The notes below the pieces were generated by a model, which searched no databases, had not been told where the DNA came from, and saw nothing but the letters and a program-made list of their open reading frames with translations. Of a DNA stretch of 55,044 nucleotides, positions 1 through 55,044 are shown piece after piece; position 1 is the first letter of the stretch, and every line of letters starts with the position of its first letter. A program made the translations under genes and the position numbers. This stretch comes from Actinomycetota bacterium (GTDB lineage Bacteria > Actinomycetota > Actinomycetes > Nanopelagicales > Nanopelagicaceae), in assembly GCA_947372165.1 (NCBI GenBank), contig CANBSP010000009.1, positions 1 through 55,044 on the forward strand, read 5' to 3'.

Positions 1-70
1 GGGAGCGGGATTTGAACCCACGACACAGCGATTATGAGCCGCTTGCTCTACCAAGCTGAGCTATCCCGCC
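1..70 (-). tRNA. tRNA-Met (CAT), 3' end cut by the window edge
   Basis: Read on the minus strand, the gene starts GGCGGGA at base 70 and folds into a cloverleaf. The D stem is GCTC/GAGC, the anticodon stem AGCGG/TCGCT encloses loop CTCATAA (anticodon CAT), and the T arm is GTGGG TTCAAAT CCCGC. Only TCCC of the 3' acceptor strand lies in the window; the last three bases and discriminator are beyond base 1. CAT could be elongator Met, initiator Met or a lysidine-modified Ile. The paired first acceptor position argues against initiator, but the choice is not certain. Confidence 0.9.
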
Positions 71-71
71 G

Positions 72-144
72 AGCCCCCCACCGGAATCGAACCGGTGACC
101 TTTTCCTTACCATGGAAACGCTCTACCGACTGAGCTAGGGGGGC
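72..144 (-). tRNA. tRNA-Thr (GGT)
   Basis: Minus-strand cloverleaf with acceptor GCCCCCC/GGGGGGC, D stem GCTC/GAGC, anticodon stem TTTCC/GGAAA, loop ATGGTAA (anticodon GGT) and T arm ACCGG TTCGATT CCGGT. The discriminator is T at base 72. CCA is not encoded: the next transcript base is C and then tRNA-Met begins, so only one base separates the two tRNAs. They are almost certainly one transcript, Thr then Met. Confidence 0.95.
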
Positions 145-251
145 GAAAAGAGTACGGAGCAGGGTACAACGAATCTGACCCTTGTGAGAAATCACCAGAA
201 AACTGTGCGCACGAGGATCCCCCACATGGCTTCAAGTAGCCTTCTCCCATC
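145..251. other. gap between tRNA-Thr and the first protein gene
   Basis: This 107-base gap must hold the minus-strand promoter of the tRNA pair and the plus-strand promoter of the next gene. A TAGCCT hexamer at 237-242 lies nine bases before the ATG at 252, looser than the six-base spacing seen elsewhere in this window. I see no strong terminator. Confidence 0.4.
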
Positions 252-1913
252 ATGGAGTTGAGGCGGCCTACGAGGAAGATTCTGGCAGTAGTTCTTTCGG
301 CAACTCTTCTCGGAACCGTTGCAGTTGGCACCGCGGTCTATTCCCACATTCGCAGCGTTCGTAGCGCGGCACCAATCCCCTCTCTCTTGCCTCACGCAGA
401 TATTCCAGAACGTCCGCTAACGACATTCGCCGAGACTCTCAACCAACAGATCCCTGCAGATGCAATAAAGGTTCCATCCAAATGCCGAAAGCTGATCGGT
501 GATTGGGTTACGACTGAAAACCAGAGCCCTGGCATCTCATCAACCCCAGCCACTTGGAGATCACTTCGCCTTGGAAGAACATCTGGTTCTGTTCTCTGGA
601 TTGATCGCCAATCCGCTACTTGTGGTGATCGCATCGGAATACATGCATCACTCTTTCTAAGAAAATCTGATGAAACAAAAGAGACATCGCCTCGAACTTT
701 AGAGGTGCTTCGCATCGGTTGGTATAACGGATCAGGTGCTCGAATGGTCTGGAACTCTGGACCAATTAAATTAAAGTATCGAAATACTCCAACTCCAAGA
801 AATGCCACCCGTACCGTTGAAACGCAATGGCCCGTATCGACCTCTTTCGATATTGGTCCCGAGTGGGTTCCGGGTCTCTACCTCGTTGCATCGGTCAATA
901 AGAGCGGTGCCATCGAAAACGTCGCACCTTTTATTCTTCGTTCTGCTCCAGGAGATTCAAAGTTGGTACTTATCCATTCCACACTCACCTGGGCGGCTTA
1001 TAACTCCTTTGGCGGCCACTCCACCTACTCGGCTGCTTTTCATAAAAAAGCTGAAAGATCTCAAATCTCTTCATTTGATCGACCATATGCCGGCAGCAGT
1101 ATTAACCACATAAGTCGGGATGCAATTTCCTTTGTTCAATATCTAGAGTCAACGGGAATTAATATTGATCAGGTTGCCGATACCGATATCAATAATTCGC
1201 CATCAATCGTGACGAAATATAATGGCATTATCTTTAGCGGCCACCCGGAATATATGACTCGCACTGAATTTAACACCGTGACGGCGGCTCGAAACCTCGG
1301 TATAAATATCGCCTTCATGGGTGCAAATAGTGCCTATTGGCAGTCACGAGTGGAGCCATCACCTACTGGTCCAGATCGTCACTTAATCATCTACCGCAAT
1401 CCATTACTTGATCCGCAGACCGATTGGCAGAAAGTTACAACTGGTTTCGGCAATCGCCGCATCAATACTCAGCCATCTCTTCTCACTGGTGAAAAGACTG
1501 CCGGCGTGCACGTCACAGGAACCATGAATGCTGTGACGATTCCGGGATGGCTAACAATTCCGCAGTCTGCGTCGTTAACGGGCTGGGCAGATAACTCAGA
1601 GATTGATTCAATCGCTTCTGGGCCGGCCGCTCCTCCCCAAGTGAATCTGATCTTCTCTGGGAAATTTGAACTTGTGAACCCTACGCAACGAGCGGTGAAA
1701 TTAGGTCGTTCGCTTATGGCACAAACTATTTGGTTTACGACACCAAGTGGATCCGCAACTTTTGTTGCTGGGATTGATTACTGGCCATGTGAAGTGAGTG
1801 CTACCTGCCCCGAAGGAACAGTTGGCACTGAGACTAAGAATCTCTTGCAATCTGTGACGTCACAAGTCTTGACTCTCTGGCAGACAAAGGCAATTGGAAA
1901 GAGTCTCAAATAA
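252..1913 (+). CDS. membrane-anchored N,N-dimethylformamidase beta-subunit-like protein
   Basis: 553 aa. One hydrophobic segment at about residues 9-30, after a basic start (MELRRPTRK), looks like an uncleaved signal anchor, so the bulk should be outside the membrane. The centre and C-terminal half match my memory of the large subunit of N,N-dimethylformamidase: the stretches TWAAYNSFGGHSTY, IIFSGHPEYMT and FMGANSAYWQSR are typical of that glutamine-amidotransferase-like fold. No small DMFase subunit is nearby, so formamide hydrolysis should not be assumed. In actinobacteria such proteins are often uncharacterised secreted proteins. It stands alone, convergent with the nitroreductase 12 bases downstream. 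The ATG at 252 is chosen because the anchor follows directly. Confidence 0.7.
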   Translation: MELRRPTRKILAVVLSATLLGTVAVGTAVYSHIRSVRSAAPIPSLLPHADIPERPLTTFAETLNQQIPADAIKVPSKCRKLIGDWVTTENQSPGISSTPATWRSLRLGRTSGSVLWIDRQSATCGDRIGIHASLFLRKSDETKETSPRTLEVLRIGWYNGSGARMVWNSGPIKLKYRNTPTPRNATRTVETQWPVSTSFDIGPEWVPGLYLVASVNKSGAIENVAPFILRSAPGDSKLVLIHSTLTWAAYNSFGGHSTYSAAFHKKAERSQISSFDRPYAGSSINHISRDAISFVQYLESTGINIDQVADTDINNSPSIVTKYNGIIFSGHPEYMTRTEFNTVTAARNLGINIAFMGANSAYWQSRVEPSPTGPDRHLIIYRNPLLDPQTDWQKVTTGFGNRRINTQPSLLTGEKTAGVHVTGTMNAVTIPGWLTIPQSASLTGWADNSEIDSIASGPAAPPQVNLIFSGKFELVNPTQRAVKLGRSLMAQTIWFTTPSGSATFVAGIDYWPCEVSATCPEGTVGTETKNLLQSVTSQVLTLWQTKAIGKSLK

Positions 1914-1925
1914 GAATCAATTAAG

Positions 1926-2492
1926 TTAGAGCGTAATTTCCGAAAGTGCCTTTCGAGTACGAGGTGACTCTTCACGCTCTTTCAACTGATCATTTTTCAA
2001 TGCCGAACTCGCAGCTTGTTTGCCGAGAGCGATGATAACGATTGGCTGAAGTGAATCAGGAAGCGCAAAGTGCAGGGCCAAAGCATCACGATCAAAACCA
2101 CCGATTTGGTGGACCACAAGGTTGCGATGATGGGCTTCCACTGTGAGGAATCCGACCGATAGACCCAAGTCATACAAGGCAGAAGGCCGCGGAGTTCCAT
2201 CAGCATTAACCACTTCGGCACAGGCAACGATCAATGCAGAGGCGTTTGGCGCCCACTCCTGATTAAAGCCAGCAAGCATTGATGAGATTGCCTGGAATCG
2301 ATCATCGCCCTGATGAGTAACGATGAATTTCCAAGGCTGGAGATTATTTGAAGATGGCGCCCAGCGAGCTGCCTCAAGGATTGCGATCAAGTCGCTCTCG
2401 GAAAGTGCGAGACCACTTTCGAAGGAACGAGGACTCCAACGTTCGGCGAGGACTGGATGGATTGGCTCAGAGGTCACGACTGGTTTGCGCAT
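1926..2492 (-). CDS. nitroreductase family protein
   Basis: 188 aa, a typical length for FMN-dependent nitroreductases, which reduce nitro groups, quinones or flavins with NAD(P)H in the cytoplasm. Family signs are RWSPRSFES near the N terminus (phosphate-binding Arg/Ser) and WAPSSNNLQPWKFIV at about residues 45-60, plus a C-terminal region ending in LGKQ. The substrate cannot be told. The frame is open from a TTG at 2498, but TAGGAT lies exactly six bases before the ATG at 2492, so I use 2492 (leaderless start). It is divergent from msrB, another redox repair gene, across 101 bases. Confidence 0.85.
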   Translation of the reverse strand: MRKPVVTSEPIHPVLAERWSPRSFESGLALSESDLIAILEAARWAPSSNNLQPWKFIVTHQGDDRFQAISSMLAGFNQEWAPNASALIVACAEVVNADGTPRPSALYDLGLSVGFLTVEAHHRNLVVHQIGGFDRDALALHFALPDSLQPIVIIALGKQAASSALKNDQLKEREESPRTRKALSEITL

Positions 2493-2504
2493 GTGCAAAT
2501 CCTA
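2493..2504 (-). promoter_or_regulatory. leaderless -10 box of the nitroreductase
   Basis: TAGGAT (2499-2504) is followed by six bases and then the ATG at 2492, which places the transcription start on the start codon. Confidence 0.6.
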
Positions 2505-2581
2505 GGTGGGTATAAATATTGTGCCAACTTAAAGCGATCCATTCGCATCAAGCTCCTCCTGCAAGCGCAAAATATGTGTTG

Positions 2582-2593
2582 TAGCCTTTGGCC
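2582..2593 (+). promoter_or_regulatory. leaderless -10 box of msrB
   Basis: TAGCCT (2582-2587), six bases, then ATG at 2594. An in-frame TTG at 2588 would fall inside the spacer and is rejected as the start. Confidence 0.6.
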
Positions 2594-3028
2594 ATGACTG
2601 AGATCAAAAAGGAATCAGATGCACTCGCATTTCCAGTGACACTCGATGAGAGTGCTCTCGCACAAACGCTTGATCCACTCTCTTACGATGTCTTACGTAA
2701 TGGTGCAACCGAGCGACCATTCACTGGCGAATACAACGACACCGATACGGTCGGAAGTTATCGCTGCAAGGCTTGCGGCAACGAACTCTTTAAGAGTGAG
2801 ACTAAATTTCACTCAGGCTGCGGCTGGCCATCTTTCTATGCGCCCACTGCAGATGATGCAGTAGTACTTATTGAAGATGCTTCACTTGCGCCACGCATTC
2901 GCACTGAAGTCCGTTGTGCGAACTGTGGCTCACACCTTGGCCACGTCTTTAAGGGTGAAGGCTATGACGTTCCTACCGATGAGCGCTGGTGCATCAACTC
3001 AGTCTCACTCATCTTGGAAGCGAAATAA
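2594..3028 (+). CDS. msrB: peptide-methionine (R)-S-oxide reductase
   Basis: 144 aa. MsrB repairs the R-epimer of oxidised methionine in proteins, using thioredoxin. The fold is complete: two zinc CxxC pairs (CKAC and CANC), the stretch [19 protein letters not shown], and the C-terminal catalytic Cys in RWCINSVSL. Length fits a free-standing MsrB; no MsrA is fused or nearby. The start is ATG 2594, fixed by the -10 box six bases upstream. It is monocistronic and convergent with the CoA-binding gene, 29 bases away. Confidence 0.95.
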
Positions 3029-3033
3029 TCGTT

Positions 3034-3054
3034 AACCTTTAAGAACCTTTAAGG
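3034..3054. repeat. tandem 10-base repeat between convergent genes
   Basis: AACCTTTAAG occurs twice head to tail at 3034-3043 and 3044-3053, and CCTTTAAGG at 3046-3054 is a short palindrome. It lies in the 29-base gap between the stops of msrB and the CoA-binding gene. It is too weak for a classical terminator; its role is unknown. Confidence 0.5.
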
Positions 3055-3057
3055 ATT

Positions 3058-3456
3058 TTAGAGTTTCTGGTGCTCAATTTTGAGGCACTTGTCTTGAATA
3101 ACAGTGAGACCGGCACTTCTTGCGACTTCTGCAAGAACCTCGTCGCGTAGTCCTAGTTGCATCCAAAAGGCGCCTGCCCCTATTTCAATACTTTCCTCAA
3201 GAATTTCAGGCATATCTTCGATGCGACGAAAAACATCAACGATGTCGATCTTCACGGGAATATCTGCGAGGGAGGCAAAGACCTCTTGGCCAAATAACTC
3301 TTTAATGAGCGGATTAACAAAGTAGACCGCGTAATCGCTATTTTCTAGCAGATATCGCGCAACCTGATTGCTGGGGCGATCGGTCTTATCCGAGACGCCG
3401 ACGATCGCAATCGTCTTCGCGGTACTCAGCAGATCGAGTACTTCATTCTGGCTCAT
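3058..3456 (-). CDS. CoA-binding domain protein (YccU-like)
   Basis: 132 aa, a single Rossmann domain of the CoA_binding family, like the N-terminal part of succinyl-CoA ligase alpha. Visible signs are TIAIVGVSDKTDRPS (nucleotide loop) near residue 14, YAVYFVNP, and SLADIPVKIDIVDVFRR. Small proteins of this type (E. coli YccU, Thermus TTHA1899) bind CoA, but their role is not established. The ATG at 3456 is kept because the family domain begins almost at once; no clear -10 at the leaderless spacing is visible. It is divergent from the next gene across 139 bases. Confidence 0.85.
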   Translation of the reverse strand: MSQNEVLDLLSTAKTIAIVGVSDKTDRPSNQVARYLLENSDYAVYFVNPLIKELFGQEVFASLADIPVKIDIVDVFRRIEDMPEILEESIEIGAGAFWMQLGLRDEVLAEVARSAGLTVIQDKCLKIEHQKL

Positions 3457-3488
3457 GCCACGAAGCCTGCCATATCCAACCCAAGAAG

Positions 3489-3540
3489 AGCACTCAGGAT
3501 CGCAAGATCTTGAAGGTCTTGAAAGAGAATTAGCACTCAG
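3489..3540. repeat. AGCACTCAG direct repeats in a divergent promoter region
   Basis: AGCACTCAG occurs at 3489-3497 and 3532-3540, 43 bases apart (about four helical turns). The second copy reads TTAGCACTC at 3530-3538, identical to one arm of the HrcA CIRCE element, but the matching inverted arm is missing. It may be a regulator site for the gene at 3596 or chance. Confidence 0.35.
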
Positions 3541-3595
3541 CTTTTATCGGTTCACAATCTGCCTCTGGGAGTAACCTGCACATGGAGGTTTTACT

Positions 3596-3991
3596 ATGCA
3601 TAAGAAAGTATTTGTTGTTATCTCTCGAAATCACGCACGAGTCTGGACAGATGGCCTCGAGCCGCATACTTCACCGGTCGTTCTTGAAGAGCAATCAGTG
3701 AGCACTGAATATCGGACGATCCTCAATAAGTTCTTCAATGGGCGCGATCGCTCTCAGCTCTCCCCTGCCTTTGCAGAGCAGATCGTGACGGCTATTGATG
3801 GAGTTCGCGAGTTGTATCTGGTTGGCGCCGGTAAAGGAAAAGCTAGCGCCGTCGCCAACTTTGTTTCATACTTACGGAAGCGACATCCTCAGACCGCAGA
3901 ACGAGTCCGTCGGATTGAAACTTTGGATATTCCCAATATGACCGAGCCTGAGATCATGGCCGAGGGTCGACGATTATTCGAACTGCCGTAA
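3596..3991 (+). CDS. small eRF1-like (baeRF-type) protein, function unknown
   Basis: 131 aa, soluble. It begins KKVFVVISRNHARVWTDG and carries a central glycine loop LYLVGAGKGKASAVANF. The pattern (strand, 'ARV' segment, glycine loop, helix, C-terminal strand) resembles the bacterial and archaeal eRF1 domain-2-like proteins, some of which are proposed to act on stalled peptidyl-tRNA. I cannot see a GGQ motif, so the call is a fold resemblance only. A strong Shine-Dalgarno GGAGG at 3584-3588, seven bases before the ATG, marks this as one of the few SD-led, leadered genes here. Its 3' end lies 20 bases from tRNA-Tyr on the other strand. Confidence 0.5.
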   Translation: MHKKVFVVISRNHARVWTDGLEPHTSPVVLEEQSVSTEYRTILNKFFNGRDRSQLSPAFAEQIVTAIDGVRELYLVGAGKGKASAVANFVSYLRKRHPQTAERVRRIETLDIPNMTEPEIMAEGRRLFELP

Positions 3992-4011
3992 TGAATGTGA
4001 TTTTCTAGAAC

Positions 4012-4096
4012 TGGTGGCGGGTGAAGGATTTGAACCTTCGAAGGCAGAGCCGGGGGATTTACAGTCCCCTCCCATTGGCCGCTCGGGCAACCCGCC
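4012..4096 (-). tRNA. tRNA-Tyr (GTA)
   Basis: Minus strand, 85 bases including an encoded CCA (4012-4014). The acceptor is GGCGGGT/ACCCGCC with discriminator A, the anticodon stem GGGGA/TCCCC encloses a loop with GTA, there is a long class II variable arm, and the T arm contains GGTTCAAATCC. Unlike tRNA-Thr in this window, its CCA is in the DNA. Confidence 0.95.
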
Positions 4097-4180
4097 AGGG
4101 TCAATCTGCAGCCTGCGAATAGTAGCGAAGGGCACCTCTAGGGGTCTAATCGGGTTCTTTAAGCACGCACGCGGGAGATG

Positions 4181-4192
4181 TACTCTCACCTG
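4181..4192 (+). promoter_or_regulatory. leaderless -10 box of psuG
   Basis: TACTCT (4181-4186), six bases (CACCTG), then GTG at 4193. This favours GTG 4193 over the in-frame ATG at 4178, which would lie upstream of the promoter box. Confidence 0.6.
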
Positions 4193-5077
4193 GTGATCAC
4201 ATTTTCGAAGGAAGTCGCCGCGGCGATAGCGGCCAAGAAACCCATCGTTGCACTTGAATCAACAATTATTAGTCATGGATTGCCAAGGCCGCGAAATCTG
4301 CAGGTAGCTCGCGAGGTCGAAGAGATCATCCGTGCCGTTGGAGCAGTACCCGCAACGATTGCAATCCTGGATGGAAAAATCCATGCCGGACTTGAGAGTG
4401 ATCAACTCGATCGCATCGCAAATGAAGATGGCGTTGTTAAAGCATCTACTCGCGACCTTGCAGTCCTAGCTGCTACGAAGAAGAGTGCCGCAACGACGGT
4501 TGCTGCCACAGCACATATCGCCGCCATGGCAGGAATATCAGTCTTTGCAACCGGTGGTCTTGGTGGAGTTCACCGTGGTGATGGCTTTGATGAGTCCGCC
4601 GACTTACGTGGATTGTCTATCACGCCGATTGTGATTGTCTGTGCAGGTGTGAAGTCGATCCTCAATGTAGAAGCAACTCTTGAGAGATTAGAAACACTCG
4701 CAGTCCCAGTCCTTGGTTACAAGACCAATAAATTCCCTGGCTTCTACCTCACTGAATCCGGCTTCGAGATCGAGCACCGGGTAGATAGCGCAACCGAGAT
4801 CGCTGCTATTTGGCATCAACGTTCTTCAACAAATACTGCATCAAGCGCGATCGTTGTGACCAATCCCGTTAAGGTGCAGCTCGATAAGACGCTCCATGAT
4901 CGATTGCTTGAAGGCGGCATGGCAGAGGCCGAACGCAATCACATCACGGGTAAGGCAGTGACGCCATTCCTTCTCGAGTACTTCCACCGTGTGAGTGAAG
5001 GTAAGAGCCTTGATGTGAATGTGGAGATTATTAAGGCTAATTCACAGCTCGCGGCCGAGATCGCAATCGCGCTCTAG
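4193..5077 (+). CDS. psuG: pseudouridine-5'-phosphate glycosidase
   Basis: 294 aa from GTG 4193. PsuG splits pseudouridine 5'-phosphate into uracil and ribose 5-phosphate, breaking a C-C glycosidic bond. The whole family body is recognisable: PIVALESTIISHGLPRP at the N terminus, ATIAILDGKIHAGL, a TRDLAVL segment, FATGGLGGVHRG, GYKTNKFPGFY, and a C-terminal ITGKAVTPFLLEY. Length is standard (about 300). An in-frame ATG at 4178 would add five residues but precedes the -10 box. It heads a run of plus-strand nucleoside genes; the kinase supplying its substrate follows 24 bases later. Confidence 0.95.
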   Translation: MITFSKEVAAAIAAKKPIVALESTIISHGLPRPRNLQVAREVEEIIRAVGAVPATIAILDGKIHAGLESDQLDRIANEDGVVKASTRDLAVLAATKKSAATTVAATAHIAAMAGISVFATGGLGGVHRGDGFDESADLRGLSITPIVIVCAGVKSILNVEATLERLETLAVPVLGYKTNKFPGFYLTESGFEIEHRVDSATEIAAIWHQRSSTNTASSAIVVTNPVKVQLDKTLHDRLLEGGMAEAERNHITGKAVTPFLLEYFHRVSEGKSLDVNVEIIKANSQLAAEIAIAL

Positions 5078-5101
5078 CGAGATCGGTATACCTCTACGGC
5101 C

Positions 5102-6004
5102 ATGAAGAAGTTCCTATGTATTGGCGACATCATGATGGATGTCAGCGTTGTTATTGATTCTGAGATACATACTGGCGGTGATACTCAGGCATTTATTACC
5201 ACTCAAGGTGGTGGCGCAGCAGCGAATGTGGCCCGGTGGCTTGCACATCTAGGCCACGACACCTTTCTCTGTTCACGCATTGCTGATGATCCGAATGGCA
5301 TTGCTCTTCAACACGAACTCGATCAGTATTGCGTGAGGCATTCGGGTAAAAGAGTCGCGAATGAGAAATCCGGAACGGTGGTTGTTCTTGTCACCGCCGA
5401 TGGCGAACGGACAATGTTCCCTGATTCTGGGTCTAACTCTGGTTTGAGTGCAGCAGATTTGCCGCCGCTTGAAAACTTCACAGCAGCTTTCCTATCGGGA
5501 TATGCGCTCATCAATCCCATGTCGAGAAGTAATGTCCTTGAAATGATCCAATTGATCAAGGCGCAAGGGATTCCCCTTATCTTTGACCCAGGAACTGTTG
5601 GCGCGCTCCGAAGTATCCCGCATGCACTTATTCATGAGTGGATTCAATTAATGGATGTTTTGCTACTCAACGAAGAAGAAGCGCTCTTCATCGCTCAAGC
5701 AAGTGACCTTCAGGGGTCGCTCGTAGAACTCGCACATGCTGCGCCTATTGTCGTAGTTAAGCGAGGTGCTCAAGGAGCGACCGTGATCTCCCACCAAGTA
5801 ATGACGTTGGAAACACCTGCCCAGAATGTAGAGGTCATTGATACAACAGGTGCCGGCGACTCCTTTGCTGCTGGTTTCATCTCATCGTGGTTTAACGAAG
5901 GCGTTTTGTCCAAGGCGGTCGAGAGCGGCATCTCACAAGCAAGCCTTTGTGTTTCAACTGTTGGGGCTCGCCCACCCCTTGGAAAAGGCAAGCCAGCCCT
6001 TTAG
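5102..6004 (+). CDS. psuK: PfkB-family kinase, probable pseudouridine kinase
   Basis: 300 aa, ribokinase/PfkB fold. The N-terminal signature GGGAAANVARWLAHLG and the C-terminal DTTGAGDSFAAGF (catalytic Asp plus anion hole) are intact. The family covers many sugars and nucleosides. The call of pseudouridine kinase (pseudouridine to its 5'-phosphate) rests on the position directly after psuG. Alternatives are ribokinase or another nucleoside kinase. The start is ATG 5102 (MKKFLCIGDIMMD), with no strong SD. The cytidine deaminase gene begins 13 bases after its stop. Confidence 0.85.
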   Translation: MKKFLCIGDIMMDVSVVIDSEIHTGGDTQAFITTQGGGAAANVARWLAHLGHDTFLCSRIADDPNGIALQHELDQYCVRHSGKRVANEKSGTVVVLVTADGERTMFPDSGSNSGLSAADLPPLENFTAAFLSGYALINPMSRSNVLEMIQLIKAQGIPLIFDPGTVGALRSIPHALIHEWIQLMDVLLLNEEEALFIAQASDLQGSLVELAHAAPIVVVKRGAQGATVISHQVMTLETPAQNVEVIDTTGAGDSFAAGFISSWFNEGVLSKAVESGISQASLCVSTVGARPPLGKGKPAL

Positions 6005-6017
6005 ACTCAGGATCACT

Positions 6018-6434
6018 ATGACTAATACGAATAATGATTCTCACACAGACTCCATTGCTTGGTCCCATATACATGATCTCGCTAAAGAGGCTATGACGAA
6101 GGCGTATGCGCCTTATTCAAACTTTCCAGTTGGTGTGGCGGCTCTCGTCAGCGATGGTCGTTACGTTTCCGGCTGCAATGTTGAAAATGCTAGTTATGGT
6201 CTTGGGCTCTGCGCAGAGTGCGGGCTTGTTTCAAATCTCGCGCATTCAGGCGGTGGCCGTTTAATCGCTGTTGTCTGTGTTGATGCCGCTGGCAATTATC
6301 TCGCCCCGTGTGGTCGTTGTCGCCAATTGCTCTTTGAACATGGCGGTCCAGAGTTGCTCCTCATGACACCTGACGGACCACAGACCATGGCATCAATGCT
6401 GCCGTGGGCATTTGGTCCGGATAACCTCAAGTAA
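6018..6434 (+). CDS. cdd: cytidine deaminase
   Basis: 138 aa. It deaminates cytidine and deoxycytidine to uridine and deoxyuridine in pyrimidine salvage. Zinc-site motifs are both present: CNVENASYGLGLCAECG (Glu and first Cys) and PCGRCRQ (two Cys), typical of the homotetrameric short form. The frame is open far upstream inside psuK, but the ATG at 6018 (MTNTNNDSH) has AGGATC nearby as a weak ribosome site and gives the family length. Its stop is followed immediately by the ATG of add with no intervening base. Confidence 0.95.
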   Translation: MTNTNNDSHTDSIAWSHIHDLAKEAMTKAYAPYSNFPVGVAALVSDGRYVSGCNVENASYGLGLCAECGLVSNLAHSGGGRLIAVVCVDAAGNYLAPCGRCRQLLFEHGGPELLLMTPDGPQTMASMLPWAFGPDNLK

Positions 6435-7523
6435 ATGGCGCTATTAATCTCGACCGAACAAATTCTTCGCGCACCTAAAGTCTTACTTCATGATCACAAC
6501 GATGGTGGGTTGCGTCCGCAGACGATGATCGAGCTCGCCGAATCATCCGGGTATACGAAGTTACCGTTCTATGAAGCAGATGCTCTCCAAAAATGGTTTG
6601 TTGAGGCTTGCAGCGAGGGAACACTCGAGCTCTACCTAGAGACCTTCGAACACACCATCTCGCTCATGCAGACTGCCGAAGAGATTATCCGTGTGAATCG
6701 TGAATGTGCGATTGATCTGGCTCGATCTGGGGTGGTCTACGCCGAAGTACGTGGCGCACCAGAACTCTTCACTCGCAAAGGCCTCACCATCGATCAAGTC
6801 ATTGAATACACAGTCGAGGGTTATCAGCAAGGAATGACAGAAGCGAAGAGTGAAGGAAATACGATTCGAGTTGAAGGTCTGCTCTGCGCGATGCGACACA
6901 CAACCAGTGCCAATGAAGTCGCCGCCAAAGTAGTGAAATATCAGGGTCGCGGGATCGTCGGGTTTGATATCGCAGGCCCTGAGATGGGCTTCCCACCAAC
7001 CGATCACATCAAGGCATTTAACTTCCTCCGTGAGAATGGCGCTCACTACACAATTCATGCCGGAGAAGCAGCGCCGCTGGAATCGATCGCACTTGCAGTT
7101 CGCGATTGCCAGACCGAGCGAATCGGCCATGGAATTCGCCTTATTGACGACATCACCTTTATAGATGGTGAAGCACGCTTGGGTGATCTCGCCCAAGAGA
7201 TCTTGGATAAGCAGATTGCACTTGAGATGGCGCCGACTTCAAATCTTCAGACGGGTGGTGCGGCTTCATATGCCGATCATCCGATTGGCGTTATGAAAAA
7301 CCTTGGCTTCAATGTCACGATCAATACGGATAACCGATTGATGAGTGATACCTCTATGGTTGCCGAAATGACCCATATTGCGACAGCTCATAACTGGACG
7401 CTGCAGGACCTGCAGGATGTAACCGAGAATGCCATGAACGCTGCCTTTATTTCGGCGGATGAGATCGCGCAGATTCTCGAAAGTCAGATTCGACCAGGCT
7501 ACGAGAAAGTTGAAAACCTATGA
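6435..7523 (+). CDS. add: adenosine deaminase
   Basis: 362 aa. It converts adenosine and deoxyadenosine to inosine and deoxyinosine. Metal and catalytic motifs are in order: LLHDHNDGGLRP near residue 18 (HxH zinc ligands), HAGEAAP (catalytic His/Glu), ERIGHGIRL, LEMAPTSN and NTDNRLMS (catalytic Asp). The common actinobacterial motif is HDHLDGG as I recall it; here Leu is Asn, next to the metal site. The ATG abuts the cdd stop. The stop TGA overlaps the ATG of the P450 gene (ATGA), so the two are translationally coupled. Confidence 0.93.
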   Translation: MALLISTEQILRAPKVLLHDHNDGGLRPQTMIELAESSGYTKLPFYEADALQKWFVEACSEGTLELYLETFEHTISLMQTAEEIIRVNRECAIDLARSGVVYAEVRGAPELFTRKGLTIDQVIEYTVEGYQQGMTEAKSEGNTIRVEGLLCAMRHTTSANEVAAKVVKYQGRGIVGFDIAGPEMGFPPTDHIKAFNFLRENGAHYTIHAGEAAPLESIALAVRDCQTERIGHGIRLIDDITFIDGEARLGDLAQEILDKQIALEMAPTSNLQTGGAASYADHPIGVMKNLGFNVTINTDNRLMSDTSMVAEMTHIATAHNWTLQDLQDVTENAMNAAFISADEIAQILESQIRPGYEKVENL

Positions 7524-8698
7524 TCGACTTCACCAATATTGATGTCATCAATGATCCCTACCCACACCTTGCCGAACTTCGAAAGAATGGGAGACCGATC
7601 TGGCATGAGGGTCTTGGCCTATTTCTCGCACCAAACCATCGAGATGCCAACGAAGTCTTACGCAATAAATCACTCGGCCGAATCTTTGTAGCTAAGGAAC
7701 CAGCATCTGAGTGGAATGTCTTTAACTACCTCCACTCTGATTCAATCCTTGATAGCGAACCTCCCAAACACACCCGGCTTCGCTCGCTGGTCATGAAAGC
7801 ATTTAATAAGAATCGCATCGAGGCGCTTCGGCCAAATATCGTGGGGCTCACCAACCAGCTCTTAGACCAGATCGAGGCTAAGGGAGGCGAATTCGACATC
7901 ATTACCGATTACGCCGAACCGCTCCCCGTAAAGGTGATCGCAGCACTTCTTGGTTTCCCAGATGAAGACGAACATCTTCTCCGCCCATGGTCACAGGCGA
8001 TTGTGAAGATGTATGAGGTCAATCCGACTACCCAGCATCAGGTGAATGCCCAACGGGCCGCTACTGAATTTGCCGATTATGTTCATCACTTAATGCTCTT
8101 ACGTAAGGCCAATCCAACAGAGGATCTGATCACAGAGCTTGCCCAAGTTGAAGAAGCAGGCGAGAAGCTCTCCACTCATGAATTGATTGCAACCTGCGTA
8201 CTTCTGCTCAACGCCGGCCATGAAGCCAGCGTCAATGGCTTTGGCAACGGGATGGTTGCCGCATTCCAGAACCCTTCTGAATGGGAGAAGTTGCAACAAC
8301 GCCCTGATGAAGTAGCAACGACTGCAATCGAAGAGTTCATCCGCTTTGATGCACCACTGCAATTCTTTGACCGCACTGCAACTCAAGATACCGAGATTGG
8401 CGGAGTCGCTATTAAGGCTGGCCAGAAGATTGTCAGCCTCTTGGGATCGGCCAACCGCGATGAAGAGGTCTTCCCGGATGCTGACCGGATGGATATTTCG
8501 AGAGAACGAAACCCGCACATTGGTTTTGGAGCCGGTATCCACTTCTGCATCGGTGCACCTCTTGCACGACTTGAGATGAGCATCTCCCTCCCTGAATTAT
8601 TTAAGCGATTCCCAAAGCTCGAACTCACAGATCCACCAGTACGTCGCAATACATTCTCACTTCGAGGGTACGAAGCCGTACCAGCAAGGACATCATGA
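7520..8698 (+). CDS. cytochrome P450
   Basis: 392 aa, a soluble bacterial class P450 without a membrane anchor. The heme-binding loop is GFGAGIHFCIGAPLARLE with the ligand Cys at about residue 343. ExxR is in EEFIR. The I-helix motif is AGHEAS at about 232-237, where the usual oxygen-activating Thr (AGxxT) is replaced by Ala. It overlaps add by four bases and the nucleoside hydrolase by four bases, so it is locked inside a nucleoside salvage operon. No ferredoxin or reductase gene is nearby. The substrate is unknown; a modified nucleoside or base is an inference from position only. Confidence 0.93.
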   Translation: MIDFTNIDVINDPYPHLAELRKNGRPIWHEGLGLFLAPNHRDANEVLRNKSLGRIFVAKEPASEWNVFNYLHSDSILDSEPPKHTRLRSLVMKAFNKNRIEALRPNIVGLTNQLLDQIEAKGGEFDIITDYAEPLPVKVIAALLGFPDEDEHLLRPWSQAIVKMYEVNPTTQHQVNAQRAATEFADYVHHLMLLRKANPTEDLITELAQVEEAGEKLSTHELIATCVLLLNAGHEASVNGFGNGMVAAFQNPSEWEKLQQRPDEVATTAIEEFIRFDAPLQFFDRTATQDTEIGGVAIKAGQKIVSLLGSANRDEEVFPDADRMDISRERNPHIGFGAGIHFCIGAPLARLEMSISLPELFKRFPKLELTDPPVRRNTFSLRGYEAVPARTS

Positions 8699-9639
8699 AA
8701 AACTTTATTCTCGACGTAGATACCGGAGTAGATGACGCCTTTGCGCTGCTCTTCGCTGCCCGCCACCCAGAGATCAACCTGCTCGGTGTTACCTGTGTGG
8801 ATGGAAATACCAATCTCAAGCAAGTAGTTATCAATACTCTCAAGGTTCTCGATGCAGCCGAGGCTGGCGATATTCCAGTCGGAGTTGGTGCAACGCGTCC
8901 ACTCATCGATGAGCCACGCTATGCCGAGTATGTGCACGGTGCAGATGGCTTAGGAGATCTGAATTATCCAGAGTCGACTCGCACAGTTGATCCACGCCCA
9001 GCTGTCGAACTTATCCGAGATCTCGTTGAAGGTTCGAAGGATCCAGTCACCTTGATTCCCTTGGCTCCCCTCACCAACATTGCGCTCTTCCTGCGTTCCT
9101 TCCCCGAAACTGCAAAGAAACTCGAACGAATCGTTCTTATGGGTGGATCTGCATCTCAAGGAAATGCCACTGCATCTGCTGAATTTAATATCTGGCACGA
9201 CCCAGAAGCTGCAGCGATCGTCTTCCAAAGTGGTATTCCCATCACTATGTATGGCCTCGATGTCTTCGGTGATCTAAAAATGGATAACTCTTTCGCCAAG
9301 CGATTACACGAGAAGAGCCATGCCCCATCTACTTTCGGTGCCAAGCTCATTGATGCGATGCTCGCACGACATAAGGAAGAGATCACCCTTGGCGATTACG
9401 GCGCTGTCGCTGTTGCTCTCTATCCAGAACTCTCCACGCAAGAGACGATGAAGGTCATGGTCGATACCACATTTGGCCCAAATCGCGGCGCAACAATCTG
9501 CGACCATCGCCCAATTGAATATCAAGAACTTGGCTATACCAAGTCTTGGCTCGAACAGAACTTAACAGTACAAGTCTGTAAGACGATCAAGGTCGATGAG
9601 CTCCGCGAACTCTGGATGGATACGCTTTCGCGTTCTTAA
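8695..9639 (+). CDS. inosine-uridine-preferring nucleoside hydrolase
   Basis: 314 aa, the IunH fold. It hydrolyses the N-glycosidic bond of ribonucleosides to base and ribose. The calcium-binding Asp cluster is in LDVDTGVDDAFAL at the N terminus, followed by GVTCVDGN, a central LIPLAPLTNIALF and VLMGGSA, and a C-terminal Asp-containing loop. Base specificity cannot be assigned from sequence. It starts with an ATG inside the P450 stop (ATGA overlap) and ends overlapping the ALDH stop on the other strand by four bases. It is the last gene of the plus-strand salvage operon. Confidence 0.92.
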   Translation: MKNFILDVDTGVDDAFALLFAARHPEINLLGVTCVDGNTNLKQVVINTLKVLDAAEAGDIPVGVGATRPLIDEPRYAEYVHGADGLGDLNYPESTRTVDPRPAVELIRDLVEGSKDPVTLIPLAPLTNIALFLRSFPETAKKLERIVLMGGSASQGNATASAEFNIWHDPEAAAIVFQSGIPITMYGLDVFGDLKMDNSFAKRLHEKSHAPSTFGAKLIDAMLARHKEEITLGDYGAVAVALYPELSTQETMKVMVDTTFGPNRGATICDHRPIEYQELGYTKSWLEQNLTVQVCKTIKVDELRELWMDTLSRS

Positions 9640-10475
9640 ATCCCGATTGGATGCCAGACGGTCTTATGTTCCATAAAGGCCAAGATCCGTTGTGGTGACT
9701 GCTCTGCCTTGAAGGTCGAAACTCGCTTGAGATTCTCACTGCCGGCGACCCGCAACTCCTTATCCTGCGCTGATGTTAGGCCTGTTGCATCCACGGCATC
9801 GATATCCATATGAGAGCCGATCCATGGCGCGAGCTCTGCTGTCATTCCGGTAAGGATATTGACGACACCACCAGGTAGATCACTTGTGGCGAGAACTTCA
9901 GCCAGAGTGATAGCTGAGAGCGGCAACTTTTGGCTAGCAACTGCTACTACGGTATTTCCAGTCGCAATAATTGGCGCAATGGTCTGAACTAATCCCAAGA
10001 GCGAAGACTTTTGTGGCGCAAATGCCGCAACGACCCCCATTGGTTCTGGAATCGTAAAGTTATAGAAAGCGCCAGAGACCTGATTCGTCGAACCAAAGAT
10101 CGAACCGATCTTGTCGCACCATCCTGAGTACCAGACCCAGGTATCGATCGCTTCTTGCACCTGCTTCTTTGCAGCAGATGACGTAACTCCTTCGACTGCG
10201 ACTATCTCATCGACAAACTGAGCAGCTCGGCCTTCCATAATCTCGGCAGCGCGATAGAGAATCTGGCCACGATTAAATGCTGTCGCACCCGACCAACCAC
10301 CAAAGGCTGATCGTGCCGCAACTACTGCGTCGCGAAGATCCTTCCGTGATGCTTGGGCAGGATTAGCGATGAAAACTCCTTTAGCGTTGGAGATCTCATA
10401 GCAACGACCAGATTCACTGCGTGGGAAGGATCCTCCGATAAATAATTTATAAGTCTTCTTCACATCGATACGCAT
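9636..10475 (-). CDS. short, catalytically empty aldehyde dehydrogenase domain (ALDH16 C-half-like)
   Basis: 279 aa, far shorter than a normal aldehyde dehydrogenase (about 480). It keeps the N-terminal nucleotide-binding half (FGGWSGATAFNRGQILYRAAEI, then PMGVVAAFAPQKSSLLGLV, a Pro-Asn motif turned into PQ, and LPGGVVNILTG), but lacks the GQxCC catalytic Cys segment and everything after it. It begins one base inside the stop of the full-length ALDH (TAATG). Known ALDH16 proteins fuse a full ALDH domain to just such a shortened second domain, so this looks like a split ALDH16 rather than a broken gene. The reading frame is clean and ends with a normal stop. Confidence 0.8.
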   Translation of the reverse strand: MRIDVKKTYKLFIGGSFPRSESGRCYEISNAKGVFIANPAQASRKDLRDAVVAARSAFGGWSGATAFNRGQILYRAAEIMEGRAAQFVDEIVAVEGVTSSAAKKQVQEAIDTWVWYSGWCDKIGSIFGSTNQVSGAFYNFTIPEPMGVVAAFAPQKSSLLGLVQTIAPIIATGNTVVAVASQKLPLSAITLAEVLATSDLPGGVVNILTGMTAELAPWIGSHMDIDAVDATGLTSAQDKELRVAGSENLKRVSTFKAEQSPQRILAFMEHKTVWHPIGI

Positions 10476-11917
10476 TAGTGATCGCCCTTCAAATAAGCCG
10501 CAAGACCATGTCGTCCGCCTTCACGTCCCCAGCCAGATTCCTTGTAACCACCGAATGGGCTCGCTGGATCAAATTTATTAAAGGTATTAGCCCAGATAAC
10601 ACCTGCTTTGAGATGTTTGGCGGTCCAGAGAATGCGAGAACCCTTATCGGTCCAGATTCCTGCAGATAGCCCAAAGGGAGTGTTATTCGCCTTCTCGATC
10701 GCTTCTTGTGGGGTGCGGAAGGTGAGGACGGAGAGAACTGGTCCGAAGATCTCTTCCTGAGCGATGCGGTGTGCCTGAGTCACGCCAGTAAAAATGGTTG
10801 GTGGGTACCAGAAACCCTTCGAAGGAAGATCACACTGCGGACTCCAGCGTTCGGCACCTTCAGTATCACCAGAATCCGCCAATTCGCGAATCTTGGCGAG
10901 TTGGGCAGCTGAGTTGATGGCACCAAGATCTGTGTTCTTATCTAATGGGTTTCCAACGCGAATCATAGAAATTCTGCGCTTTAACTTTTCGAGTAGCTCA
11001 TCCTGAATATTCTCTTGCACAAGCAATCGTGAACCAGCACAGCAGACATGGCCTTGGTTAAAGAAGATACCCGAGATGATTCCTTCCACAGTCTCATCGA
11101 TCGCTGCATCTTCATAAATAATATTTGCACCTTTGCCACCGAGTTCGAGTGTGGCGGATTTCTTCGTCCCAGCAATTGCGCGGGCAATTCCTTTACCGAC
11201 AGCAGTCGATCCAGTGAAGGCGATCTTGTCGATTCCTGGATGGTTAACGATGGCCGATCCAGTGGATCCATCACCTGTGACGATATTGACGACGCCTGCT
11301 GGCAAGCCAGCCTGCTGACAGACTTCAGCAAATAAGAGTGCGGTGAGCGGAGTTGTCTCTGCGGGTTTGAGAACGACGGTATTACCGGTCGCAAGAGCTG
11401 GTGCGATCTTCCACGAGAGCATGAGGAGTGGGAAGTTCCAAGGAATAACTTGACCAACAACACCGTGCGGCTTTGGTGAAGATCCCATACCGGCGTGATC
11501 TAACTTATCCGCCCATCCTGCATGATAGAAAAAGTGTGATGCGGCAAGTGGAATATCGATATCGCGCGTCTCGCGAATTGGTTTACCGTTATTGAGAGTT
11601 TCAAGGACTGCGAATTCACGAGCACGCTCTTGCAAAATGCGAGCGATTCGGAAGAGATACTTTCCGCGCTCGGCGGCCGGCATCTTTGACCAGACCTTGC
11701 TATAGGCGGCTCGCGCAGCAGCCACTGCCTTATCGACATCAGAGGCGCTGGCGAAGGCGATCTTAGAGAGCGTCTCTTCGGTCGCTGGGTTGATGGTCGG
11801 GAAACTCTTTCCACCCTTGGCCGGGACGAACTTGCCGTTGATGAAGAGTCCGTATTCGGATTTGATCTTCACAACGGAAGTAGCTTCTAGGGCTGGGGCA
11901 TATTCAAAGGTCATCAT
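10475..11917 (-). CDS. aldehyde dehydrogenase, full catalytic domain
   Basis: 480 aa, NAD(P)-dependent oxidation of an aldehyde to its acid. The catalytic machinery is intact: Asn in PWNFPLLML (about residue 160), the Glu in LELGGKGAN (about 259), and the nucleophile Cys in [12 protein letters not shown] (about 292), followed by EEIFGPVL. Gene order deoC, this ALDH, short ALDH, each overlapping by one base, suggests the acetaldehyde released by DeoC as a substrate. That is inference. Together with the short downstream gene it resembles the two-domain ALDH16 family. Confidence 0.92.
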
Positions 11918-12855
11918 TAATCCAATGTCACGTAGTTAGGTCCGGCATAGTGTCCATCACGTAGCTTCATTCGCTGCATCAAGAGATCATTGAGAAGTGC
12001 ACTCGCACCGATTCGGAAGAGTTCGGGGGTGAGCCATTCCGGGCCGGCAGTCTCATTGACGAGAACCAATTGCTTGATCGCATCCTTAGTCGTTCGGATA
12101 CCACCTGCGGGTTTAACGCCAATTTTTACACCAGTCATTGCATACCAATCGCGCACTGCCTCAAGCATGACAAGGACGACGGGGGCAGTAGCGGCAGGGG
12201 TGACCTTGCCCGTACTCGTCTTGATGAAATCTGCGCCGGCGGCCATTGCCAAGAAAGAGGCCTTGCGAACATTGTCGAGTGTGACGAGTTCGCCAGTCTC
12301 AAGGATTACTTTGAGATGGGCGCGACCCTCACAGAGCGACTTAATATATTTAATCTCGCTATAAACCTTCTCGAGATCACCAGAGAGGAAGGCACCGCGG
12401 TCAATCACCATATCGATCTCAGCTGCGCCATTAGCAATCGCATCTTCAGTATCTACGCGCTTTACTTCAAGTGAGGCGCGGCCGGATGGGAATGCCGTTG
12501 AAACTGCCGCAACCGGAATATCTTTTCCGCCTGCTGCATCGAGGTGGGTTCGGGCGATCTTCACCATATCGTTGTAGACACAGATTGCACCCACGTGTGG
12601 AACTGTGGGATCACTTGGGTCGGGGCGGACCGCCTTATTACAGATTGCCTTCACTTTACCGGCGGTATCTGCGCCCTCAAGAGTGGTGAGATCGATCATC
12701 GAGATAGCCATATCGATAGCCCAACTCTTACTTGATGTCTTAATGCTTCGGGTCGCAAGCATTGCAGCGCGAGACTCGGCCCCTACTTGATCTACTGGGG
12801 AGAGCGTCTTAAGAAAACTCTTGATAGAGCTCGCGGAACCATCAATCACCTGCAC
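11917..12855 (-). CDS. deoC: deoxyribose-phosphate aldolase
   Basis: 312 aa from GTG 12855. DeoC cleaves 2-deoxyribose 5-phosphate to glyceraldehyde 3-phosphate and acetaldehyde, the end of deoxynucleoside breakdown. TIM-barrel motifs are clear: AAEIDMVIDRGAFLSG, LKVILETGEL, ADFIKTSTGK (Schiff-base Lys) and GVKPAGGIRT (second Lys). It is the long form, with about 60 extra N-terminal residues. The frame extends to a TTG at 12876, but TATGCT six bases before GTG 12855 fixes the start there. It heads the three-gene deoC-ALDH-ALDH operon. Confidence 0.93.
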   Translation of the reverse strand: MQVIDGSASSIKSFLKTLSPVDQVGAESRAAMLATRSIKTSSKSWAIDMAISMIDLTTLEGADTAGKVKAICNKAVRPDPSDPTVPHVGAICVYNDMVKIARTHLDAAGGKDIPVAAVSTAFPSGRASLEVKRVDTEDAIANGAAEIDMVIDRGAFLSGDLEKVYSEIKYIKSLCEGRAHLKVILETGELVTLDNVRKASFLAMAAGADFIKTSTGKVTPAATAPVVLVMLEAVRDWYAMTGVKIGVKPAGGIRTTKDAIKQLVLVNETAGPEWLTPELFRIGASALLNDLLMQRMKLRDGHYAGPNYVTLD

Positions 12856-12867
12856 GTCGCAAGCATA
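12856..12867 (-). promoter_or_regulatory. leaderless -10 box of deoC
   Basis: TATGCT (12862-12867), six bases, then GTG at 12855. It decides the start in favour of GTG 12855. Confidence 0.55.
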
Positions 12868-12998
12868 CCGTGTCAATTCACTCCCGAGAAGGTGTTATTT
12901 CTTCCTATTCGTTACAGATTATCGTTGACTCAAACCGCATTTACCGAGAAAGTTAGCCACCTCTTACCAATAGTCACCAATACTCAAGAAGGATTCTG

Positions 12999-13934
12999 AT
13001 GAAGCCAACACCGATTATTCTCGACTGCGATCCCGGCCATGACGATGCGATGGCGATGATTCTCGCTGCTTACAACCCAGCGATTAACTTGCTCGGAATC
13101 ACAACAGTCTCCGGAAATGGCATCATCAATAAGGTGACGGAAAATGCTCTTCGAGTCTGTGCGCTAGCAAAGATCAATGTTCCAGTTGCGCAAGGTGCAG
13201 GTGCATCTCTTCTCGGAGCGGTCGAAGCGGCATCCGATATCCACGGCGAGACTGCGCTCGATGGTGCGCCACTTCCTGCACCGACTTTCGCACTTGAGAG
13301 TTGCCACGGTGTCGACTTGATCGCAAAACTTGTTCAAGAACATCCAGAGAAAGTAACTCTTGTCGCCACGGGTCCACTCACAAATATTGCACTCTTCCTT
13401 AAGATGTATCCCCAGTTACAGGATCGAATTGAAGCAATCGTCTTTATGGGCGGAAGTGCCAGTCGCGGTAATCGCACACCATATGCCGAGTTCAACATCT
13501 GGATGGATCCAGAGGCCTGTGATGTCGTCTTAAAGTCGGGCTTGCCACTCACCATGATCGGGTTGGATGTCACGCATCAGGCTTTGATCACGAAGGAGAT
13601 CTTCGCCAGGCTCGATGGCCTCAACACTGATCTTGCAAAGACGCTCTCTGACTTAATGCGCTTCTTTGCTCAAACTTATAACGATGTCTTCGAGATGCCT
13701 GACCCACCTCTGCATGATCCGATTGCGGTCGCTGTCTTGATCGATAGCACGATCACCAAGAATCGCTTTGCAAATGTAGAGGTCGAATTAACAGGAACTT
13801 ACACTCGTGGTGCAACCGTCGTGGATATCTACGGCCGGACTGACGGCAAGGCAAATGTGAACGTGGCCCTTGATCTTGACTTCGATAAGTTCTGGAACGT
13901 CATGCTTGATGCAGTCGAGGCTGCTGGCCGCTAA
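12999..13934 (+). CDS. nucleoside hydrolase, second copy
   Basis: 311 aa, IunH family, with LDCDPGHDDAMAM (calcium site) at the N terminus, GITTVSGN, VTLVATGPLTNIALF, IVFMGGSA and a MPDPPLHDP loop near residue 230. It diverges from the copy at 8695 (DCDPGHDD rather than DVDTGVDD), suggesting different base preference. The start loop is closer to what I recall for pyrimidine-type RihA/RihB. Start ATG 12999 has AGAAGGA seven bases upstream, so this gene is leadered. It is monocistronic, divergent from deoC across 143 bases and directly abutting the PHP gene tail to tail. Confidence 0.92.
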   Translation: MKPTPIILDCDPGHDDAMAMILAAYNPAINLLGITTVSGNGIINKVTENALRVCALAKINVPVAQGAGASLLGAVEAASDIHGETALDGAPLPAPTFALESCHGVDLIAKLVQEHPEKVTLVATGPLTNIALFLKMYPQLQDRIEAIVFMGGSASRGNRTPYAEFNIWMDPEACDVVLKSGLPLTMIGLDVTHQALITKEIFARLDGLNTDLAKTLSDLMRFFAQTYNDVFEMPDPPLHDPIAVAVLIDSTITKNRFANVEVELTGTYTRGATVVDIYGRTDGKANVNVALDLDFDKFWNVMLDAVEAAGR

Positions 13935-14783
13935 TTAAAGTCGGATGACTCGACGAGCCTCCGCCCTTGATTCAAGCTTCGCCCATTCTTCTGGGTCGGT
14001 CGTGAACTCGCCGAGTTCATTCATCTTGCCCGTGCCGTGATAATCACTCGAACCGGTCATGGCCAGATCTGACCCGGCAGCGATATCAAAGAGAAGTTGT
14101 TGTTGATCTGGCGTCTGATCCCGATGTTTCACTTCAATGCCATCAAGTCCTGCGGCAATATAGGAATCAAAGCTATCGATGCTAACAACTCGTCCACGAA
14201 GTGAGGCAAGTGGATGGGCGATCACCGCTACTCCCCCAGCAGCTTTAATCGTGGCAATCGCCACTTCAGGAGTCGGCGAATAATGTGCAACATAGAAGGG
14301 TGAACTATTTGCGAGCCAATCCGCAAATACTTCATCTCGACTCTTTGCTAATCCTTTTGCGACAAGTGCATCGGCTAGGTGTGGTCGACCAAGAGTCGCA
14401 CCTTCACTCAGTTGCGCGTGCACTTCCTCAATGGTGATCTCAATTCCCGCGCCATTCATTCGCCCGATGATGCGTTCCATGCGGCCCATGCGGTTATCGC
14501 GAGTCTGCGCCATCATCTCTTGTAGCGGTTGGTTCTTCGGATCAAAGAGCAAGCCCAACATATGAACGCTGATTCCATCTTCGGTCTGACAGGAGATCTC
14601 TGACCCAAGGACGAGATCTAATCCAGGGCGTAACCATTCAATCGCCTCATCCCAACCAGCGATCGTGTCATGATCGGTGAGAGCTAGCGTTGTGATCCCC
14701 TGGGACATCGCCTTATTCACAAGCTCACTTGGCCGGTCGGTTCCATCACTAAAGAGTGAATGGGTATGGAGATCAATCCTCAC
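13935..14783 (-). CDS. PHP-domain phosphoesterase
   Basis: 282 aa. The PHP fold (polymerase and histidinol phosphatase) is shown by the N-terminal metal motif RIDLHTHSLFSDGTD, ALTDHDTIAG, and later VIAHPLA and GSSDYHG, all metal ligands. Free-standing PHP proteins of this length include nucleoside 3',5'-bisphosphate phosphatase (RNase AM, E. coli YciV/TrpH), the most likely role. That would degrade pAp and short RNA ends and would suit a nucleotide-salvage area. It starts at GTG 14783, overlapping the stop of the EamA gene by four bases, so it is the second gene of that operon. Confidence 0.85.
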   Translation of the reverse strand: MRIDLHTHSLFSDGTDRPSELVNKAMSQGITTLALTDHDTIAGWDEAIEWLRPGLDLVLGSEISCQTEDGISVHMLGLLFDPKNQPLQEMMAQTRDNRMGRMERIIGRMNGAGIEITIEEVHAQLSEGATLGRPHLADALVAKGLAKSRDEVFADWLANSSPFYVAHYSPTPEVAIATIKAAGGVAVIAHPLASLRGRVVSIDSFDSYIAAGLDGIEVKHRDQTPDQQQLLFDIAAGSDLAMTGSSDYHGTGKMNELGEFTTDPEEWAKLESRAEARRVIRL

Positions 14784-15670
14784 TTGCTATTGCGTCCCAT
14801 GACGAAGATCGAACAGCCAATCAGAATTCCGATTACGCCAGGAATGATTCCAACACTTGGCTTCTGGTGGAGCCAGATCCAAGCAACAATGGCAGCCACT
14901 GGCACTTCAAAGAAGACAATAAGAGAGACAACAACCGGTGATAGCCGCTTGAGCGAAAGATTGAACATCGTATGTCCAAGAAGTTGGGCACCAAGTACGA
15001 GCAGCAAGAGCCAAAGCCATTGGACCTTCGGGAAGGCAATGAAGCGTGAGCCAGTCAGAAAGATGACGGGCAAGACAGTTAACGCGCAAATGCCGTAACA
15101 GATCGTTGTATAAGTAGATGTCGAAATCTGGCTTTGGACTTTTGAGCCAATCATCACGTAGATCGCGGCAAGTGCCGCACAGACAATCGCGAAGAGATCT
15201 CCCTCAAAGGCGCGCACTGAGAGCTTGAGATCTACGCCGGTGATAACTACTACCGAGGCAAAGGCGATGAACATTCCGATAAGTGAGAGTCTGGCAATAT
15301 GCCCACCCTTGTAACGGATGTAGAGCGCGCTAAAGATTGGCTGTAGGGCAGTGAGGGCAGTACCAGCCGCAACACTTGTGAAGCGCATCGCTAAAAAGAA
15401 GCCAATGAAGTGAAGGGCAAGGAAGATTCCCGAGATCGCGGCAACTTTCATCGCGGGGCGATGAGCAGGGTTCTTCCACTCCCCTTTGCGAAGTGCAAAT
15501 GGCGCCATAATGAGAGATCCGGCAAGGTTGCGCCAGAAAATCAGGGTCGGGATCGGCATCGCACTCTTTGCAATGAGTGGACCAGATGTACCAATACCTA
15601 AGATGCCAAGGAGAAGAATTGGGATATCGCGACCTTGCGGCAGCGCGGTGTGGTCTTGGGTCTTACTCAT
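14780..15670 (-). CDS. EamA/DMT-family transporter
   Basis: 296 aa from ATG 15670 (MSKTQ). About ten hydrophobic helices in two homologous halves, typical of drug/metabolite transporters: TLIFWRNLAGSLIMAPFAL at the start of half one and LSPVVVSLIVFFEVPVAAIVAWI at the end of half two. The substrate is unknown; relatives export amino acids or other metabolites. The frame continues upstream to 15739, but those 23 residues are polar, unlike the family, and would overlap the stop of the Nramp-like gene. The chosen start leaves a 16-base gap and the operon direction matches. Confidence 0.85.
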   Translation of the reverse strand: MSKTQDHTALPQGRDIPILLLGILGIGTSGPLIAKSAMPIPTLIFWRNLAGSLIMAPFALRKGEWKNPAHRPAMKVAAISGIFLALHFIGFFLAMRFTSVAAGTALTALQPIFSALYIRYKGGHIARLSLIGMFIAFASVVVITGVDLKLSVRAFEGDLFAIVCAALAAIYVMIGSKVQSQISTSTYTTICYGICALTVLPVIFLTGSRFIAFPKVQWLWLLLLVLGAQLLGHTMFNLSLKRLSPVVVSLIVFFEVPVAAIVAWIWLHQKPSVGIIPGVIGILIGCSIFVMGRNSK

Positions 15671-15686
15671 CGAGTCGCGTTCTCGG

Positions 15687-16952
15687 TTAGAAGAAGGTGA
15701 ACCAGACCATCGCAGATACGCATACTGCAACGATAGCAATGATGATCGTGTAAATAGCGCTCATCCGATTTGTTGCAACGAAATCACCCATCAAGCGCTT
15801 ATCGCGTGCTATTCCGAACATGTAGAGCAAGAGCGGTAACAAGAGCACGGCATTGATAATCTGTGAAACGATCAAAATCGTGATGAGTGGCGCACCTGGA
15901 ATCAGAATGAGGGAGGCTGCTAGGACAGTAATCGCGGCAAAGGTTGAATAGAAAAGTGGTGCTTCGCTAAATGAATCATCGAGCGCTGCTGGTCGACCAG
16001 TGAGATCAGAAATCGAATAGGCGGTCGATAACGGCAAGATTGAAGCAGCAAGAAGGGCTGCACCGATGAGGCCGATGGCGAAGAGATCTTTAGCGAGCGT
16101 GCCGGCAAGAGGTTTGAGAGCGGCGGCGGCCTGTGATGCCTCAGTGATATTAGTGATGCCATGTGCGTTTAGAGTGGCCGCACACGTAACAATGACGAAG
16201 AAGCCAATGACGCCAGTCAGGAGTGACCCGGTCCAGACATCCACTCGAAGCAACTTCAAATCATCCTTTGATAACCGCTTATCCACTGCATAGGACTGGA
16301 TGAAGGCAAGACCCCACGGTGCAAGAGTGGTACCTAATGTCGCAGTCGCAAGATAAATCGCATCATGATTGAGAGGTATCGATGGAACAACCAGCCCCTT
16401 AAAGGCCTCGCCCCAATGAGGGTGAGACATAAAACCAGCAACGATGTAAGCGAAGAAGACTAAGCAGAGTGCGAAGAAGACTTTCTCAACTCGAGCAAAG
16501 GATCCGCGAAGCACGAGTGCCGAGACGACGATTGCTGCGATCGGAACACTGATATATCGAGAGAGACCGAAGAGTTGGCCCGCTGCGGCGATACCAGCAA
16601 ATTCAGCTGTCATTGTGCCGATATTTGCGACGACGAGTGCGCTTGCACTCAAGATTCCAGAACGAGCGCCATATTTCTGGCGGACTAATCCAAGCAAACC
16701 TTGACGAGTAACAACGCCAATGCGCGCACCAAGATCTTGGAAGATGATTAAGGCCAGGGTAGAGATCGTGAGAACCCACATCAACCGGTATCCATAATGC
16801 GCGCCGAGTTGGGAGTAGGTCGTAATACCTGCTGGATCATCATCAGAAAGTCCAGCAAGAACACCAGGACCCATTACGCCAAGCAGAGCTGCGAGTCGAA
16901 TCTTCTTGGGTGAGATCACTGGCTTCTCACGCGTGCTCTTGCTCGTGCTCAT
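15687..16952 (-). CDS. Nramp-related transporter, probable Mg2+ (NRMT) type
   Basis: 421 aa, about eleven membrane helices, Nramp (SLC11) fold. Classic Mn/Fe Nramps have DPGN in helix 1 and MPH in helix 6. Here helix 1 reads DDDPAGI (DPAG at residues 39-42) and helix 6 reads TLAPWGLAF (APW at 211-213). Thus Asn is Gly and the soft-metal-binding Met is Ala, the pattern I recall for prokaryotic NRAMP-related magnesium transporters. The neighbour upstream carries MgtE_N and CBS domains, which supports Mg2+. Manganese cannot be excluded. It overlaps that neighbour by four bases. Confidence 0.85.
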   Translation of the reverse strand: MSTSKSTREKPVISPKKIRLAALLGVMGPGVLAGLSDDDPAGITTYSQLGAHYGYRLMWVLTISTLALIIFQDLGARIGVVTRQGLLGLVRQKYGARSGILSASALVVANIGTMTAEFAGIAAAGQLFGLSRYISVPIAAIVVSALVLRGSFARVEKVFFALCLVFFAYIVAGFMSHPHWGEAFKGLVVPSIPLNHDAIYLATATLGTTLAPWGLAFIQSYAVDKRLSKDDLKLLRVDVWTGSLLTGVIGFFVIVTCAATLNAHGITNITEASQAAAALKPLAGTLAKDLFAIGLIGAALLAASILPLSTAYSISDLTGRPAALDDSFSEAPLFYSTFAAITVLAASLILIPGAPLITILIVSQIINAVLLLPLLLYMFGIARDKRLMGDFVATNRMSAIYTIIIAIVAVCVSAMVWFTFF

Positions 16953-18259
16953 GCGCGGCCTTCATCACTGGTCAGTGCATCGACCAAGTCATCGGCAAGG
17001 ATTCGTCCGATTGGCCGACCCTTCTCATCCACGACAACGATCGAGGAACCGCGGTTGTTGGAGAACTCTTCAATAACCTCATCGAGTGGCGTATCAATAT
17101 GTACTGCAGTTGGGAAGGGTGCTGAGATCAACGATTCGATCAGTGCACTCGATTTGGCTGCGACTAATTCGATCGTTTGAATATGGTCGACCAATCGCCC
17201 CTTTGAATCAACGACTAAGACACCATCGACGACATCGCGCTCTTTATGCTCAATCAGTAATTTAATAGCGGTCTCAACGGTATCTGACTGCTTAATAACA
17301 AGCATATGTGTCGTCATCATTCCGCCGGCTAGTTTCTCGTCGAATGAGATCAGCTCGCGCAGCGCCTTTGCGGTGGATTTATCCATCATCGCCAGAATTG
17401 CATCGCGGTGCTCGATCTCAAGATCACGCATAACTTCTGCTGACTCATCCGGTTCCATAAGAGCGAGGAGTTCGGCGGCACGCTCGGCTGGTAGGCCTCG
17501 AAGCAGACCTTGAAGATCTTCTTCTTCCATCTCTTCGAGCGCATCTGCTGCAAGATTAGGATCTAAGAGATCAACAAAGGCACCTTGTTCACGGCCAGCA
17601 AGATCTTCGAGTAGATCGGCGAGATCGGCTGGTCGCAATTGCGAAAGCTTTGAACGGTGACCAGCAGTGCGAACGACGCCAGTTCCACTTGTCAGCGAGG
17701 CGATAGTTGCCCAGTCAACAACGTGATCAGGGGTTGGGACGCGGCTTAAAGATCCAGGAAAGAGTCTTCGAATAAATGATCGGAAAGAGATATCTACTCC
17801 TACGAGTCGTACTTCTTTATCGAGTGTTGCCAAATAGAGGTCTGATGATCGAACTACACGAAGGCCATCGACGTCGACAATCTGATGATCTAAGACATCT
17901 GCATCAAGTAATGACTCACCATCACGACGTTGGAAATCTTCGAGGTTAATCTTGAGTGAGGAGATTCGGATCTCATCATGAGTGAGAACTGAGATCTTCG
18001 CGCCGTTGATGTAGGACTTGCGTTGACCAACTTTTACGATCAAACCAGATACTGGTGGATAGGTCGCATCATCATTGCGGACGACGATATCGACGAGGCG
18101 TCCGATCTCGCGACCATCTTCATCTCGAACTGGTCGACCAATGAGGCCAGATACCGAAACCAATGACTCTCGAATAGATTTCTTGGTGAGCGCATTATCT
18201 GAGCGACCCACAATCTTCTTCGCCACAGTATTAATGGTGCTAGCTGGTGGCGTTTTCAT
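16949..18259 (-). CDS. soluble MgtE N-terminal/CBS-pair protein with PRC-barrel-like N domain
   Basis: 436 aa, no membrane helix. Residues about 30-100 look like a PRC barrel (SGLIGRPVRDEDGREIGRLV) and a second similar segment follows. About 200-300 match the MgtE N-terminal superhelix (LRPADLADLLEDLAGREQ, LPAERAAELLALMEPDESAEVM), and the last 130 are two CBS repeats (GGMMTTHMLVIKQSDTVETA onward). In MgtE these domains sense intracellular Mg2+ and gate the channel. Here the channel domain is absent and the next gene is an Nramp-type transporter, so a trans-acting Mg sensor is likely. The start is fixed by a -10 box six bases upstream. Confidence 0.9.
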   Translation of the reverse strand: MKTPPASTINTVAKKIVGRSDNALTKKSIRESLVSVSGLIGRPVRDEDGREIGRLVDIVVRNDDATYPPVSGLIVKVGQRKSYINGAKISVLTHDEIRISSLKINLEDFQRRDGESLLDADVLDHQIVDVDGLRVVRSSDLYLATLDKEVRLVGVDISFRSFIRRLFPGSLSRVPTPDHVVDWATIASLTSGTGVVRTAGHRSKLSQLRPADLADLLEDLAGREQGAFVDLLDPNLAADALEEMEEEDLQGLLRGLPAERAAELLALMEPDESAEVMRDLEIEHRDAILAMMDKSTAKALRELISFDEKLAGGMMTTHMLVIKQSDTVETAIKLLIEHKERDVVDGVLVVDSKGRLVDHIQTIELVAAKSSALIESLISAPFPTAVHIDTPLDEVIEEFSNNRGSSIVVVDEKGRPIGRILADDLVDALTSDEGRA

Positions 18260-18271
18260 GCCCCAATCTTA
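18260..18271 (-). promoter_or_regulatory. leaderless -10 box of the MgtE_N/CBS gene
   Basis: TAAGAT (18266-18271), six bases, then ATG at 18259. The box overlaps the stop codon of mrp. Confidence 0.6.
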
Positions 18272-19396
18272 CGTGTGCAGGGTGAGTGGCACTCCCACTA
18301 ATGAGCGAGGACGCTGCATTAACTTTGCCAAGAGTTCATCTATCGCACGGCTTGCGGGGGCATCTGGCTTCGCCAAGGTGATCGGCTCACCGTTATCCCC
18401 GCCCTCTCGCAGGGCGCCATCAAATGGAATCTGGGCTAAGAGCGAGATCTCTCCGCCCACAAGTGTGGAGAGGCGGGCTGCAGTCTCTTGGCCACCGCCT
18501 GACCCGAAGATCGAAATCGACTCACCGCATGTTGGGCAGGCGATGTCACTCATATTTTCAACGACGCCGAGGATATGTTGCTTCAACTGATGTGCGATGC
18601 GACCGGCACGCTCGGCAACTTCGGCCGCTGCAACTTGTGGTGTTGTCACAACAAGAATCTCTGAAGCCGGAAGTAATTGGCCAAGTGAAATTGCGATATC
18701 GCCAGTGCCTGGCGGAAGATCTAAGAGCAAGAGATCGAGATCGCCCCAGTGGGCATCGCTTAATAACTGTTCGAGAACTCGGTGCAAGAGTGGGCCGCGA
18801 TAGGCAATTGGATCAGAGCGTTCTGGCTTAAACATCTCCATCGAGACAATCTTCACGCCATAATTTTCAACCGGGATAAAGAATTGATCGATCGCCGTTG
18901 GCCGCTGACCAAGAACTCCCAGCAATCGTGGAATGGAGTGGCCGTAGACATCGGCATCGAGAATTCCGACTTTGTATCCCTTGCGAGCTGCAGCTACAGC
19001 AAGATTTGCCGTGACCGAAGATTTTCCGACACCACCTTTTCCAGATGCGATGCCGATTACACGAGTCAGTGATGCTGGATCGGCGAATTGAATCGCCTTA
19101 TCTCGCCCACCACGCATTAACTTCTTGACGTTGTTGCGCTGCTCTTCATTCATTGCGCCAAATTCAAGATTTACTTCAGTAATGCCATCGACTGTAAGAA
19201 CTGCGGCGCGAATATCGCGATCCAGTCGATCACGCATTGGGCAGCCAGAGATCGTGAGAAGAATATGGACGGATGCGCGCGAGCCATCGACCTGAACAGA
19301 TTCGACCATTCCAAGTTCGGTGATCGAGCGATGGAGTTCGGGATCCGAGACCTTACTTAAAGCCTCGGTGATCTTCTCAATGATCTGCTGGCTCAT
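18269..19396 (-). CDS. Mrp/ApbC-family Fe-S cluster carrier ATPase
   Basis: 375 aa. The N-terminal 85 residues form a MIP18 (DUF59) domain (VSDPELHRSITELGMVESV); then comes the P-loop ATPase with deviant Walker A IASGKGGVGKSSVTANLA and LLLDLPPGTGDIAI. The CxxC pair CPTCG near residue 290 would bridge a 4Fe-4S cluster in the dimer. It delivers Fe-S clusters to apo-proteins in the cytoplasm. Start ATG 19396 overlaps the tatB stop by four bases. htrA, tatB, mrp is a common actinobacterial order. Confidence 0.92.
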   Translation of the reverse strand: MSQQIIEKITEALSKVSDPELHRSITELGMVESVQVDGSRASVHILLTISGCPMRDRLDRDIRAAVLTVDGITEVNLEFGAMNEEQRNNVKKLMRGGRDKAIQFADPASLTRVIGIASGKGGVGKSSVTANLAVAAARKGYKVGILDADVYGHSIPRLLGVLGQRPTAIDQFFIPVENYGVKIVSMEMFKPERSDPIAYRGPLLHRVLEQLLSDAHWGDLDLLLLDLPPGTGDIAISLGQLLPASEILVVTTPQVAAAEVAERAGRIAHQLKQHILGVVENMSDIACPTCGESISIFGSGGGQETAARLSTLVGGEISLLAQIPFDGALREGGDNGEPITLAKPDAPASRAIDELLAKLMQRPRSLVGVPLTLHT

Positions 19397-19704
19397 AGTA
19401 AATCCGGATCAATCTTCGCGCTCTGTGTGATTTCACGGATCTCATTGAGCGGAACAGTGCCTTCGACCGCCTCATTCAAAGTCTTCATGACAAACTTCTT
19501 TGGATTGAGATCGCTCACGTTGAGATCCTCAAAGCCTGGTCCCAGGTTTTCGCGTAGTTCGTGCGTCGCTTGCGAGGTGAGCTCTTTAAACCGTCGCACC
19601 AACTTGGCAGCATCGGCGGCAACTGTAGGGAGGCGCTCAGGACCCACCAATACGATCCCGAGAACCGCAAGAAGGAGCCACTCCCCTGCGCCGATATTGA
19701 ACAT
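19393..19704 (-). CDS. tatB: Sec-independent translocase protein TatB
   Basis: 103 aa. One N-terminal membrane helix (EWLLLAVLGIVLVGPERLP, with the conserved Glu near residue 8 and the GPERLP hinge), then a long amphipathic helix and a polar tail. With TatA and TatC it moves folded Tat substrates across the membrane. Those partners are not in this window. The FNIGAGE start and GPERLP favour TatB over TatA. It is preceded by a leaderless -10 box despite lying only 23 bases downstream of htrA's stop on the other side of the operon flow, so it has its own promoter. Confidence 0.9.
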   Translation of the reverse strand: MFNIGAGEWLLLAVLGIVLVGPERLPTVAADAAKLVRRFKELTSQATHELRENLGPGFEDLNVSDLNPKKFVMKTLNEAVEGTVPLNEIREITQSAKIDPDLL

Positions 19705-19716
19705 AGGCAGAGCCTA
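19705..19716 (-). promoter_or_regulatory. leaderless -10 box of tatB
   Basis: TAGGCT (19711-19716), six bases, then ATG at 19704, in the 23-base gap after the htrA stop. Confidence 0.6.
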
Positions 19717-19727
19717 CTCGTTCAGAT

Positions 19728-20912
19728 CTACTTACCGGCAATCAAGGTTAATGAGCTGGTGAGAGTGGATGACCCTCTCATGAACTTCACCGTGACTCGG
19801 TCACCAACATTGTGTGAACGGATTGCGACGACGAGTTCATCTGATGTCGTGATCGCCTTTCCATCAAACTCAATGATGATATCCCCGGCACGTAGACCAG
19901 CCTTCGCCGCAGGACCACCGGCAAGAATGCCAGTTCCGCGCGAGGTGATTCGAGCACCTGTTCCGGTGAATGCCAAGTCAACAGATACACCCATGATTGG
20001 GTAGGTCGCCTTACCTGTCTTGATGATTTGTTCGGCTGTCTTCTTCGCTTGATTGATCGGGATTGCGAAGCCAAGGCCAATCGAACCAGTCTGGCTTGCA
20101 TAATTTGAGCCAAGAGAGGCGATCGCCGAGTTCACACCGATCACTGCACCATTAACATCGACAAGTGGTCCACCAGAATTACCTGGATTGATTGCTGCAT
20201 CTGTTTGTAACGCATTAATGAATGAGTTCTCGCCGGTACCGCCGCCAGAAGTTACTGGTCGATCTTTGGCAGAGATAATTCCTGATGTCACTGTGCCAGC
20301 AAGACCGAGTGGCGAGCCAATCGCAATGACCGTATCGCCCACTTGAATTGAATCAGAGTTTCCGATTTGAAGTGCCGGTGCATCCGTGACATCGATCTTT
20401 AAGACCGCAAGATCGTAAGAGGCGTCACGGCCAACTAATTTCGCCGGATAGCTCTTGCCGTTCTGAAGATTGACGGTGATCTCACCATTACTTGTAACTG
20501 CACCTTCGATCACGTGGTTATTAGTCAAAATGGTGCCATCGCTTTGAATGAAGAAACCAGATCCGGTATCTCCACCCGATGAGGTCTGAGCATCGATCGA
20601 GACGACAGATGGCAAGACTCGGGCTGCAATGCCGGCGATTGAATCGGGTGCGCGTTGAATAGATGAGTGAGTCGATACCAAGTTGCTGTTATGCATAGAG
20701 AAGAGGCGATCTACGACTGCACCAGCACCGCCTGCAACGAGAGCCATAACGAGTGCCAAGCGAATTCCGATGGCTCCGCTGCCCGAGAAGCGTGATTTAG
20801 GTGCAGGGGCTGGGGTTTCGGTTGCTGATAACCACCAAGGCTGGTTCGCGGCCGGGACTACAGGTGCAGCTGGTTCGGTTGATGCGGCGGGGGTGATCTC
20901 TTCTTCGCTCAT
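19728..20912 (-). CDS. HtrA/DegP-like trypsin-type serine protease with PDZ domain
   Basis: 394 aa. A polar N-terminal region (about 40 residues) precedes one membrane helix (RLALVMALVAGGAGAVVDRLF), so the protease faces outward. The triad is complete: His in LTNNHVIEGA, Asp in ASYDLAVLKI, Ser in INPGNSGGPLVD. One PDZ domain follows (GTGILAGGPAAKAGLRAGDIIIEFDG). It degrades or refolds damaged exported proteins. Start ATG 20912, with TAAGAT seven bases upstream. In mycobacteria the equivalent gene follows sigE and rseA; neither is present here. Confidence 0.93.
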   Translation of the reverse strand: MSEEEITPAASTEPAAPVVPAANQPWWLSATETPAPAPKSRFSGSGAIGIRLALVMALVAGGAGAVVDRLFSMHNSNLVSTHSSIQRAPDSIAGIAARVLPSVVSIDAQTSSGGDTGSGFFIQSDGTILTNNHVIEGAVTSNGEITVNLQNGKSYPAKLVGRDASYDLAVLKIDVTDAPALQIGNSDSIQVGDTVIAIGSPLGLAGTVTSGIISAKDRPVTSGGGTGENSFINALQTDAAINPGNSGGPLVDVNGAVIGVNSAIASLGSNYASQTGSIGLGFAIPINQAKKTAEQIIKTGKATYPIMGVSVDLAFTGTGARITSRGTGILAGGPAAKAGLRAGDIIIEFDGKAITTSDELVVAIRSHNVGDRVTVKFMRGSSTLTSSLTLIAGK

Positions 20913-20925
20913 GATGGCGATCTTA
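20913..20925 (-). promoter_or_regulatory. near-leaderless -10 box of the htrA-like gene
   Basis: TAAGAT (20920-20925), seven bases, then ATG at 20912. One base longer than the usual spacing here. Confidence 0.5.
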
Positions 20926-20952
20926 TAAGGCGAACCTTAAAAGAGCCTTAAA

Positions 20953-21588
20953 TCAAGATTTGGTTGCGAGCAGAACTCCGGCGCCCAGTGGTAAGAGGGT
21001 TGAACGCCAACGAGAATCTTCCTTGATCGCCCGAATGCCATCGCGCCGAGAGATGCTCTCGAAGTCGCGTTGGGTAGGGTCAGCGACCTTGCCGCCGCTG
21101 AGGGCGTGGTCGATCACGAGTGTTCCGCCGCTGCGCAGCAGTCGGTGGGCTTGATGAATGAGATCCATGAGATCGGCGGATACGCGAATAACAACTAAGT
21201 CATAATTCCCATCAGCTAATTTTCCAACTACATCGTTGATGGTTCCAGTAATAAGGCGGAAGCGCTGGGCTGGGATTCCAGCATCTTCAAAGATTTCACG
21301 TGCCGCACTTGAGAGCTCGCGTTCGGTATCGATCGATGTGAGTACGCCATCGCGAGGCATTCCTTGGAAGAGCCAGAGTCCGCTTACGCCAGATCCGGTT
21401 CCGATCTCAACAACCGATTTCGCTTCTGCTTGGCTCGCTGCAAATTGAAGTAGGCCGCCGACAGCAGGCGATGGATCGCTCGCTCCGCACTCGACACCAT
21501 ATGCACGAGCTTGCTGCATAAAGATATCTTCACGGACATAACTTTCAGAGTATGCCGTCATATCTCCGCGGTTGCCGATTGTTGTCAC
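20953..21588 (-). CDS. O-methyltransferase family protein
   Basis: 211 aa, class I SAM-dependent methyltransferase of the catechol/caffeoyl-CoA type. The SAM loop is VVEIGTGSGVSGLWL; a further acidic motif is in LTSIDTERE, and DLVVIRVSADLMDLI occupies the usual catalytic Asp region (normally 'DxxFID', here less canonical). The acceptor is unknown. Start GTG 21588 overlaps the pepA stop by four bases (GTGA), so it is translationally coupled to pepA. A homologue lies beside sigE-htrA in mycobacteria as I recall, and the same neighbourhood is kept here. Confidence 0.85.
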   Translation of the reverse strand: MTTIGNRGDMTAYSESYVREDIFMQQARAYGVECGASDPSPAVGGLLQFAASQAEAKSVVEIGTGSGVSGLWLFQGMPRDGVLTSIDTERELSSAAREIFEDAGIPAQRFRLITGTINDVVGKLADGNYDLVVIRVSADLMDLIHQAHRLLRSGGTLVIDHALSGGKVADPTQRDFESISRRDGIRAIKEDSRWRSTLLPLGAGVLLATKS

Positions 21589-23072
21589 AGGCTCTTAATC
21601 CAATCAATAAGTACACGGACACCGGATGCTGTGCCACCTTTTGGATTTTCACCCGAATCAGAATCAGATCGGCCAGTACCAGCAATATCTAAATGAACCC
21701 AACGACGCTTTCCAACAAACTTTTCTAGGAAGAGCGCAGCAGTAATTGAACCGGCACCAAATTTCTGTCGATCGATATGTGCGTAATCTGCGATATCGCT
21801 ATGCAGAGCCCCGGCGTAATCATCAACGAGTGGCATCTGCCAGACATTATCGCCAATTCGTTTTCCAGCTTCATGAAGGTCAGAAGCAAGTTTTGAATCG
21901 CGGGAATACATGGCCGCATATTGACGGCCAAGACCTACACGCGCAGCACCTGTCAACGTCGCAACATCGACGAGGTAATCAGGCTTGAGTTCAAGATCTG
22001 CGTAGGCCAAGCCATCAGCAAGGACGAGTCGACCTTCGGCATCTGTGTCGAGTACCTCAACAGTTGTTCCGCCATATTGAGTAATCACATCTGATGGTCG
22101 CTGGGCAGTACCCGAAATAAAGTTTGCTGCACACATCATGAGAGCGGTTACTCGAACCTTTGGTGCTATCTCTGCCATCGCTAACGTAGTCGCCATCACA
22201 ATTGCTGCACCCGACATATCTGTCTTCATGGGTGCCATATCTTCCCAACCACGCTTGAGTGAATATCCACCAGTATCAAAGGTGATGCCCTTGCCAACCA
22301 AGACAACATGTGGCCACTTTGCAGATCCTCGTGGTGCATAACTCACTTCGATCATGCGAGGCCCAGGGTTTGGTTGTGATCCACCAACGGCTTGCAAGCC
22401 ACCGAATTTATTGAGCGCTGCACCAGAGAGAACATTTACGGATAAGGCCGACGAATTGATCTTCTTTACCGCTAGCTTTGTCTGCGATGCCATCCATGCA
22501 GGATTCTTCTCAGCAGATGTCTCGTGAATGAGATCGCGAGCTAGCCAGACTGCATCAACTAGGGCAGATGAATATGCAATCTCATCAGCGAAATTGCCGT
22601 AATGAATAAAGGTGCAACTCTTTGGCTTCGCCTCGCTCTTGTAGTTCCAGATATATTGCGAGAGAGCGAGCGCATTGAGATGAACCACTGCGTGCTCAGC
22701 TGTTGAAAGAATTCCGTTCAGTACTTTGACTGACTTGCCTTTAACTTTGCGACCAAGCGTTACTCCGGCTTTACGATAATCCGCAGCAAGACCCGAACCG
22801 ACACCAATGATGTAGATACGCTTTACCGAACCGTTCGAGATGGGGAGTTCGATTAACTCGCCAGCTTTGGCAGTGAACTCTGGCCATTGGGTGAGTACGG
22901 CAGAAAAATCGAGTGCGAACTCTTTTACCGCGAGATCACTGATTGGGTTGGCGAGTAATCGGATCTGGCCATCAGCGGTCTCTGCTGCCAAGGCGACCGC
23001 ATCAAGACCAGCAAAGGTCAACGCGGTAGGGCTTGAGATCAGGGAGATGCTCGGTGGGGTTGCGGTCTTCAC
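21585..23072 (-). CDS. pepA: leucyl aminopeptidase (M17)
   Basis: 495 aa, cytoplasmic dizinc aminopeptidase that trims N-terminal residues from peptides. The C-terminal catalytic domain carries VGKGITFDTGGYSLK (metal Lys and Asp), MKTDMSGAA and the signature TDAEGRLVLADGLAYA, then VDVATLTGAA. The N-terminal macrodomain-like region is present, so length is normal. Start GTG 23072 is supported by TAAGGT six bases upstream. It is the first gene of the pepA-methyltransferase unit. Confidence 0.95.
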   Translation of the reverse strand: MKTATPPSISLISSPTALTFAGLDAVALAAETADGQIRLLANPISDLAVKEFALDFSAVLTQWPEFTAKAGELIELPISNGSVKRIYIIGVGSGLAADYRKAGVTLGRKVKGKSVKVLNGILSTAEHAVVHLNALALSQYIWNYKSEAKPKSCTFIHYGNFADEIAYSSALVDAVWLARDLIHETSAEKNPAWMASQTKLAVKKINSSALSVNVLSGAALNKFGGLQAVGGSQPNPGPRMIEVSYAPRGSAKWPHVVLVGKGITFDTGGYSLKRGWEDMAPMKTDMSGAAIVMATTLAMAEIAPKVRVTALMMCAANFISGTAQRPSDVITQYGGTTVEVLDTDAEGRLVLADGLAYADLELKPDYLVDVATLTGAARVGLGRQYAAMYSRDSKLASDLHEAGKRIGDNVWQMPLVDDYAGALHSDIADYAHIDRQKFGAGSITAALFLEKFVGKRRWVHLDIAGTGRSDSDSGENPKGGTASGVRVLIDWIKSL

Positions 23073-23084
23073 ACCCCGACCTTA
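23073..23084 (-). promoter_or_regulatory. leaderless -10 box of pepA
   Basis: TAAGGT (23079-23084), six bases, then GTG at 23072. Confidence 0.6.
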
Positions 23085-23091
23085 TAGAAAA

Positions 23092-23271
23092 TTACTTCTT
23101 TACGAGGGCTACTGCGGCCTGAAGGACATTACCGAGGTTTGTAGCTTCCTCAATATTGAGTTCGACGACGAGACGTCCGCCGCCTTCGAGAGGGATCCGC
23201 ATAACCATGCTGCGAGCTTCCTTTGTGACTTCCATAGGACCATCACCAGTACGGGGTTTCATCGCTGCCAT
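23092..23271 (-). CDS. DUF3117 family small protein
   Basis: 59 aa, conserved across Actinobacteria. The sequence begins MAAMKPRTGDGPMEVTKE and continues RSMVMRIPLEGGGRLVVEL and ATNLGNVLQAAV, the full DUF3117 pattern. The function is unknown. It is small, soluble and probably a compact beta-sheet followed by a helix. The gene lies 19 bases upstream of pepA on the same strand, and its stop is close to the pepA -10 box. Start ATG 23271 is fixed by the family N terminus; no clear leaderless -10 is seen, and AAGGGA lies 11 bases upstream. Confidence 0.9.
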   Translation of the reverse strand: MAAMKPRTGDGPMEVTKEARSMVMRIPLEGGGRLVVELNIEEATNLGNVLQAAVALVKK

Positions 23272-23361
23272 TGGAGAAGTATCCCTTACTTACGGGTAAG
23301 AGTGGAAATCGAGAAAAGTGCAAATCTCGCGTGATCACGCTTGCACGGCGGGGTCGAAAGA

Positions 23362-23571
23362 TTAATTTTTTGTAATAGCGGCAAGAATTCGTGCTCTGCC
23401 GTGGGCAATCACGGAATCAACCGCTCTCTGGGGAACAAGGAGCGCCCCGGCGATCTCGGCGCTCGTCCGTCCTTTCACGTAATGCAAGGTCAGAATGAAT
23501 CGCTCTTCCTCGGGTAACCCCTCGAGCAGCTCGGAGAGGGTCCCTTCTGGGTTCGCGGATGGTTCGGACAC
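23362..23571 (-). CDS. region-4-only sigma-factor-like HTH protein
   Basis: 69 aa. LPEEERFILTLHYVKGRTSAE followed by IAGALLVPQRAVDSVIAHGRARIL is a sigma-70 region 4 helix-turn-helix, but no region 2 (core and -10 binding) is present. It therefore cannot be a complete sigma factor and may be a promoter-binding accessory protein. Small proteins of this kind occur near DUF3117 in other actinobacteria as I recall. The start is GTG 23571, 12 bases after the LOG gene stop, so it probably shares that transcript. Confidence 0.75.
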   Translation of the reverse strand: MSEPSANPEGTLSELLEGLPEEERFILTLHYVKGRTSAEIAGALLVPQRAVDSVIAHGRARILAAITKN

Positions 23572-23583
23572 AGGGTCAGGTTA

Positions 23584-24117
23584 CTAGCGCGAGAGGGCGG
23601 TAAGGGCCTGCCCCACCTCGGTAGTCCAAGAGATGAGTTCGTTCTGACCACTCTTCATCAGATTGTGCGAAGCCAGATGATCGAGTGCGCTCTTAAGGGG
23701 CCCGTATGCCCCAATCGGATCGAGGATCGCGATCGGCTTATTGTGGAAGGCGAGATAACGACCAACCCAGATCTCAAAGAACTCTTCGAGCGTCCCAATT
23801 CCGCCAGGCAGAGCAATAAAGGCATCGGAGAGATCTTCGATCATGGCCTTGCGCTCGCGCATCGTGTCTACGAGATGGAGAACGCTCGCCTCTGGATCTT
23901 GGATCTCACGGTCAACCAGGTTGCGAGGAATCACGCCAATAGTCTGCGCGCCATTATCTCGAGCACCTCGTGCAACAGCTCCCATCATGGAAACCTTCGC
24001 GCCACCCCAGACAAGATCATGACCGGCAAGTGCAATTCCCTTGCCAAGTTCGTAGGCAAAATCAATCAGTGCGGGGTCGAGATCTGGGGCTGAGGAGCAA
24101 TACACAGAGATCTTCAT
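23584..24117 (-). CDS. LOG family protein (cytokinin riboside phosphate phosphoribohydrolase type)
   Basis: 177 aa. The Rossmann-fold signature is GGAKVSMMGAVARGA at about residues 38-52 and PGGIGTLEEFFEIW near 104. LOG enzymes release the base from nucleoside 5'-monophosphates (AMP and cytokinin nucleotides). In bacteria the natural substrate is often unclear. The frame stays open to 24363 inside dapD, but that extension runs over the divergent gene. ATG 24117 (MKISVYCSS) matches the family start and has TAGAGT seven bases upstream. Confidence 0.88.
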   Translation of the reverse strand: MKISVYCSSAPDLDPALIDFAYELGKGIALAGHDLVWGGAKVSMMGAVARGARDNGAQTIGVIPRNLVDREIQDPEASVLHLVDTMRERKAMIEDLSDAFIALPGGIGTLEEFFEIWVGRYLAFHNKPIAILDPIGAYGPLKSALDHLASHNLMKSGQNELISWTTEVGQALTALSR

Positions 24118-24130
24118 GCCTCGAACTCTA
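24118..24130 (-). promoter_or_regulatory. near-leaderless -10 box of the LOG gene
   Basis: TAGAGT (24125-24130), seven bases, then ATG at 24117. Confidence 0.5.
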
Positions 24131-24160
24131 GTCTCCCAAACGAGCGCTGCGTCAATTTGA

Positions 24161-24172
24161 TAGGTTTCGGAT
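24161..24172 (+). promoter_or_regulatory. leaderless -10 box of dapD
   Basis: TAGGTT (24161-24166), six bases, then ATG at 24173. It is divergent from the LOG promoter 30 bases away. Confidence 0.6.
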
Positions 24173-25099
24173 ATGAGTACAGGGGTTAGCGCTTTCGGAT
24201 ATGGCGTCGCGACGATCGCGGCAAATGGCGATCTACTTGATACCTGGTTTCTCGAAGTTGGATTAGGTTCGCTCTCTACTTCCACCGCACCTGATCGCAG
24301 CGCCTTTCTCGCTCCTGATGTCATTCGCAATGTCACGAAGAAGATTGTTGATCTTGAGATCACACTCTCTGATGCGCCGAAGAGTGCAGAAGATGCCTAT
24401 CTCAGACTTCACTTGCTCTCTCACCGGTTGGTAAAACCACATGGTCAGAATCTTGACGGCCTCTTTGGTCTGCTCACAAATGTCGCCTGGACATCTGCTG
24501 GCCCATGTTCACTCGTCGACTTCCCTGCTACCGCTGCGCGACTGCGCGCGACATATGGAAATCTGACGGTCTTTGGTGTCGACAAGTTCCCACGAATGGT
24601 CGATTACGTTATTCCAGAAGGTGTTCGTATCGCTGATGCTGATCGAGTTCGACTCGGTGCTTACCTCTCCTCTGGCACCACCGTGATGCACGAAGGTTTC
24701 GTGAATTTCAACGCCGGAACTCTTGGTAAATCAATGGTCGAAGGTCGAATCAGTGCCGGTGTCGTTGTCGGAGATGGCAGCGATATCGGTGGCGGAGCCT
24801 CCATCATGGGGACCCTCAGCGGTGGCGGAAAAGAAGTTATTTCCATTGGCGAACGCTCACTTCTCGGCGCAAATGCCGGAGTGGGAATATCACTCGGCAA
24901 CGATTGCATCGTTGAATCCGGTATCTACATCACTGCTGGTTCAAAGATTGCACTTCCTGATGGCTCGATCGTGAAAGCCCGTGATCTCTCTGGCGCAAAC
25001 AATCTCATTTTCAGACGTAACTCCCAGAGCGGCGCCCTTGAAGCACTTCCTAAGACTGGGCAATGGGATGGCCTGAACTCAATACTCCACGCTAATTAA
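24173..25099 (+). CDS. dapD: tetrahydrodipicolinate N-succinyltransferase
   Basis: 308 aa, actinobacterial-type DapD (about 310-320 aa). It transfers succinate to tetrahydrodipicolinate in lysine and meso-diaminopimelate synthesis, so it is essential for peptidoglycan. The N-terminal part starts SAFGYGVATIAANGDLLDTWF. The C-terminal left-handed beta-helix has hexapeptide repeats such as GISAGVVVGDGSDIGGGASI with EGFVNFNAGTLG before them. It is trimeric and cytoplasmic. Monocistronic, and its stop is eight bases from the stop of the SpoIID-like gene. Confidence 0.93.
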   Translation: MSTGVSAFGYGVATIAANGDLLDTWFLEVGLGSLSTSTAPDRSAFLAPDVIRNVTKKIVDLEITLSDAPKSAEDAYLRLHLLSHRLVKPHGQNLDGLFGLLTNVAWTSAGPCSLVDFPATAARLRATYGNLTVFGVDKFPRMVDYVIPEGVRIADADRVRLGAYLSSGTTVMHEGFVNFNAGTLGKSMVEGRISAGVVVGDGSDIGGGASIMGTLSGGGKEVISIGERSLLGANAGVGISLGNDCIVESGIYITAGSKIALPDGSIVKARDLSGANNLIFRRNSQSGALEALPKTGQWDGLNSILHAN

Positions 25100-25107
25100 T
25101 TTGCAAT

Positions 25108-26274
25108 TTAGTTTGTATTGATCTGGAACCACGAGGAAGGGATCTTTAACTTCGTCTTGAAGGTGCCAACCGGCAAACTCGCCTTTACCCCAGTGCTTGA
25201 TGTCGCAGTAAGACTCAACACGCTATTTGTGAGGGTTCGAGCATCGACCGCAATACTTGCCACATCTGGCAACCCAAAGGTGGCGCTCATATCTCGCTGA
25301 TTAATAACTCGTTGCCAATGTGAATACGTGGGATTTAAGACGAGATCAAGTGAATATGGATCAGCGACACTGACCAGGTAAGGATAGGCAGTCCCCCAAA
25401 CATCTTCGCTCCGTTGAGTCATGCCACCACTTGATGAGAAGAAGTAGACGTTAATGGGTGAACCGTTATAACTAATATTCATTCCCGATGTTGCATCGAC
25501 GGCAGCTTTCCACAAAACGCCAAAGTTGACTTCGGACTCTTTTGAGTAACCAACATAATTTTGATCGTAGATTGAGTTATAGACGTTGCAATCGCACTCT
25601 TTGCGAATCGTTGCGATATGGGCCAATCCATATGTGCGCGATGCAATCGCCTGCGACTGGATTGCAGCTTGTGGCCAGGCCGAACTCATCTCGCTGATTC
25701 CATAAATATATTCAGTGTCGAGAGCCATTGTTGTGGTTACTTCCATCTTGCCAGCAACGGCGCGAAGGGCAACTGATCCATATTTAAGGGTCAACCCTGC
25801 GATTTTGATCGTGCCATCCCACTTCACGGTAAAGAGTGATCCGGATGCGGGAACGAGAGTGGGAGATCCCTTTGCCGAGATCGATGGCGAAATCGTCTTG
25901 CCGACCATTGAAAATTTAAGAGTCGCACCTTGCGGCACAGGGATCGGAGAGGTGAGATCGCCTCTGAAGAGCTGGAGGTTTGATCCTGTGATCGCCTGAT
26001 AGGTGGATTGATGTGCAATATTCACGCGGATTGATTGCGTAATGGGGGCAGCACTTATCTGCGTGCCCGGAAAGTAATACCCCAAAATATCTGACGCGCT
26101 CTTACCTTCGAGGGCGAGACCTTTCGCGCCTATCTGACTGAGGCCGACACCATGACCGTATCCCGATCCGGTAATAATGAAACGAGAAGGTGATGAATCA
26201 GCGAAAGATGAAGTTGCTGCAGTGATTGGGATCGCCAAAAACATAAGCAGAGCAAGGAGTTTTCTGATGGCCAT
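25108..26274 (-). CDS. secreted SpoIID/LytB-domain protein
   Basis: 388 aa. A signal peptide at residues 1-26 (MAIRKLLALLMFLAIPITAATSSFA) precedes FIITGSGYGHGVGLSQIGAKGLA, the SpoIID hallmark. ATTTMALDTEYIYGISEM, SQAIASRTYGLAH and FFSSSGGMTQRSEDVWG are further conserved segments, including the Glu-containing loop for peptidoglycan lytic activity. SpoIID is a glycan-strand lytic transglycosylase; in non-sporulating actinobacteria the role is unknown. The ATG at 26274 is chosen because the signal peptide then starts normally and it lies two bases after the glycosyltransferase stop. Confidence 0.85.
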   Translation of the reverse strand: MAIRKLLALLMFLAIPITAATSSFADSSPSRFIITGSGYGHGVGLSQIGAKGLALEGKSASDILGYYFPGTQISAAPITQSIRVNIAHQSTYQAITGSNLQLFRGDLTSPIPVPQGATLKFSMVGKTISPSISAKGSPTLVPASGSLFTVKWDGTIKIAGLTLKYGSVALRAVAGKMEVTTTMALDTEYIYGISEMSSAWPQAAIQSQAIASRTYGLAHIATIRKECDCNVYNSIYDQNYVGYSKESEVNFGVLWKAAVDATSGMNISYNGSPINVYFFSSSGGMTQRSEDVWGTAYPYLVSVADPYSLDLVLNPTYSHWQRVINQRDMSATFGLPDVASIAVDARTLTNSVLSLTATSSTGVKASLPVGTFKTKLKIPSSWFQINTN

Positions 26275-26276
26275 AC

Positions 26277-27236
26277 TTATTCGACCAGGTGAGTTGGGGA
26301 GGAGAGAAAACCTATTCCCCATGAGATATGCATTGTTGCAAGGACTGCAGGGAGGCAGAGTCGCTCAACCCAACTCTTGCCAATGATCAATGAACTAAGA
26401 AGTATCGCGGATGCATAGGTGAGGGCTGGGATGAGAAAGAGTGGATGTAGAAGTGCACCGGCGATCAGAGATGTCGCAATCACAATGGTGGCGACTGGCG
26501 GAGCAAGGTAGCGATAATTCATTGTTCCTTTATGGTGGCGGGTAACCGCGCGGCGCCATCGTCCATATTCAAAGTATTGTTTTGCTAACGCCTTCAGATT
26601 TGGGCGCGGCCGATAGATCACGGCGAGACGTGGATCAAACCAAATGGTTCCACCTGCCTCACGCAGTCGGAAATTCAACTCCCAATCTTGCGCACGGATA
26701 AAACGGCTGTCATACCCACCTGCATCGACGATGGCAGATTTCTTGAAGACGCCGAGATAGACGGTATCTGCTGGTCCTGCTGTTCCGCCAATATGAAAAC
26801 GAGCACCGCCAACACCAATCGGTGAACGCATCGCGCGAGCTACAGCATTTTCAAAACCAGTCTGACCAACTGCCGCCATAACTCCACCAACATTGACAGC
26901 CTTGCTGGAAGCCATGATCTCGACAGCATCAGCAATATATGTCCTCGAAATTTCGGCATGGCCATCGATGCGACAGATAACCTCAAAGTGCGAGGCGGCA
27001 ATGGCTGCATTGAGACCAGCAGCGGTGCGTCCGGTTGGATTTGGAACAAGAACAATTCGTGAATCCTTTTCGGCGAGGGCTTGCGCAATCTCATTTGTAC
27101 GATCTTTCGAAGGTCCGAGTGCAAGTATCACTTCCAGCTCGCCCGAATACTCCTGTGCCAGAATCGCAGTGATGGCATCGGCAAGGAACCGCTCCTCGTT
27201 GAGGATCGGTAAGACGACGCTGACACCCGGCTGCAT
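26277..27236 (-). CDS. family 2 glycosyltransferase, ExoA-like
   Basis: 319 aa. GT-A fold with SVVLPILNEERFLADAI at the N terminus, LALGPSKDRTNE, and a DGHAEI segment (metal-binding DxD replaced by RIDGHAE). FIRAQDWELNFRLREAGG is the typical ED acceptor loop, and two hydrophobic stretches at about 240-285 lie near the membrane. It resembles succinoglycan glycosyltransferase ExoA. It probably builds a surface polysaccharide. It is divergent from UDP-glucose dehydrogenase across 41 bases and followed by the SpoIID-like gene, suggesting envelope work. Confidence 0.87.
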   Translation of the reverse strand: MQPGVSVVLPILNEERFLADAITAILAQEYSGELEVILALGPSKDRTNEIAQALAEKDSRIVLVPNPTGRTAAGLNAAIAASHFEVICRIDGHAEISRTYIADAVEIMASSKAVNVGGVMAAVGQTGFENAVARAMRSPIGVGGARFHIGGTAGPADTVYLGVFKKSAIVDAGGYDSRFIRAQDWELNFRLREAGGTIWFDPRLAVIYRPRPNLKALAKQYFEYGRWRRAVTRHHKGTMNYRYLAPPVATIVIATSLIAGALLHPLFLIPALTYASAILLSSLIIGKSWVERLCLPAVLATMHISWGIGFLSSPTHLVE

Positions 27237-27264
27237 AGATGCCCACCGTACCGTTTCGGGGCAC

Positions 27265-27277
27265 TACTATCTCTGCA
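27265..27277 (+). promoter_or_regulatory. near-leaderless -10 box of ugd
   Basis: TACTAT (27265-27270), seven bases, then ATG at 27278. It supports this start over the in-frame ATG at 27239. Confidence 0.5.
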
Positions 27278-28594
27278 ATGGCACTCAAAATCTCTGTGAT
27301 TGGCACCGGATACCTCGGTGCGACTCATGCTGCCTGCATATCGAGCCTCGGCTTTGAGGTTATCGGGATCGATACTGATGCCTCGAAAATTGCGGCGCTT
27401 TCTCAGGGAAAGGTTCCGTTCTACGAGCCGGAGTTGGAAGATCTGCTTTCGCAAGAGATCGCTTCCGGTCGTCTCACCTTTAGTACTGATTTCGAGGCAA
27501 TTAAAGATGCCGATGTCCACTTCATCTGTGTTGGTACCCCGCAGGTCAAAGATGGTTTAGCTGCAGATATGACATATGTTCGAGGAGCGCTCGAAGCGAT
27601 CGCCCCCATCATTAAGGCCGGATCACTTGTTGTTGGTAAATCCACTGTTCCTGTTGGCACTGCTGCGGCACTTCGCACCAGACTTCTTGAGATTAATCCT
27701 AAAACTGATCTCGCCTGGAACCCAGAATTCTTGCGAGAAGGTTTTGCCGTCGATGACACACTTCATCCCAATCGTTTAGTCGTTGGTGTGACAAATGATG
27801 GTGCTGAAAATATTCTCAAAGAGGTCTATGCCAAAAATCTGATAGATGGTGTCCCATGGGTCCGCGCTGATCTACCAACATCCGAACTCGTCAAGGTCGC
27901 AGCAAATTCATTCCTCGCGACAAAGATTTCATTTATCAATGCCATGGCTGAAATCTGCGAAGCAGCTGGTGGAGATGTCACCGTGCTTGCCAAGGCGATC
28001 GGATATGACCCGCGCATTGGAAATAGGTTCCTCCAAGCTGGTATCGGTTTTGGTGGCGGCTGTCTTCCAAAAGATATTCGTGCCTTCATGGCTCGTGCTC
28101 AAGAGTTGGGTGCTCATCAAGCACTTGAATTCTTACGTGAGATCGACTCCATCAACCTGCGGGCCCGCCAACGCGTGATCGATCTGGTTCGCAAAGATTT
28201 ATCAGAAGATCTCGTGGGCAAGAAGGTCGCAGTTTTAGGCGCAGCTTTCAAGCCAGATAGCGATGATGTTCGCGACTCCCCTGCACTTGATATCGCAGTT
28301 CAAATTCACGCAGCGGGTGCCAATGTCGTCGTCCATGATCCAAAGGCAACTGGGCCAGCGGCAAAGCGCTTCCCGGCTCTCACCTTCACCGAAGATCTGA
28401 ATGAATGCCTCAAGGGGGCAGAGATCGTTCTGCATCTGACGGAGTGGAAGATCTATCGCGAACTTGATCCCGTGGCTGTTAAGGGGTTAGTAAAGAGTGC
28501 GATCTTGATCGATGGCCGCAATATGTTAGATCGCAGCGCATGGCAGGCCGCTGGTTGGCACGTTCGCGCTCTTGGCCGAGCAGACTCTCGTTAG
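27278..28594 (+). CDS. ugd: UDP-glucose 6-dehydrogenase
   Basis: 438 aa. It oxidises UDP-glucose to UDP-glucuronate with two NAD+. The Rossmann start is ISVIGTGYLGATHAACIS. The central domain has the catalytic Cys in GFGGGCLPKDIRA at about residue 260, and the C-terminal UDP domain has KVAVLGAAFKPDSDDVRDSP. Length is normal. The start is ATG 27278 (MALKISVIG). UDP-glucuronate would feed surface polysaccharide made by the divergent glycosyltransferase. The SIS gene follows 12 bases later, with a promoter of its own. Confidence 0.95.
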   Translation: MALKISVIGTGYLGATHAACISSLGFEVIGIDTDASKIAALSQGKVPFYEPELEDLLSQEIASGRLTFSTDFEAIKDADVHFICVGTPQVKDGLAADMTYVRGALEAIAPIIKAGSLVVGKSTVPVGTAAALRTRLLEINPKTDLAWNPEFLREGFAVDDTLHPNRLVVGVTNDGAENILKEVYAKNLIDGVPWVRADLPTSELVKVAANSFLATKISFINAMAEICEAAGGDVTVLAKAIGYDPRIGNRFLQAGIGFGGGCLPKDIRAFMARAQELGAHQALEFLREIDSINLRARQRVIDLVRKDLSEDLVGKKVAVLGAAFKPDSDDVRDSPALDIAVQIHAAGANVVVHDPKATGPAAKRFPALTFTEDLNECLKGAEIVLHLTEWKIYRELDPVAVKGLVKSAILIDGRNMLDRSAWQAAGWHVRALGRADSR

Positions 28595-28606
28595 TAGACT
28601 CTACGC
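28595..28606 (+). promoter_or_regulatory. leaderless -10 box of the SIS-domain gene
   Basis: TAGACT (28595-28600), six bases, then ATG at 28607. It begins right after the ugd stop codon and drives the amino-sugar operon. Confidence 0.6.
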
Positions 28607-29629
28607 ATGGCTGGAGAGATCATGCGAAGCGAGATCAATGAGATCCCAGCAGTTTTTGCTCGACTGCTCGCAAGTACTGAAACATTCATCGAGGTAAAGA
28701 GCCTCCTCGCTTCTCGGTCCATTACCTCGGCTCTCATTCTGGCGCGAGGCACTTCAGATAATGCAGCACATTTTCTCAAGTATCTGATTGAGACCCAGAT
28801 GGGCATACCGGTTGGCCTCACCTCGCCTTCGTCGGTAACGATCTATAACACCTCTTTGCACTTTGAGAACGTTCTTGTAGTCGCCATTAGCCAGAGTGGA
28901 CAATCTCCAGATCTGATTGCCTATGCGCGTTCTGCGCAAAGTGCAGGGGCGACACTGATCTCAATCACAAATGATGTGCACTCACCACTTGCCGAAAGCG
29001 CCGATCTCCATATTGCACTCGAAGCCGGACCCGAGCTCGCTGTTGCTGCCACTAAGAGCTACGCTGCCGAACTTCTCGCTTCCTACCTTTTGGTCTGTGC
29101 TTGGAGTGGTCGCGAGAATCGCGCTACCCAATTGCCTGAGATAGCGAAGAGTCTCCTTGCTCTAGACATAAGTGAATCGGTCTCGCGTTGTGAGATCTCA
29201 CGAGAAATTGTCATATTGGGTCGAGGCTTCTCATACCCAAATGCACGCGAAGCTGCCCTCAAGATCCAGGAGACAAATAAGGTCTCAGTACAAGGCCTCT
29301 CCACTGCTGATTACCTTCACGGTCCTATTTCAGCCTTAACCGAGGCGACTCAAGTATTTTTCATCGCACCAGATCACATGCCATCGCACTCGATGAGTGA
29401 AGAGGTAAAGCGGATTCGAACCAACTCGCCATTGATATTCTGGTTCGGAAAGAGTGATTTGGCTATATCCGGTGAGGTAATCGTCGGCGGTGCTACGGCG
29501 CCAGATGAGATCATTGCCTCGATCGCAGATGCGCTATTGATTCAACGGTTTGTCCTCGAACTCTGTGTAAAGAACGGTCTCGATCCTGATAGCCCCGCTG
29601 GCCTCTCTAAAGTTACGTTGACCTATTAA
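28607..29629 (+). CDS. SIS-domain aminosugar isomerase, probable GlcN-6-P deaminase (NagB-II)
   Basis: 340 aa, two SIS domains without the glutaminase domain of GlmS. LILARGTSDNAAHFLKYL and AISQSGQSPDLIAYA form the first sugar-phosphate site; LGRGFSYPNAREAALKIQE and DYLHGPISAL the second. This layout matches the type II glucosamine-6-phosphate deaminases that turn GlcN-6-P into fructose 6-P and ammonia. The next gene encodes NagA, which makes GlcN-6-P, so the role fits. An AgaS-like isomerase is the alternative. nagA starts two bases after its stop. Confidence 0.85.
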   Translation: MAGEIMRSEINEIPAVFARLLASTETFIEVKSLLASRSITSALILARGTSDNAAHFLKYLIETQMGIPVGLTSPSSVTIYNTSLHFENVLVVAISQSGQSPDLIAYARSAQSAGATLISITNDVHSPLAESADLHIALEAGPELAVAATKSYAAELLASYLLVCAWSGRENRATQLPEIAKSLLALDISESVSRCEISREIVILGRGFSYPNAREAALKIQETNKVSVQGLSTADYLHGPISALTEATQVFFIAPDHMPSHSMSEEVKRIRTNSPLIFWFGKSDLAISGEVIVGGATAPDEIIASIADALLIQRFVLELCVKNGLDPDSPAGLSKVTLTY

Positions 29630-29631
29630 GA

Positions 29632-30513
29632 ATGAGCGATGCACACTTCGTAGACCTTCAGATCAATGGTCATGGCGGTATCGATTTTCTCTCAGTCAAA
29701 GACCTCGATGATGTTCGGAAAGCTTCGCGATCGCTATATCAGGCTGGAGTCGCGGCCTACCTGCCTACCCTTATTACTTCTGATCTCGCCAAACTCAAAG
29801 AGGCGGCAGCCATCATCAACGGAGTGAAGGGCGACCAAGGACCAGATGAAGCAAAGATTCTCGGTTTTCATCTCGAAGGACCTTTTATTTCGCATGCAAA
29901 GTGCGGTGTTCATCCACAACACTTCATTGCAGATCCATCACTTGATCTCCTCAAGGAGTACCTCTCCATTGATGATGTAAAGATCGTCACACTTGCTCCA
30001 GAGCTACCAGGCGCACTTGAGCTCATTCGTTATCTCGTTGATCACGGCATAGTGGCTTCCCTGGGTCATTCAGATGCCACACTCGACCAAGCGCATTCTG
30101 GCTTCGATGCCGGGGCGAAGACCGTAACCCATCTTTATAACGCGATGTCGAAATTTCCAGGACTGGCGCAAGCCGCACTCGAACGTGACGATATAACCTT
30201 CCAGATTATTGTCGATGATCTTCATGTCACTCGAGAGAATGTTCTTCAGGCAATCAACGGGCGAGCCGACCGATTTATCTTAACAAATGACACGGTCGCT
30301 GCCGCAGGCATTGGAGATGGCAGATTTTCTTTCGGTGAGATGGAGATCGAAGTAAATGCTGGGCAAGCACGCCGTCTTGACGGCACTCTCGCCGGCGGAG
30401 TCGGAACACTTAGCCGCTCTCTCGAGATATTGGCTGAAATAGGCGTCAATCAATCAGAATCTTGGGCGGCAGCCACAACTCGCCCGCTCGCGCTCATCGG
30501 AGAGAAGCTATGA
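29632..30513 (+). CDS. nagA: N-acetylglucosamine-6-phosphate deacetylase, trimmed form
   Basis: 293 aa against about 380 for typical NagA. The TIM-barrel core is intact: FHLEGPFISHAKCGVHP (metal Glu near 82), ASLGHSDAT, THLYNAMS (metal His residues) and RFILTNDTVAAAG (catalytic Asp). The protein begins at what is normally residue 50 or so (DLQINGHGGIDFLS), and stops at ATTRPLALIGEKL, before the usual C-terminal GxxAPGxxADxV segment. Both halves of the small beta-sandwich domain are therefore missing together. It overlaps the next gene by four bases (ATGA). The role is GlcNAc-6-P to GlcN-6-P plus acetate. Confidence 0.88.
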   Translation: MSDAHFVDLQINGHGGIDFLSVKDLDDVRKASRSLYQAGVAAYLPTLITSDLAKLKEAAAIINGVKGDQGPDEAKILGFHLEGPFISHAKCGVHPQHFIADPSLDLLKEYLSIDDVKIVTLAPELPGALELIRYLVDHGIVASLGHSDATLDQAHSGFDAGAKTVTHLYNAMSKFPGLAQAALERDDITFQIIVDDLHVTRENVLQAINGRADRFILTNDTVAAAGIGDGRFSFGEMEIEVNAGQARRLDGTLAGGVGTLSRSLEILAEIGVNQSESWAAATTRPLALIGEKL

Positions 30514-31868
30514 ATAATGATGAGATCATTTCAGCCCTCAAGAGCACGTTAGGTGCAGATGCGGCTATTGTCACTGATCCGACTATCACGCCTTCCTATT
30601 CACGAGATCAGGCGCCATTTGCAGAAGCGGCCGCACCAATCGCTGTGGTTCTTGCGCGTTCGGTCGAGACGATCTCACAACTTTTGAAATTCGCTCATGA
30701 CAATTCTATTCCTGTTGTTACTCGAGGTGGTGGATCAGGTTTGGCAGGAGGTGCAAATTCCTCTGCGGATTCGATCGTGCTCTCACTCGAGAAGATGAAT
30801 GAAATTCTTGAAATCGATTCCAAAAATATGATTGCACGCGTTCAGGCAGGTGTGATCAATAGTCATTTAGATCAGACAGCTAAAGAACTCGGTCTTGCGT
30901 ATTTACCTGATCCTGCCAGTCGAGAATGGTCCACCATCGGCGGCAATGCTGCAACCAACGCTGGTGGTATGTGTTGTGTGAAATACGGAGTCACCTCGCA
31001 ACATGTACGAGCTATGACCGTTGTCCTTGCGACCGGAGAGATTGTTCATCTTGGAAGTGCAACAAAGAAGGCTGTAACGACATTGGATCTCACTCACCTT
31101 ATAATTGGTTCGGAAGGGACTCTTGGTGTCATCGCAGAGATAACGGTCTCACTTGCGATTCGGCCAGCCACTCCTTCAACTCTCATCGCAACCTTTCCCG
31201 GTATCCAAGAGGCTGCCGCCACCAGCACCGAACTTCTTAAGTACTCCCCTTCAATGCTAGAAATTGTCGACCACACGACGATTCAGGCAGTTGAGGCGTG
31301 GAAACCGCTCGGTTTTGAATCGGCGGGCTCCGTATTGATTATGCAGGTGGATGATGGCTCTGACCTCACCGCTGCCACTGAACTCTGCACCCAGCGTGGG
31401 GCGATAGATGCCTTCTTCTCGAGTGATCCTGCCGATACCGCCGATCTCATTGCCCTCCGAAAACTGGCTTATCCAGCGCTCGAACGGATGGGGATGACGC
31501 TTCTCGATGATGTTGCAGTGCCGCTGACGAAGATTGCAGAGCTCGTTGGACGGGTCGAATCAATCGCAGCAAAGCACCAACTCACTATTGCTGTCTTCGG
31601 ACATGCAGGCGATGGCAACCTTCATCCAACCATTGTCTATCCGCATGGTGATGCGGATGCTGCCGCCAGAGCCGCTGCCGCTTTTACAGAGATTGTGATT
31701 GCAGCTCAAGCACTTGGTGGAACAACAAGCGGTGAGCACGGAATCGGATCAATCAAGCGAAACCTTGCCGGGCAAGAGACCGAACCAAAGGTGCAAGAGT
31801 TGCAGAGATTAATTAAGAGCGTCTTTGATCCTCGAAATATTCTTAATCCTGGAAAGAAATTATCCTAG
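30510..31868 (+). CDS. FAD-linked 2-hydroxyacid (GlcD-type) dehydrogenase, candidate D-lactate dehydrogenase
   Basis: 452 aa. The PCMH FAD-binding domain has PVVTRGGGSGLAGGANSS and GLAYLPDPASREWSTIGGNAATNAGG. The C-terminal substrate cap has FGHAGDGNLHP and TSGEHGIG, the latter near the histidine ligands of the family. This family oxidises D-lactate or glycolate; GlcE/GlcF partners and Fe-S motifs are absent. Start ATG 30510 overlaps the nagA stop, with GGAGAGAAG just upstream. The position in a cell-wall sugar operon suggests D-lactate from MurQ as the substrate (inference). The 3' end overlaps the kinase gene by nine bases. Confidence 0.85.
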   Translation: MNNDEIISALKSTLGADAAIVTDPTITPSYSRDQAPFAEAAAPIAVVLARSVETISQLLKFAHDNSIPVVTRGGGSGLAGGANSSADSIVLSLEKMNEILEIDSKNMIARVQAGVINSHLDQTAKELGLAYLPDPASREWSTIGGNAATNAGGMCCVKYGVTSQHVRAMTVVLATGEIVHLGSATKKAVTTLDLTHLIIGSEGTLGVIAEITVSLAIRPATPSTLIATFPGIQEAAATSTELLKYSPSMLEIVDHTTIQAVEAWKPLGFESAGSVLIMQVDDGSDLTAATELCTQRGAIDAFFSSDPADTADLIALRKLAYPALERMGMTLLDDVAVPLTKIAELVGRVESIAAKHQLTIAVFGHAGDGNLHPTIVYPHGDADAAARAAAAFTEIVIAAQALGGTTSGEHGIGSIKRNLAGQETEPKVQELQRLIKSVFDPRNILNPGKKLS

Positions 31869-32735
31869 TTTTCCAGCAAGCGTAGCTGCCCCGGCAGCGA
31901 TATCAACATTCGCTCGGAGAACTCGACTTCCAAAGATTGATACCAGATCGCTGAAGATTTCCGGGATTTGTTGTGCGATACCGCCGGAGAAGATAATGGG
32001 TAATCCATCTTCTCCGATCACGCGATCTGTGCGGTAAATCAATTCTGCAAGTTCACCTGATGCATGGGCGAGAATCTCAATCGCAGACTGATCACCCTCG
32101 AGCGCGCAATTGCGGACAGTTGGAGTAAGTGCAGCCACGATAGATCGATCCTGGCCATAGATGGCTGTTCGCATCTCACCCCAATTCGAAGCTCCGAGCG
32201 CTTCTGCGATGGCAGTTGAGAGTGCATTACTTGTGCCATTCTCCAAGGTCATCACTGTATGTCGGATCGCTTCCCGGCCTATCCAGTAGCCAGCACCTTC
32301 ATCGCCCAACAAGTAACCCCATCCACCAATACGAATGACTCTTTGATCTTCCGTAATATGCATTGCAACCGAACCGGTGCCGGCATAGAGCAGAATTCCC
32401 TCGCCAGGTTGGAGATGGGCTCGATAAGCAAGCTCGATATCTGACATCAGAGAGACCTTGGCCTTCGGGAAGTACCTGTTAAATAGGGCTTTAAGGGCCT
32501 CTTGGTCGGCTCCTGAATGAGCTAGGCCAGTGAAGCCGGCACAGATTGCTGTTACCTCGTGAGCTGCGGTCTGAGCGGCCATGTCGGCAAGCACCTCATT
32601 AATTCGAATTTCAGATTCTGGTCGATAGATGTGGCCATCCATCGCTTGGGATTTTCCAGAGAAGGTAGCCCCTGTTTCGTCAAGAACCGACCATTTTGTT
32701 GCAGTGGCTCCAGCATCAATTCCAAGAAGAGTCAT
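31860..32735 (-). CDS. BadF/BadG-type N-acetylhexosamine kinase (GlcNAc, possibly MurNAc)
   Basis: 291 aa, ASKHA ATPase fold. LLGIDAGATATKWSVLD is the phosphate-1 loop, LYAGTGSVAMHI the phosphate-2 loop, GWGYLLGDEGAGYWIG a family hallmark, and IIFSGGIAQQIP the adenosine motif. Relatives include N-acetylglucosamine kinase and Clostridium MurK, which phosphorylates both GlcNAc and MurNAc. It ends the minus-strand transporter operon, three bases after the permease stop, and MurQ needs MurNAc-6-P. The dual substrate is therefore plausible but not proven. Confidence 0.87.
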   Translation of the reverse strand: MTLLGIDAGATATKWSVLDETGATFSGKSQAMDGHIYRPESEIRINEVLADMAAQTAAHEVTAICAGFTGLAHSGADQEALKALFNRYFPKAKVSLMSDIELAYRAHLQPGEGILLYAGTGSVAMHITEDQRVIRIGGWGYLLGDEGAGYWIGREAIRHTVMTLENGTSNALSTAIAEALGASNWGEMRTAIYGQDRSIVAALTPTVRNCALEGDQSAIEILAHASGELAELIYRTDRVIGEDGLPIIFSGGIAQQIPEIFSDLVSIFGSRVLRANVDIAAGAATLAGKLG

Positions 32736-32737
32736 CT

Positions 32738-33565
32738 CTACCCCTTCACCGCACCCGCAGTGAGACCTTTAATGAACTGCTCAGAGAGAATCAGATAGAG
32801 GATGATCAATGGAAGTGAGGCGATCATCAAGCCGGCGAAGAGAACGCCCCATTGAGATGCATATTCACCGAAGAAGATTGTGAGCCCTTGCATAATGGTC
32901 TTCTTCTCAGGAGATTGAATGAAGACAAGTGGCAAGAAGAAGTCATTCCAAATGGGAATGGCAGCATAAATTGTCACAATCGCTAAGCCGGGTTTCACAA
33001 GGGGCATCAAGACTTTACGAATCATCTGACCCTCACTTGCACCATCCATGCGTGCGGCATTATCAAGATCTACCGGTAGAGCTCGGAAGAATCCACTCAG
33101 AATAAAGATTGCTGCAGGTAGCGAGCCTGATGCATAAACCAAGATCAAGCCAATTTGGGAATCGAGCAGATGCATCCACTTCAACTGGATAAAGAGCGGA
33201 AGGATCATGAGCTTGGCCGGGATCAGCATCGCAGTTAGAACAAAACCGAGGATGAGATTCTGTCCGCGGAATTGATACCTGCCCAAGACGAATCCTGCTC
33301 CAACGCCAAAGGCCAAGATAAATACGAGTGAACCGCCAGTAATAACGAGAGAGTTCTTTAAGAAATTAGCGAAGTCACCGTTCTGCCAGACCTGTGCAAA
33401 ATTATGCCAATAAGGGTGCTTGGCAAGCTGCATCGGGTTGTTGGCAAAATCTGTGCTTGATCGCAATGAAGAGTTAACCAAGAAGAAGACGGGCAAGAGC
33501 ACTGAAATCGCGTTGAAAATAAGGACCGAGCGCCAGAAGAGCTTTGAACCAATAATCCGGATCAT
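32738..33565 (-). CDS. carbohydrate ABC transporter permease (MalG type)
   Basis: 275 aa, six membrane helices. The conserved EAA loop reads AARMDGASEGQMIRKVLMPLVKPGL near residue 180, where the permease meets the ATPase. The family is the binding-protein-dependent permease type I. The frame runs on upstream to 33592, but ATG 33565 overlaps the stop of the partner permease (ATGA) and has GAGAGG a few bases before, so I use it. The sugar is unknown; the operon context suggests a cell-wall or chitin-derived amino sugar. Confidence 0.9.
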   Translation of the reverse strand: MIRIIGSKLFWRSVLIFNAISVLLPVFFLVNSSLRSSTDFANNPMQLAKHPYWHNFAQVWQNGDFANFLKNSLVITGGSLVFILAFGVGAGFVLGRYQFRGQNLILGFVLTAMLIPAKLMILPLFIQLKWMHLLDSQIGLILVYASGSLPAAIFILSGFFRALPVDLDNAARMDGASEGQMIRKVLMPLVKPGLAIVTIYAAIPIWNDFFLPLVFIQSPEKKTIMQGLTIFFGEYASQWGVLFAGLMIASLPLIILYLILSEQFIKGLTAGAVKG

Positions 33566-34482
33566 GCCTCGACCTCTCTTCCGCGAAGCCATTTAGCACC
33601 GAGCGTCGCACCGACACCTACGATGAGGAAGATGAGAACCCCAAGTGCTGATCCAATACCAATCTGATTGGCGATTGAGTCCACCGATCCAAAGGAGAGT
33701 CGGTAGAACATGAGAGCCAAGGTATCTGTTGCTCCTGCAGGTCCACCACTTGATCCACCCAAGACATAGGGAAGATCGAACCACTCAAATGCACCGATGA
33801 AGGTCAGGATTGTCACAATCGTCATCGATGGTGCAAGCAGTGGGAAGAGAATCTTTCTGAAAATTTGGCCTTCAGATGCGCCATCGATCCGAGCTGCCTC
33901 AACATAATCGGTGCTGATTGCATTGAGCCCGGCTAAGAAAATAATTGTTGGAAATCCAACCCAGCGCCACAGATTGATAAAGACCAGAGTCGGAAGAGCG
34001 GTTGAGGTCTCCCCTAGCCACGAGCGGGCAAATGTATCAAGGTGCAAGGAATGGAAGATGTAATTTACTGGCCCAAAGAAGGGATTGAGAATGATCTGCC
34101 AGGTGTATCCCACAATCACGAGTGAGAAAATAACCGGGAAGAATGCAACTGTTCGGTGGAATCTCTGCCCACGACGAATCTTGAAGAGTGCATAAGCAAG
34201 GAAGATGCCGAGTGAGGTTTGAATAAGAAAGATGCCTACGAAGACCAATAGATTGTGGCGTAAGGCAATCAAGAACTGTTCACGGAATGGGAAGTGAAAG
34301 AGTCGTGAGAAATTTTCAAAACCAGCGAAGCTACCTCTTTGAAAACCATCCCAATGAAAGAAGGCATAGCTCAAGGTGGTAAAGGCAGGAATAGTGGTAA
34401 AGATCAGAATGGTTGCCAAGGCGGGCGTAAGCAGCATGAGAGCCATACGGTTCTGCTGGCGCTTTAATCCTTGCTTTGCCAT
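33562..34482 (-). CDS. carbohydrate ABC transporter permease (MalF type)
   Basis: 306 aa from ATG 34482 (MAKQGLKRQQNRM). Six membrane helices with the first at about 12-34; the EAA loop is AARIDGASEGQIFRKILFPLLAPSM. It pairs with the MalG-type permease downstream. The upstream extension to 34560 runs through the intergenic hairpin and is rejected. No ATP-binding subunit is encoded anywhere in the window; actinobacterial sugar systems of this type often share one ATPase (MsiK-type) encoded elsewhere. Confidence 0.9.
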   Translation of the reverse strand: MAKQGLKRQQNRMALMLLTPALATILIFTTIPAFTTLSYAFFHWDGFQRGSFAGFENFSRLFHFPFREQFLIALRHNLLVFVGIFLIQTSLGIFLAYALFKIRRGQRFHRTVAFFPVIFSLVIVGYTWQIILNPFFGPVNYIFHSLHLDTFARSWLGETSTALPTLVFINLWRWVGFPTIIFLAGLNAISTDYVEAARIDGASEGQIFRKILFPLLAPSMTIVTILTFIGAFEWFDLPYVLGGSSGGPAGATDTLALMFYRLSFGSVDSIANQIGIGSALGVLIFLIVGVGATLGAKWLRGREVEA

Positions 34483-34519
34483 GAGTGAATCTTGCCTCAA
34501 ATCATTACTTGTAGTGAAA

Positions 34520-34565
34520 ATCGCTTGAGGTGTAGCGGCAACGCTGCCTCTACACCTCAAGCGAT
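34520..34565 (-). promoter_or_regulatory. intercistronic hairpin between binding protein and permease genes
   Basis: A perfect 16-base inverted repeat: arms ATCGCTTGAGGTGTAG (34520-34535) and CTACACCTCAAGCGAT (34550-34565), with a 14-base loop that can extend the stem by GGC/GCC after one mismatch. In the minus-strand transcript it is followed by TTTCAC, so at best a weak terminator. Like the malE-malF REP, it probably lets the binding-protein mRNA accumulate above that of the permeases. Confidence 0.85.
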
Positions 34566-34581
34566 CGGGATTACTTACTTA

Positions 34582-35859
34582 TTACTTAGTAAATGGCGCG
34601 TACCAGGTAGCTACGCCATCTTGGATCGATTTGGCCAGTCCTTCAACCGTAAGCGCACCGCTTGCAACCTTTTGGAAACCAGGCTGCATGATAGATGAGC
34701 TAGTTGGAGCTCCGTAGCGGAAGCCAACGAGGGTGAGGAACGGAGTACCCATAGTTGGAATCTTGCGCTGCATTGCTGTGATCGCAGGCTCAGATGAAGA
34801 GATACCAGCAACTGGTGGAATCCAACCGAGTTGATTTGCACCATCTTGCATCAATGGCTTGCTTGCAATGAAGTTCAAGAACTTCATTGCTTCGGCCTTA
34901 TGTGTGGTCTTGGCATTGATTGCATATGCACCATCTGCCCAGTTTGTAACATAGCGAGCTCCGCCAGCAACAGCTGCTGGTGAAGGGAACCAGCCGATAT
35001 TTGCAGAAGCATTCAATGAACGGAAGTACGAGAGTTCGTAGCTACCGCCGATATAGAAGCCAGCCTTACCGTTTGCAAACAATGCACGCTGAGTGTTGTA
35101 GTCGAGACCACTTGCTCCTGCTGGCATGTAAGGGAAGAGCTGAGTTTCAGCCTTGAGTGAGGCGACGAATGCAGGGTCATTGAAGTTTGTTGAACCAGCA
35201 ACAATTGACTTGAAGAATGCATTTCCTCCATAGAAGGCAGGTGAGATAGCTCCCCACATCTGCTCTAAGCCTGGGGCATAACCGGTTCCAACAGCGAGTG
35301 CTGTGTATCCAGCCTTCTTGACCTTATCCATCGCTGAAAGGAGTCCAGCCCAACCTGTTGGGTTAGCGGTGACGCCTGCCTTTGAAAGGATGTCAGGGTT
35401 ATAGAAGACACCGAGGACAGAAGTTGAGTAAGGGACACCGAATTGACGCTTATCTTTATATCCCTGTGCGCCAGCAAGCGTTCCAGGAGCCATCTTCGCA
35501 AGCATTGGAACTTCCTTAGAAGTCAATGGAATGAAGTTACCGGCATCTGAAAGGCTAGACATGCCGCCGTATGCACGGATCTGCATAACATCTGGGCCTT
35601 TTCCAGCAGTAAGAGCTGTCGCGAGGGTCGCGTTGTAGTCAGTTGCTACATAAGGTGTGTATTTAACAGTGATACCTGTTGCCGCTTGGAACTTAGCTGT
35701 TTCAGCTGTCCAAAACGCGGTGTCCTCTGGGCGCCAGCTCCAGAACGAAAGTTCTACAGAAGCGTGAGCAGAAGATGCTGCAACGACAGGAACAGCGATT
35801 GCTGAAACTGCGATCATCGCAGCAACAAGACCACGGATGTGGCGATGTGCTTTCTTCAC
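34582..35859 (-). CDS. extracellular solute-binding protein of a sugar ABC transporter
   Basis: 425 aa. The signal peptide is KKAHRHIRGLVAAMIAVSA, ending in an AxA-type site (SAHAS) rather than a lipobox: no Cys follows, although Gram-positive binding proteins are normally lipoproteins. The mature part is a family 1 (MalE-like) binding protein: VELSFWSWRPEDTAFW, AGKGPDVMQI, YGVPYSTSVLGVFYNP-like segment (GVPYSTSVLGVFYNPDIL). Start GTG 35859 has AAGGAG seven to eight bases upstream, a strong ribosome site. The gene follows directly after the RpiR-type regulator with no gap. Confidence 0.92.
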   Translation of the reverse strand: MKKAHRHIRGLVAAMIAVSAIAVPVVAASSAHASVELSFWSWRPEDTAFWTAETAKFQAATGITVKYTPYVATDYNATLATALTAGKGPDVMQIRAYGGMSSLSDAGNFIPLTSKEVPMLAKMAPGTLAGAQGYKDKRQFGVPYSTSVLGVFYNPDILSKAGVTANPTGWAGLLSAMDKVKKAGYTALAVGTGYAPGLEQMWGAISPAFYGGNAFFKSIVAGSTNFNDPAFVASLKAETQLFPYMPAGASGLDYNTQRALFANGKAGFYIGGSYELSYFRSLNASANIGWFPSPAAVAGGARYVTNWADGAYAINAKTTHKAEAMKFLNFIASKPLMQDGANQLGWIPPVAGISSSEPAITAMQRKIPTMGTPFLTLVGFRYGAPTSSSIMQPGFQKVASGALTVEGLAKSIQDGVATWYAPFTK

Positions 35860-36825
35860 TTATTTTTCTCCTTGCTTGAGGGATGTGCGGGATTTGGTAG
35901 ATGATTGACCCTTCTCAGAATCACTCACCTTCTTTCCAGAACGACTGGATATCGCCGCCCTAGATTCTTCTAGAGCAGATTTGGTACCACTCCAGCTTCT
36001 CTGTGCCAATGCAACACAGAGACAATCAACCACCGTTAACTGTGCGATACGACTCGCAGTTGCTCCGCTTCGGAAGGTGGTTTCCCGAGCAGATGTAAAG
36101 AGGACAAGGTTGGCGATTGAGGCAGCGGGGCTGCGTAGACCATTCGTAATAAGAATGACCGTGACGCCGCGGGCTTTAAATTCATTCATCACGTCAACTA
36201 CATCAAGTGTTGTTCCACTATGGCTGATAGCGACAAGCACATCGCCCTTCTTTAAGAGCGAGATCGAGGTGAGGGCGGTATGAGCATCACGCCAAGCAAC
36301 TGAGGCTCTGCCAAGTCGATTCAATTTAAGGGCAAGATCCATCGCTACATAACCACTTGATGCAAGACCAAAGGTAGCAATAGTTGGGGCCTTCTCCCAG
36401 GCATCAACGACGCGAGTAAAGATCTCTGGATTTAATCTTTCAGCTGTTGTCGCAATCGCAAGAGCATCTGCTGCTGCAATTTTCCGGATGACATCAGCTG
36501 GGCCATCTTCCATCGTGATACCGCCATCGAGATCACGCATCGTGGTATCGAATGTATTGAGGCGGCTAACTTCTCCAACGAGTGCCATTCGAAATTCAGG
36601 ATAACCCTTGTAACCAATTGCTTTTGAGAAGCGCACAACCGAAGAGACTGATGTATCGCAGTGGGCAGCGATCTGAGAGATATTCATCTTCGCGCAGGAG
36701 GCTGGGTCATCAATAACCGCATGAGCAATAAGTAGCTCGGAGGCGTGGAATGAGTCGAGTGAGTTACGGATCTCTCCGAGGAGATCTGAAGCAGGAGTGG
36801 CTTGGGCAGACGAGAGAGATTTCAT
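35860..36825 (-). CDS. MurR/RpiR-family transcriptional regulator
   Basis: 321 aa. The N-terminal HTH_6 domain (INSISQ-like core ISQIAAHCDTSVSSVVRFSKAIGY, the family's recognition helix) is followed by a SIS domain (GLASSGYVAMDLALKLNRLGR, AISHSGTTLDVVDVM) that binds a sugar phosphate, and a charged tail. It very likely controls the amino-sugar operon. The frame opens at GTG 36831, but GAGGAG lies directly against that codon, leaving no spacing, and five bases before ATG 36825, so ATG 36825 is preferred. A palindrome over the promoter suggests autoregulation. Its 3' end abuts the binding-protein gene. Confidence 0.9.
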   Translation of the reverse strand: MKSLSSAQATPASDLLGEIRNSLDSFHASELLIAHAVIDDPASCAKMNISQIAAHCDTSVSSVVRFSKAIGYKGYPEFRMALVGEVSRLNTFDTTMRDLDGGITMEDGPADVIRKIAAADALAIATTAERLNPEIFTRVVDAWEKAPTIATFGLASSGYVAMDLALKLNRLGRASVAWRDAHTALTSISLLKKGDVLVAISHSGTTLDVVDVMNEFKARGVTVILITNGLRSPAASIANLVLFTSARETTFRSGATASRIAQLTVVDCLCVALAQRSWSGTKSALEESRAAISSRSGKKVSDSEKGQSSTKSRTSLKQGEK

Positions 36826-36853
36826 TTCCACTCCTCTCGGCGAAAAACATTTT

Positions 36854-36871
36854 CAGGTCATCGTTGACCTG
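36854..36871. promoter_or_regulatory. candidate MurR/RpiR operator
   Basis: CAGGTCA (36854-36860) and TGACCTG (36865-36871) form a perfect 7-base inverted repeat with a 4-base spacer, flanked by TTTT and AAAA runs. It lies just downstream of the -10 box, so a bound repressor would block the start of transcription. Confidence 0.65.
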
Positions 36872-36875
36872 ATGA

Positions 36876-36904
36876 AAATTATCGCCTCATAGAGTGGGGG
36901 TCAA
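36876..36904 (-). promoter_or_regulatory. sigma-70-type promoter of the regulator-transporter operon
   Basis: On the minus strand TTGACC (36899-36904) and TAATTT (36876-36881) are separated by 17 bases, a near-consensus pair. It precedes a leadered gene with a good ribosome site, unlike the leaderless genes nearby. Confidence 0.6.
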
Positions 36905-36952
36905 GCACCAACAGGTAACGATTTCGTGATGGTTTTGCCAGCTTTACCAGGA

Positions 36953-37861
36953 TTAGCCCTGATCCAGCGCCGCTCTAATGTGGTTTGAGGCTGTTTTCAA
37001 ACGGCTTTCTGCCTCTGCAACATCGACATGGAGCAGAATCATCAAGATCGCGACCTTTACCCGATGATCTGACTTCTCCAACGCTGCCTGAGCGCTCGCC
37101 CAATCAGCCCCGGTGGCATTCTGAATGATGCGCACCGCCCGATCCTTCAACTTGGCATTGGTGATCTGAAGATCGACCATCAAGTTACCAAAAGTCTTAC
37201 CAAGTCTGATCATGGTGATCGTCGAAATCATATTGAGAACTAACTTCTGTGCTGTACCTGACTTCAATCGGGTCGACCCGGCGAGGAGTTCGGGGCCGGT
37301 ATCCACGGCGATCGCATGCGTTGCCACTTTAGTGATTTCCGAGCCAGGGTTGCTGGTGAGGCCAACCGTGAGTGCCCCGATCTCATTTCCATATTTGAGT
37401 GCGCTAATCACGTAGGGAGTGCGACCACTAGCGGCGATGCCGAGAATGACATCCTTGGAACTCGCACTGATTCTTTTGAGCTCGAGGATGCTCGCTTCTT
37501 CATTATCTTCCGCAGCTTCGACCGCCTGGCGCAGTGCAACTTCCCCACCAGCGATAAATGCGATGACTTCAGTGGGCGCGACAGAGAAGGTGGGGCCGAG
37601 TTCTGCTGCATCAAGTACGCCAAGTCGACCTGACGTTCCGGCGCCGAGGTAGATCAGACGACCACCTTGCAGCATGCGATCAATAATTCCATCGATAACA
37701 ACTTTGATTGTTGGCAGTACCAATGCAACTGCTTTGGGGACTTCTGTATCGCTCTCATTCATTACCTGAAGGAGCTCGCCCACGGTCATAACATCAAGAA
37801 GTGCAAACTTTTCATCAACCTGCTCGGTACGCAGGGCAGCAAGTTCCTCTTTAGAGGTCAT
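36953..37861 (-). CDS. murQ: N-acetylmuramic acid 6-phosphate etherase
   Basis: 302 aa. MurQ removes D-lactate from MurNAc-6-P to give GlcNAc-6-P, the key step of cell-wall sugar recycling. The SIS-fold signature is IYLGAGTSGRLGVLDAAELGPTF in two parts (IYLGAGTSGRLGVLDAAE then PTFS), with VIAFIAGGEVAL, ILGIAASGRTPYVI and a metal-free GTAQKLVLNM helix. Length is standard. The start ATG 37861 has TATTGT six bases upstream. It precedes the regulator on the same strand, separated by 127 bases. Confidence 0.95.
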   Translation of the reverse strand: MTSKEELAALRTEQVDEKFALLDVMTVGELLQVMNESDTEVPKAVALVLPTIKVVIDGIIDRMLQGGRLIYLGAGTSGRLGVLDAAELGPTFSVAPTEVIAFIAGGEVALRQAVEAAEDNEEASILELKRISASSKDVILGIAASGRTPYVISALKYGNEIGALTVGLTSNPGSEITKVATHAIAVDTGPELLAGSTRLKSGTAQKLVLNMISTITMIRLGKTFGNLMVDLQITNAKLKDRAVRIIQNATGADWASAQAALEKSDHRVKVAILMILLHVDVAEAESRLKTASNHIRAALDQG

Positions 37862-37873
37862 GTCTAAACAATA
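37862..37873 (-). promoter_or_regulatory. leaderless -10 box of murQ
   Basis: TATTGT (37868-37873), six bases, then ATG at 37861. Confidence 0.6.
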
Positions 37874-37913
37874 GGGCAGAGAGGCGGATTCTGGCTAGAA
37901 AATCGCAGCTAAA

Positions 37914-38426
37914 TTAAAAGCCGGTCTTCTGATTGCGCTTAGCGTTGAGATTCTGGCCTTTCTGAAGTGATTCAACACGAGCCTTCTCCATCAACCCTGC
38001 GACCTTTACTGAGATGGCCACATCAGATGTTCCGAGAATACGCGCGGCAAGTAGTCCAGCATTCTTTGCATTTCCAACGCCGACAGTTGCCACGGGAATA
38101 CCAGCAGGCATCTGCACGATTGAGAGAAGTGAATCCATGCCATCTAAATATTTCAGTGGAACAGGGACTCCGATAACCGGGAGAGTTGTAGCAGCTGCGA
38201 TCATGCCAGGCAGATGAGCAGCTCCGCCGGCGCCGGCAATAATGACTTTGAATCCCGAACTTACTGCTGAATGTGCGAAGGTGAGCATCTCATCAGGTGT
38301 GCGATGGGCGCTGATGACATTGGCTTCATATTCGATGCCGCACTCATCCAAGATTGCGGCCGCTTCCTGCATGATCGGCCAATCTGAATCTGAACCCATA
38401 ACAATCGCAACTGGCTTACTCATCAA
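37914..38426 (-). CDS. purE: N5-carboxyaminoimidazole ribonucleotide mutase
   Basis: 170 aa, class I Pur[21 protein letters not shown] at the N terminus, [10 protein letters not shown] and [14 protein letters not shown], plus [19 protein letters not shown]. It converts N5-CAIR to CAIR in purine synthesis as an octamer. Start ATG 38426 (or the second Met at 38423) overlaps the purK stop, so it is coupled to purK, whose product is its substrate. Confidence 0.95.
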
Positions 38427-39519
38427 TAACTCCGCTCAGATAATCAATTGCATGGTCGACTTCCTGGGTTAATTCTACGAGATCGCTACCGAGCAATGTG
38501 ACATGGCCAATCTTGCGGCCAGGCTTAACTTCCTTGCGGTAGTGATGGAATTTCAGACCCGGGGTGCGTGCCATCAGGTGTAGGTATGGCCGATACATAT
38601 CGGTCTTCTCGCCACCCAAGATATTGCCCATGACCGCCCAATCACTCGTGCGAGAAGTGTCGCCAAGTGGGAGATCCAATACGGCACGTAAGTGCTGCTC
38701 GAATTGTGAAGTGACTGATCCTTCGATCGTCCAATGCCCAGAGTTATGTGGACGAAGGGCTAATTCGTTGATGATGAACCGATCGCCAACCTGAAAGAGT
38801 TCGACTGCCATGACGCCGACCAGGTTGATTCCCTGTGCGATTGTGAGAGCGATGCTGCTCGCCGCAATCGCTTGCTCATCTGAAAGTTCGGGGACGGGCG
38901 TCACAGTTGTCGTGCAGATGCCATCTCTCTGAACTGTCCAGGTCGGTGACCAGGTCGCCGCTTGGCCATGTGGTGATCGCGCAACCATAATGGCGATTTC
39001 TCGAATGAAATCTAACTTCTCTTCCAGTAACAATGGGGTTGGCAGAGCATCGAGCTCTTCCTGATTATTGATGACCCAGACTCCGCGTCCGTCATAACCA
39101 CCTGTTGGGGCTTTTGCGATCAAGGGGAAATCAATCAACGGTGATCCGCCGACATATTTCTGATAACGCGGATTCGGAAGTTCGAGTTCATCCATCTTCT
39201 CGCGCATCGCCAACTTATCTTGCGAATAAATAAAAGAATCAGCGCGTGGATAGACACGAACGCCATTGGCTTCAAGAGTTCGGATCACCGATTGCGGTAC
39301 TTGTTCGTGTTCAAAGGTAACCACATCACAGCTCTTGGCAAATGCGAGGACGGCTTGCGAATCGGTGTAGTCGCCGACGAGGTAATCAGATACTTGTGCA
39401 GCAGAGTCATGAGGAGTCGCTGCAAAGACTCGAAGCGATATTCCCATCTCGGTAGCAGGTGCAACCATCATGCGTGCGAGTTGACCCGCACCGATTACGC
39501 CAACTGTAGGAAAGCTCAC
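38416..39519 (-). CDS. purK: 5-(carboxyamino)imidazole ribonucleotide synthase
   Basis: 367 aa, ATP-grasp enzyme making N5-CAIR from AIR, bicarbonate and [18 protein letters not shown] is the N-terminal preATP domain, [25 protein letters not shown] the ATP-grasp loop, and [19 protein letters not shown] the signature. The start is GTG 39519, with TAAACT six bases upstream. It has its own promoter although birA ends just five bases before on the same strand. Confidence 0.95.
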
Positions 39520-39531
39520 TGCCTTAGTTTA
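39520..39531 (-). promoter_or_regulatory. leaderless -10 box of purK
   Basis: TAAACT (39526-39531), six bases, then GTG at 39519. The box lies within the last codons of birA. Confidence 0.55.
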
Positions 39532-40261
39532 TCGATAGATGGCGGATATCGCCCACGCTGATGATTGCCCCACTATCGAGCAGTAATTCACCATTACTAG
39601 AGATTCCCGTGACAGTTCCGACGATGGTATTGCCATCAGGTAACTGCGCGCTCACGCGTTTGCCCATAGTCGCGCTCGAATCGAGATAATCATCGATCAA
39701 ATCTTCCATCGAATCCCCCGCTTCCCACTCCGAGAGATTGAAAGCAATCTCTTTCAAAATGGCTGGCAAGAGTTGATTGCGGTCAGGAGATTGACCTGTG
39801 GTGATAAATACAGATGATGCGGTCGGGACTGGAAGTTGATCTTCAGTCGTTGAAATATTGAGCCCCACGCCGATTACGATTCCATCGCCATGCATTTCAC
39901 AAAGTATGCCACCAACTTTTCCAAGGTCACTCAAAATGTCATTGGGCCACTTTGTAAAGAATTCGATTCCTAAAACTTCAGCAACAGATAATCCAACAAG
40001 AAGTGGAATAAATCCCCATTCACTTTTATCGCGATTGGGTTTCACAAATGCAGAGAAGAGAAGTCCAGTACCAGTGGTTGATTCAAAGGTGCGGTCGAGT
40101 CGGCCACGACCTGCGCTCTGATATTCAGCGACAATCACATCACCGTGCGTGGGTGATGAAGATTTAAGTGCCGTCTGAGTTGAATCAATGCTCTCAACTA
40201 CTTTTACTGACCAGTAGCCCTGGGCAAGCGCATCATTGATACTCGTGTGTTCTAGTTCCAC
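39524..40261 (-). CDS. birA: biotin--[acetyl-CoA-carboxylase] ligase
   Basis: 245 aa, monofunctional (no N-terminal DNA-binding domain). It attaches biotin to the BCCP domain of the carboxylase. The motif SAGRGRLDRTF (biotinyl-5'-AMP loop), SIDSTQ, and KWPNDILSDLGKVGGILCE are visible, with a small C-terminal SH3-like domain. Start GTG 40261 is supported by TAGGGT six bases upstream. It is divergent from accD, whose operon encodes its target, and shares a 17-base promoter region with it. Confidence 0.93.
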   Translation of the reverse strand: MELEHTSINDALAQGYWSVKVVESIDSTQTALKSSSPTHGDVIVAEYQSAGRGRLDRTFESTTGTGLLFSAFVKPNRDKSEWGFIPLLVGLSVAEVLGIEFFTKWPNDILSDLGKVGGILCEMHGDGIVIGVGLNISTTEDQLPVPTASSVFITTGQSPDRNQLLPAILKEIAFNLSEWEAGDSMEDLIDDYLDSSATMGKRVSAQLPDGNTIVGTVTGISSNGELLLDSGAIISVGDIRHLSIN

Positions 40262-40278
40262 CGTAGTACCCTATAACC
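40262..40278. promoter_or_regulatory. bidirectional leaderless promoter birA/accD
   Basis: The whole gap between the two GTG starts is 17 bases. On the plus strand TACCCT (40267-40272) is six bases before accD GTG 40279; on the minus strand TAGGGT (40268-40273) is six bases before birA GTG 40261. The two -10 boxes overlap by five bases and are arranged symmetrically. Confidence 0.65.
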
Positions 40279-41721
40279 GTGACTGACGAGAGAATCGCAA
40301 AACGCCATGCAGAAGGTAAGAAGACCGCACGCGAACGTATTGATGCGCTGGTCGATGATGGCTCATTCGTAGAATTTGATGCCCAGATCGAAGATGGTGT
40401 GATCACCGGTTACGCAACCGTTGATGGTCGAATCATTGCGCTCTACTCACAAGATTTCCTCGTCAAGGGCGGCAGCCTGGGCGAGATGACTGGCAAGAAG
40501 ATCGTTAAGGTCATGGACTTTTCACTCAAGAGTGGCGTTCCGCTGATCGGTCTCAATGACTCAGGTGGCGCTCGCATTCAAGAGGGCGTTGTTGCACTGA
40601 GCCAATATGGCGAGATCTTTAAACGCAATGTTCGTTCGTCAGGCGTTATTCCTCAAATATCAGTGATCATGGGGCCATCCGCTGGCGGCGCTGTTTACTC
40701 ACCTGCACTCACCGACTTTGTGATCATGGTGAATAAGACGTCGAATATGTTCATTACCGGCCCAGATGTCATTAAGGCGGTTACCGGCGAAGCTGTTGCA
40801 ATGGAAGATCTTGGTGGTGGTCTCACCCACAGTTCAAAGACCGGTAACTCCCATTACCTCGCCGACAATGAAGATGATGCCCTCGATTATGTGAAGGCGC
40901 TCCTATCGTTCTTGCCATCAAATAATCTCGATGACTCACCTGTTTTTCAGGCAACCGAGTCGATGGATTTCTCGCCATCAGATCGCGCTTTGGATTCACT
41001 GGTTCCAGATAATGCGAATAAGCCATATGACATGCGAATCTTGGTTGAAGCCTTATTAGATGAGGCAGATTTCCTAGAAGTCCATGCGCTCTTTGCGCCA
41101 AATATCTTGGTTGGCTTTGGTCGTATCGAAGGTCGTTCGGTCGGCATCATCGCAAATCAACCTTCACAATTTGCTGGCACACTCGATATCGATGCATCCG
41201 AGAAGGCAGCTCGCTTTGTCCGCCTCTGTGATGCCTTCGGAATTCCGGTCATCACCTTGGTGGATGTTCCAGGATTCTTGCCAGGAACCGAACAAGAGTG
41301 GGATGGCATCATTCGTCGCGGCGCAAAGTTGATCTACGCCTACGGTGAGGCATCTGTACCTCTTATTACTGTTATTACTCGTAAGGCCTATGGTGGCGCT
41401 TACATCGTGATGGGTTCCAAGCAGCTCGGTGCCGATGTCAATCTGGCATGGCCATCAGCACAAATCGCAGTGATGGGTGCGCAAGGCGCAGTAAATGTTC
41501 TCCATCGTCGAGAGATTGCCGCTGATCCATCAGTTGCAGCGACTTTGATCAAGAAGTATGAAGATGAACTTCTCAATCCCTATATCGCTGCAGATAAAGG
41601 ACTCATCGACGCAGTGATCGAGCCGCACCAAACTCGTCGGCAGATCACTCTGGCGCTACGTGCACTTCGCAATAAGCGCGTAGATCTACCAACTCGCAAG
41701 CATGGAAATATACCGCTCTAA
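40279..41721 (+). CDS. accD: acyl-CoA carboxylase beta (carboxyltransferase) subunit
   Basis: 480 aa, the AccD/PccB family: it carboxylates acetyl- or propionyl-CoA using carboxybiotin. Both crotonase halves are present: [14 protein letters not shown] and [20 protein letters not shown] in the first, [21 protein letters not shown] in two pieces and [10 protein letters not shown] in the second. The usual N-terminal helix of about 25-40 residues is absent: it starts [20 protein letters not shown]. The leaderless GTG 40279 explains this shorter start. Substrate specificity cannot be read. Confidence 0.92.
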
Positions 41722-41906
41722 TGTTGCAAGGTAAGCGCCTCACGATTGTGAGTGGAGACCCGACTCGAGAAGAGTATGTGGCGATCTCGCGGGCAATTCG
41801 CGAAATTCAAAAGCAAGAGAATCCCGAGAAGAAGTACCGCACCTCGTGGGCACGTCTGAAGATTAAGAACTCGCTCCCCCGTAAATGGGGCACTACTCCC
41901 TCATGA
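41721..41906 (+). CDS. accE: acyl-CoA carboxylase epsilon subunit
   Basis: 61 aa. VVSG-type start (LTIVSGDPTREEYVAISRAI) and a basic C-terminal tail with WARLKIKNSL match the small epsilon subunits found only in actinobacterial carboxylases, where they help assemble or stimulate the AccA-AccD complex. It sits between accD and maf, with TAATG and ATGA overlaps on both sides, in the usual position. It is short but clearly a gene by context. Confidence 0.85.
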   Translation: MLQGKRLTIVSGDPTREEYVAISRAIREIQKQENPEKKYRTSWARLKIKNSLPRKWGTTPS

Positions 41907-42508
41907 GCAAACGTCGCATCATCTTGGCTTCGGCCTCACCATCGCGTAAGCGCCTCTTAGAGTCTGCGGGAATCTCACCCGAGATCTTTGTGAGTGGAGT
42001 AAATGAGGAGGATCCAGATCTCTTAGCCTTACAGCCATCGGAGATGGTCATTGCCTTAGCCATTATGAAAGCTCACACAGTCCGCAATTCGCACCCCGTT
42101 GGAGATAACACCCTTGTTATCGGATGTGACTCGACCTTTGAATTTAATGGCGAGAACCTTGGTAAGCCCCTCACTCGTGAAGCTGCAATTGCTCGCGCAC
42201 AGATGATGCGCGGTAAGAGTGGTTACCTCCACACTGGCCATAGCGTCATTGATACTGCACAAAATATTGAAGTATCAGATATCTCAACCTCCAAGGTCAC
42301 CTTTGTCGAGATGACTGATCATGAGATCGAGCAATATGTTGATAGCGGCGAACCCCTTCAGGTTGCCGGCGGCTTCACCCTTGATGGTCGCTCTGCACCA
42401 TTTATCTCGCATATTGATGGTGATCCAAGCGGAATCATTGGACTATCACTTCCGACGCTACGTAAAATTATGATTAATCTCGGCTTGGAATGGGGCGATC
42501 TACTGTGA
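41903..42508 (+). CDS. maf: Maf-type nucleotide pyrophosphatase
   Basis: 201 aa. [18 protein letters not shown] at the N terminus is the Maf signature, and [16 protein letters not shown] and AGGFTLDGR-like segments are typical. Maf proteins hydrolyse non-canonical or pyrimidine nucleoside triphosphates and restrain septum formation. The start is ATG 41903, overlapping accE (ATGA), and the stop overlaps the biotin carboxylase GTG (GTGA). The location inside the carboxylase operon is common in actinobacteria. Confidence 0.9.
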
Positions 42509-44244
42509 GCACATCGAAGAAGATCACTGCGGTACTTATCGCAAACCGAGGTGAGATCGCAGTCCGCGTTGCTCGTGCCAGCCGCGACCATGGCATCCGT
42601 TCAATCGCGATCTACTCTGATGAAGATCGCAATGCGCTCCACGTTGCAATCGCCGATGAAGCATTTGCACTCAATGGTCTCTCTGCTGCTGAGAGCTATC
42701 TCGATCAAGGAAAGATTATCGCCATCGCCAAGAGTTCTGGTGCCGATGCAGTTCACCCTGGATATGGATTCCTATCTGAGAATGCAGATTTTGCACAGAA
42801 AGTTATTGATGCCGGATTGATTTGGATTGGGCCATCACCTGAAGCGATTCGCCACTTAGGCGACAAGGTATCGGCTCGCAAAATTGCTGCAGATGTTGGC
42901 GCGCCGCTCGTCGCTGGCACGATCGACCCGGTTGACGATCCACAAGAGATTATTGATTTTGCTAAAGAACACGGCCTCCCCGTTGCCATCAAGGCGGCAC
43001 ACGGAGGTGGTGGACGTGGGCTCAAGGTTGCACGCACCATCGAGGAGATCCCCGAACTCTTTGCCTCTGCTGTCCGCGAAGCGATCACGGGCTTTGGCCG
43101 CGGTGAATGCTTCGTTGAGCGCTACTTAGATAAGCCGCGACATGTCGAAACTCAGGTTCTCGTCGATAGCCACGGGAATGCCGTTGTCGTTTCAACCCGC
43201 GACTGTTCGCTTCAACGTCGCCACCAGAAGTTGGTGGAAGAAGCACCTGCCCCATTCTTAACGCCCGCTCAGCAAGAAGAGCTCTACACATCGAGTAAGG
43301 CGATCATGAAGAAGGCTGGCTATGTCGGCGCCGGCACCTGCGAATTCCTCATTGGTCTCGATGGCACCATCTCTTTCCTAGAAGTAAATACCCGCCTGCA
43401 GGTAGAGCATCCGGTCTCAGAAGAGGTCACTGGCATCGATCTCGTGCGCGAACAGTTCCGCATCGCATCGGGTGAGGCGATCAACCCGGTTGATCCCATC
43501 GTTCGTGGACATTCGATTGAATTCCGTATTAATGGTGAAGATCCAGGAAATGGTTTCTTACCTTCTCTCGGCACTATCACTCATTGGGAAGTCCCATCTG
43601 GGCCGGGCGTGCGCATTGATGCGGGCTTTGACTATGGCCACACAATCGGTTCGCACTTCGACTCATTACTCGCAAAATTGATCGTTACTGGATCAACTCG
43701 CGAAGAGACGATCTCGCGCGCACGGCGTGCGCTCCAAGAATTTCAGATTGGTGGTCTCGCGACCGCACTGCCATTCCACCGAGCCATCTTGGAAGATCCA
43801 AACTTCACTGAAGATTTCAAGGTCTACACAAGTTATATCGAGAATGAATTCGATAATCAGATCCCTGCCTTCTCGTACAAGGCTGGCGTCGCTCAAACTA
43901 AGGTCATCTCACAGAAGATTGTCACAGAAGTAAATGGCAAGCGCTTTGAAGTTGTTGTGCACTCAGAGGAAGAACAACATCGTCGCCACAAGATTCGCTC
44001 AAATGTCTTGAGCGCGAACTCTGGCAACACACTCAATTCGCCGATGCAGGGCACAGTAGTAAAGATCCTCAAGGCAAATGGCGAGAAGGTAAAGGCTGGC
44101 GATCTCATCGTGGTCCTCGAAGCCATGAAGATGGAGCAACCCCTCACCGCTCACCGCGATGGCGTGATCGAGAAGCTCACCGTCTCGGTCGGCCAGACTG
44201 TCGCAAGCGGAGCAACATTGTGCCTGATTGAGGATGCCGACTAA
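42505..44244 (+). CDS. biotin carboxylase with BCCP domain (acyl-CoA carboxylase alpha)
   Basis: 579 aa. The biotin carboxylase part has [34 protein letters not shown]-grasp [14 protein letters not shown] and the [20 protein letters not shown] signature. The C-terminal biotinyl domain has LEAMKMEQP, whose Lys carries biotin. It carboxylates biotin with ATP and bicarbonate for AccD. The chosen start is GTG 42505, overlapping the maf stop; five further in-frame residues upstream (from ATG 42490) are rejected. The next gene starts nine bases later with its own promoter. Confidence 0.93.
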
Positions 44245-44253
44245 ATTGCTCCT
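44242..44253 (+). promoter_or_regulatory. leaderless -10 box of the purine nucleoside phosphorylase
   Basis: TAAATT (44242-44247), beginning at the stop codon of the previous gene, six bases, then ATG at 44254. Confidence 0.6.
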
Positions 44254-45072
44254 ATGAGCGATATCTATGTAGACCCAATCGGTGCGGCAGAAGATGCTGC
44301 TGCAAAGCTCGCAGAATTAACGGGCAAGAGCGCACATCATGTAGCTCTTGTGATGGGATCTGGTTGGAGTTCGGCAGCCGATGCGCTTGGCACACCAACA
44401 CATGAATTCGCAGCAACCGATCTCCCTGGCTTTCTCGCTCCAACTGTCGCTGGCCATGGCGGTGTTATTCGCTCGTATGATCTTCAAGGACCGAATGGAA
44501 CTATTCACGCACTCGTCTTCCTTGGACGTACTCACCTCTACGAAGGTAAAGGTCTCGAACCTGTTGTTCATGGTGCTCGCACTGCAGTGAAAGCTGGTTG
44601 CAAGGTTGTCGTCCTGACCAATGCTTCTGGTGGAGTCAATCTCGATTACCGCGTGGGACAACCCATCATTATCTCGGACCATATCTCACTCACTGCCGAG
44701 AGCCCACTCTCTGGTGCCACCTTTGTTGATCTGACCGATCTCTATAGCAAGCGAATTCGCGCAATTGTGAAGAGTGCCGATTCAACGCTGGCAGAAGGTG
44801 TCTACGTCCACCTACGAGGTCCGGCCTATGAAACACCGGCCGAAATCAATTATGTGCGCACCATCGGTGGCGACTTGGTCGGAATGTCGACCGTTCCGGA
44901 AGCAATCGCGGCACATGCACTTGGCGCAGAAATTCTCGGCATCTCACTAGTCACCAATGCTGCAGCCGGAGTTACTGGCGAAAAACTTAATCACGAAGAG
45001 GTTATGGCGGCAGGCAAGGCAGCTGCTGGTCGCATGGGCGAACTACTCGCGAAAGTACTTCCTCAACTATGA
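44254..45072 (+). CDS. purine nucleoside phosphorylase
   Basis: 272 aa, trimeric PNP type. VALVMGSGWSSAADAL, GFLAPTVAGHGGVIRSY, GRTHLYEGKGLEPVVHG, and TNASGGVNLDYRVGQP are all family blocks, with GLSLVTNAAAG-like segment LGISLVTNAAAGV. It converts inosine and guanosine with phosphate to base and ribose 1-phosphate. The downstream gene overlaps by four bases (ATGA), and its product is expected to use ribose or deoxyribose 1-phosphate. Confidence 0.93.
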   Translation: MSDIYVDPIGAAEDAAAKLAELTGKSAHHVALVMGSGWSSAADALGTPTHEFAATDLPGFLAPTVAGHGGVIRSYDLQGPNGTIHALVFLGRTHLYEGKGLEPVVHGARTAVKAGCKVVVLTNASGGVNLDYRVGQPIIISDHISLTAESPLSGATFVDLTDLYSKRIRAIVKSADSTLAEGVYVHLRGPAYETPAEINYVRTIGGDLVGMSTVPEAIAAHALGAEILGISLVTNAAAGVTGEKLNHEEVMAAGKAAAGRMGELLAKVLPQL

Positions 45073-46700
45073 CGCTCGAACAATCACTCATCAATGAAGT
45101 GAGAGAGTGGATTGCACTCGACCCATCTCCAGAAGATGCTGCGCTCTTACAGAGGTGGCTCGATGAGAACAACGAGGGCGAACTTCGGCGTTCATTCAAC
45201 GGTTTCTTGCAATTTGGTACCGCTGGTCTACGCGGTCCGATCGGCCCGGGTCCATCGTGCATGAACCGTGCCGTCGTCCATCGCGCAGCGGCTGGCATCG
45301 CCGCTTATATGAAGGCCCGCGGCCTCACTAAAGTCGTCATCGGCCGAGATGCTCGTTACGGATCTGAAGATTTCACGCGCGAAAGTGCTGAAGTTTTCAT
45401 GGGTGCTGGGATGGCGGTCTACGTACTTCCCCGCCCAATGGCGACCCCTGTCTTGGCCTATGCAACAACCGCGCTCGGCGCAGATGTTGGAATCATGGTG
45501 ACTGCTAGCCATAATCCACCGCAAGATAATGGCTACAAGGTCTATCTCGGGGGCACTGTTGATGGCACTCGCTATGCCGGGTCACAGATCGTCTCACCTG
45601 CAGATATTCAGATCGCCACCGAAATATCTAAAATTCACCAGCTTGCACCAAAGAAGCGTGGCTGGGTCGATCTCGATGATGCAATTTTTGATGAATATGT
45701 CGCAAAGACAGCGGCACTCACTCGTTCTCATAATCCAATCTCAGTGGTCTACTCTGCAATGCATGGTGTGGGCAGTGAGAGTATCGAGGCGGTATTTAAA
45801 GCGGCCGGATTCTCTGAGATTTCCTTTGTCGAAGAACAGCGCCAACCAGATCCAGCATTTCCAACTGTCGCCTTCCCAAATCCGGAAGAGCCTGGTGCAA
45901 TTGATCTCTCACTTGCTCTTGCCAAACAAATTGATGCCGATATCGTCATCGCGAACGATCCAGATGCGGATCGCTGTGCGGCTGCAATCAATGATCCAGT
46001 TACTGGTTGGCGCATGCTTCGCGGTGATGAAGTAGGGGCAATTCTCGGCCACTACATCGCAACCACAATGCCTGAATCAACTCACGGCAAAGCATTTGCG
46101 AACTCCATTGTCTCCTCATCAATCTTGAAGAAGATTGCAGGCAAGCATGGAATCGAATTTAAAGAGACGCTGACCGGATTTAAGTGGCTCGCAAAGATCG
46201 AAAATTTGCGATTCGGTTATGAAGAAGCCTTGGGCTATGCAGTTGACCCTACTAGTGTGAATGATAAAGATGGCATCTCTGCCGCACTTCTGATCGCGCA
46301 ATGCACGGGTGAGCTAAAAGCTGCTGGCCGAACGATGGCCGAATACTTGGAAGAGATTTGGGCGACCTATGGCTTCCATGCAACCGAGCAGATCTCTATT
46401 CGAGTAAAGAGCCTTGCCCAAGTCGATACGCTCCTCAATAACTTACGTAAGAATCCCCCACAAGCAATCGGTGGCTATGCCCTCACTCAAGCAGATGACT
46501 TGGAAAATCCCACAGATGGTCTCCCGCCTACAAATGGCCTGCGCTACTGGTTTGGTGCCGATTTACGCGTGATTATTAGGCCAAGTGGAACTGAAGCGAA
46601 GTTGAAGTGTTATATCGAACTCTGTGCGCCTCAGAAGGCTGCGATGGAGATTTTGCCAGCTTTAAGAAGTGAACTAGCCGCCTTAATGGCGCTCGAATAA
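45069..46700 (+). CDS. phosphohexomutase family enzyme, PGM2/phosphopentomutase-like
   Basis: 543 aa. Catalytic phosphoserine in TASHNPPQDNGYKVY, metal site NDPDADRCAAAI, sugar loop TGFKWLAKIENLRFGYEEALGY, and GTEAKLKCY at the end. The N terminus GTAGLRGPIGPGPSCMN and length of about 540-580 are those of PGM2/PgcA-type mutases. Human PGM2 is mainly a phosphopentomutase, and coupling to PNP suggests ribose 1-P to ribose 5-P here. A phosphoglucomutase is the alternative. Its last 70 bases are also coding for the gene on the other strand. Confidence 0.88.
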   Translation: MTLEQSLINEVREWIALDPSPEDAALLQRWLDENNEGELRRSFNGFLQFGTAGLRGPIGPGPSCMNRAVVHRAAAGIAAYMKARGLTKVVIGRDARYGSEDFTRESAEVFMGAGMAVYVLPRPMATPVLAYATTALGADVGIMVTASHNPPQDNGYKVYLGGTVDGTRYAGSQIVSPADIQIATEISKIHQLAPKKRGWVDLDDAIFDEYVAKTAALTRSHNPISVVYSAMHGVGSESIEAVFKAAGFSEISFVEEQRQPDPAFPTVAFPNPEEPGAIDLSLALAKQIDADIVIANDPDADRCAAAINDPVTGWRMLRGDEVGAILGHYIATTMPESTHGKAFANSIVSSSILKKIAGKHGIEFKETLTGFKWLAKIENLRFGYEEALGYAVDPTSVNDKDGISAALLIAQCTGELKAAGRTMAEYLEEIWATYGFHATEQISIRVKSLAQVDTLLNNLRKNPPQAIGGYALTQADDLENPTDGLPPTNGLRYWFGADLRVIIRPSGTEAKLKCYIELCAPQKAAMEILPALRSELAALMALE

Positions 46701-47647
46701 TTCTTGCCATCACCGACTAACGCCATTCCGACTCCGGCATCTACAACCGAGTACATCTTCCCGTAGATATTTGGATTCTCGGAGATCACATCACCAATTG
46801 GTTGATCCTTGATTGCACACCAGATCGCATCATATGAAGCGCTTTCGAGGTGCTTAGTAAAGGCACCGATCAAGACTGATTTCGATTTTGAACTCTGCAA
46901 CCAATATTGATCAGGTAGGACGCCGATCAACTTAAGCGGCTTCTTAGCCGTTGAAACAGCAAGGACTGAATCGAGTAGGGATGAATTCTGTTCCCAATTT
47001 GAATAGAGCACATCGGCGCCACTTGCATGCATGGTGGAAATCGCCGCGGCAGGCGACTTCTCTAACGGGATGGTAATTGTCGCGACGATCTTTGGCTTCA
47101 CTGATTTTGCGCCCTGGACAAAAGCGGCACCTTGAGCAGGAGATGATGGGAATGAGACATCGCCAACGAATCCAACTTTATTGGTCTTCGATGCACTTGC
47201 AGCTAATACCCCAGCGAGATATGCCCCTTGCTGACTATCAAAGATGAGTGATTGCACATTGAGAAGGGAAATATTACCATCATCGATGATCTCAAAATTT
47301 AGTGTCGGAAATTCTCGACTGACATTTCTCACTGAATTTTCATAGCCGCTACCCACCGCGATGATGGTCGTGTAGCCAGCATTAGCCAAGAAGCGAAGCC
47401 GCCTGGCTCGATCCTTCTCGGTGCCATCAGTAACCATTTCGCGAACATTGAGAGAGGTGAGTTTCAAATTCTTCTTGGCAAGGTCAACGCCGATCGCCAC
47501 CGCATCATTTGCTGCTTTATCGCCACGGCCACCAACGTCGTAGGCGATAGCGATTTTTATGGGTGTATCAGCTTTCGCTGCTGGGAGAAGAGCGGTGCTC
47601 AGGACCAGCGGTAAAAGAAGTGAAAGTAGCCGCTTTCGGCTAGCCAC
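46631..47647 (-). CDS. BMP-family substrate-binding protein (nucleoside-type)
   Basis: 338 aa. Signal peptide [20 protein letters not shown] with an AKA cleavage site and no lipobox Cys, although Bmp/Med/PnrA proteins are usually lipoproteins. Mature protein: [39 protein letters not shown], and [18 protein letters not shown] are PnrA-type blocks binding purine nucleosides. No permease or ATPase gene is adjacent, so it is orphaned in this window. The start GTG 47647 overlaps trpS by eight bases. Its 3' end overlaps the mutase by 70 bases. Confidence 0.85.
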
Positions 47648-48653
47648 GAGGAATCAGCCCCAGCGCGTCATACGCCTTACGTACTGTCTCATCGGCAACT
47701 GCGGCAGCCTTCTCGGCGCCAACCTTGAGGAGTCGAGTGAGCTCGCCCTTATCCTTCAGAAGTTCTTCAGTTCGCATGCGAATGGGATCAAGGTGGGCCG
47801 TCACAACGTCGGCGACGGCGCCTTTGAAATCACCATAGCCTTTACCAGCAAAATCTGATTCGAGATCTGCAATCGATCGACCCGAGAAGGCTGAATGGAT
47901 TGTGAGCAAGTTTGAAATCCCTGGCTTATTTGCTTCATCAAACTTCACTTCGCGACCATCATCTGTTGTGGCGCTCTTAATCTTCTTCGTATTTGCAGCA
48001 GATGTATCGAGAAGTTCGATGATCCCAGAAGTGGATGAAGAAGATTTAGACATCTTTGCGGTTGGATCTTGTAAATCATAAATCTTTGCGCCAGCTTTGA
48101 GAATATAGCCTTCAGGGATCGTGAAGATCTCTTTATAGGTTGTGTTAAATCGGCCGGCAAGATCACGAGTAAGTTCGATATGTTGACGCTGATCTTCGCC
48201 GACTGGGACATATTGTGGTTGGTAGAGCAAAATATCGGCGGCCTGCAACATCGGATAGGTAAAGAGTCCAACGACGGTACGATCGCTGCCACTCTTTGCA
48301 GACTTATCCTTGAACTGAGTCATTCGACTTGCTTCGCCAAAGCCAGTAATACATTCCATCACCCAACCAAGTTGGTTATGGGCATGTACATGAGATTGGA
48401 TAAAGAGCGTCGATCTTTCAGGGTCAATACCCAATGCGATTAACTGGGCAGCCGAAGCGAGCGTGGCATCACGGAGCTTGGTTGGTTCGACCCCGCCAGT
48501 CAGCGCATGTAAATCAACGACGCAGTAATAAGTATCGTGTGTCTCTTGCAGGGCGACCCATTGGCGAACAGCACCTAAGTAGTTGCCGAGGTGGAATGAA
48601 CCGCTTGTCGGCTGGATTCCAGAAAGTGCGCGCGCCTTACTCATGGTGCTCAT
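47640..48653 (-). CDS. trpS: tryptophan--tRNA ligase
   Basis: 337 aa, class I aminoacyl-tRNA synthetase. The HIGH equivalent is [14 protein letters not shown] (HLGN) and the KMSKS loop is in [30 protein letters not shown] and SGIQPTSG are typical TrpRS blocks. Length is standard. Start ATG 48653 ([10 protein letters not shown]); the fourth residue Met (48644) is possible. It overlaps the CNNM gene end by up to 17 bases and the BMP gene start by eight, so three genes form one operon. Confidence 0.94.
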
Positions 48654-49956
48654 CTTTCCATTCCGTACGCGAGATCAATAATTGACCCGCACGCTTACCC
48701 TCAACTGTGAGGACCGTGACCGTTAGGCCATCGATCTTGATCACATCATGAGCGTCTGGAATACGTCCAAGGGAGTGCATAACGAAGCCGCCAGCTGTCT
48801 CATACGGTCCTTCTGGGAGGGCAATCTGGGTCTGCTCGTAGAGGTCTTCTAGGGAGATGAGCGCATCAACTTCGAAATCTCCGACCTTGCTCTGCGCCGT
48901 AACCTCGCCAATCACTGCATCGTATTCATCGTGAATATCGCCAACGAAGCATTCGACGAGATCTTCAAGGGTCACAATGCCATCGGTCCCGCCGTACTCA
49001 TCAAGCACAACTGCGATATGTGATCGCTTGCTTCGCATCTCCGTGAGTGCGGGCAAGACCCCTTTGGTACCAGGCAGATAAACGATCGGGCGCATATATT
49101 CCAAGATGCTCTTCGATGAATCGCTCTCGCTCAATTTCAGGAGATCACGAATATGCAAGAAGCCAATCACTTCATCACTTGATCCACGAGTGACTGGATA
49201 ACGCGAATGTGAAGTCTCGATCGCAAACTTCTTCGCCTCTGCAATCGTGAGGGCTACATCCAAGAAATCAACTTCGATACGCGGCACCATGATCTCGTGA
49301 AGTGAGAGATCGCCGGCGTTAAAGACATCTTCCAAGATATCTCGCTCTTCGACGGTAAGAGCATTGTGGCCCGTGACAAGTTCGACGAGTTCGGATTCAG
49401 ACATCTGCGCACGAACTTCTTCAGGAGTTAATCCGAAGATTCGTACAACCGTATCTGTCGATTTAGATAAGAGCCAGATCGTCGGAGCAAAGATTCGCGC
49501 AATGCGATCGATCATTGGCGCGCTAGCGAGCGCAATCTTCTCGGTCCTAAAGAGTGCCAATCGTTTTGGAACAAGTTCACCAAAGACCAGCGAGATATAA
49601 GCAATAACAGTGGTGAGGCCGATCAATGAGAGGAAGGTAGCGAGGCCGTGGCCCATTCCCCACTTCTCTAATTGCGGAATAACAAAGTCGGTGCCGATGC
49701 GATCGGCGCCAAGCGCGGCAGAGAGGAAGCCACAGAAGGTGACTCCTACCTGTGCTGCTGCGAGGAATCGATTGGGATTTTTGGCGAGGTCAGCAACACG
49801 AGCACCACGTTTGCCAGTGGATTCGAGTTGGCGGACTTGGGATTCGCGAAGGGAGATGAGCGCAATTTCAGCGGCAACGAAGATGCCAGCGACGAGGATA
49901 AAGCCAAGGACGAGGCCAATGTCGAAGAGGAGTTGCCCGCTACTTCCAGTCTTCAT
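48637..49956 (-). CDS. CNNM/HlyC-CorC family membrane protein (DUF21, CBS pair, CorC/HlyC)
   Basis: 439 aa. Three or four membrane helices in the DUF21 region ([51 protein letters not shown]), then a CBS pair ([21 protein letters not shown] onward in shorter blocks, [20 protein letters not shown]) and a C-terminal HlyC/CorC domain. Relatives transport or sense Mg2+/Co2+ or act as membrane scaffolds. It is the second Mg-related protein of the window. Start ATG 49956 has TACTTT seven bases upstream. It leads the trpS and BMP genes. Confidence 0.9.
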
Positions 49957-49969
49957 GATCGTAAAAGTA
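49957..49969 (-). promoter_or_regulatory. near-leaderless -10 box of the CNNM gene
   Basis: TACTTT (49964-49969), seven bases, then ATG at 49956. Confidence 0.5.
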
Positions 49970-50013
49970 TAGAGAGGTTAGCGAGGTTAGTGAGGTTATT
50001 GAGACTATTGAGA

Positions 50014-50307
50014 CTAGAGCGAGAAACCAGCGGTGCGCTGGGTAGTGCGTGCTTCGCGCAGACGGCGCAGACGCTTGACGAGCATTGGCTGTGCCAAGAG
50101 GGCATCGTCACGATCAATGAGGTTGTTGAGGAGTTGGTAATAGGAAGGTGGGGTGAGGTCGAAGAGCTCTTTTATGGCAGATTCCTTCGCGCCGGCATAA
50201 CGCCACCATTGGCGTTCGAACTCCAGAATGCGACTCTCAAGCTCGGTCAGGGTCGAAGCCCCAGCCTGGGCCTGATCGATATCTGGTCCGAAAGCCTGAT
50301 TTTCCAT
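50014..50307 (-). CDS. DUF3263 family protein
   Basis: 97 aa, soluble. ILEFERQWWRYAGAKESAIKELF in two blocks (EFERQWWRYAGAKE) followed by YYQLLNNLIDRDDALLAQPMLVKRLRRLREAR is the DUF3263 pattern, with a helix-turn-helix-like region. It is widespread in Actinobacteria with unknown function. Start ATG 50307 is fixed by TAAGAT six bases upstream. The strand is minus, 57 bases before the CNNM gene, and its end is close to the shared tail of that promoter. Confidence 0.9.
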   Translation of the reverse strand: MENQAFGPDIDQAQAGASTLTELESRILEFERQWWRYAGAKESAIKELFDLTPPSYYQLLNNLIDRDDALLAQPMLVKRLRRLREARTTQRTAGFSL

Positions 50308-50319
50308 AGCCGCATCTTA
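50308..50319 (-). promoter_or_regulatory. leaderless -10 box of DUF3263 gene
   Basis: TAAGAT (50314-50319), six bases, then ATG at 50307. Confidence 0.6.
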
Positions 50320-50422
50320 TGCGTGAGGGCTGACTTTTCTCGTGATTTCTCCGAGTTTGGCAAGAATTCATGTGATTCCAGATACTCGGGGCTGCAGAAT
50401 CGGGCGAAGTGATGATTTGGAA

Positions 50423-50450
50423 TTGGTCATTGTGCTTGATTGACTAGAAT
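50423..50450 (+). promoter_or_regulatory. candidate promoter of the NADH dehydrogenase
   Basis: TTGGTC (50423-50428) and TAGAAT (50445-50450) with a 16-base spacer would start transcription near 50457, giving a leader of about 88 bases before ATG 50545. The -10 box is convincing; the -35 box is weak. Confidence 0.4.
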
Positions 50451-50464
50451 ATCCACTTCAGCAC

Positions 50465-50480
50465 TGATCAAAGTTGATCA
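50465..50480. promoter_or_regulatory. perfect palindrome in the ndh leader
   Basis: TGATCAA-AG-TTGATCA is a perfect inverted repeat of 7-base arms with a two-base centre. It sits just downstream of the predicted start of transcription, a typical place for a repressor operator. The regulator is unknown. Confidence 0.6.
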
Positions 50481-50486
50481 TCGCTT

Positions 50487-50521
50487 AGGGCCCAGCTACC
50501 TCCAAGTCGCTTGGTCGCCCT
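50487..50521 (+). promoter_or_regulatory. stem-loop region in the ndh leader
   Basis: An outer stem AGGGC (50487-50491)/GCCCT (50517-50521) encloses an inner hairpin CCAAG-TCG-CTTGG (50502-50514). It ends 23 bases before ATG 50545, before the ribosome site AAAAGGA. It may influence stability or translation. It resembles no riboswitch I know. Confidence 0.4.
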
Positions 50522-50544
50522 GCTAACCATAAAAGGATTAACTG

Positions 50545-51777
50545 ATGTCTGGAAGCAACAAGCCAAAGGTTGTCATTCTCGGAGCCGGCTTCGGTGGCCT
50601 CAATGCTGCGCGCGAACTCGGCAAGTCAGCCGATGTCACCGTAGTCGACCGCCACAATTACCAGACCTTCCTCCCACTTCTCTATCAGGTATCAACCGCC
50701 TCACTTGCAGCAGATCACATCGCCTATCCGATTCGTGGTGCACTCCGTAAATCTGGTGCGAAGTTCCGCATGGGAACACCGATCTCAGTCGACCATAAGA
50801 ATAAGACCGTCAAGCTCGACTCATCCGAAGTTCTTCACTTTGATCACTTGATCGTCTCAATGGGTTCAGCAACAACAGATTTTGGAATTCCCGGAGTTGA
50901 AGAGTTCGCACTCGGCATGAAAAATATTCACGAGGCGCTCGCGATCCGCTCTGAAATCATGCGCCGCTTTGAAGATCTCGTTCGTTTTGAAGATGAGACT
51001 CGACTTTCTATCGTCGTCGTAGGCGGTGGGCCAACTGGTGTTGAGATGGCTGGATCACTTGCCGAACTCGTGAAGGGTCCACTTCGCCACGATCACTATC
51101 ACGCGTCAAAACATATCGATATCTATCTCTTAGAAGCTGGACCACGTCTTCTTCCCATGTTCACACCTGGTCTTTCGGAGAAGACACTTCGACAGCTTGA
51201 AAATATGGGCGTAAAGGTCATGCTCAATACTGCTGTGAAGAAGGTCGAATGGCGTAAGACAACTCTCGCTGATGGATCATCAATCACCTCTGAAGTTGTT
51301 ATCTGGGCAGCAGGCGTAAAGGGCGCTCCTGCTATAAATGATCTCTCACTCCCTGTGAAGGGCAACCGCCTCGTCTGCGAACCAACCTGCCAGGTCGCGA
51401 ACTACCCATATGTCTGGGGAGTCGGCGATAACGCAGGTGTCATCGGCGATAATGGCCGTCCACTTCCCATGGTTGCACCTGTCGCAATGCAGCAAGGAAC
51501 CTTTGTTGCAAAGCAGATCAAGCGATTGATCAAGGGTAAAGATATTCAGAAATTTAAGTATGTTGATAAGGGATCTATGGCAACCATCGGTCGCCACAAA
51601 GCAGTTGTTCAAGTGAAGGGTCTTCGTCTCTGGGGACCACTTGCTTGGTTTGCCTGGCTCTTCCTCCACGTCTTCTACTTAATGGGTGGCCAGAAGCGCA
51701 TTGGCACTATCGCCGATTGGACCTGGAACTATCTCACCTTCGATCGTGGCAATCGCCACATCATGGATTCGCTCTAA
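50545..51777 (+). CDS. ndh: type II NADH dehydrogenase (NDH-2)
   Basis: 410 aa, one FAD per subunit. Two Rossmann motifs: VVILGAGFGGLNAARELG at the N terminus and VVVGGGPTGVEMAGSLAEL at about 155-175. GDNAG near residue 293 begins the FAD C-terminal block, and LAWFAWLFLHVFYLMGG at about 370-390 is a membrane-binding segment. It oxidises NADH and reduces quinone without proton pumping. Start ATG 50545 has AAAAGGA upstream. The alpha/beta hydrolase gene follows nine bases later. Confidence 0.92.
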   Translation: MSGSNKPKVVILGAGFGGLNAARELGKSADVTVVDRHNYQTFLPLLYQVSTASLAADHIAYPIRGALRKSGAKFRMGTPISVDHKNKTVKLDSSEVLHFDHLIVSMGSATTDFGIPGVEEFALGMKNIHEALAIRSEIMRRFEDLVRFEDETRLSIVVVGGGPTGVEMAGSLAELVKGPLRHDHYHASKHIDIYLLEAGPRLLPMFTPGLSEKTLRQLENMGVKVMLNTAVKKVEWRKTTLADGSSITSEVVIWAAGVKGAPAINDLSLPVKGNRLVCEPTCQVANYPYVWGVGDNAGVIGDNGRPLPMVAPVAMQQGTFVAKQIKRLIKGKDIQKFKYVDKGSMATIGRHKAVVQVKGLRLWGPLAWFAWLFLHVFYLMGGQKRIGTIADWTWNYLTFDRGNRHIMDSL

Positions 51778-51786
51778 CAAGCACGC

Positions 51787-52542
51787 ATGGCCTACATCGA
51801 CCTTCGTGGCCATCAAGTCTGGTCCAATGAGTTCGCTAATAATGGTGAACCACTGCTCTCGTTACATGGCGGCTTAAGCGCATCGCATCGTTGGGATTGG
51901 ACCATTCTGCCCGCGGTGGAGAAGCAATTCCATATGTACTCCTACGATCGCACAGCCCATGGCCGCACTGGTGTTCGTCCAGGTTTCTATCACTTTGAAT
52001 TTCAACGCGATGAAGCGATCGCCTATATCGAAGATGTTATTAAGGAGCCGACTCATATGATCGGCCATAGCGATGGCGGAATCATTCCCCTCATGGTTGC
52101 GATTACCCGACCTGATTTAGTGAAATCGATCGTTGCGATTGGTGCCAACTTCCATTGGGATGCTGGATTTTCCGGTGATGAATTTGATGGTGAGATTCTG
52201 ATCTCAGAAGAAGATGCGGCCGAATATGCCGAGCTCTCCCCCGATAGCCCAGAGACACAGATCGGAATCATCCGTAAAGCGATGGAAGTCTGGAAGTGCG
52301 AGCCAAACCTCACTACAGGCGATCTAGCAAAGATCACCTGCCCAGTTCTTGTGATGGCGGGTGAGGAAGAACCATTCAGTAATCACCACACCGTTGATCT
52401 TTATGAAGCACTCAATGATGCCGATCTCGCAATCATTCCTGGTGCAACCCATTCGGTGATGAAAGATAAACCCGAACTTGCTTTAGCAGTTATTAGAGAC
52501 TTTTATTCGGGATTAGCGCTGCGCCACTCACAAGAGAAATAG
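51787..52542 (+). CDS. alpha/beta-fold hydrolase
   Basis: 251 aa. LSLHGGLSASHRWDW is the oxyanion segment, MIGHSDGGIIPLM holds the nucleophile Ser, PVLVMAGEEEPF the acid region, and PGATHSVMKDKPELA the catalytic His. The acid could be Glu or Asp. The substrate is unknown; relatives are esterases, haloperoxidase-like or lactonases. It probably shares the ndh transcript. Its last 15 bases overlap the end of the LuxR gene on the other strand. Confidence 0.85.
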   Translation: MAYIDLRGHQVWSNEFANNGEPLLSLHGGLSASHRWDWTILPAVEKQFHMYSYDRTAHGRTGVRPGFYHFEFQRDEAIAYIEDVIKEPTHMIGHSDGGIIPLMVAITRPDLVKSIVAIGANFHWDAGFSGDEFDGEILISEEDAAEYAELSPDSPETQIGIIRKAMEVWKCEPNLTTGDLAKITCPVLVMAGEEEPFSNHHTVDLYEALNDADLAIIPGATHSVMKDKPELALAVIRDFYSGLALRHSQEK

Positions 52543-55044
52543 TTCAACTGCCCGTTCGATCGCCTCACTTCGAGATTCGACCCCGATCTTTCGATAAACA
52601 TTCTTAAGGTGAGTCTTGATCGTATTGTGGGAGATGTGAAGCGAAGAGGCGATCTGAGTAATCGGTAACCCCGTTGATAACCGGCGCAAAATATCTAGTT
52701 CGCGCTTTGTGAGAGGCTCTCGCAATCCCATCGATCCCCGAAGCGAGTCCGCTTGATTCTTTCTCACAAGCATTGCAAGTTGTTCCATAAAGACTGTTGG
52801 TTGATTATTGGCAAGGGTTAAAAGTAAATGTTGAACTTCTGGCGATTGGTTGAGGAATATCGCTTTGGCGCCCTGTGCCATTGCGAGATCGACAGCACGC
52901 TTCAAGTGTTCTAGCGCCTCATGTGGGTATTTCTTGTAAACCTCGGCAGAGATGAGCGCTTTAATCAACTCAGCTCGAGGATTAGCACTCGGATACTCGT
53001 CAAGTATTGCTTGTGCAGAAGATGGATTTGCCAGCGCGCTATACGTCTTCTTGAAAGCAATAGTTGTCGGGGTATCAGACATTCGGTAGAGAAGTTCTCC
53101 AATTCTCTCTGTGTCATTGAGTTTGACCCGGATCAAGAGCTCATGTTCATCAAGAATTCTGAAAATCTCTGGGTCAAACTCTGATCCAGCAAGCCTTTCC
53201 CGAGCTGACCGCAAAATATTGAGTGCTTCACTTGCGCGATTTGCAGATGCATAAATAAGCGCGCGCTTTGCACGATAAGCCACGTACCAAGGCCATACCT
53301 TATGGCGAAGGGCAAGCGGTTCAAAGTTATCGAGAATCTCCAGAGCAAGGACCTCTTCACCCGATTCTCTGTTGTACTCAGCAAGTACATAGGCTGAATC
53401 AAATGAACCATAAACTCCAACGATGTTATGTGCGATTGTTGCGCGTTGAGTAACATGCGCAAAGTCAAAAGCTCTCTTAAATCGTCCTTCAGCGAGAGCT
53501 ACCAATGACTGCGTTGCGGTAGCAATCACTTCTGTAACTAAAGTATCTTCAGGATATTCAATGAGTGAGGCATAGCGAATAAGGCCATCGTAATCTTCGC
53601 GGAGAAAAGCTACGGATGCCGCAAGACGAAGTACATTCGTAACTCGTATTCCTGCCGACCCATACTCAGACTTTGAATCTGCGGAGGCGAGCATCTCCTC
53701 CGTGATTGCGATTACCTCTTGGAATCGTCCTAGGTTGAAGAGAGCTCTGACGCGTAAGCCTCGAATTTCAACGATGTACTGTTCGGGTGAAGAGATGGTT
53801 GGGAATTTTGATTCAATGAGGTTGCACAGTGCCAATACTTCAAGATTATTGCCCTTCATTAATTCAATATAGGTCCGCAACGTATCTTCATTGAGCGCTG
53901 TCGTGCCACCCAAATTAATGAGAGGTGCGATACGTGCTAGCCATTTTTCGAGGAGTGCGATATCTCCACCATTGATGATGCGAGACAAATAGTGAAGGGA
54001 TTTTTTTGCCACAAGATCATCCGCTTCAATAAGTCCATAGACCTCAATCGCCCCGATTGGGCTTCCTTTTTCTTCAAGCAGAGCCGCTGATTTCATCGCA
54101 TATTCGAGGAACGCCGTGCGATTGGCTGACAATCCACGAAGTAACTCCTCTTTAATCATTGGATTTATCTTGAAAATTCCACGTTCAACTTCGGTAAGGA
54201 ATACACCCTGGTTGCTTAACCGCAGTAGGGGATGATCCTCACTCGAGATAATGGGTGAATGATTGAGACGTTGTGCGATGTCGAAGGTGATCTCTTCAAT
54301 GAAAATCAAATGTTCGAGATACTCTCGATCTCTCTCTGAGAGGCTTTGAACTGTGGCAGCGACGATGAGGGATTCGGTGATTTTTTGAGAAACCGGAGTT
54401 TCCTTATTGCTTTGACGATTGATGAGCATTTGAATGCCTGCAGGCCAGCCTTGAAGATCATCGAAAATTCGGCGAACTTCTGGATCGGCATAATCAAGGT
54501 CATGTTGCGCCAATATCGCGCGTAGTTCCGATTCATTAAAGCGAAGGTCTACGGCTGTGAGGAAGTCCAGAGCATCTAATTTGGCTGCTCTCGCAAAAGA
54601 TTGAACTGGCATAGAAGTTCGAAGGGAGAGTGTGCGAATGTTCAGAGGTGACATCTCAGCGAAGGCTTGTAGTGCTGGAGTAAATTCTGGCGAGAATTGA
54701 TCGACGCCATCCCATATCAACGTAATCATCTGGTCGATTCTCCCCAGATCATTTGCCAATTTTCGAGTAATCTCAACATAATCAAGATCGGACGTAACCA
54801 ACTCTTCTGCCCATGGCGCAAAGTTCGAAAGAACTCTTCGCAGGCCTTGAATGATGTGGAAGATGGAATCCCGCGCGCTATCTCTTGCATCGATGTTGTA
54901 CCAGAAAACGGGACCATCAATACGAGCTGCCCACTGAGAAGCTAAGACACTCTTTCCGAAGCCACCGGGGGCAACAGCGAATGTTGATCGAGGAGCTGGA
55001 CGGTTGATTCGTTCAATCAATCGCTCACGAAGGAGGAAATGAGG
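52528..55044 (-). CDS. MalT/LAL-type LuxR-family regulator, 5' end outside the window
   Basis: At least 838 aa. The part at the window edge reads FLLRERLIERIN, the usual start of the MalT family, so only a few N-terminal residues are missing; a TTG at 55020 is not the start. Walker A is APGGFGKSVLASQWA; a long TPR-like helical region follows; the last 60 residues are a LuxR HTH (LTKRELDILRRLSTGLPI, ISHNTIKTHLKNVYRKIGV). Such STAND ATPases act as ATP- and ligand-dependent activators. The ligand is unknown; adjacent hydrolase or transport genes may be targets. It ends overlapping the hydrolase gene. Confidence 0.92.
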   Translation of the reverse strand, partial: PHFLLRERLIERINRPAPRSTFAVAPGGFGKSVLASQWAARIDGPVFWYNIDARDSARDSIFHIIQGLRRVLSNFAPWAEELVTSDLDYVEITRKLANDLGRIDQMITLIWDGVDQFSPEFTPALQAFAEMSPLNIRTLSLRTSMPVQSFARAAKLDALDFLTAVDLRFNESELRAILAQHDLDYADPEVRRIFDDLQGWPAGIQMLINRQSNKETPVSQKITESLIVAATVQSLSERDREYLEHLIFIEEITFDIAQRLNHSPIISSEDHPLLRLSNQGVFLTEVERGIFKINPMIKEELLRGLSANRTAFLEYAMKSAALLEEKGSPIGAIEVYGLIEADDLVAKKSLHYLSRIINGGDIALLEKWLARIAPLINLGGTTALNEDTLRTYIELMKGNNLEVLALCNLIESKFPTISSPEQYIVEIRGLRVRALFNLGRFQEVIAITEEMLASADSKSEYGSAGIRVTNVLRLAASVAFLREDYDGLIRYASLIEYPEDTLVTEVIATATQSLVALAEGRFKRAFDFAHVTQRATIAHNIVGVYGSFDSAYVLAEYNRESGEEVLALEILDNFEPLALRHKVWPWYVAYRAKRALIYASANRASEALNILRSARERLAGSEFDPEIFRILDEHELLIRVKLNDTERIGELLYRMSDTPTTIAFKKTYSALANPSSAQAILDEYPSANPRAELIKALISAEVYKKYPHEALEHLKRAVDLAMAQGAKAIFLNQSPEVQHLLLTLANNQPTVFMEQLAMLVRKNQADSLRGSMGLREPLTKRELDILRRLSTGLPITQIASSLHISHNTIKTHLKNVYRKIGVESRSEAIERAVELFLL

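Follow-up and report, generated by a model that had tools for sequence, protein, structure and literature searches.

A FAD-dependent 2-hydroxyacid dehydrogenase, most likely acting on D-lactate, beside a murQ cluster in a member of the Nanopelagicaceae

The fate of the D-lactate left by MurQ-type breakdown of MurNAc is seldom discussed alongside the pathway. The stretch of actinobacterial DNA analyzed here (the window, 55,044 nt) raises the question of whether a FAD-dependent dehydrogenase encoded near murQ disposes of this product. A sink for D-lactate is plausible because engineered C. glutamicum fed MurNAc accumulates lactate transiently, according to the part of PMC6165865 available to us. 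We consider it probable, at roughly two chances in three, that the module serves this streamlined actinobacterium in the uptake and catabolism of free cell-wall amino sugars, with the FAD enzyme oxidizing the D-lactate released by MurQ. Gene families, their order, catalytic residues and recurrent adjacency were observed directly, and from these we infer all substrates, the electron acceptor and the regulation.

Organization and gene content of the module

An earlier note on this DNA listed a SIS deaminase, NagA, a FAD dehydrogenase, a BadF-type kinase, a binding protein, two permeases, a MurR/RpiR regulator and MurQ, and ORF reading together with profile scans recovered all nine as intact ORFs of these families (Table 1). 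Its two head-to-head operons were dropped, as the plus arm (28607-31868) and the minus arm (37861-31860) converge tail to tail with a 9-bp overlap. A nucleotide-sugar dehydrogenase ORF overlooked in that reading lies just ahead of the SIS gene, with a gap of 12 bp, and the plus arm may therefore be co-transcribed with it; the same neighbor is present in genomes G007 and G065. MurQ is separated from murR by 121 bp and from purE by 52 bp. The four-base coupling of nagA to the FAD gene is real (ATGA at 30510-30513), but the weight formerly laid on it is unsupported: among the loci of the FAD clade that were read, the overlap occurs only in the window's genome (G000) and its near twin G065, whereas in G007 the SIS gene adjoins the FAD gene with no nagA between and in G109 nagA lies on the opposite strand.

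Table 1. Features of the locus, with the profile or structure matches on which each assignment is based.
Feature	Coordinates	Strand	Basis
Nucleotide-sugar (UDP-glucose type) dehydrogenase; possible first gene of the plus arm	27239..28594	+	TIGR03026 422 bits, scanned from 27281
Double-SIS protein, likely NagB-II/GlmS-isomerase type glucosamine-6-phosphate deaminase	28607..29629	+	NF046059 NagB-II 218 bits, cut-off 430
Compact NagA (GlcNAc-6-P deacetylase), catalytic core	29632..30513	+	TIGR00221 207.1 bits, cut-off 225.65
FAD-dependent dehydrogenase of 2-hydroxyacids, D-lactate being the most likely substrate	30510..31868	+	PF01565 + PF02913; best PDB 9qgz
BadF-type sugar kinase, likely MurNAc/GlcNAc kinase	31860..32735	-	PF01869 102.9 bits
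ABC sugar permease, MalG type	32738..33592	-	PF00528 71.1 bits
ABC sugar permease, MalF type (permF)	33562..34482	-	PF00528 72.5 bits on longer ORF, to 34560
Sugar-binding protein, family 1	34582..35859	-	PF01547 119.2 bits
MurR/RpiR-type regulator	35860..36831	-	PF01418 + PF01380; NF008458 162.5 bits (cut-off 378)
Perfect 8+8 inverted repeat TCAGGTCA-N4-TGACCTGA	36853..36872	.	Between murQ and murR
MurQ, MurNAc-6-phosphate etherase	36953..37861	-	TIGR00274 352.3 bits (cut-off 302); NF003915 391.7 bits (cut-off 168)

MurQ exceeded both curated cut-offs, and the SIS domain PF01380 matched the double-SIS protein in two stretches. NagA, at 293 aa, matched only profile positions 57-342 of 380 and aligned to residues 50-348 of the 382 in E. 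coli NagA. Identity was found at 9 of 11 checked E. coli positions, which we take to be metal and catalytic residues, the exceptions being 227 (a gap) and 307 (Ala). A broken gene was ruled out, given the lack of an internal stop, the retained catalytic residues and the occurrence of frames of only 301-314 aa in G003, G043 and G114. To call the module self-contained, as had been done, is too strong: neither AnmK nor a GH3 NagZ was matched, no ABC ATPase gene lies within the module, and NagA is reduced to its core. Absences were read jointly with G065 because the window's genome is 94% complete and lacks the second, MurB-sized PF01565 match that G065 has.

BadF-type sugar kinases of the MurK/NagK type include Clostridium MurK. 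The window kinase is likely a MurNAc/GlcNAc kinase, judging from its best PDB match, 8zo3, a chain named MurNAc/GlcNAc kinase, to which its similarity is weak (76.5 bits); it also matched NF046058 NagK below the cut-off (85.6 bits against 370). MurNAc binding by such kinases is described as unidentifiable from sequence analysis in the portion of PMC10465942 available to us. For permF, the in-frame ATG at 34482 is the more likely start than 34560. The binding protein had matches below cut-off to TIGR03850 (44.1 bits) and NgcE (31.1 bits), and its PDB matches were mixed sugar binders, chitin-oligosaccharide binders among them.

The resemblance of the kinase to GlcNAc kinases as well, the mixed matches of the binding protein and the separation of murQ from murR would each fit a module used mainly for GlcNAc or chito-oligosaccharides, in which MurQ only recycles the cell's own wall and the FAD enzyme clears the recycled D-lactate. 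We regard this as rather unlikely. AnmK is the usual entry point of recycled anhydro-MurNAc, yet it was unmatched in both G000 and G065, and the order murQ-murR-binding protein-permease-permease-kinase is unbroken in 10 of the family's other 25 murQ genomes, and in G128 apart from one extra ORF.

The inverted repeat between murQ and murR may be a regulator site or a terminator-like hairpin. With up to 3 mismatches allowed, the pattern has no further copy in the window, although counting it in shuffled sequence does not test it fairly, since it was derived from the site itself; a scan scored the repeat as terminator-like. The palindromes listed ahead of murR/murQ in relatives do not include it, and neither these nor the window yielded a shared MurR operator that would place the FAD gene in the regulon. 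A promoter scan gave fewer sites than chance (5, against 10.7 in shuffles) and was set aside.

Identity of the FAD enzyme

The FAD gene is best read as encoding a D-lactate dehydrogenase, a prediction drawn from its characterized relative, its active site, its standing as the sole PF02913 and PF01565 match detected in G000, and its adjacency to the island. Both domains, FAD_binding_4 (PF01565, 143.6 bits) and FAD-oxidase_C (PF02913, 177.1 bits), scored above cut-off. The top PDB match by sequence was 9qgz (E 4e-104), and the predicted fold (mean pLDDT 81) was likewise closest to PdG-D-LDH (TM 0.89 to 9qit_B). This nearest solved relative is filed in the PDB as a "glycolate oxidase", yet it was assayed as a D-lactate dehydrogenase: in the accessible part of PMC12724367, activity with D-lactate is set at 100, L-lactate gives 33 and the remaining donors at most 4.2, glycolate is not among the donors in Table 1, and DCIP and quinones reoxidize the enzyme faster than O2. 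The label of oxidase formerly given to the window protein is thus unsupported, while the D-lactate dehydrogenase reading proposed with it stands as the best-supported one.

The catalytic Arg, the two metal-binding His, the Glu and the catalytic His (R323, H371, H378, E415 and H416 in PdG numbering) are all kept, not only in the window protein but in 18/18 aligned rows of its clade. The pocket differs from that of PdG-D-LDH by E31Q, T73S, T338L, I369F and L380T; where a small hydrophobic pocket for the methyl group would be expected, the window protein has Tyr, Leu and Phe, but Thr in place of Leu380 and Ser in place of Thr73.

Alternatively, the protein may be a general dehydrogenase for short 2-hydroxyacids (glycolate/D-lactate) that lies beside the mur island by chance and acts on glycolate or D-lactate from the environment rather than on lactate from MurNAc, a reading that we judge unlikely. 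TIGR00387 glcD is its best NCBIfam match, and E. coli GlcD is said, in the part of PMC10589216 available, to oxidize both glycolate and D-lactate, so that the two activities lie close together. However, the score (361.8 bits) falls far below the cut-off of 567.9, no glcE or glcF gene lies beside the FAD gene in the window, where its neighbors are nagA and the kinase, and the GlcD signature Tyr351 is replaced by Thr or Ala in all 18 clade rows (Thr in the window protein). In favor of the general dehydrogenase, the FAD gene of G078 shares bases with a gene for a gluconolactonase, an L-arabinonate-type dehydratase is encoded nearby, and the FAD product there has Phe at the Tyr327 position, like E. 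coli GlcD; murQ was also unmatched in part of the clade. Against it, the FAD gene adjoins the island in all 11 family genomes that hold both (see below). A D-2-hydroxyglutarate dehydrogenase for serine synthesis, which would belong to the same subfamily with a catalytic site common to its members, is very improbable, since the C5 carboxylate is held in such enzymes by Lys401 and Asn443 (both points from the available part of PMC7801405), whereas in 18/18 rows the Lys column has Leu (Ile in a single row) and the Asn column has Thr, these columns having been placed via 3pm9, which has both residues, rather than via human D2HGDH itself, and since identity is 27% to 3pm9 against 41% to PdG-D-LDH.

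Distribution of the FAD enzyme and murQ

Among 151 genomes of the family, the FAD clade was found in 19, murQ in 26 and both in 11 (Fisher p 1.6e-5, uncorrected for kinship), the 11 belonging to four genera with 7 in a single genus. In every one of these 11 the FAD gene directly adjoins a gene of the mur island, either the kinase (6 genomes: G000, G007, G098, G086, G029 and G114) or a PBP4B-like gene (5 genomes: G109, G017, G052, G128 and G062). The arrangement is always convergent, and therefore the FAD gene is not co-transcribed with that neighbor. murQ was on the same contig in 8 of the 11, at 5.0-14.7 kb. When any relative of the FAD enzyme was counted (E 1e-3), 25/26 murQ genomes had one, compared with 84/125 without murQ (p 0.0011, kinship uncorrected).

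Frequent occurrence of the FAD gene in this operon without murQ had been named as grounds for rejecting the lactate reading, and this is partly what we found: 8 of the 19 clade genomes had no murQ match, two of them ending at contig edges there, and conversely 15 of the 26 murQ genomes lack the clade. In the six murQ-less genomes with a readable neighborhood, no nag or mur genes were found near the FAD gene in the fetched stretch, which indicates that the enzyme is also useful without MurNAc. Four of the murQ-less genomes, each a single contig (G028, G085, G073 and G091), carry it at a site flanked by radA and by a gene for a Clp-type ATPase; their nagA matches do not exceed 25.5 bits, and their AnmK matches are below 20 bits or absent. 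The locus in G073 has one additional ORF.

Outside the family, G439, from another actinobacterial family, has FAD, kinase, binding protein, permeases, an ORF, murQ, anmK and nagA in this order on one strand; independent recruitment of the FAD gene there was not supported (AU p 0.434). In a phylum sample scored on the best 4-5 candidates per genome, 20 genomes had both genes, and no linkage was seen in 18 of these: in 6 the two lie far apart on a single contig, and in the other 12 they are on separate contigs. None of 80 named FAD relatives at 41-47% identity had murQ in the fetched flank; nagA was found there on the opposite strand in 7 of the 80, and these seven bear genus names that we presume to be Pseudonocardiales.

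FAD genomes without murQ, murQ genomes without the FAD clade, the lack of linkage across the phylum and the unconserved overlap with nagA together argue against an obligate link. More tentatively, and with somewhat less than even confidence, we suggest that, in a lineage of streamlined actinobacteria, a quinone-linked D-lactate dehydrogenase dedicated to MurNAc catabolism moves along with that pathway, that the island then decays piecewise, and that in one genus the enzyme persists at its old radA-clp site as a free-standing scavenger of D-lactate or glycolate.

Proposed pathway and comparison with known systems

In the pathway that we propose, the binding protein and two permeases would import MurNAc and/or GlcNAc with an ATPase presumably encoded elsewhere, and the BadF kinase would form the 6-phosphate of the imported sugar. 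MurQ would split MurNAc-6-P into GlcNAc-6-P and D-lactate; the core-only NagA and the SIS deaminase would convert GlcNAc-6-P to fructose-6-P, and the FAD protein would oxidize D-lactate to pyruvate, its electrons probably passing to quinone. MurR may sense a pathway sugar. If this is correct, these small cells would obtain pyruvate and electrons from each MurNAc. There is also reason to recheck the "glycolate oxidase" names in this actinobacterial FAD group, as the one assayed member found prefers D-lactate.

In the literature searched, which took in only a minority of subscription journals, no single paper had murQ together with glcD, each as a whole word, and titles and abstract openings made no mention of a murQ cluster that includes a gene for D-lactate dehydrogenase; MurNAc recycling in mycobacteria is the topic of PMC13041923, as far as its available part indicates.

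With PdG-D-LDH (9qgz/9qit; Nocardiopsis-like), the window protein shares its two-domain architecture, the catalytic residues and Tyr at 327, while several pocket residues differ and no murQ was found near the 80 named relatives of the window protein that were examined. E. coli GlcD (of GlcDEF) belongs to the same subfamily and has the same catalytic residues, but identity is only 32%, and the window protein differs in Tyr351 and gene neighbors. The kinase belongs to the BadF family, as do MurK/NagK-type enzymes such as T. forsythia MurK (PMC10465942, in part), and its similarity to the closest solved chain is weak. The E. coli MurNAc pathway has an RpiR-type regulator. This regulator type, the MurQ etherase and NagA chemistry are common to the window and to that pathway (MurP, MurQ, NagA and NagB; PMC6165865, in part), whereas the window has ABC uptake and a BadF kinase in place of a PTS, a SIS deaminase in place of NagB, a core-only NagA and an adjacent lactate enzyme. 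The pathway is a known one, and the predicted FAD-dependent D-lactate dehydrogenase beside the murQ cluster would make this a variant of it.

Gene content and layout of the module

The window is contig C9 of a 1.36 Mb genome (G000, 94% complete), and the module occupies part of it. The small size of these genomes and the mostly actinobacterial names among the listed relatives point to a probable freshwater actinobacterium of Nanopelagicales type. All ten ORFs in this region are intact, and they encode a nucleotide-sugar dehydrogenase (ugd), a double-SIS protein closest to NagB-II, NagA, the FAD protein (FAD_binding_4 and FAD-oxidase_C), a BadF kinase, two permeases, a family-1 binding protein, an RpiR-type regulator and MurQ; only MurQ and the nucleotide-sugar dehydrogenase passed a curated NCBIfam cut-off. 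The arms had been described in an earlier note as two head-to-head operons. Instead they converge, with the FAD and kinase genes ending on opposite strands, and the FAD gene and murQ therefore do not form one operon here. That note had also placed weight on the four-base coupling of the FAD gene to nagA, an ATGA common to stop and start, but among the clade loci read this overlap was seen only in G000 and its near twin G065. The end of ugd lies 12 bp upstream of the SIS gene (9 bp in G007), a position kept in G007 and G065. Between the likely start of permF and the binding-protein gene there is an inverted repeat whose arms are 10 bases long; it may perhaps form a hairpin favouring binding-protein expression.

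Positions of features in the window and in two relatives
Feature	Sequence	Positions	Strand
Ten ORFs	C9	27239-37861
ugd	C9	27239-28594
Arm with SIS gene, nagA, FAD gene	C9	28607-31868	+
nagA	C9	29632-30513	+
ATGA, nagA stop and FAD start	C9	30510-30513	+
FAD gene	C9	30510-31868	+
Arm with murQ, murR, binding protein, permeases, kinase	C9	37861-31860	-
Kinase gene end	C9	31860	-
Inverted repeat	C9	34525-34560
Locus with mur island, G109	L070	4046-18681
FAD gene overlapping a gluconolactonase gene, G078	L071	8290-10532

NagA is a core-only form without both ends outside the catalytic core and keeps 9 of 11 checked positions; G000 has no other TIGR00221 match. Three relatives (G003, G043 and G114) likewise have short NagA frames, of 301-314 aa. 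The best PDB match of the kinase is a MurNAc/GlcNAc kinase; as stated in a MurK structure paper, MurNAc binding cannot be identified from sequence (PMC10465942). MurQ yields GlcNAc-6-P and D-lactate (cited in PMC6165865), and lactate accumulated in engineered C. glutamicum fed MurNAc (PMC6165865).

In relatives the island is larger and variable in gene order, and in addition to murQ, murR and the binding-protein, permease and kinase genes it can include an oligopeptide-type ABC transporter, AnmK, a GNAT protein, an L-Ala-D/L-Glu epimerase-like protein and a PBP4B-like protein, families assigned by scanning the G109 copies. This larger island looks like a putative muropeptide-scavenging system. 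The window is without these muropeptide-type genes, and neither AnmK nor GH3 had a match in G000 or G065, GH3 being found in only 2 of 25 genomes searched. The expected substrates of the module are therefore free MurNAc and GlcNAc rather than muropeptides. Its earlier description as self-contained goes too far.

Identity of the FAD protein

A phmmer search of the PDB with the FAD protein returned 9qgz first (E 4e-104), followed by LctD, mouse LDHD, 3pm9 and human D2HGDH. The PDB names the 9qgz molecule 'Glycolate oxidase'; its paper describes a D-lactate dehydrogenase (PdG-D-LDH) with donor activities of 100 for D-lactate, 33 for L-lactate and at most 4.2 for others (glycolate is absent from the paper's table), reoxidized fastest by DCIP, then by quinones and then by oxygen (PMC12724367). 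When the structure predicted from 11 sequences (mean pLDDT 81) was compared with solved structures, the first 12 places were all PdG-D-LDH chains (TM 0.84-0.89). Alignment and tree covered 18 of the 19 members of the window's clade, G114 being excluded because its FAD gene is in two pieces. The clade (18 rows, support 100/100) falls inside a larger group of 45 rows (95/97) that includes PdG-D-LDH. Outside this group stand E. coli GlcD, LctD, mouse LDHD and 3pm9, but their long branches leave their own placement unsure.

All 18 aligned clade members (18/18) retain the five catalytic and metal residues. The distal-carboxylate residues of D2HGDH, Lys401 and Asn443 (PMC7801405), correspond to Leu (Ile in one) and Thr, in columns placed through 3pm9, and where E. 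coli GlcD has a pocket-narrowing Tyr (PMC10589216), the clade has Thr or Ala. The clade nevertheless differs from the PdG-D-LDH pocket at E31 (Q/H), T73 (S), T338 (L/I), I369 (F) and L380 (T), and E. coli GlcD also oxidizes D-lactate, with weaker binding (PMC10589216). D-lactate is thus the likely substrate, as the earlier note proposed, and selectivity against glycolate is no more than a possibility.

The single PF02913 match and the single PF01565 match in a profile search of G000 are both the FAD gene. G065, whose FAD protein is 99% identical, has one further PF01565 match of 338 aa, by its size presumably MurB. These searches, which covered this fold only, found no second D-lactate dehydrogenase in either genome. 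A MurB-sized PF01565 match was not found in G000, although its near twin has one, most likely owing to an assembly gap.

Association of the FAD gene with murQ

Some match to the FAD protein (E 1e-3 or better) was found in 109 of the 151 family genomes sampled, and 19 carry the window's clade (59-100% identity; G114 pieces 63 and 54%). For murQ, 94 genomes had a match at E 1e-3; it was counted as present in 26 (E 4.4e-42 or better, the weakest being G128, cut by a contig end), and the other 68 matches, weak (≤31 bits) and mostly in 600-aa frames, were discarded. Both genes occur in 11 genomes, the FAD clade alone in 8 and murQ alone in 15, while 117 have none of the two (Fisher p 1.6e-5, with no correction for kinship). 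At least one FAD relative (E 1e-3) was present in 25/26 murQ genomes vs 84/125 others (p 0.0011, uncorrected), and in 9 of the 11 genomes that carry both genes it is the only one.

In 11/11 genomes with both, FAD is followed downstream by an island gene of the other strand: the kinase gene in G000, G007, G098, G086, G029 and G114, and the PBP4B-like gene in G109, G017, G052, G128 and G062. FAD and murQ share a contig in 8/11 (gaps of 5.0, 5.0, 5.0, 5.1, 10.0, 10.2, 14.0 and 14.7 kb) and lie on different contigs in G007, G062 and G114. The co-occurrence check suggested earlier thus gave a divided answer, with constant adjacency on one side and genomes holding only one of the genes on the other. 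Because the FAD gene is convergent in every case and the nagA overlap is not conserved, the reading as a module that recovers MurNAc-derived D-lactate becomes slightly less likely, as does that of a dedicated enzyme travelling with MurNAc catabolism, and slightly more weight falls on a general glycolate/D-lactate dehydrogenase lying beside the island by chance, which we still consider unlikely.

In two of the eight FAD-only genomes, G065 and G127, the contig breaks off on the side of the island; in G028, G085, G073, G091, G121 and G078 no homologue of the window's SIS, nagA, kinase, murR or murQ genes was found in the 20 kb around FAD. In G028, G085, G073 and G091 (one contig each) FAD is flanked by radA and a Clp-type ATPase gene, with one extra ORF in G073; in G121 it follows an endonuclease III-like gene, and the Clp gene comes three ORFs later. 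In G010, G025, G037 and G048 a mur cluster fills the space from this Clp-type gene to the radA side. G109, sister of G121 in the FAD tree (100/99), carries SIS, nagA, FAD, PBP4B-like, AnmK, opp, murR and murQ genes at that site, with no kinase or sugar transporter within the stretch examined. We take this site to have probably lost the island and kept FAD in the genomes without murQ there; a gain is also possible. At five loci (L065-L068 and L072), FAD near radA or the endonuclease III-like gene and the Clp-type gene, with no murQ match, marks the site of mur clusters elsewhere. In G078 FAD overlaps a gluconolactonase gene, with a sugar-acid (arabinonate-type) dehydratase gene nearby, and the protein has Phe at a pocket position that is Tyr in all other clade members.

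Across 396 phylum genomes, a FAD relative (E 1e-100) occurred in 45, murQ (E 1e-30) in 49 and both in 20. Scored on the best 4-5 candidates per genome, so that paralogues may be missed, the two lay within 20 kb only in the window's genome and in G439; 6 genomes had them on one contig at a large distance, and 12 on different contigs. Flanks of at most 10 kb per side, often less, held murQ in 0/80 named FAD relatives (41-47% identity, the best 80 among the matches listed). Linkage is therefore a mark of the window's clade, not of the whole enzyme family. G439, the single genome of its family in the sample, carries on one strand FAD, BadF kinase, binding protein, two permeases, an ORF without family match, murQ, anmK, nagA and PBP4B-like genes. 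Its FAD protein is 44% identical to the window's, with the same pocket letters at 73, 327, 336, 338, 369 and 380 and a different one at 31. One clade of both was not rejected (AU p 0.434), and G439 was therefore not counted as independent.

Comparison with known pathways

We favour, with a probability of about 0.68, a module for uptake and catabolism of free cell-wall amino sugars whose FAD enzyme would recover MurNAc-derived D-lactate. More tentatively, at somewhat below even odds, a dedicated D-lactate dehydrogenase may travel with MurNAc catabolism and, as the island decays, outlive it at the radA-clp site in one genus. The FAD-mur link is strong within one clade and not obligate; the pathway is of a known kind, and what is uncommon is the additional gene next to it.
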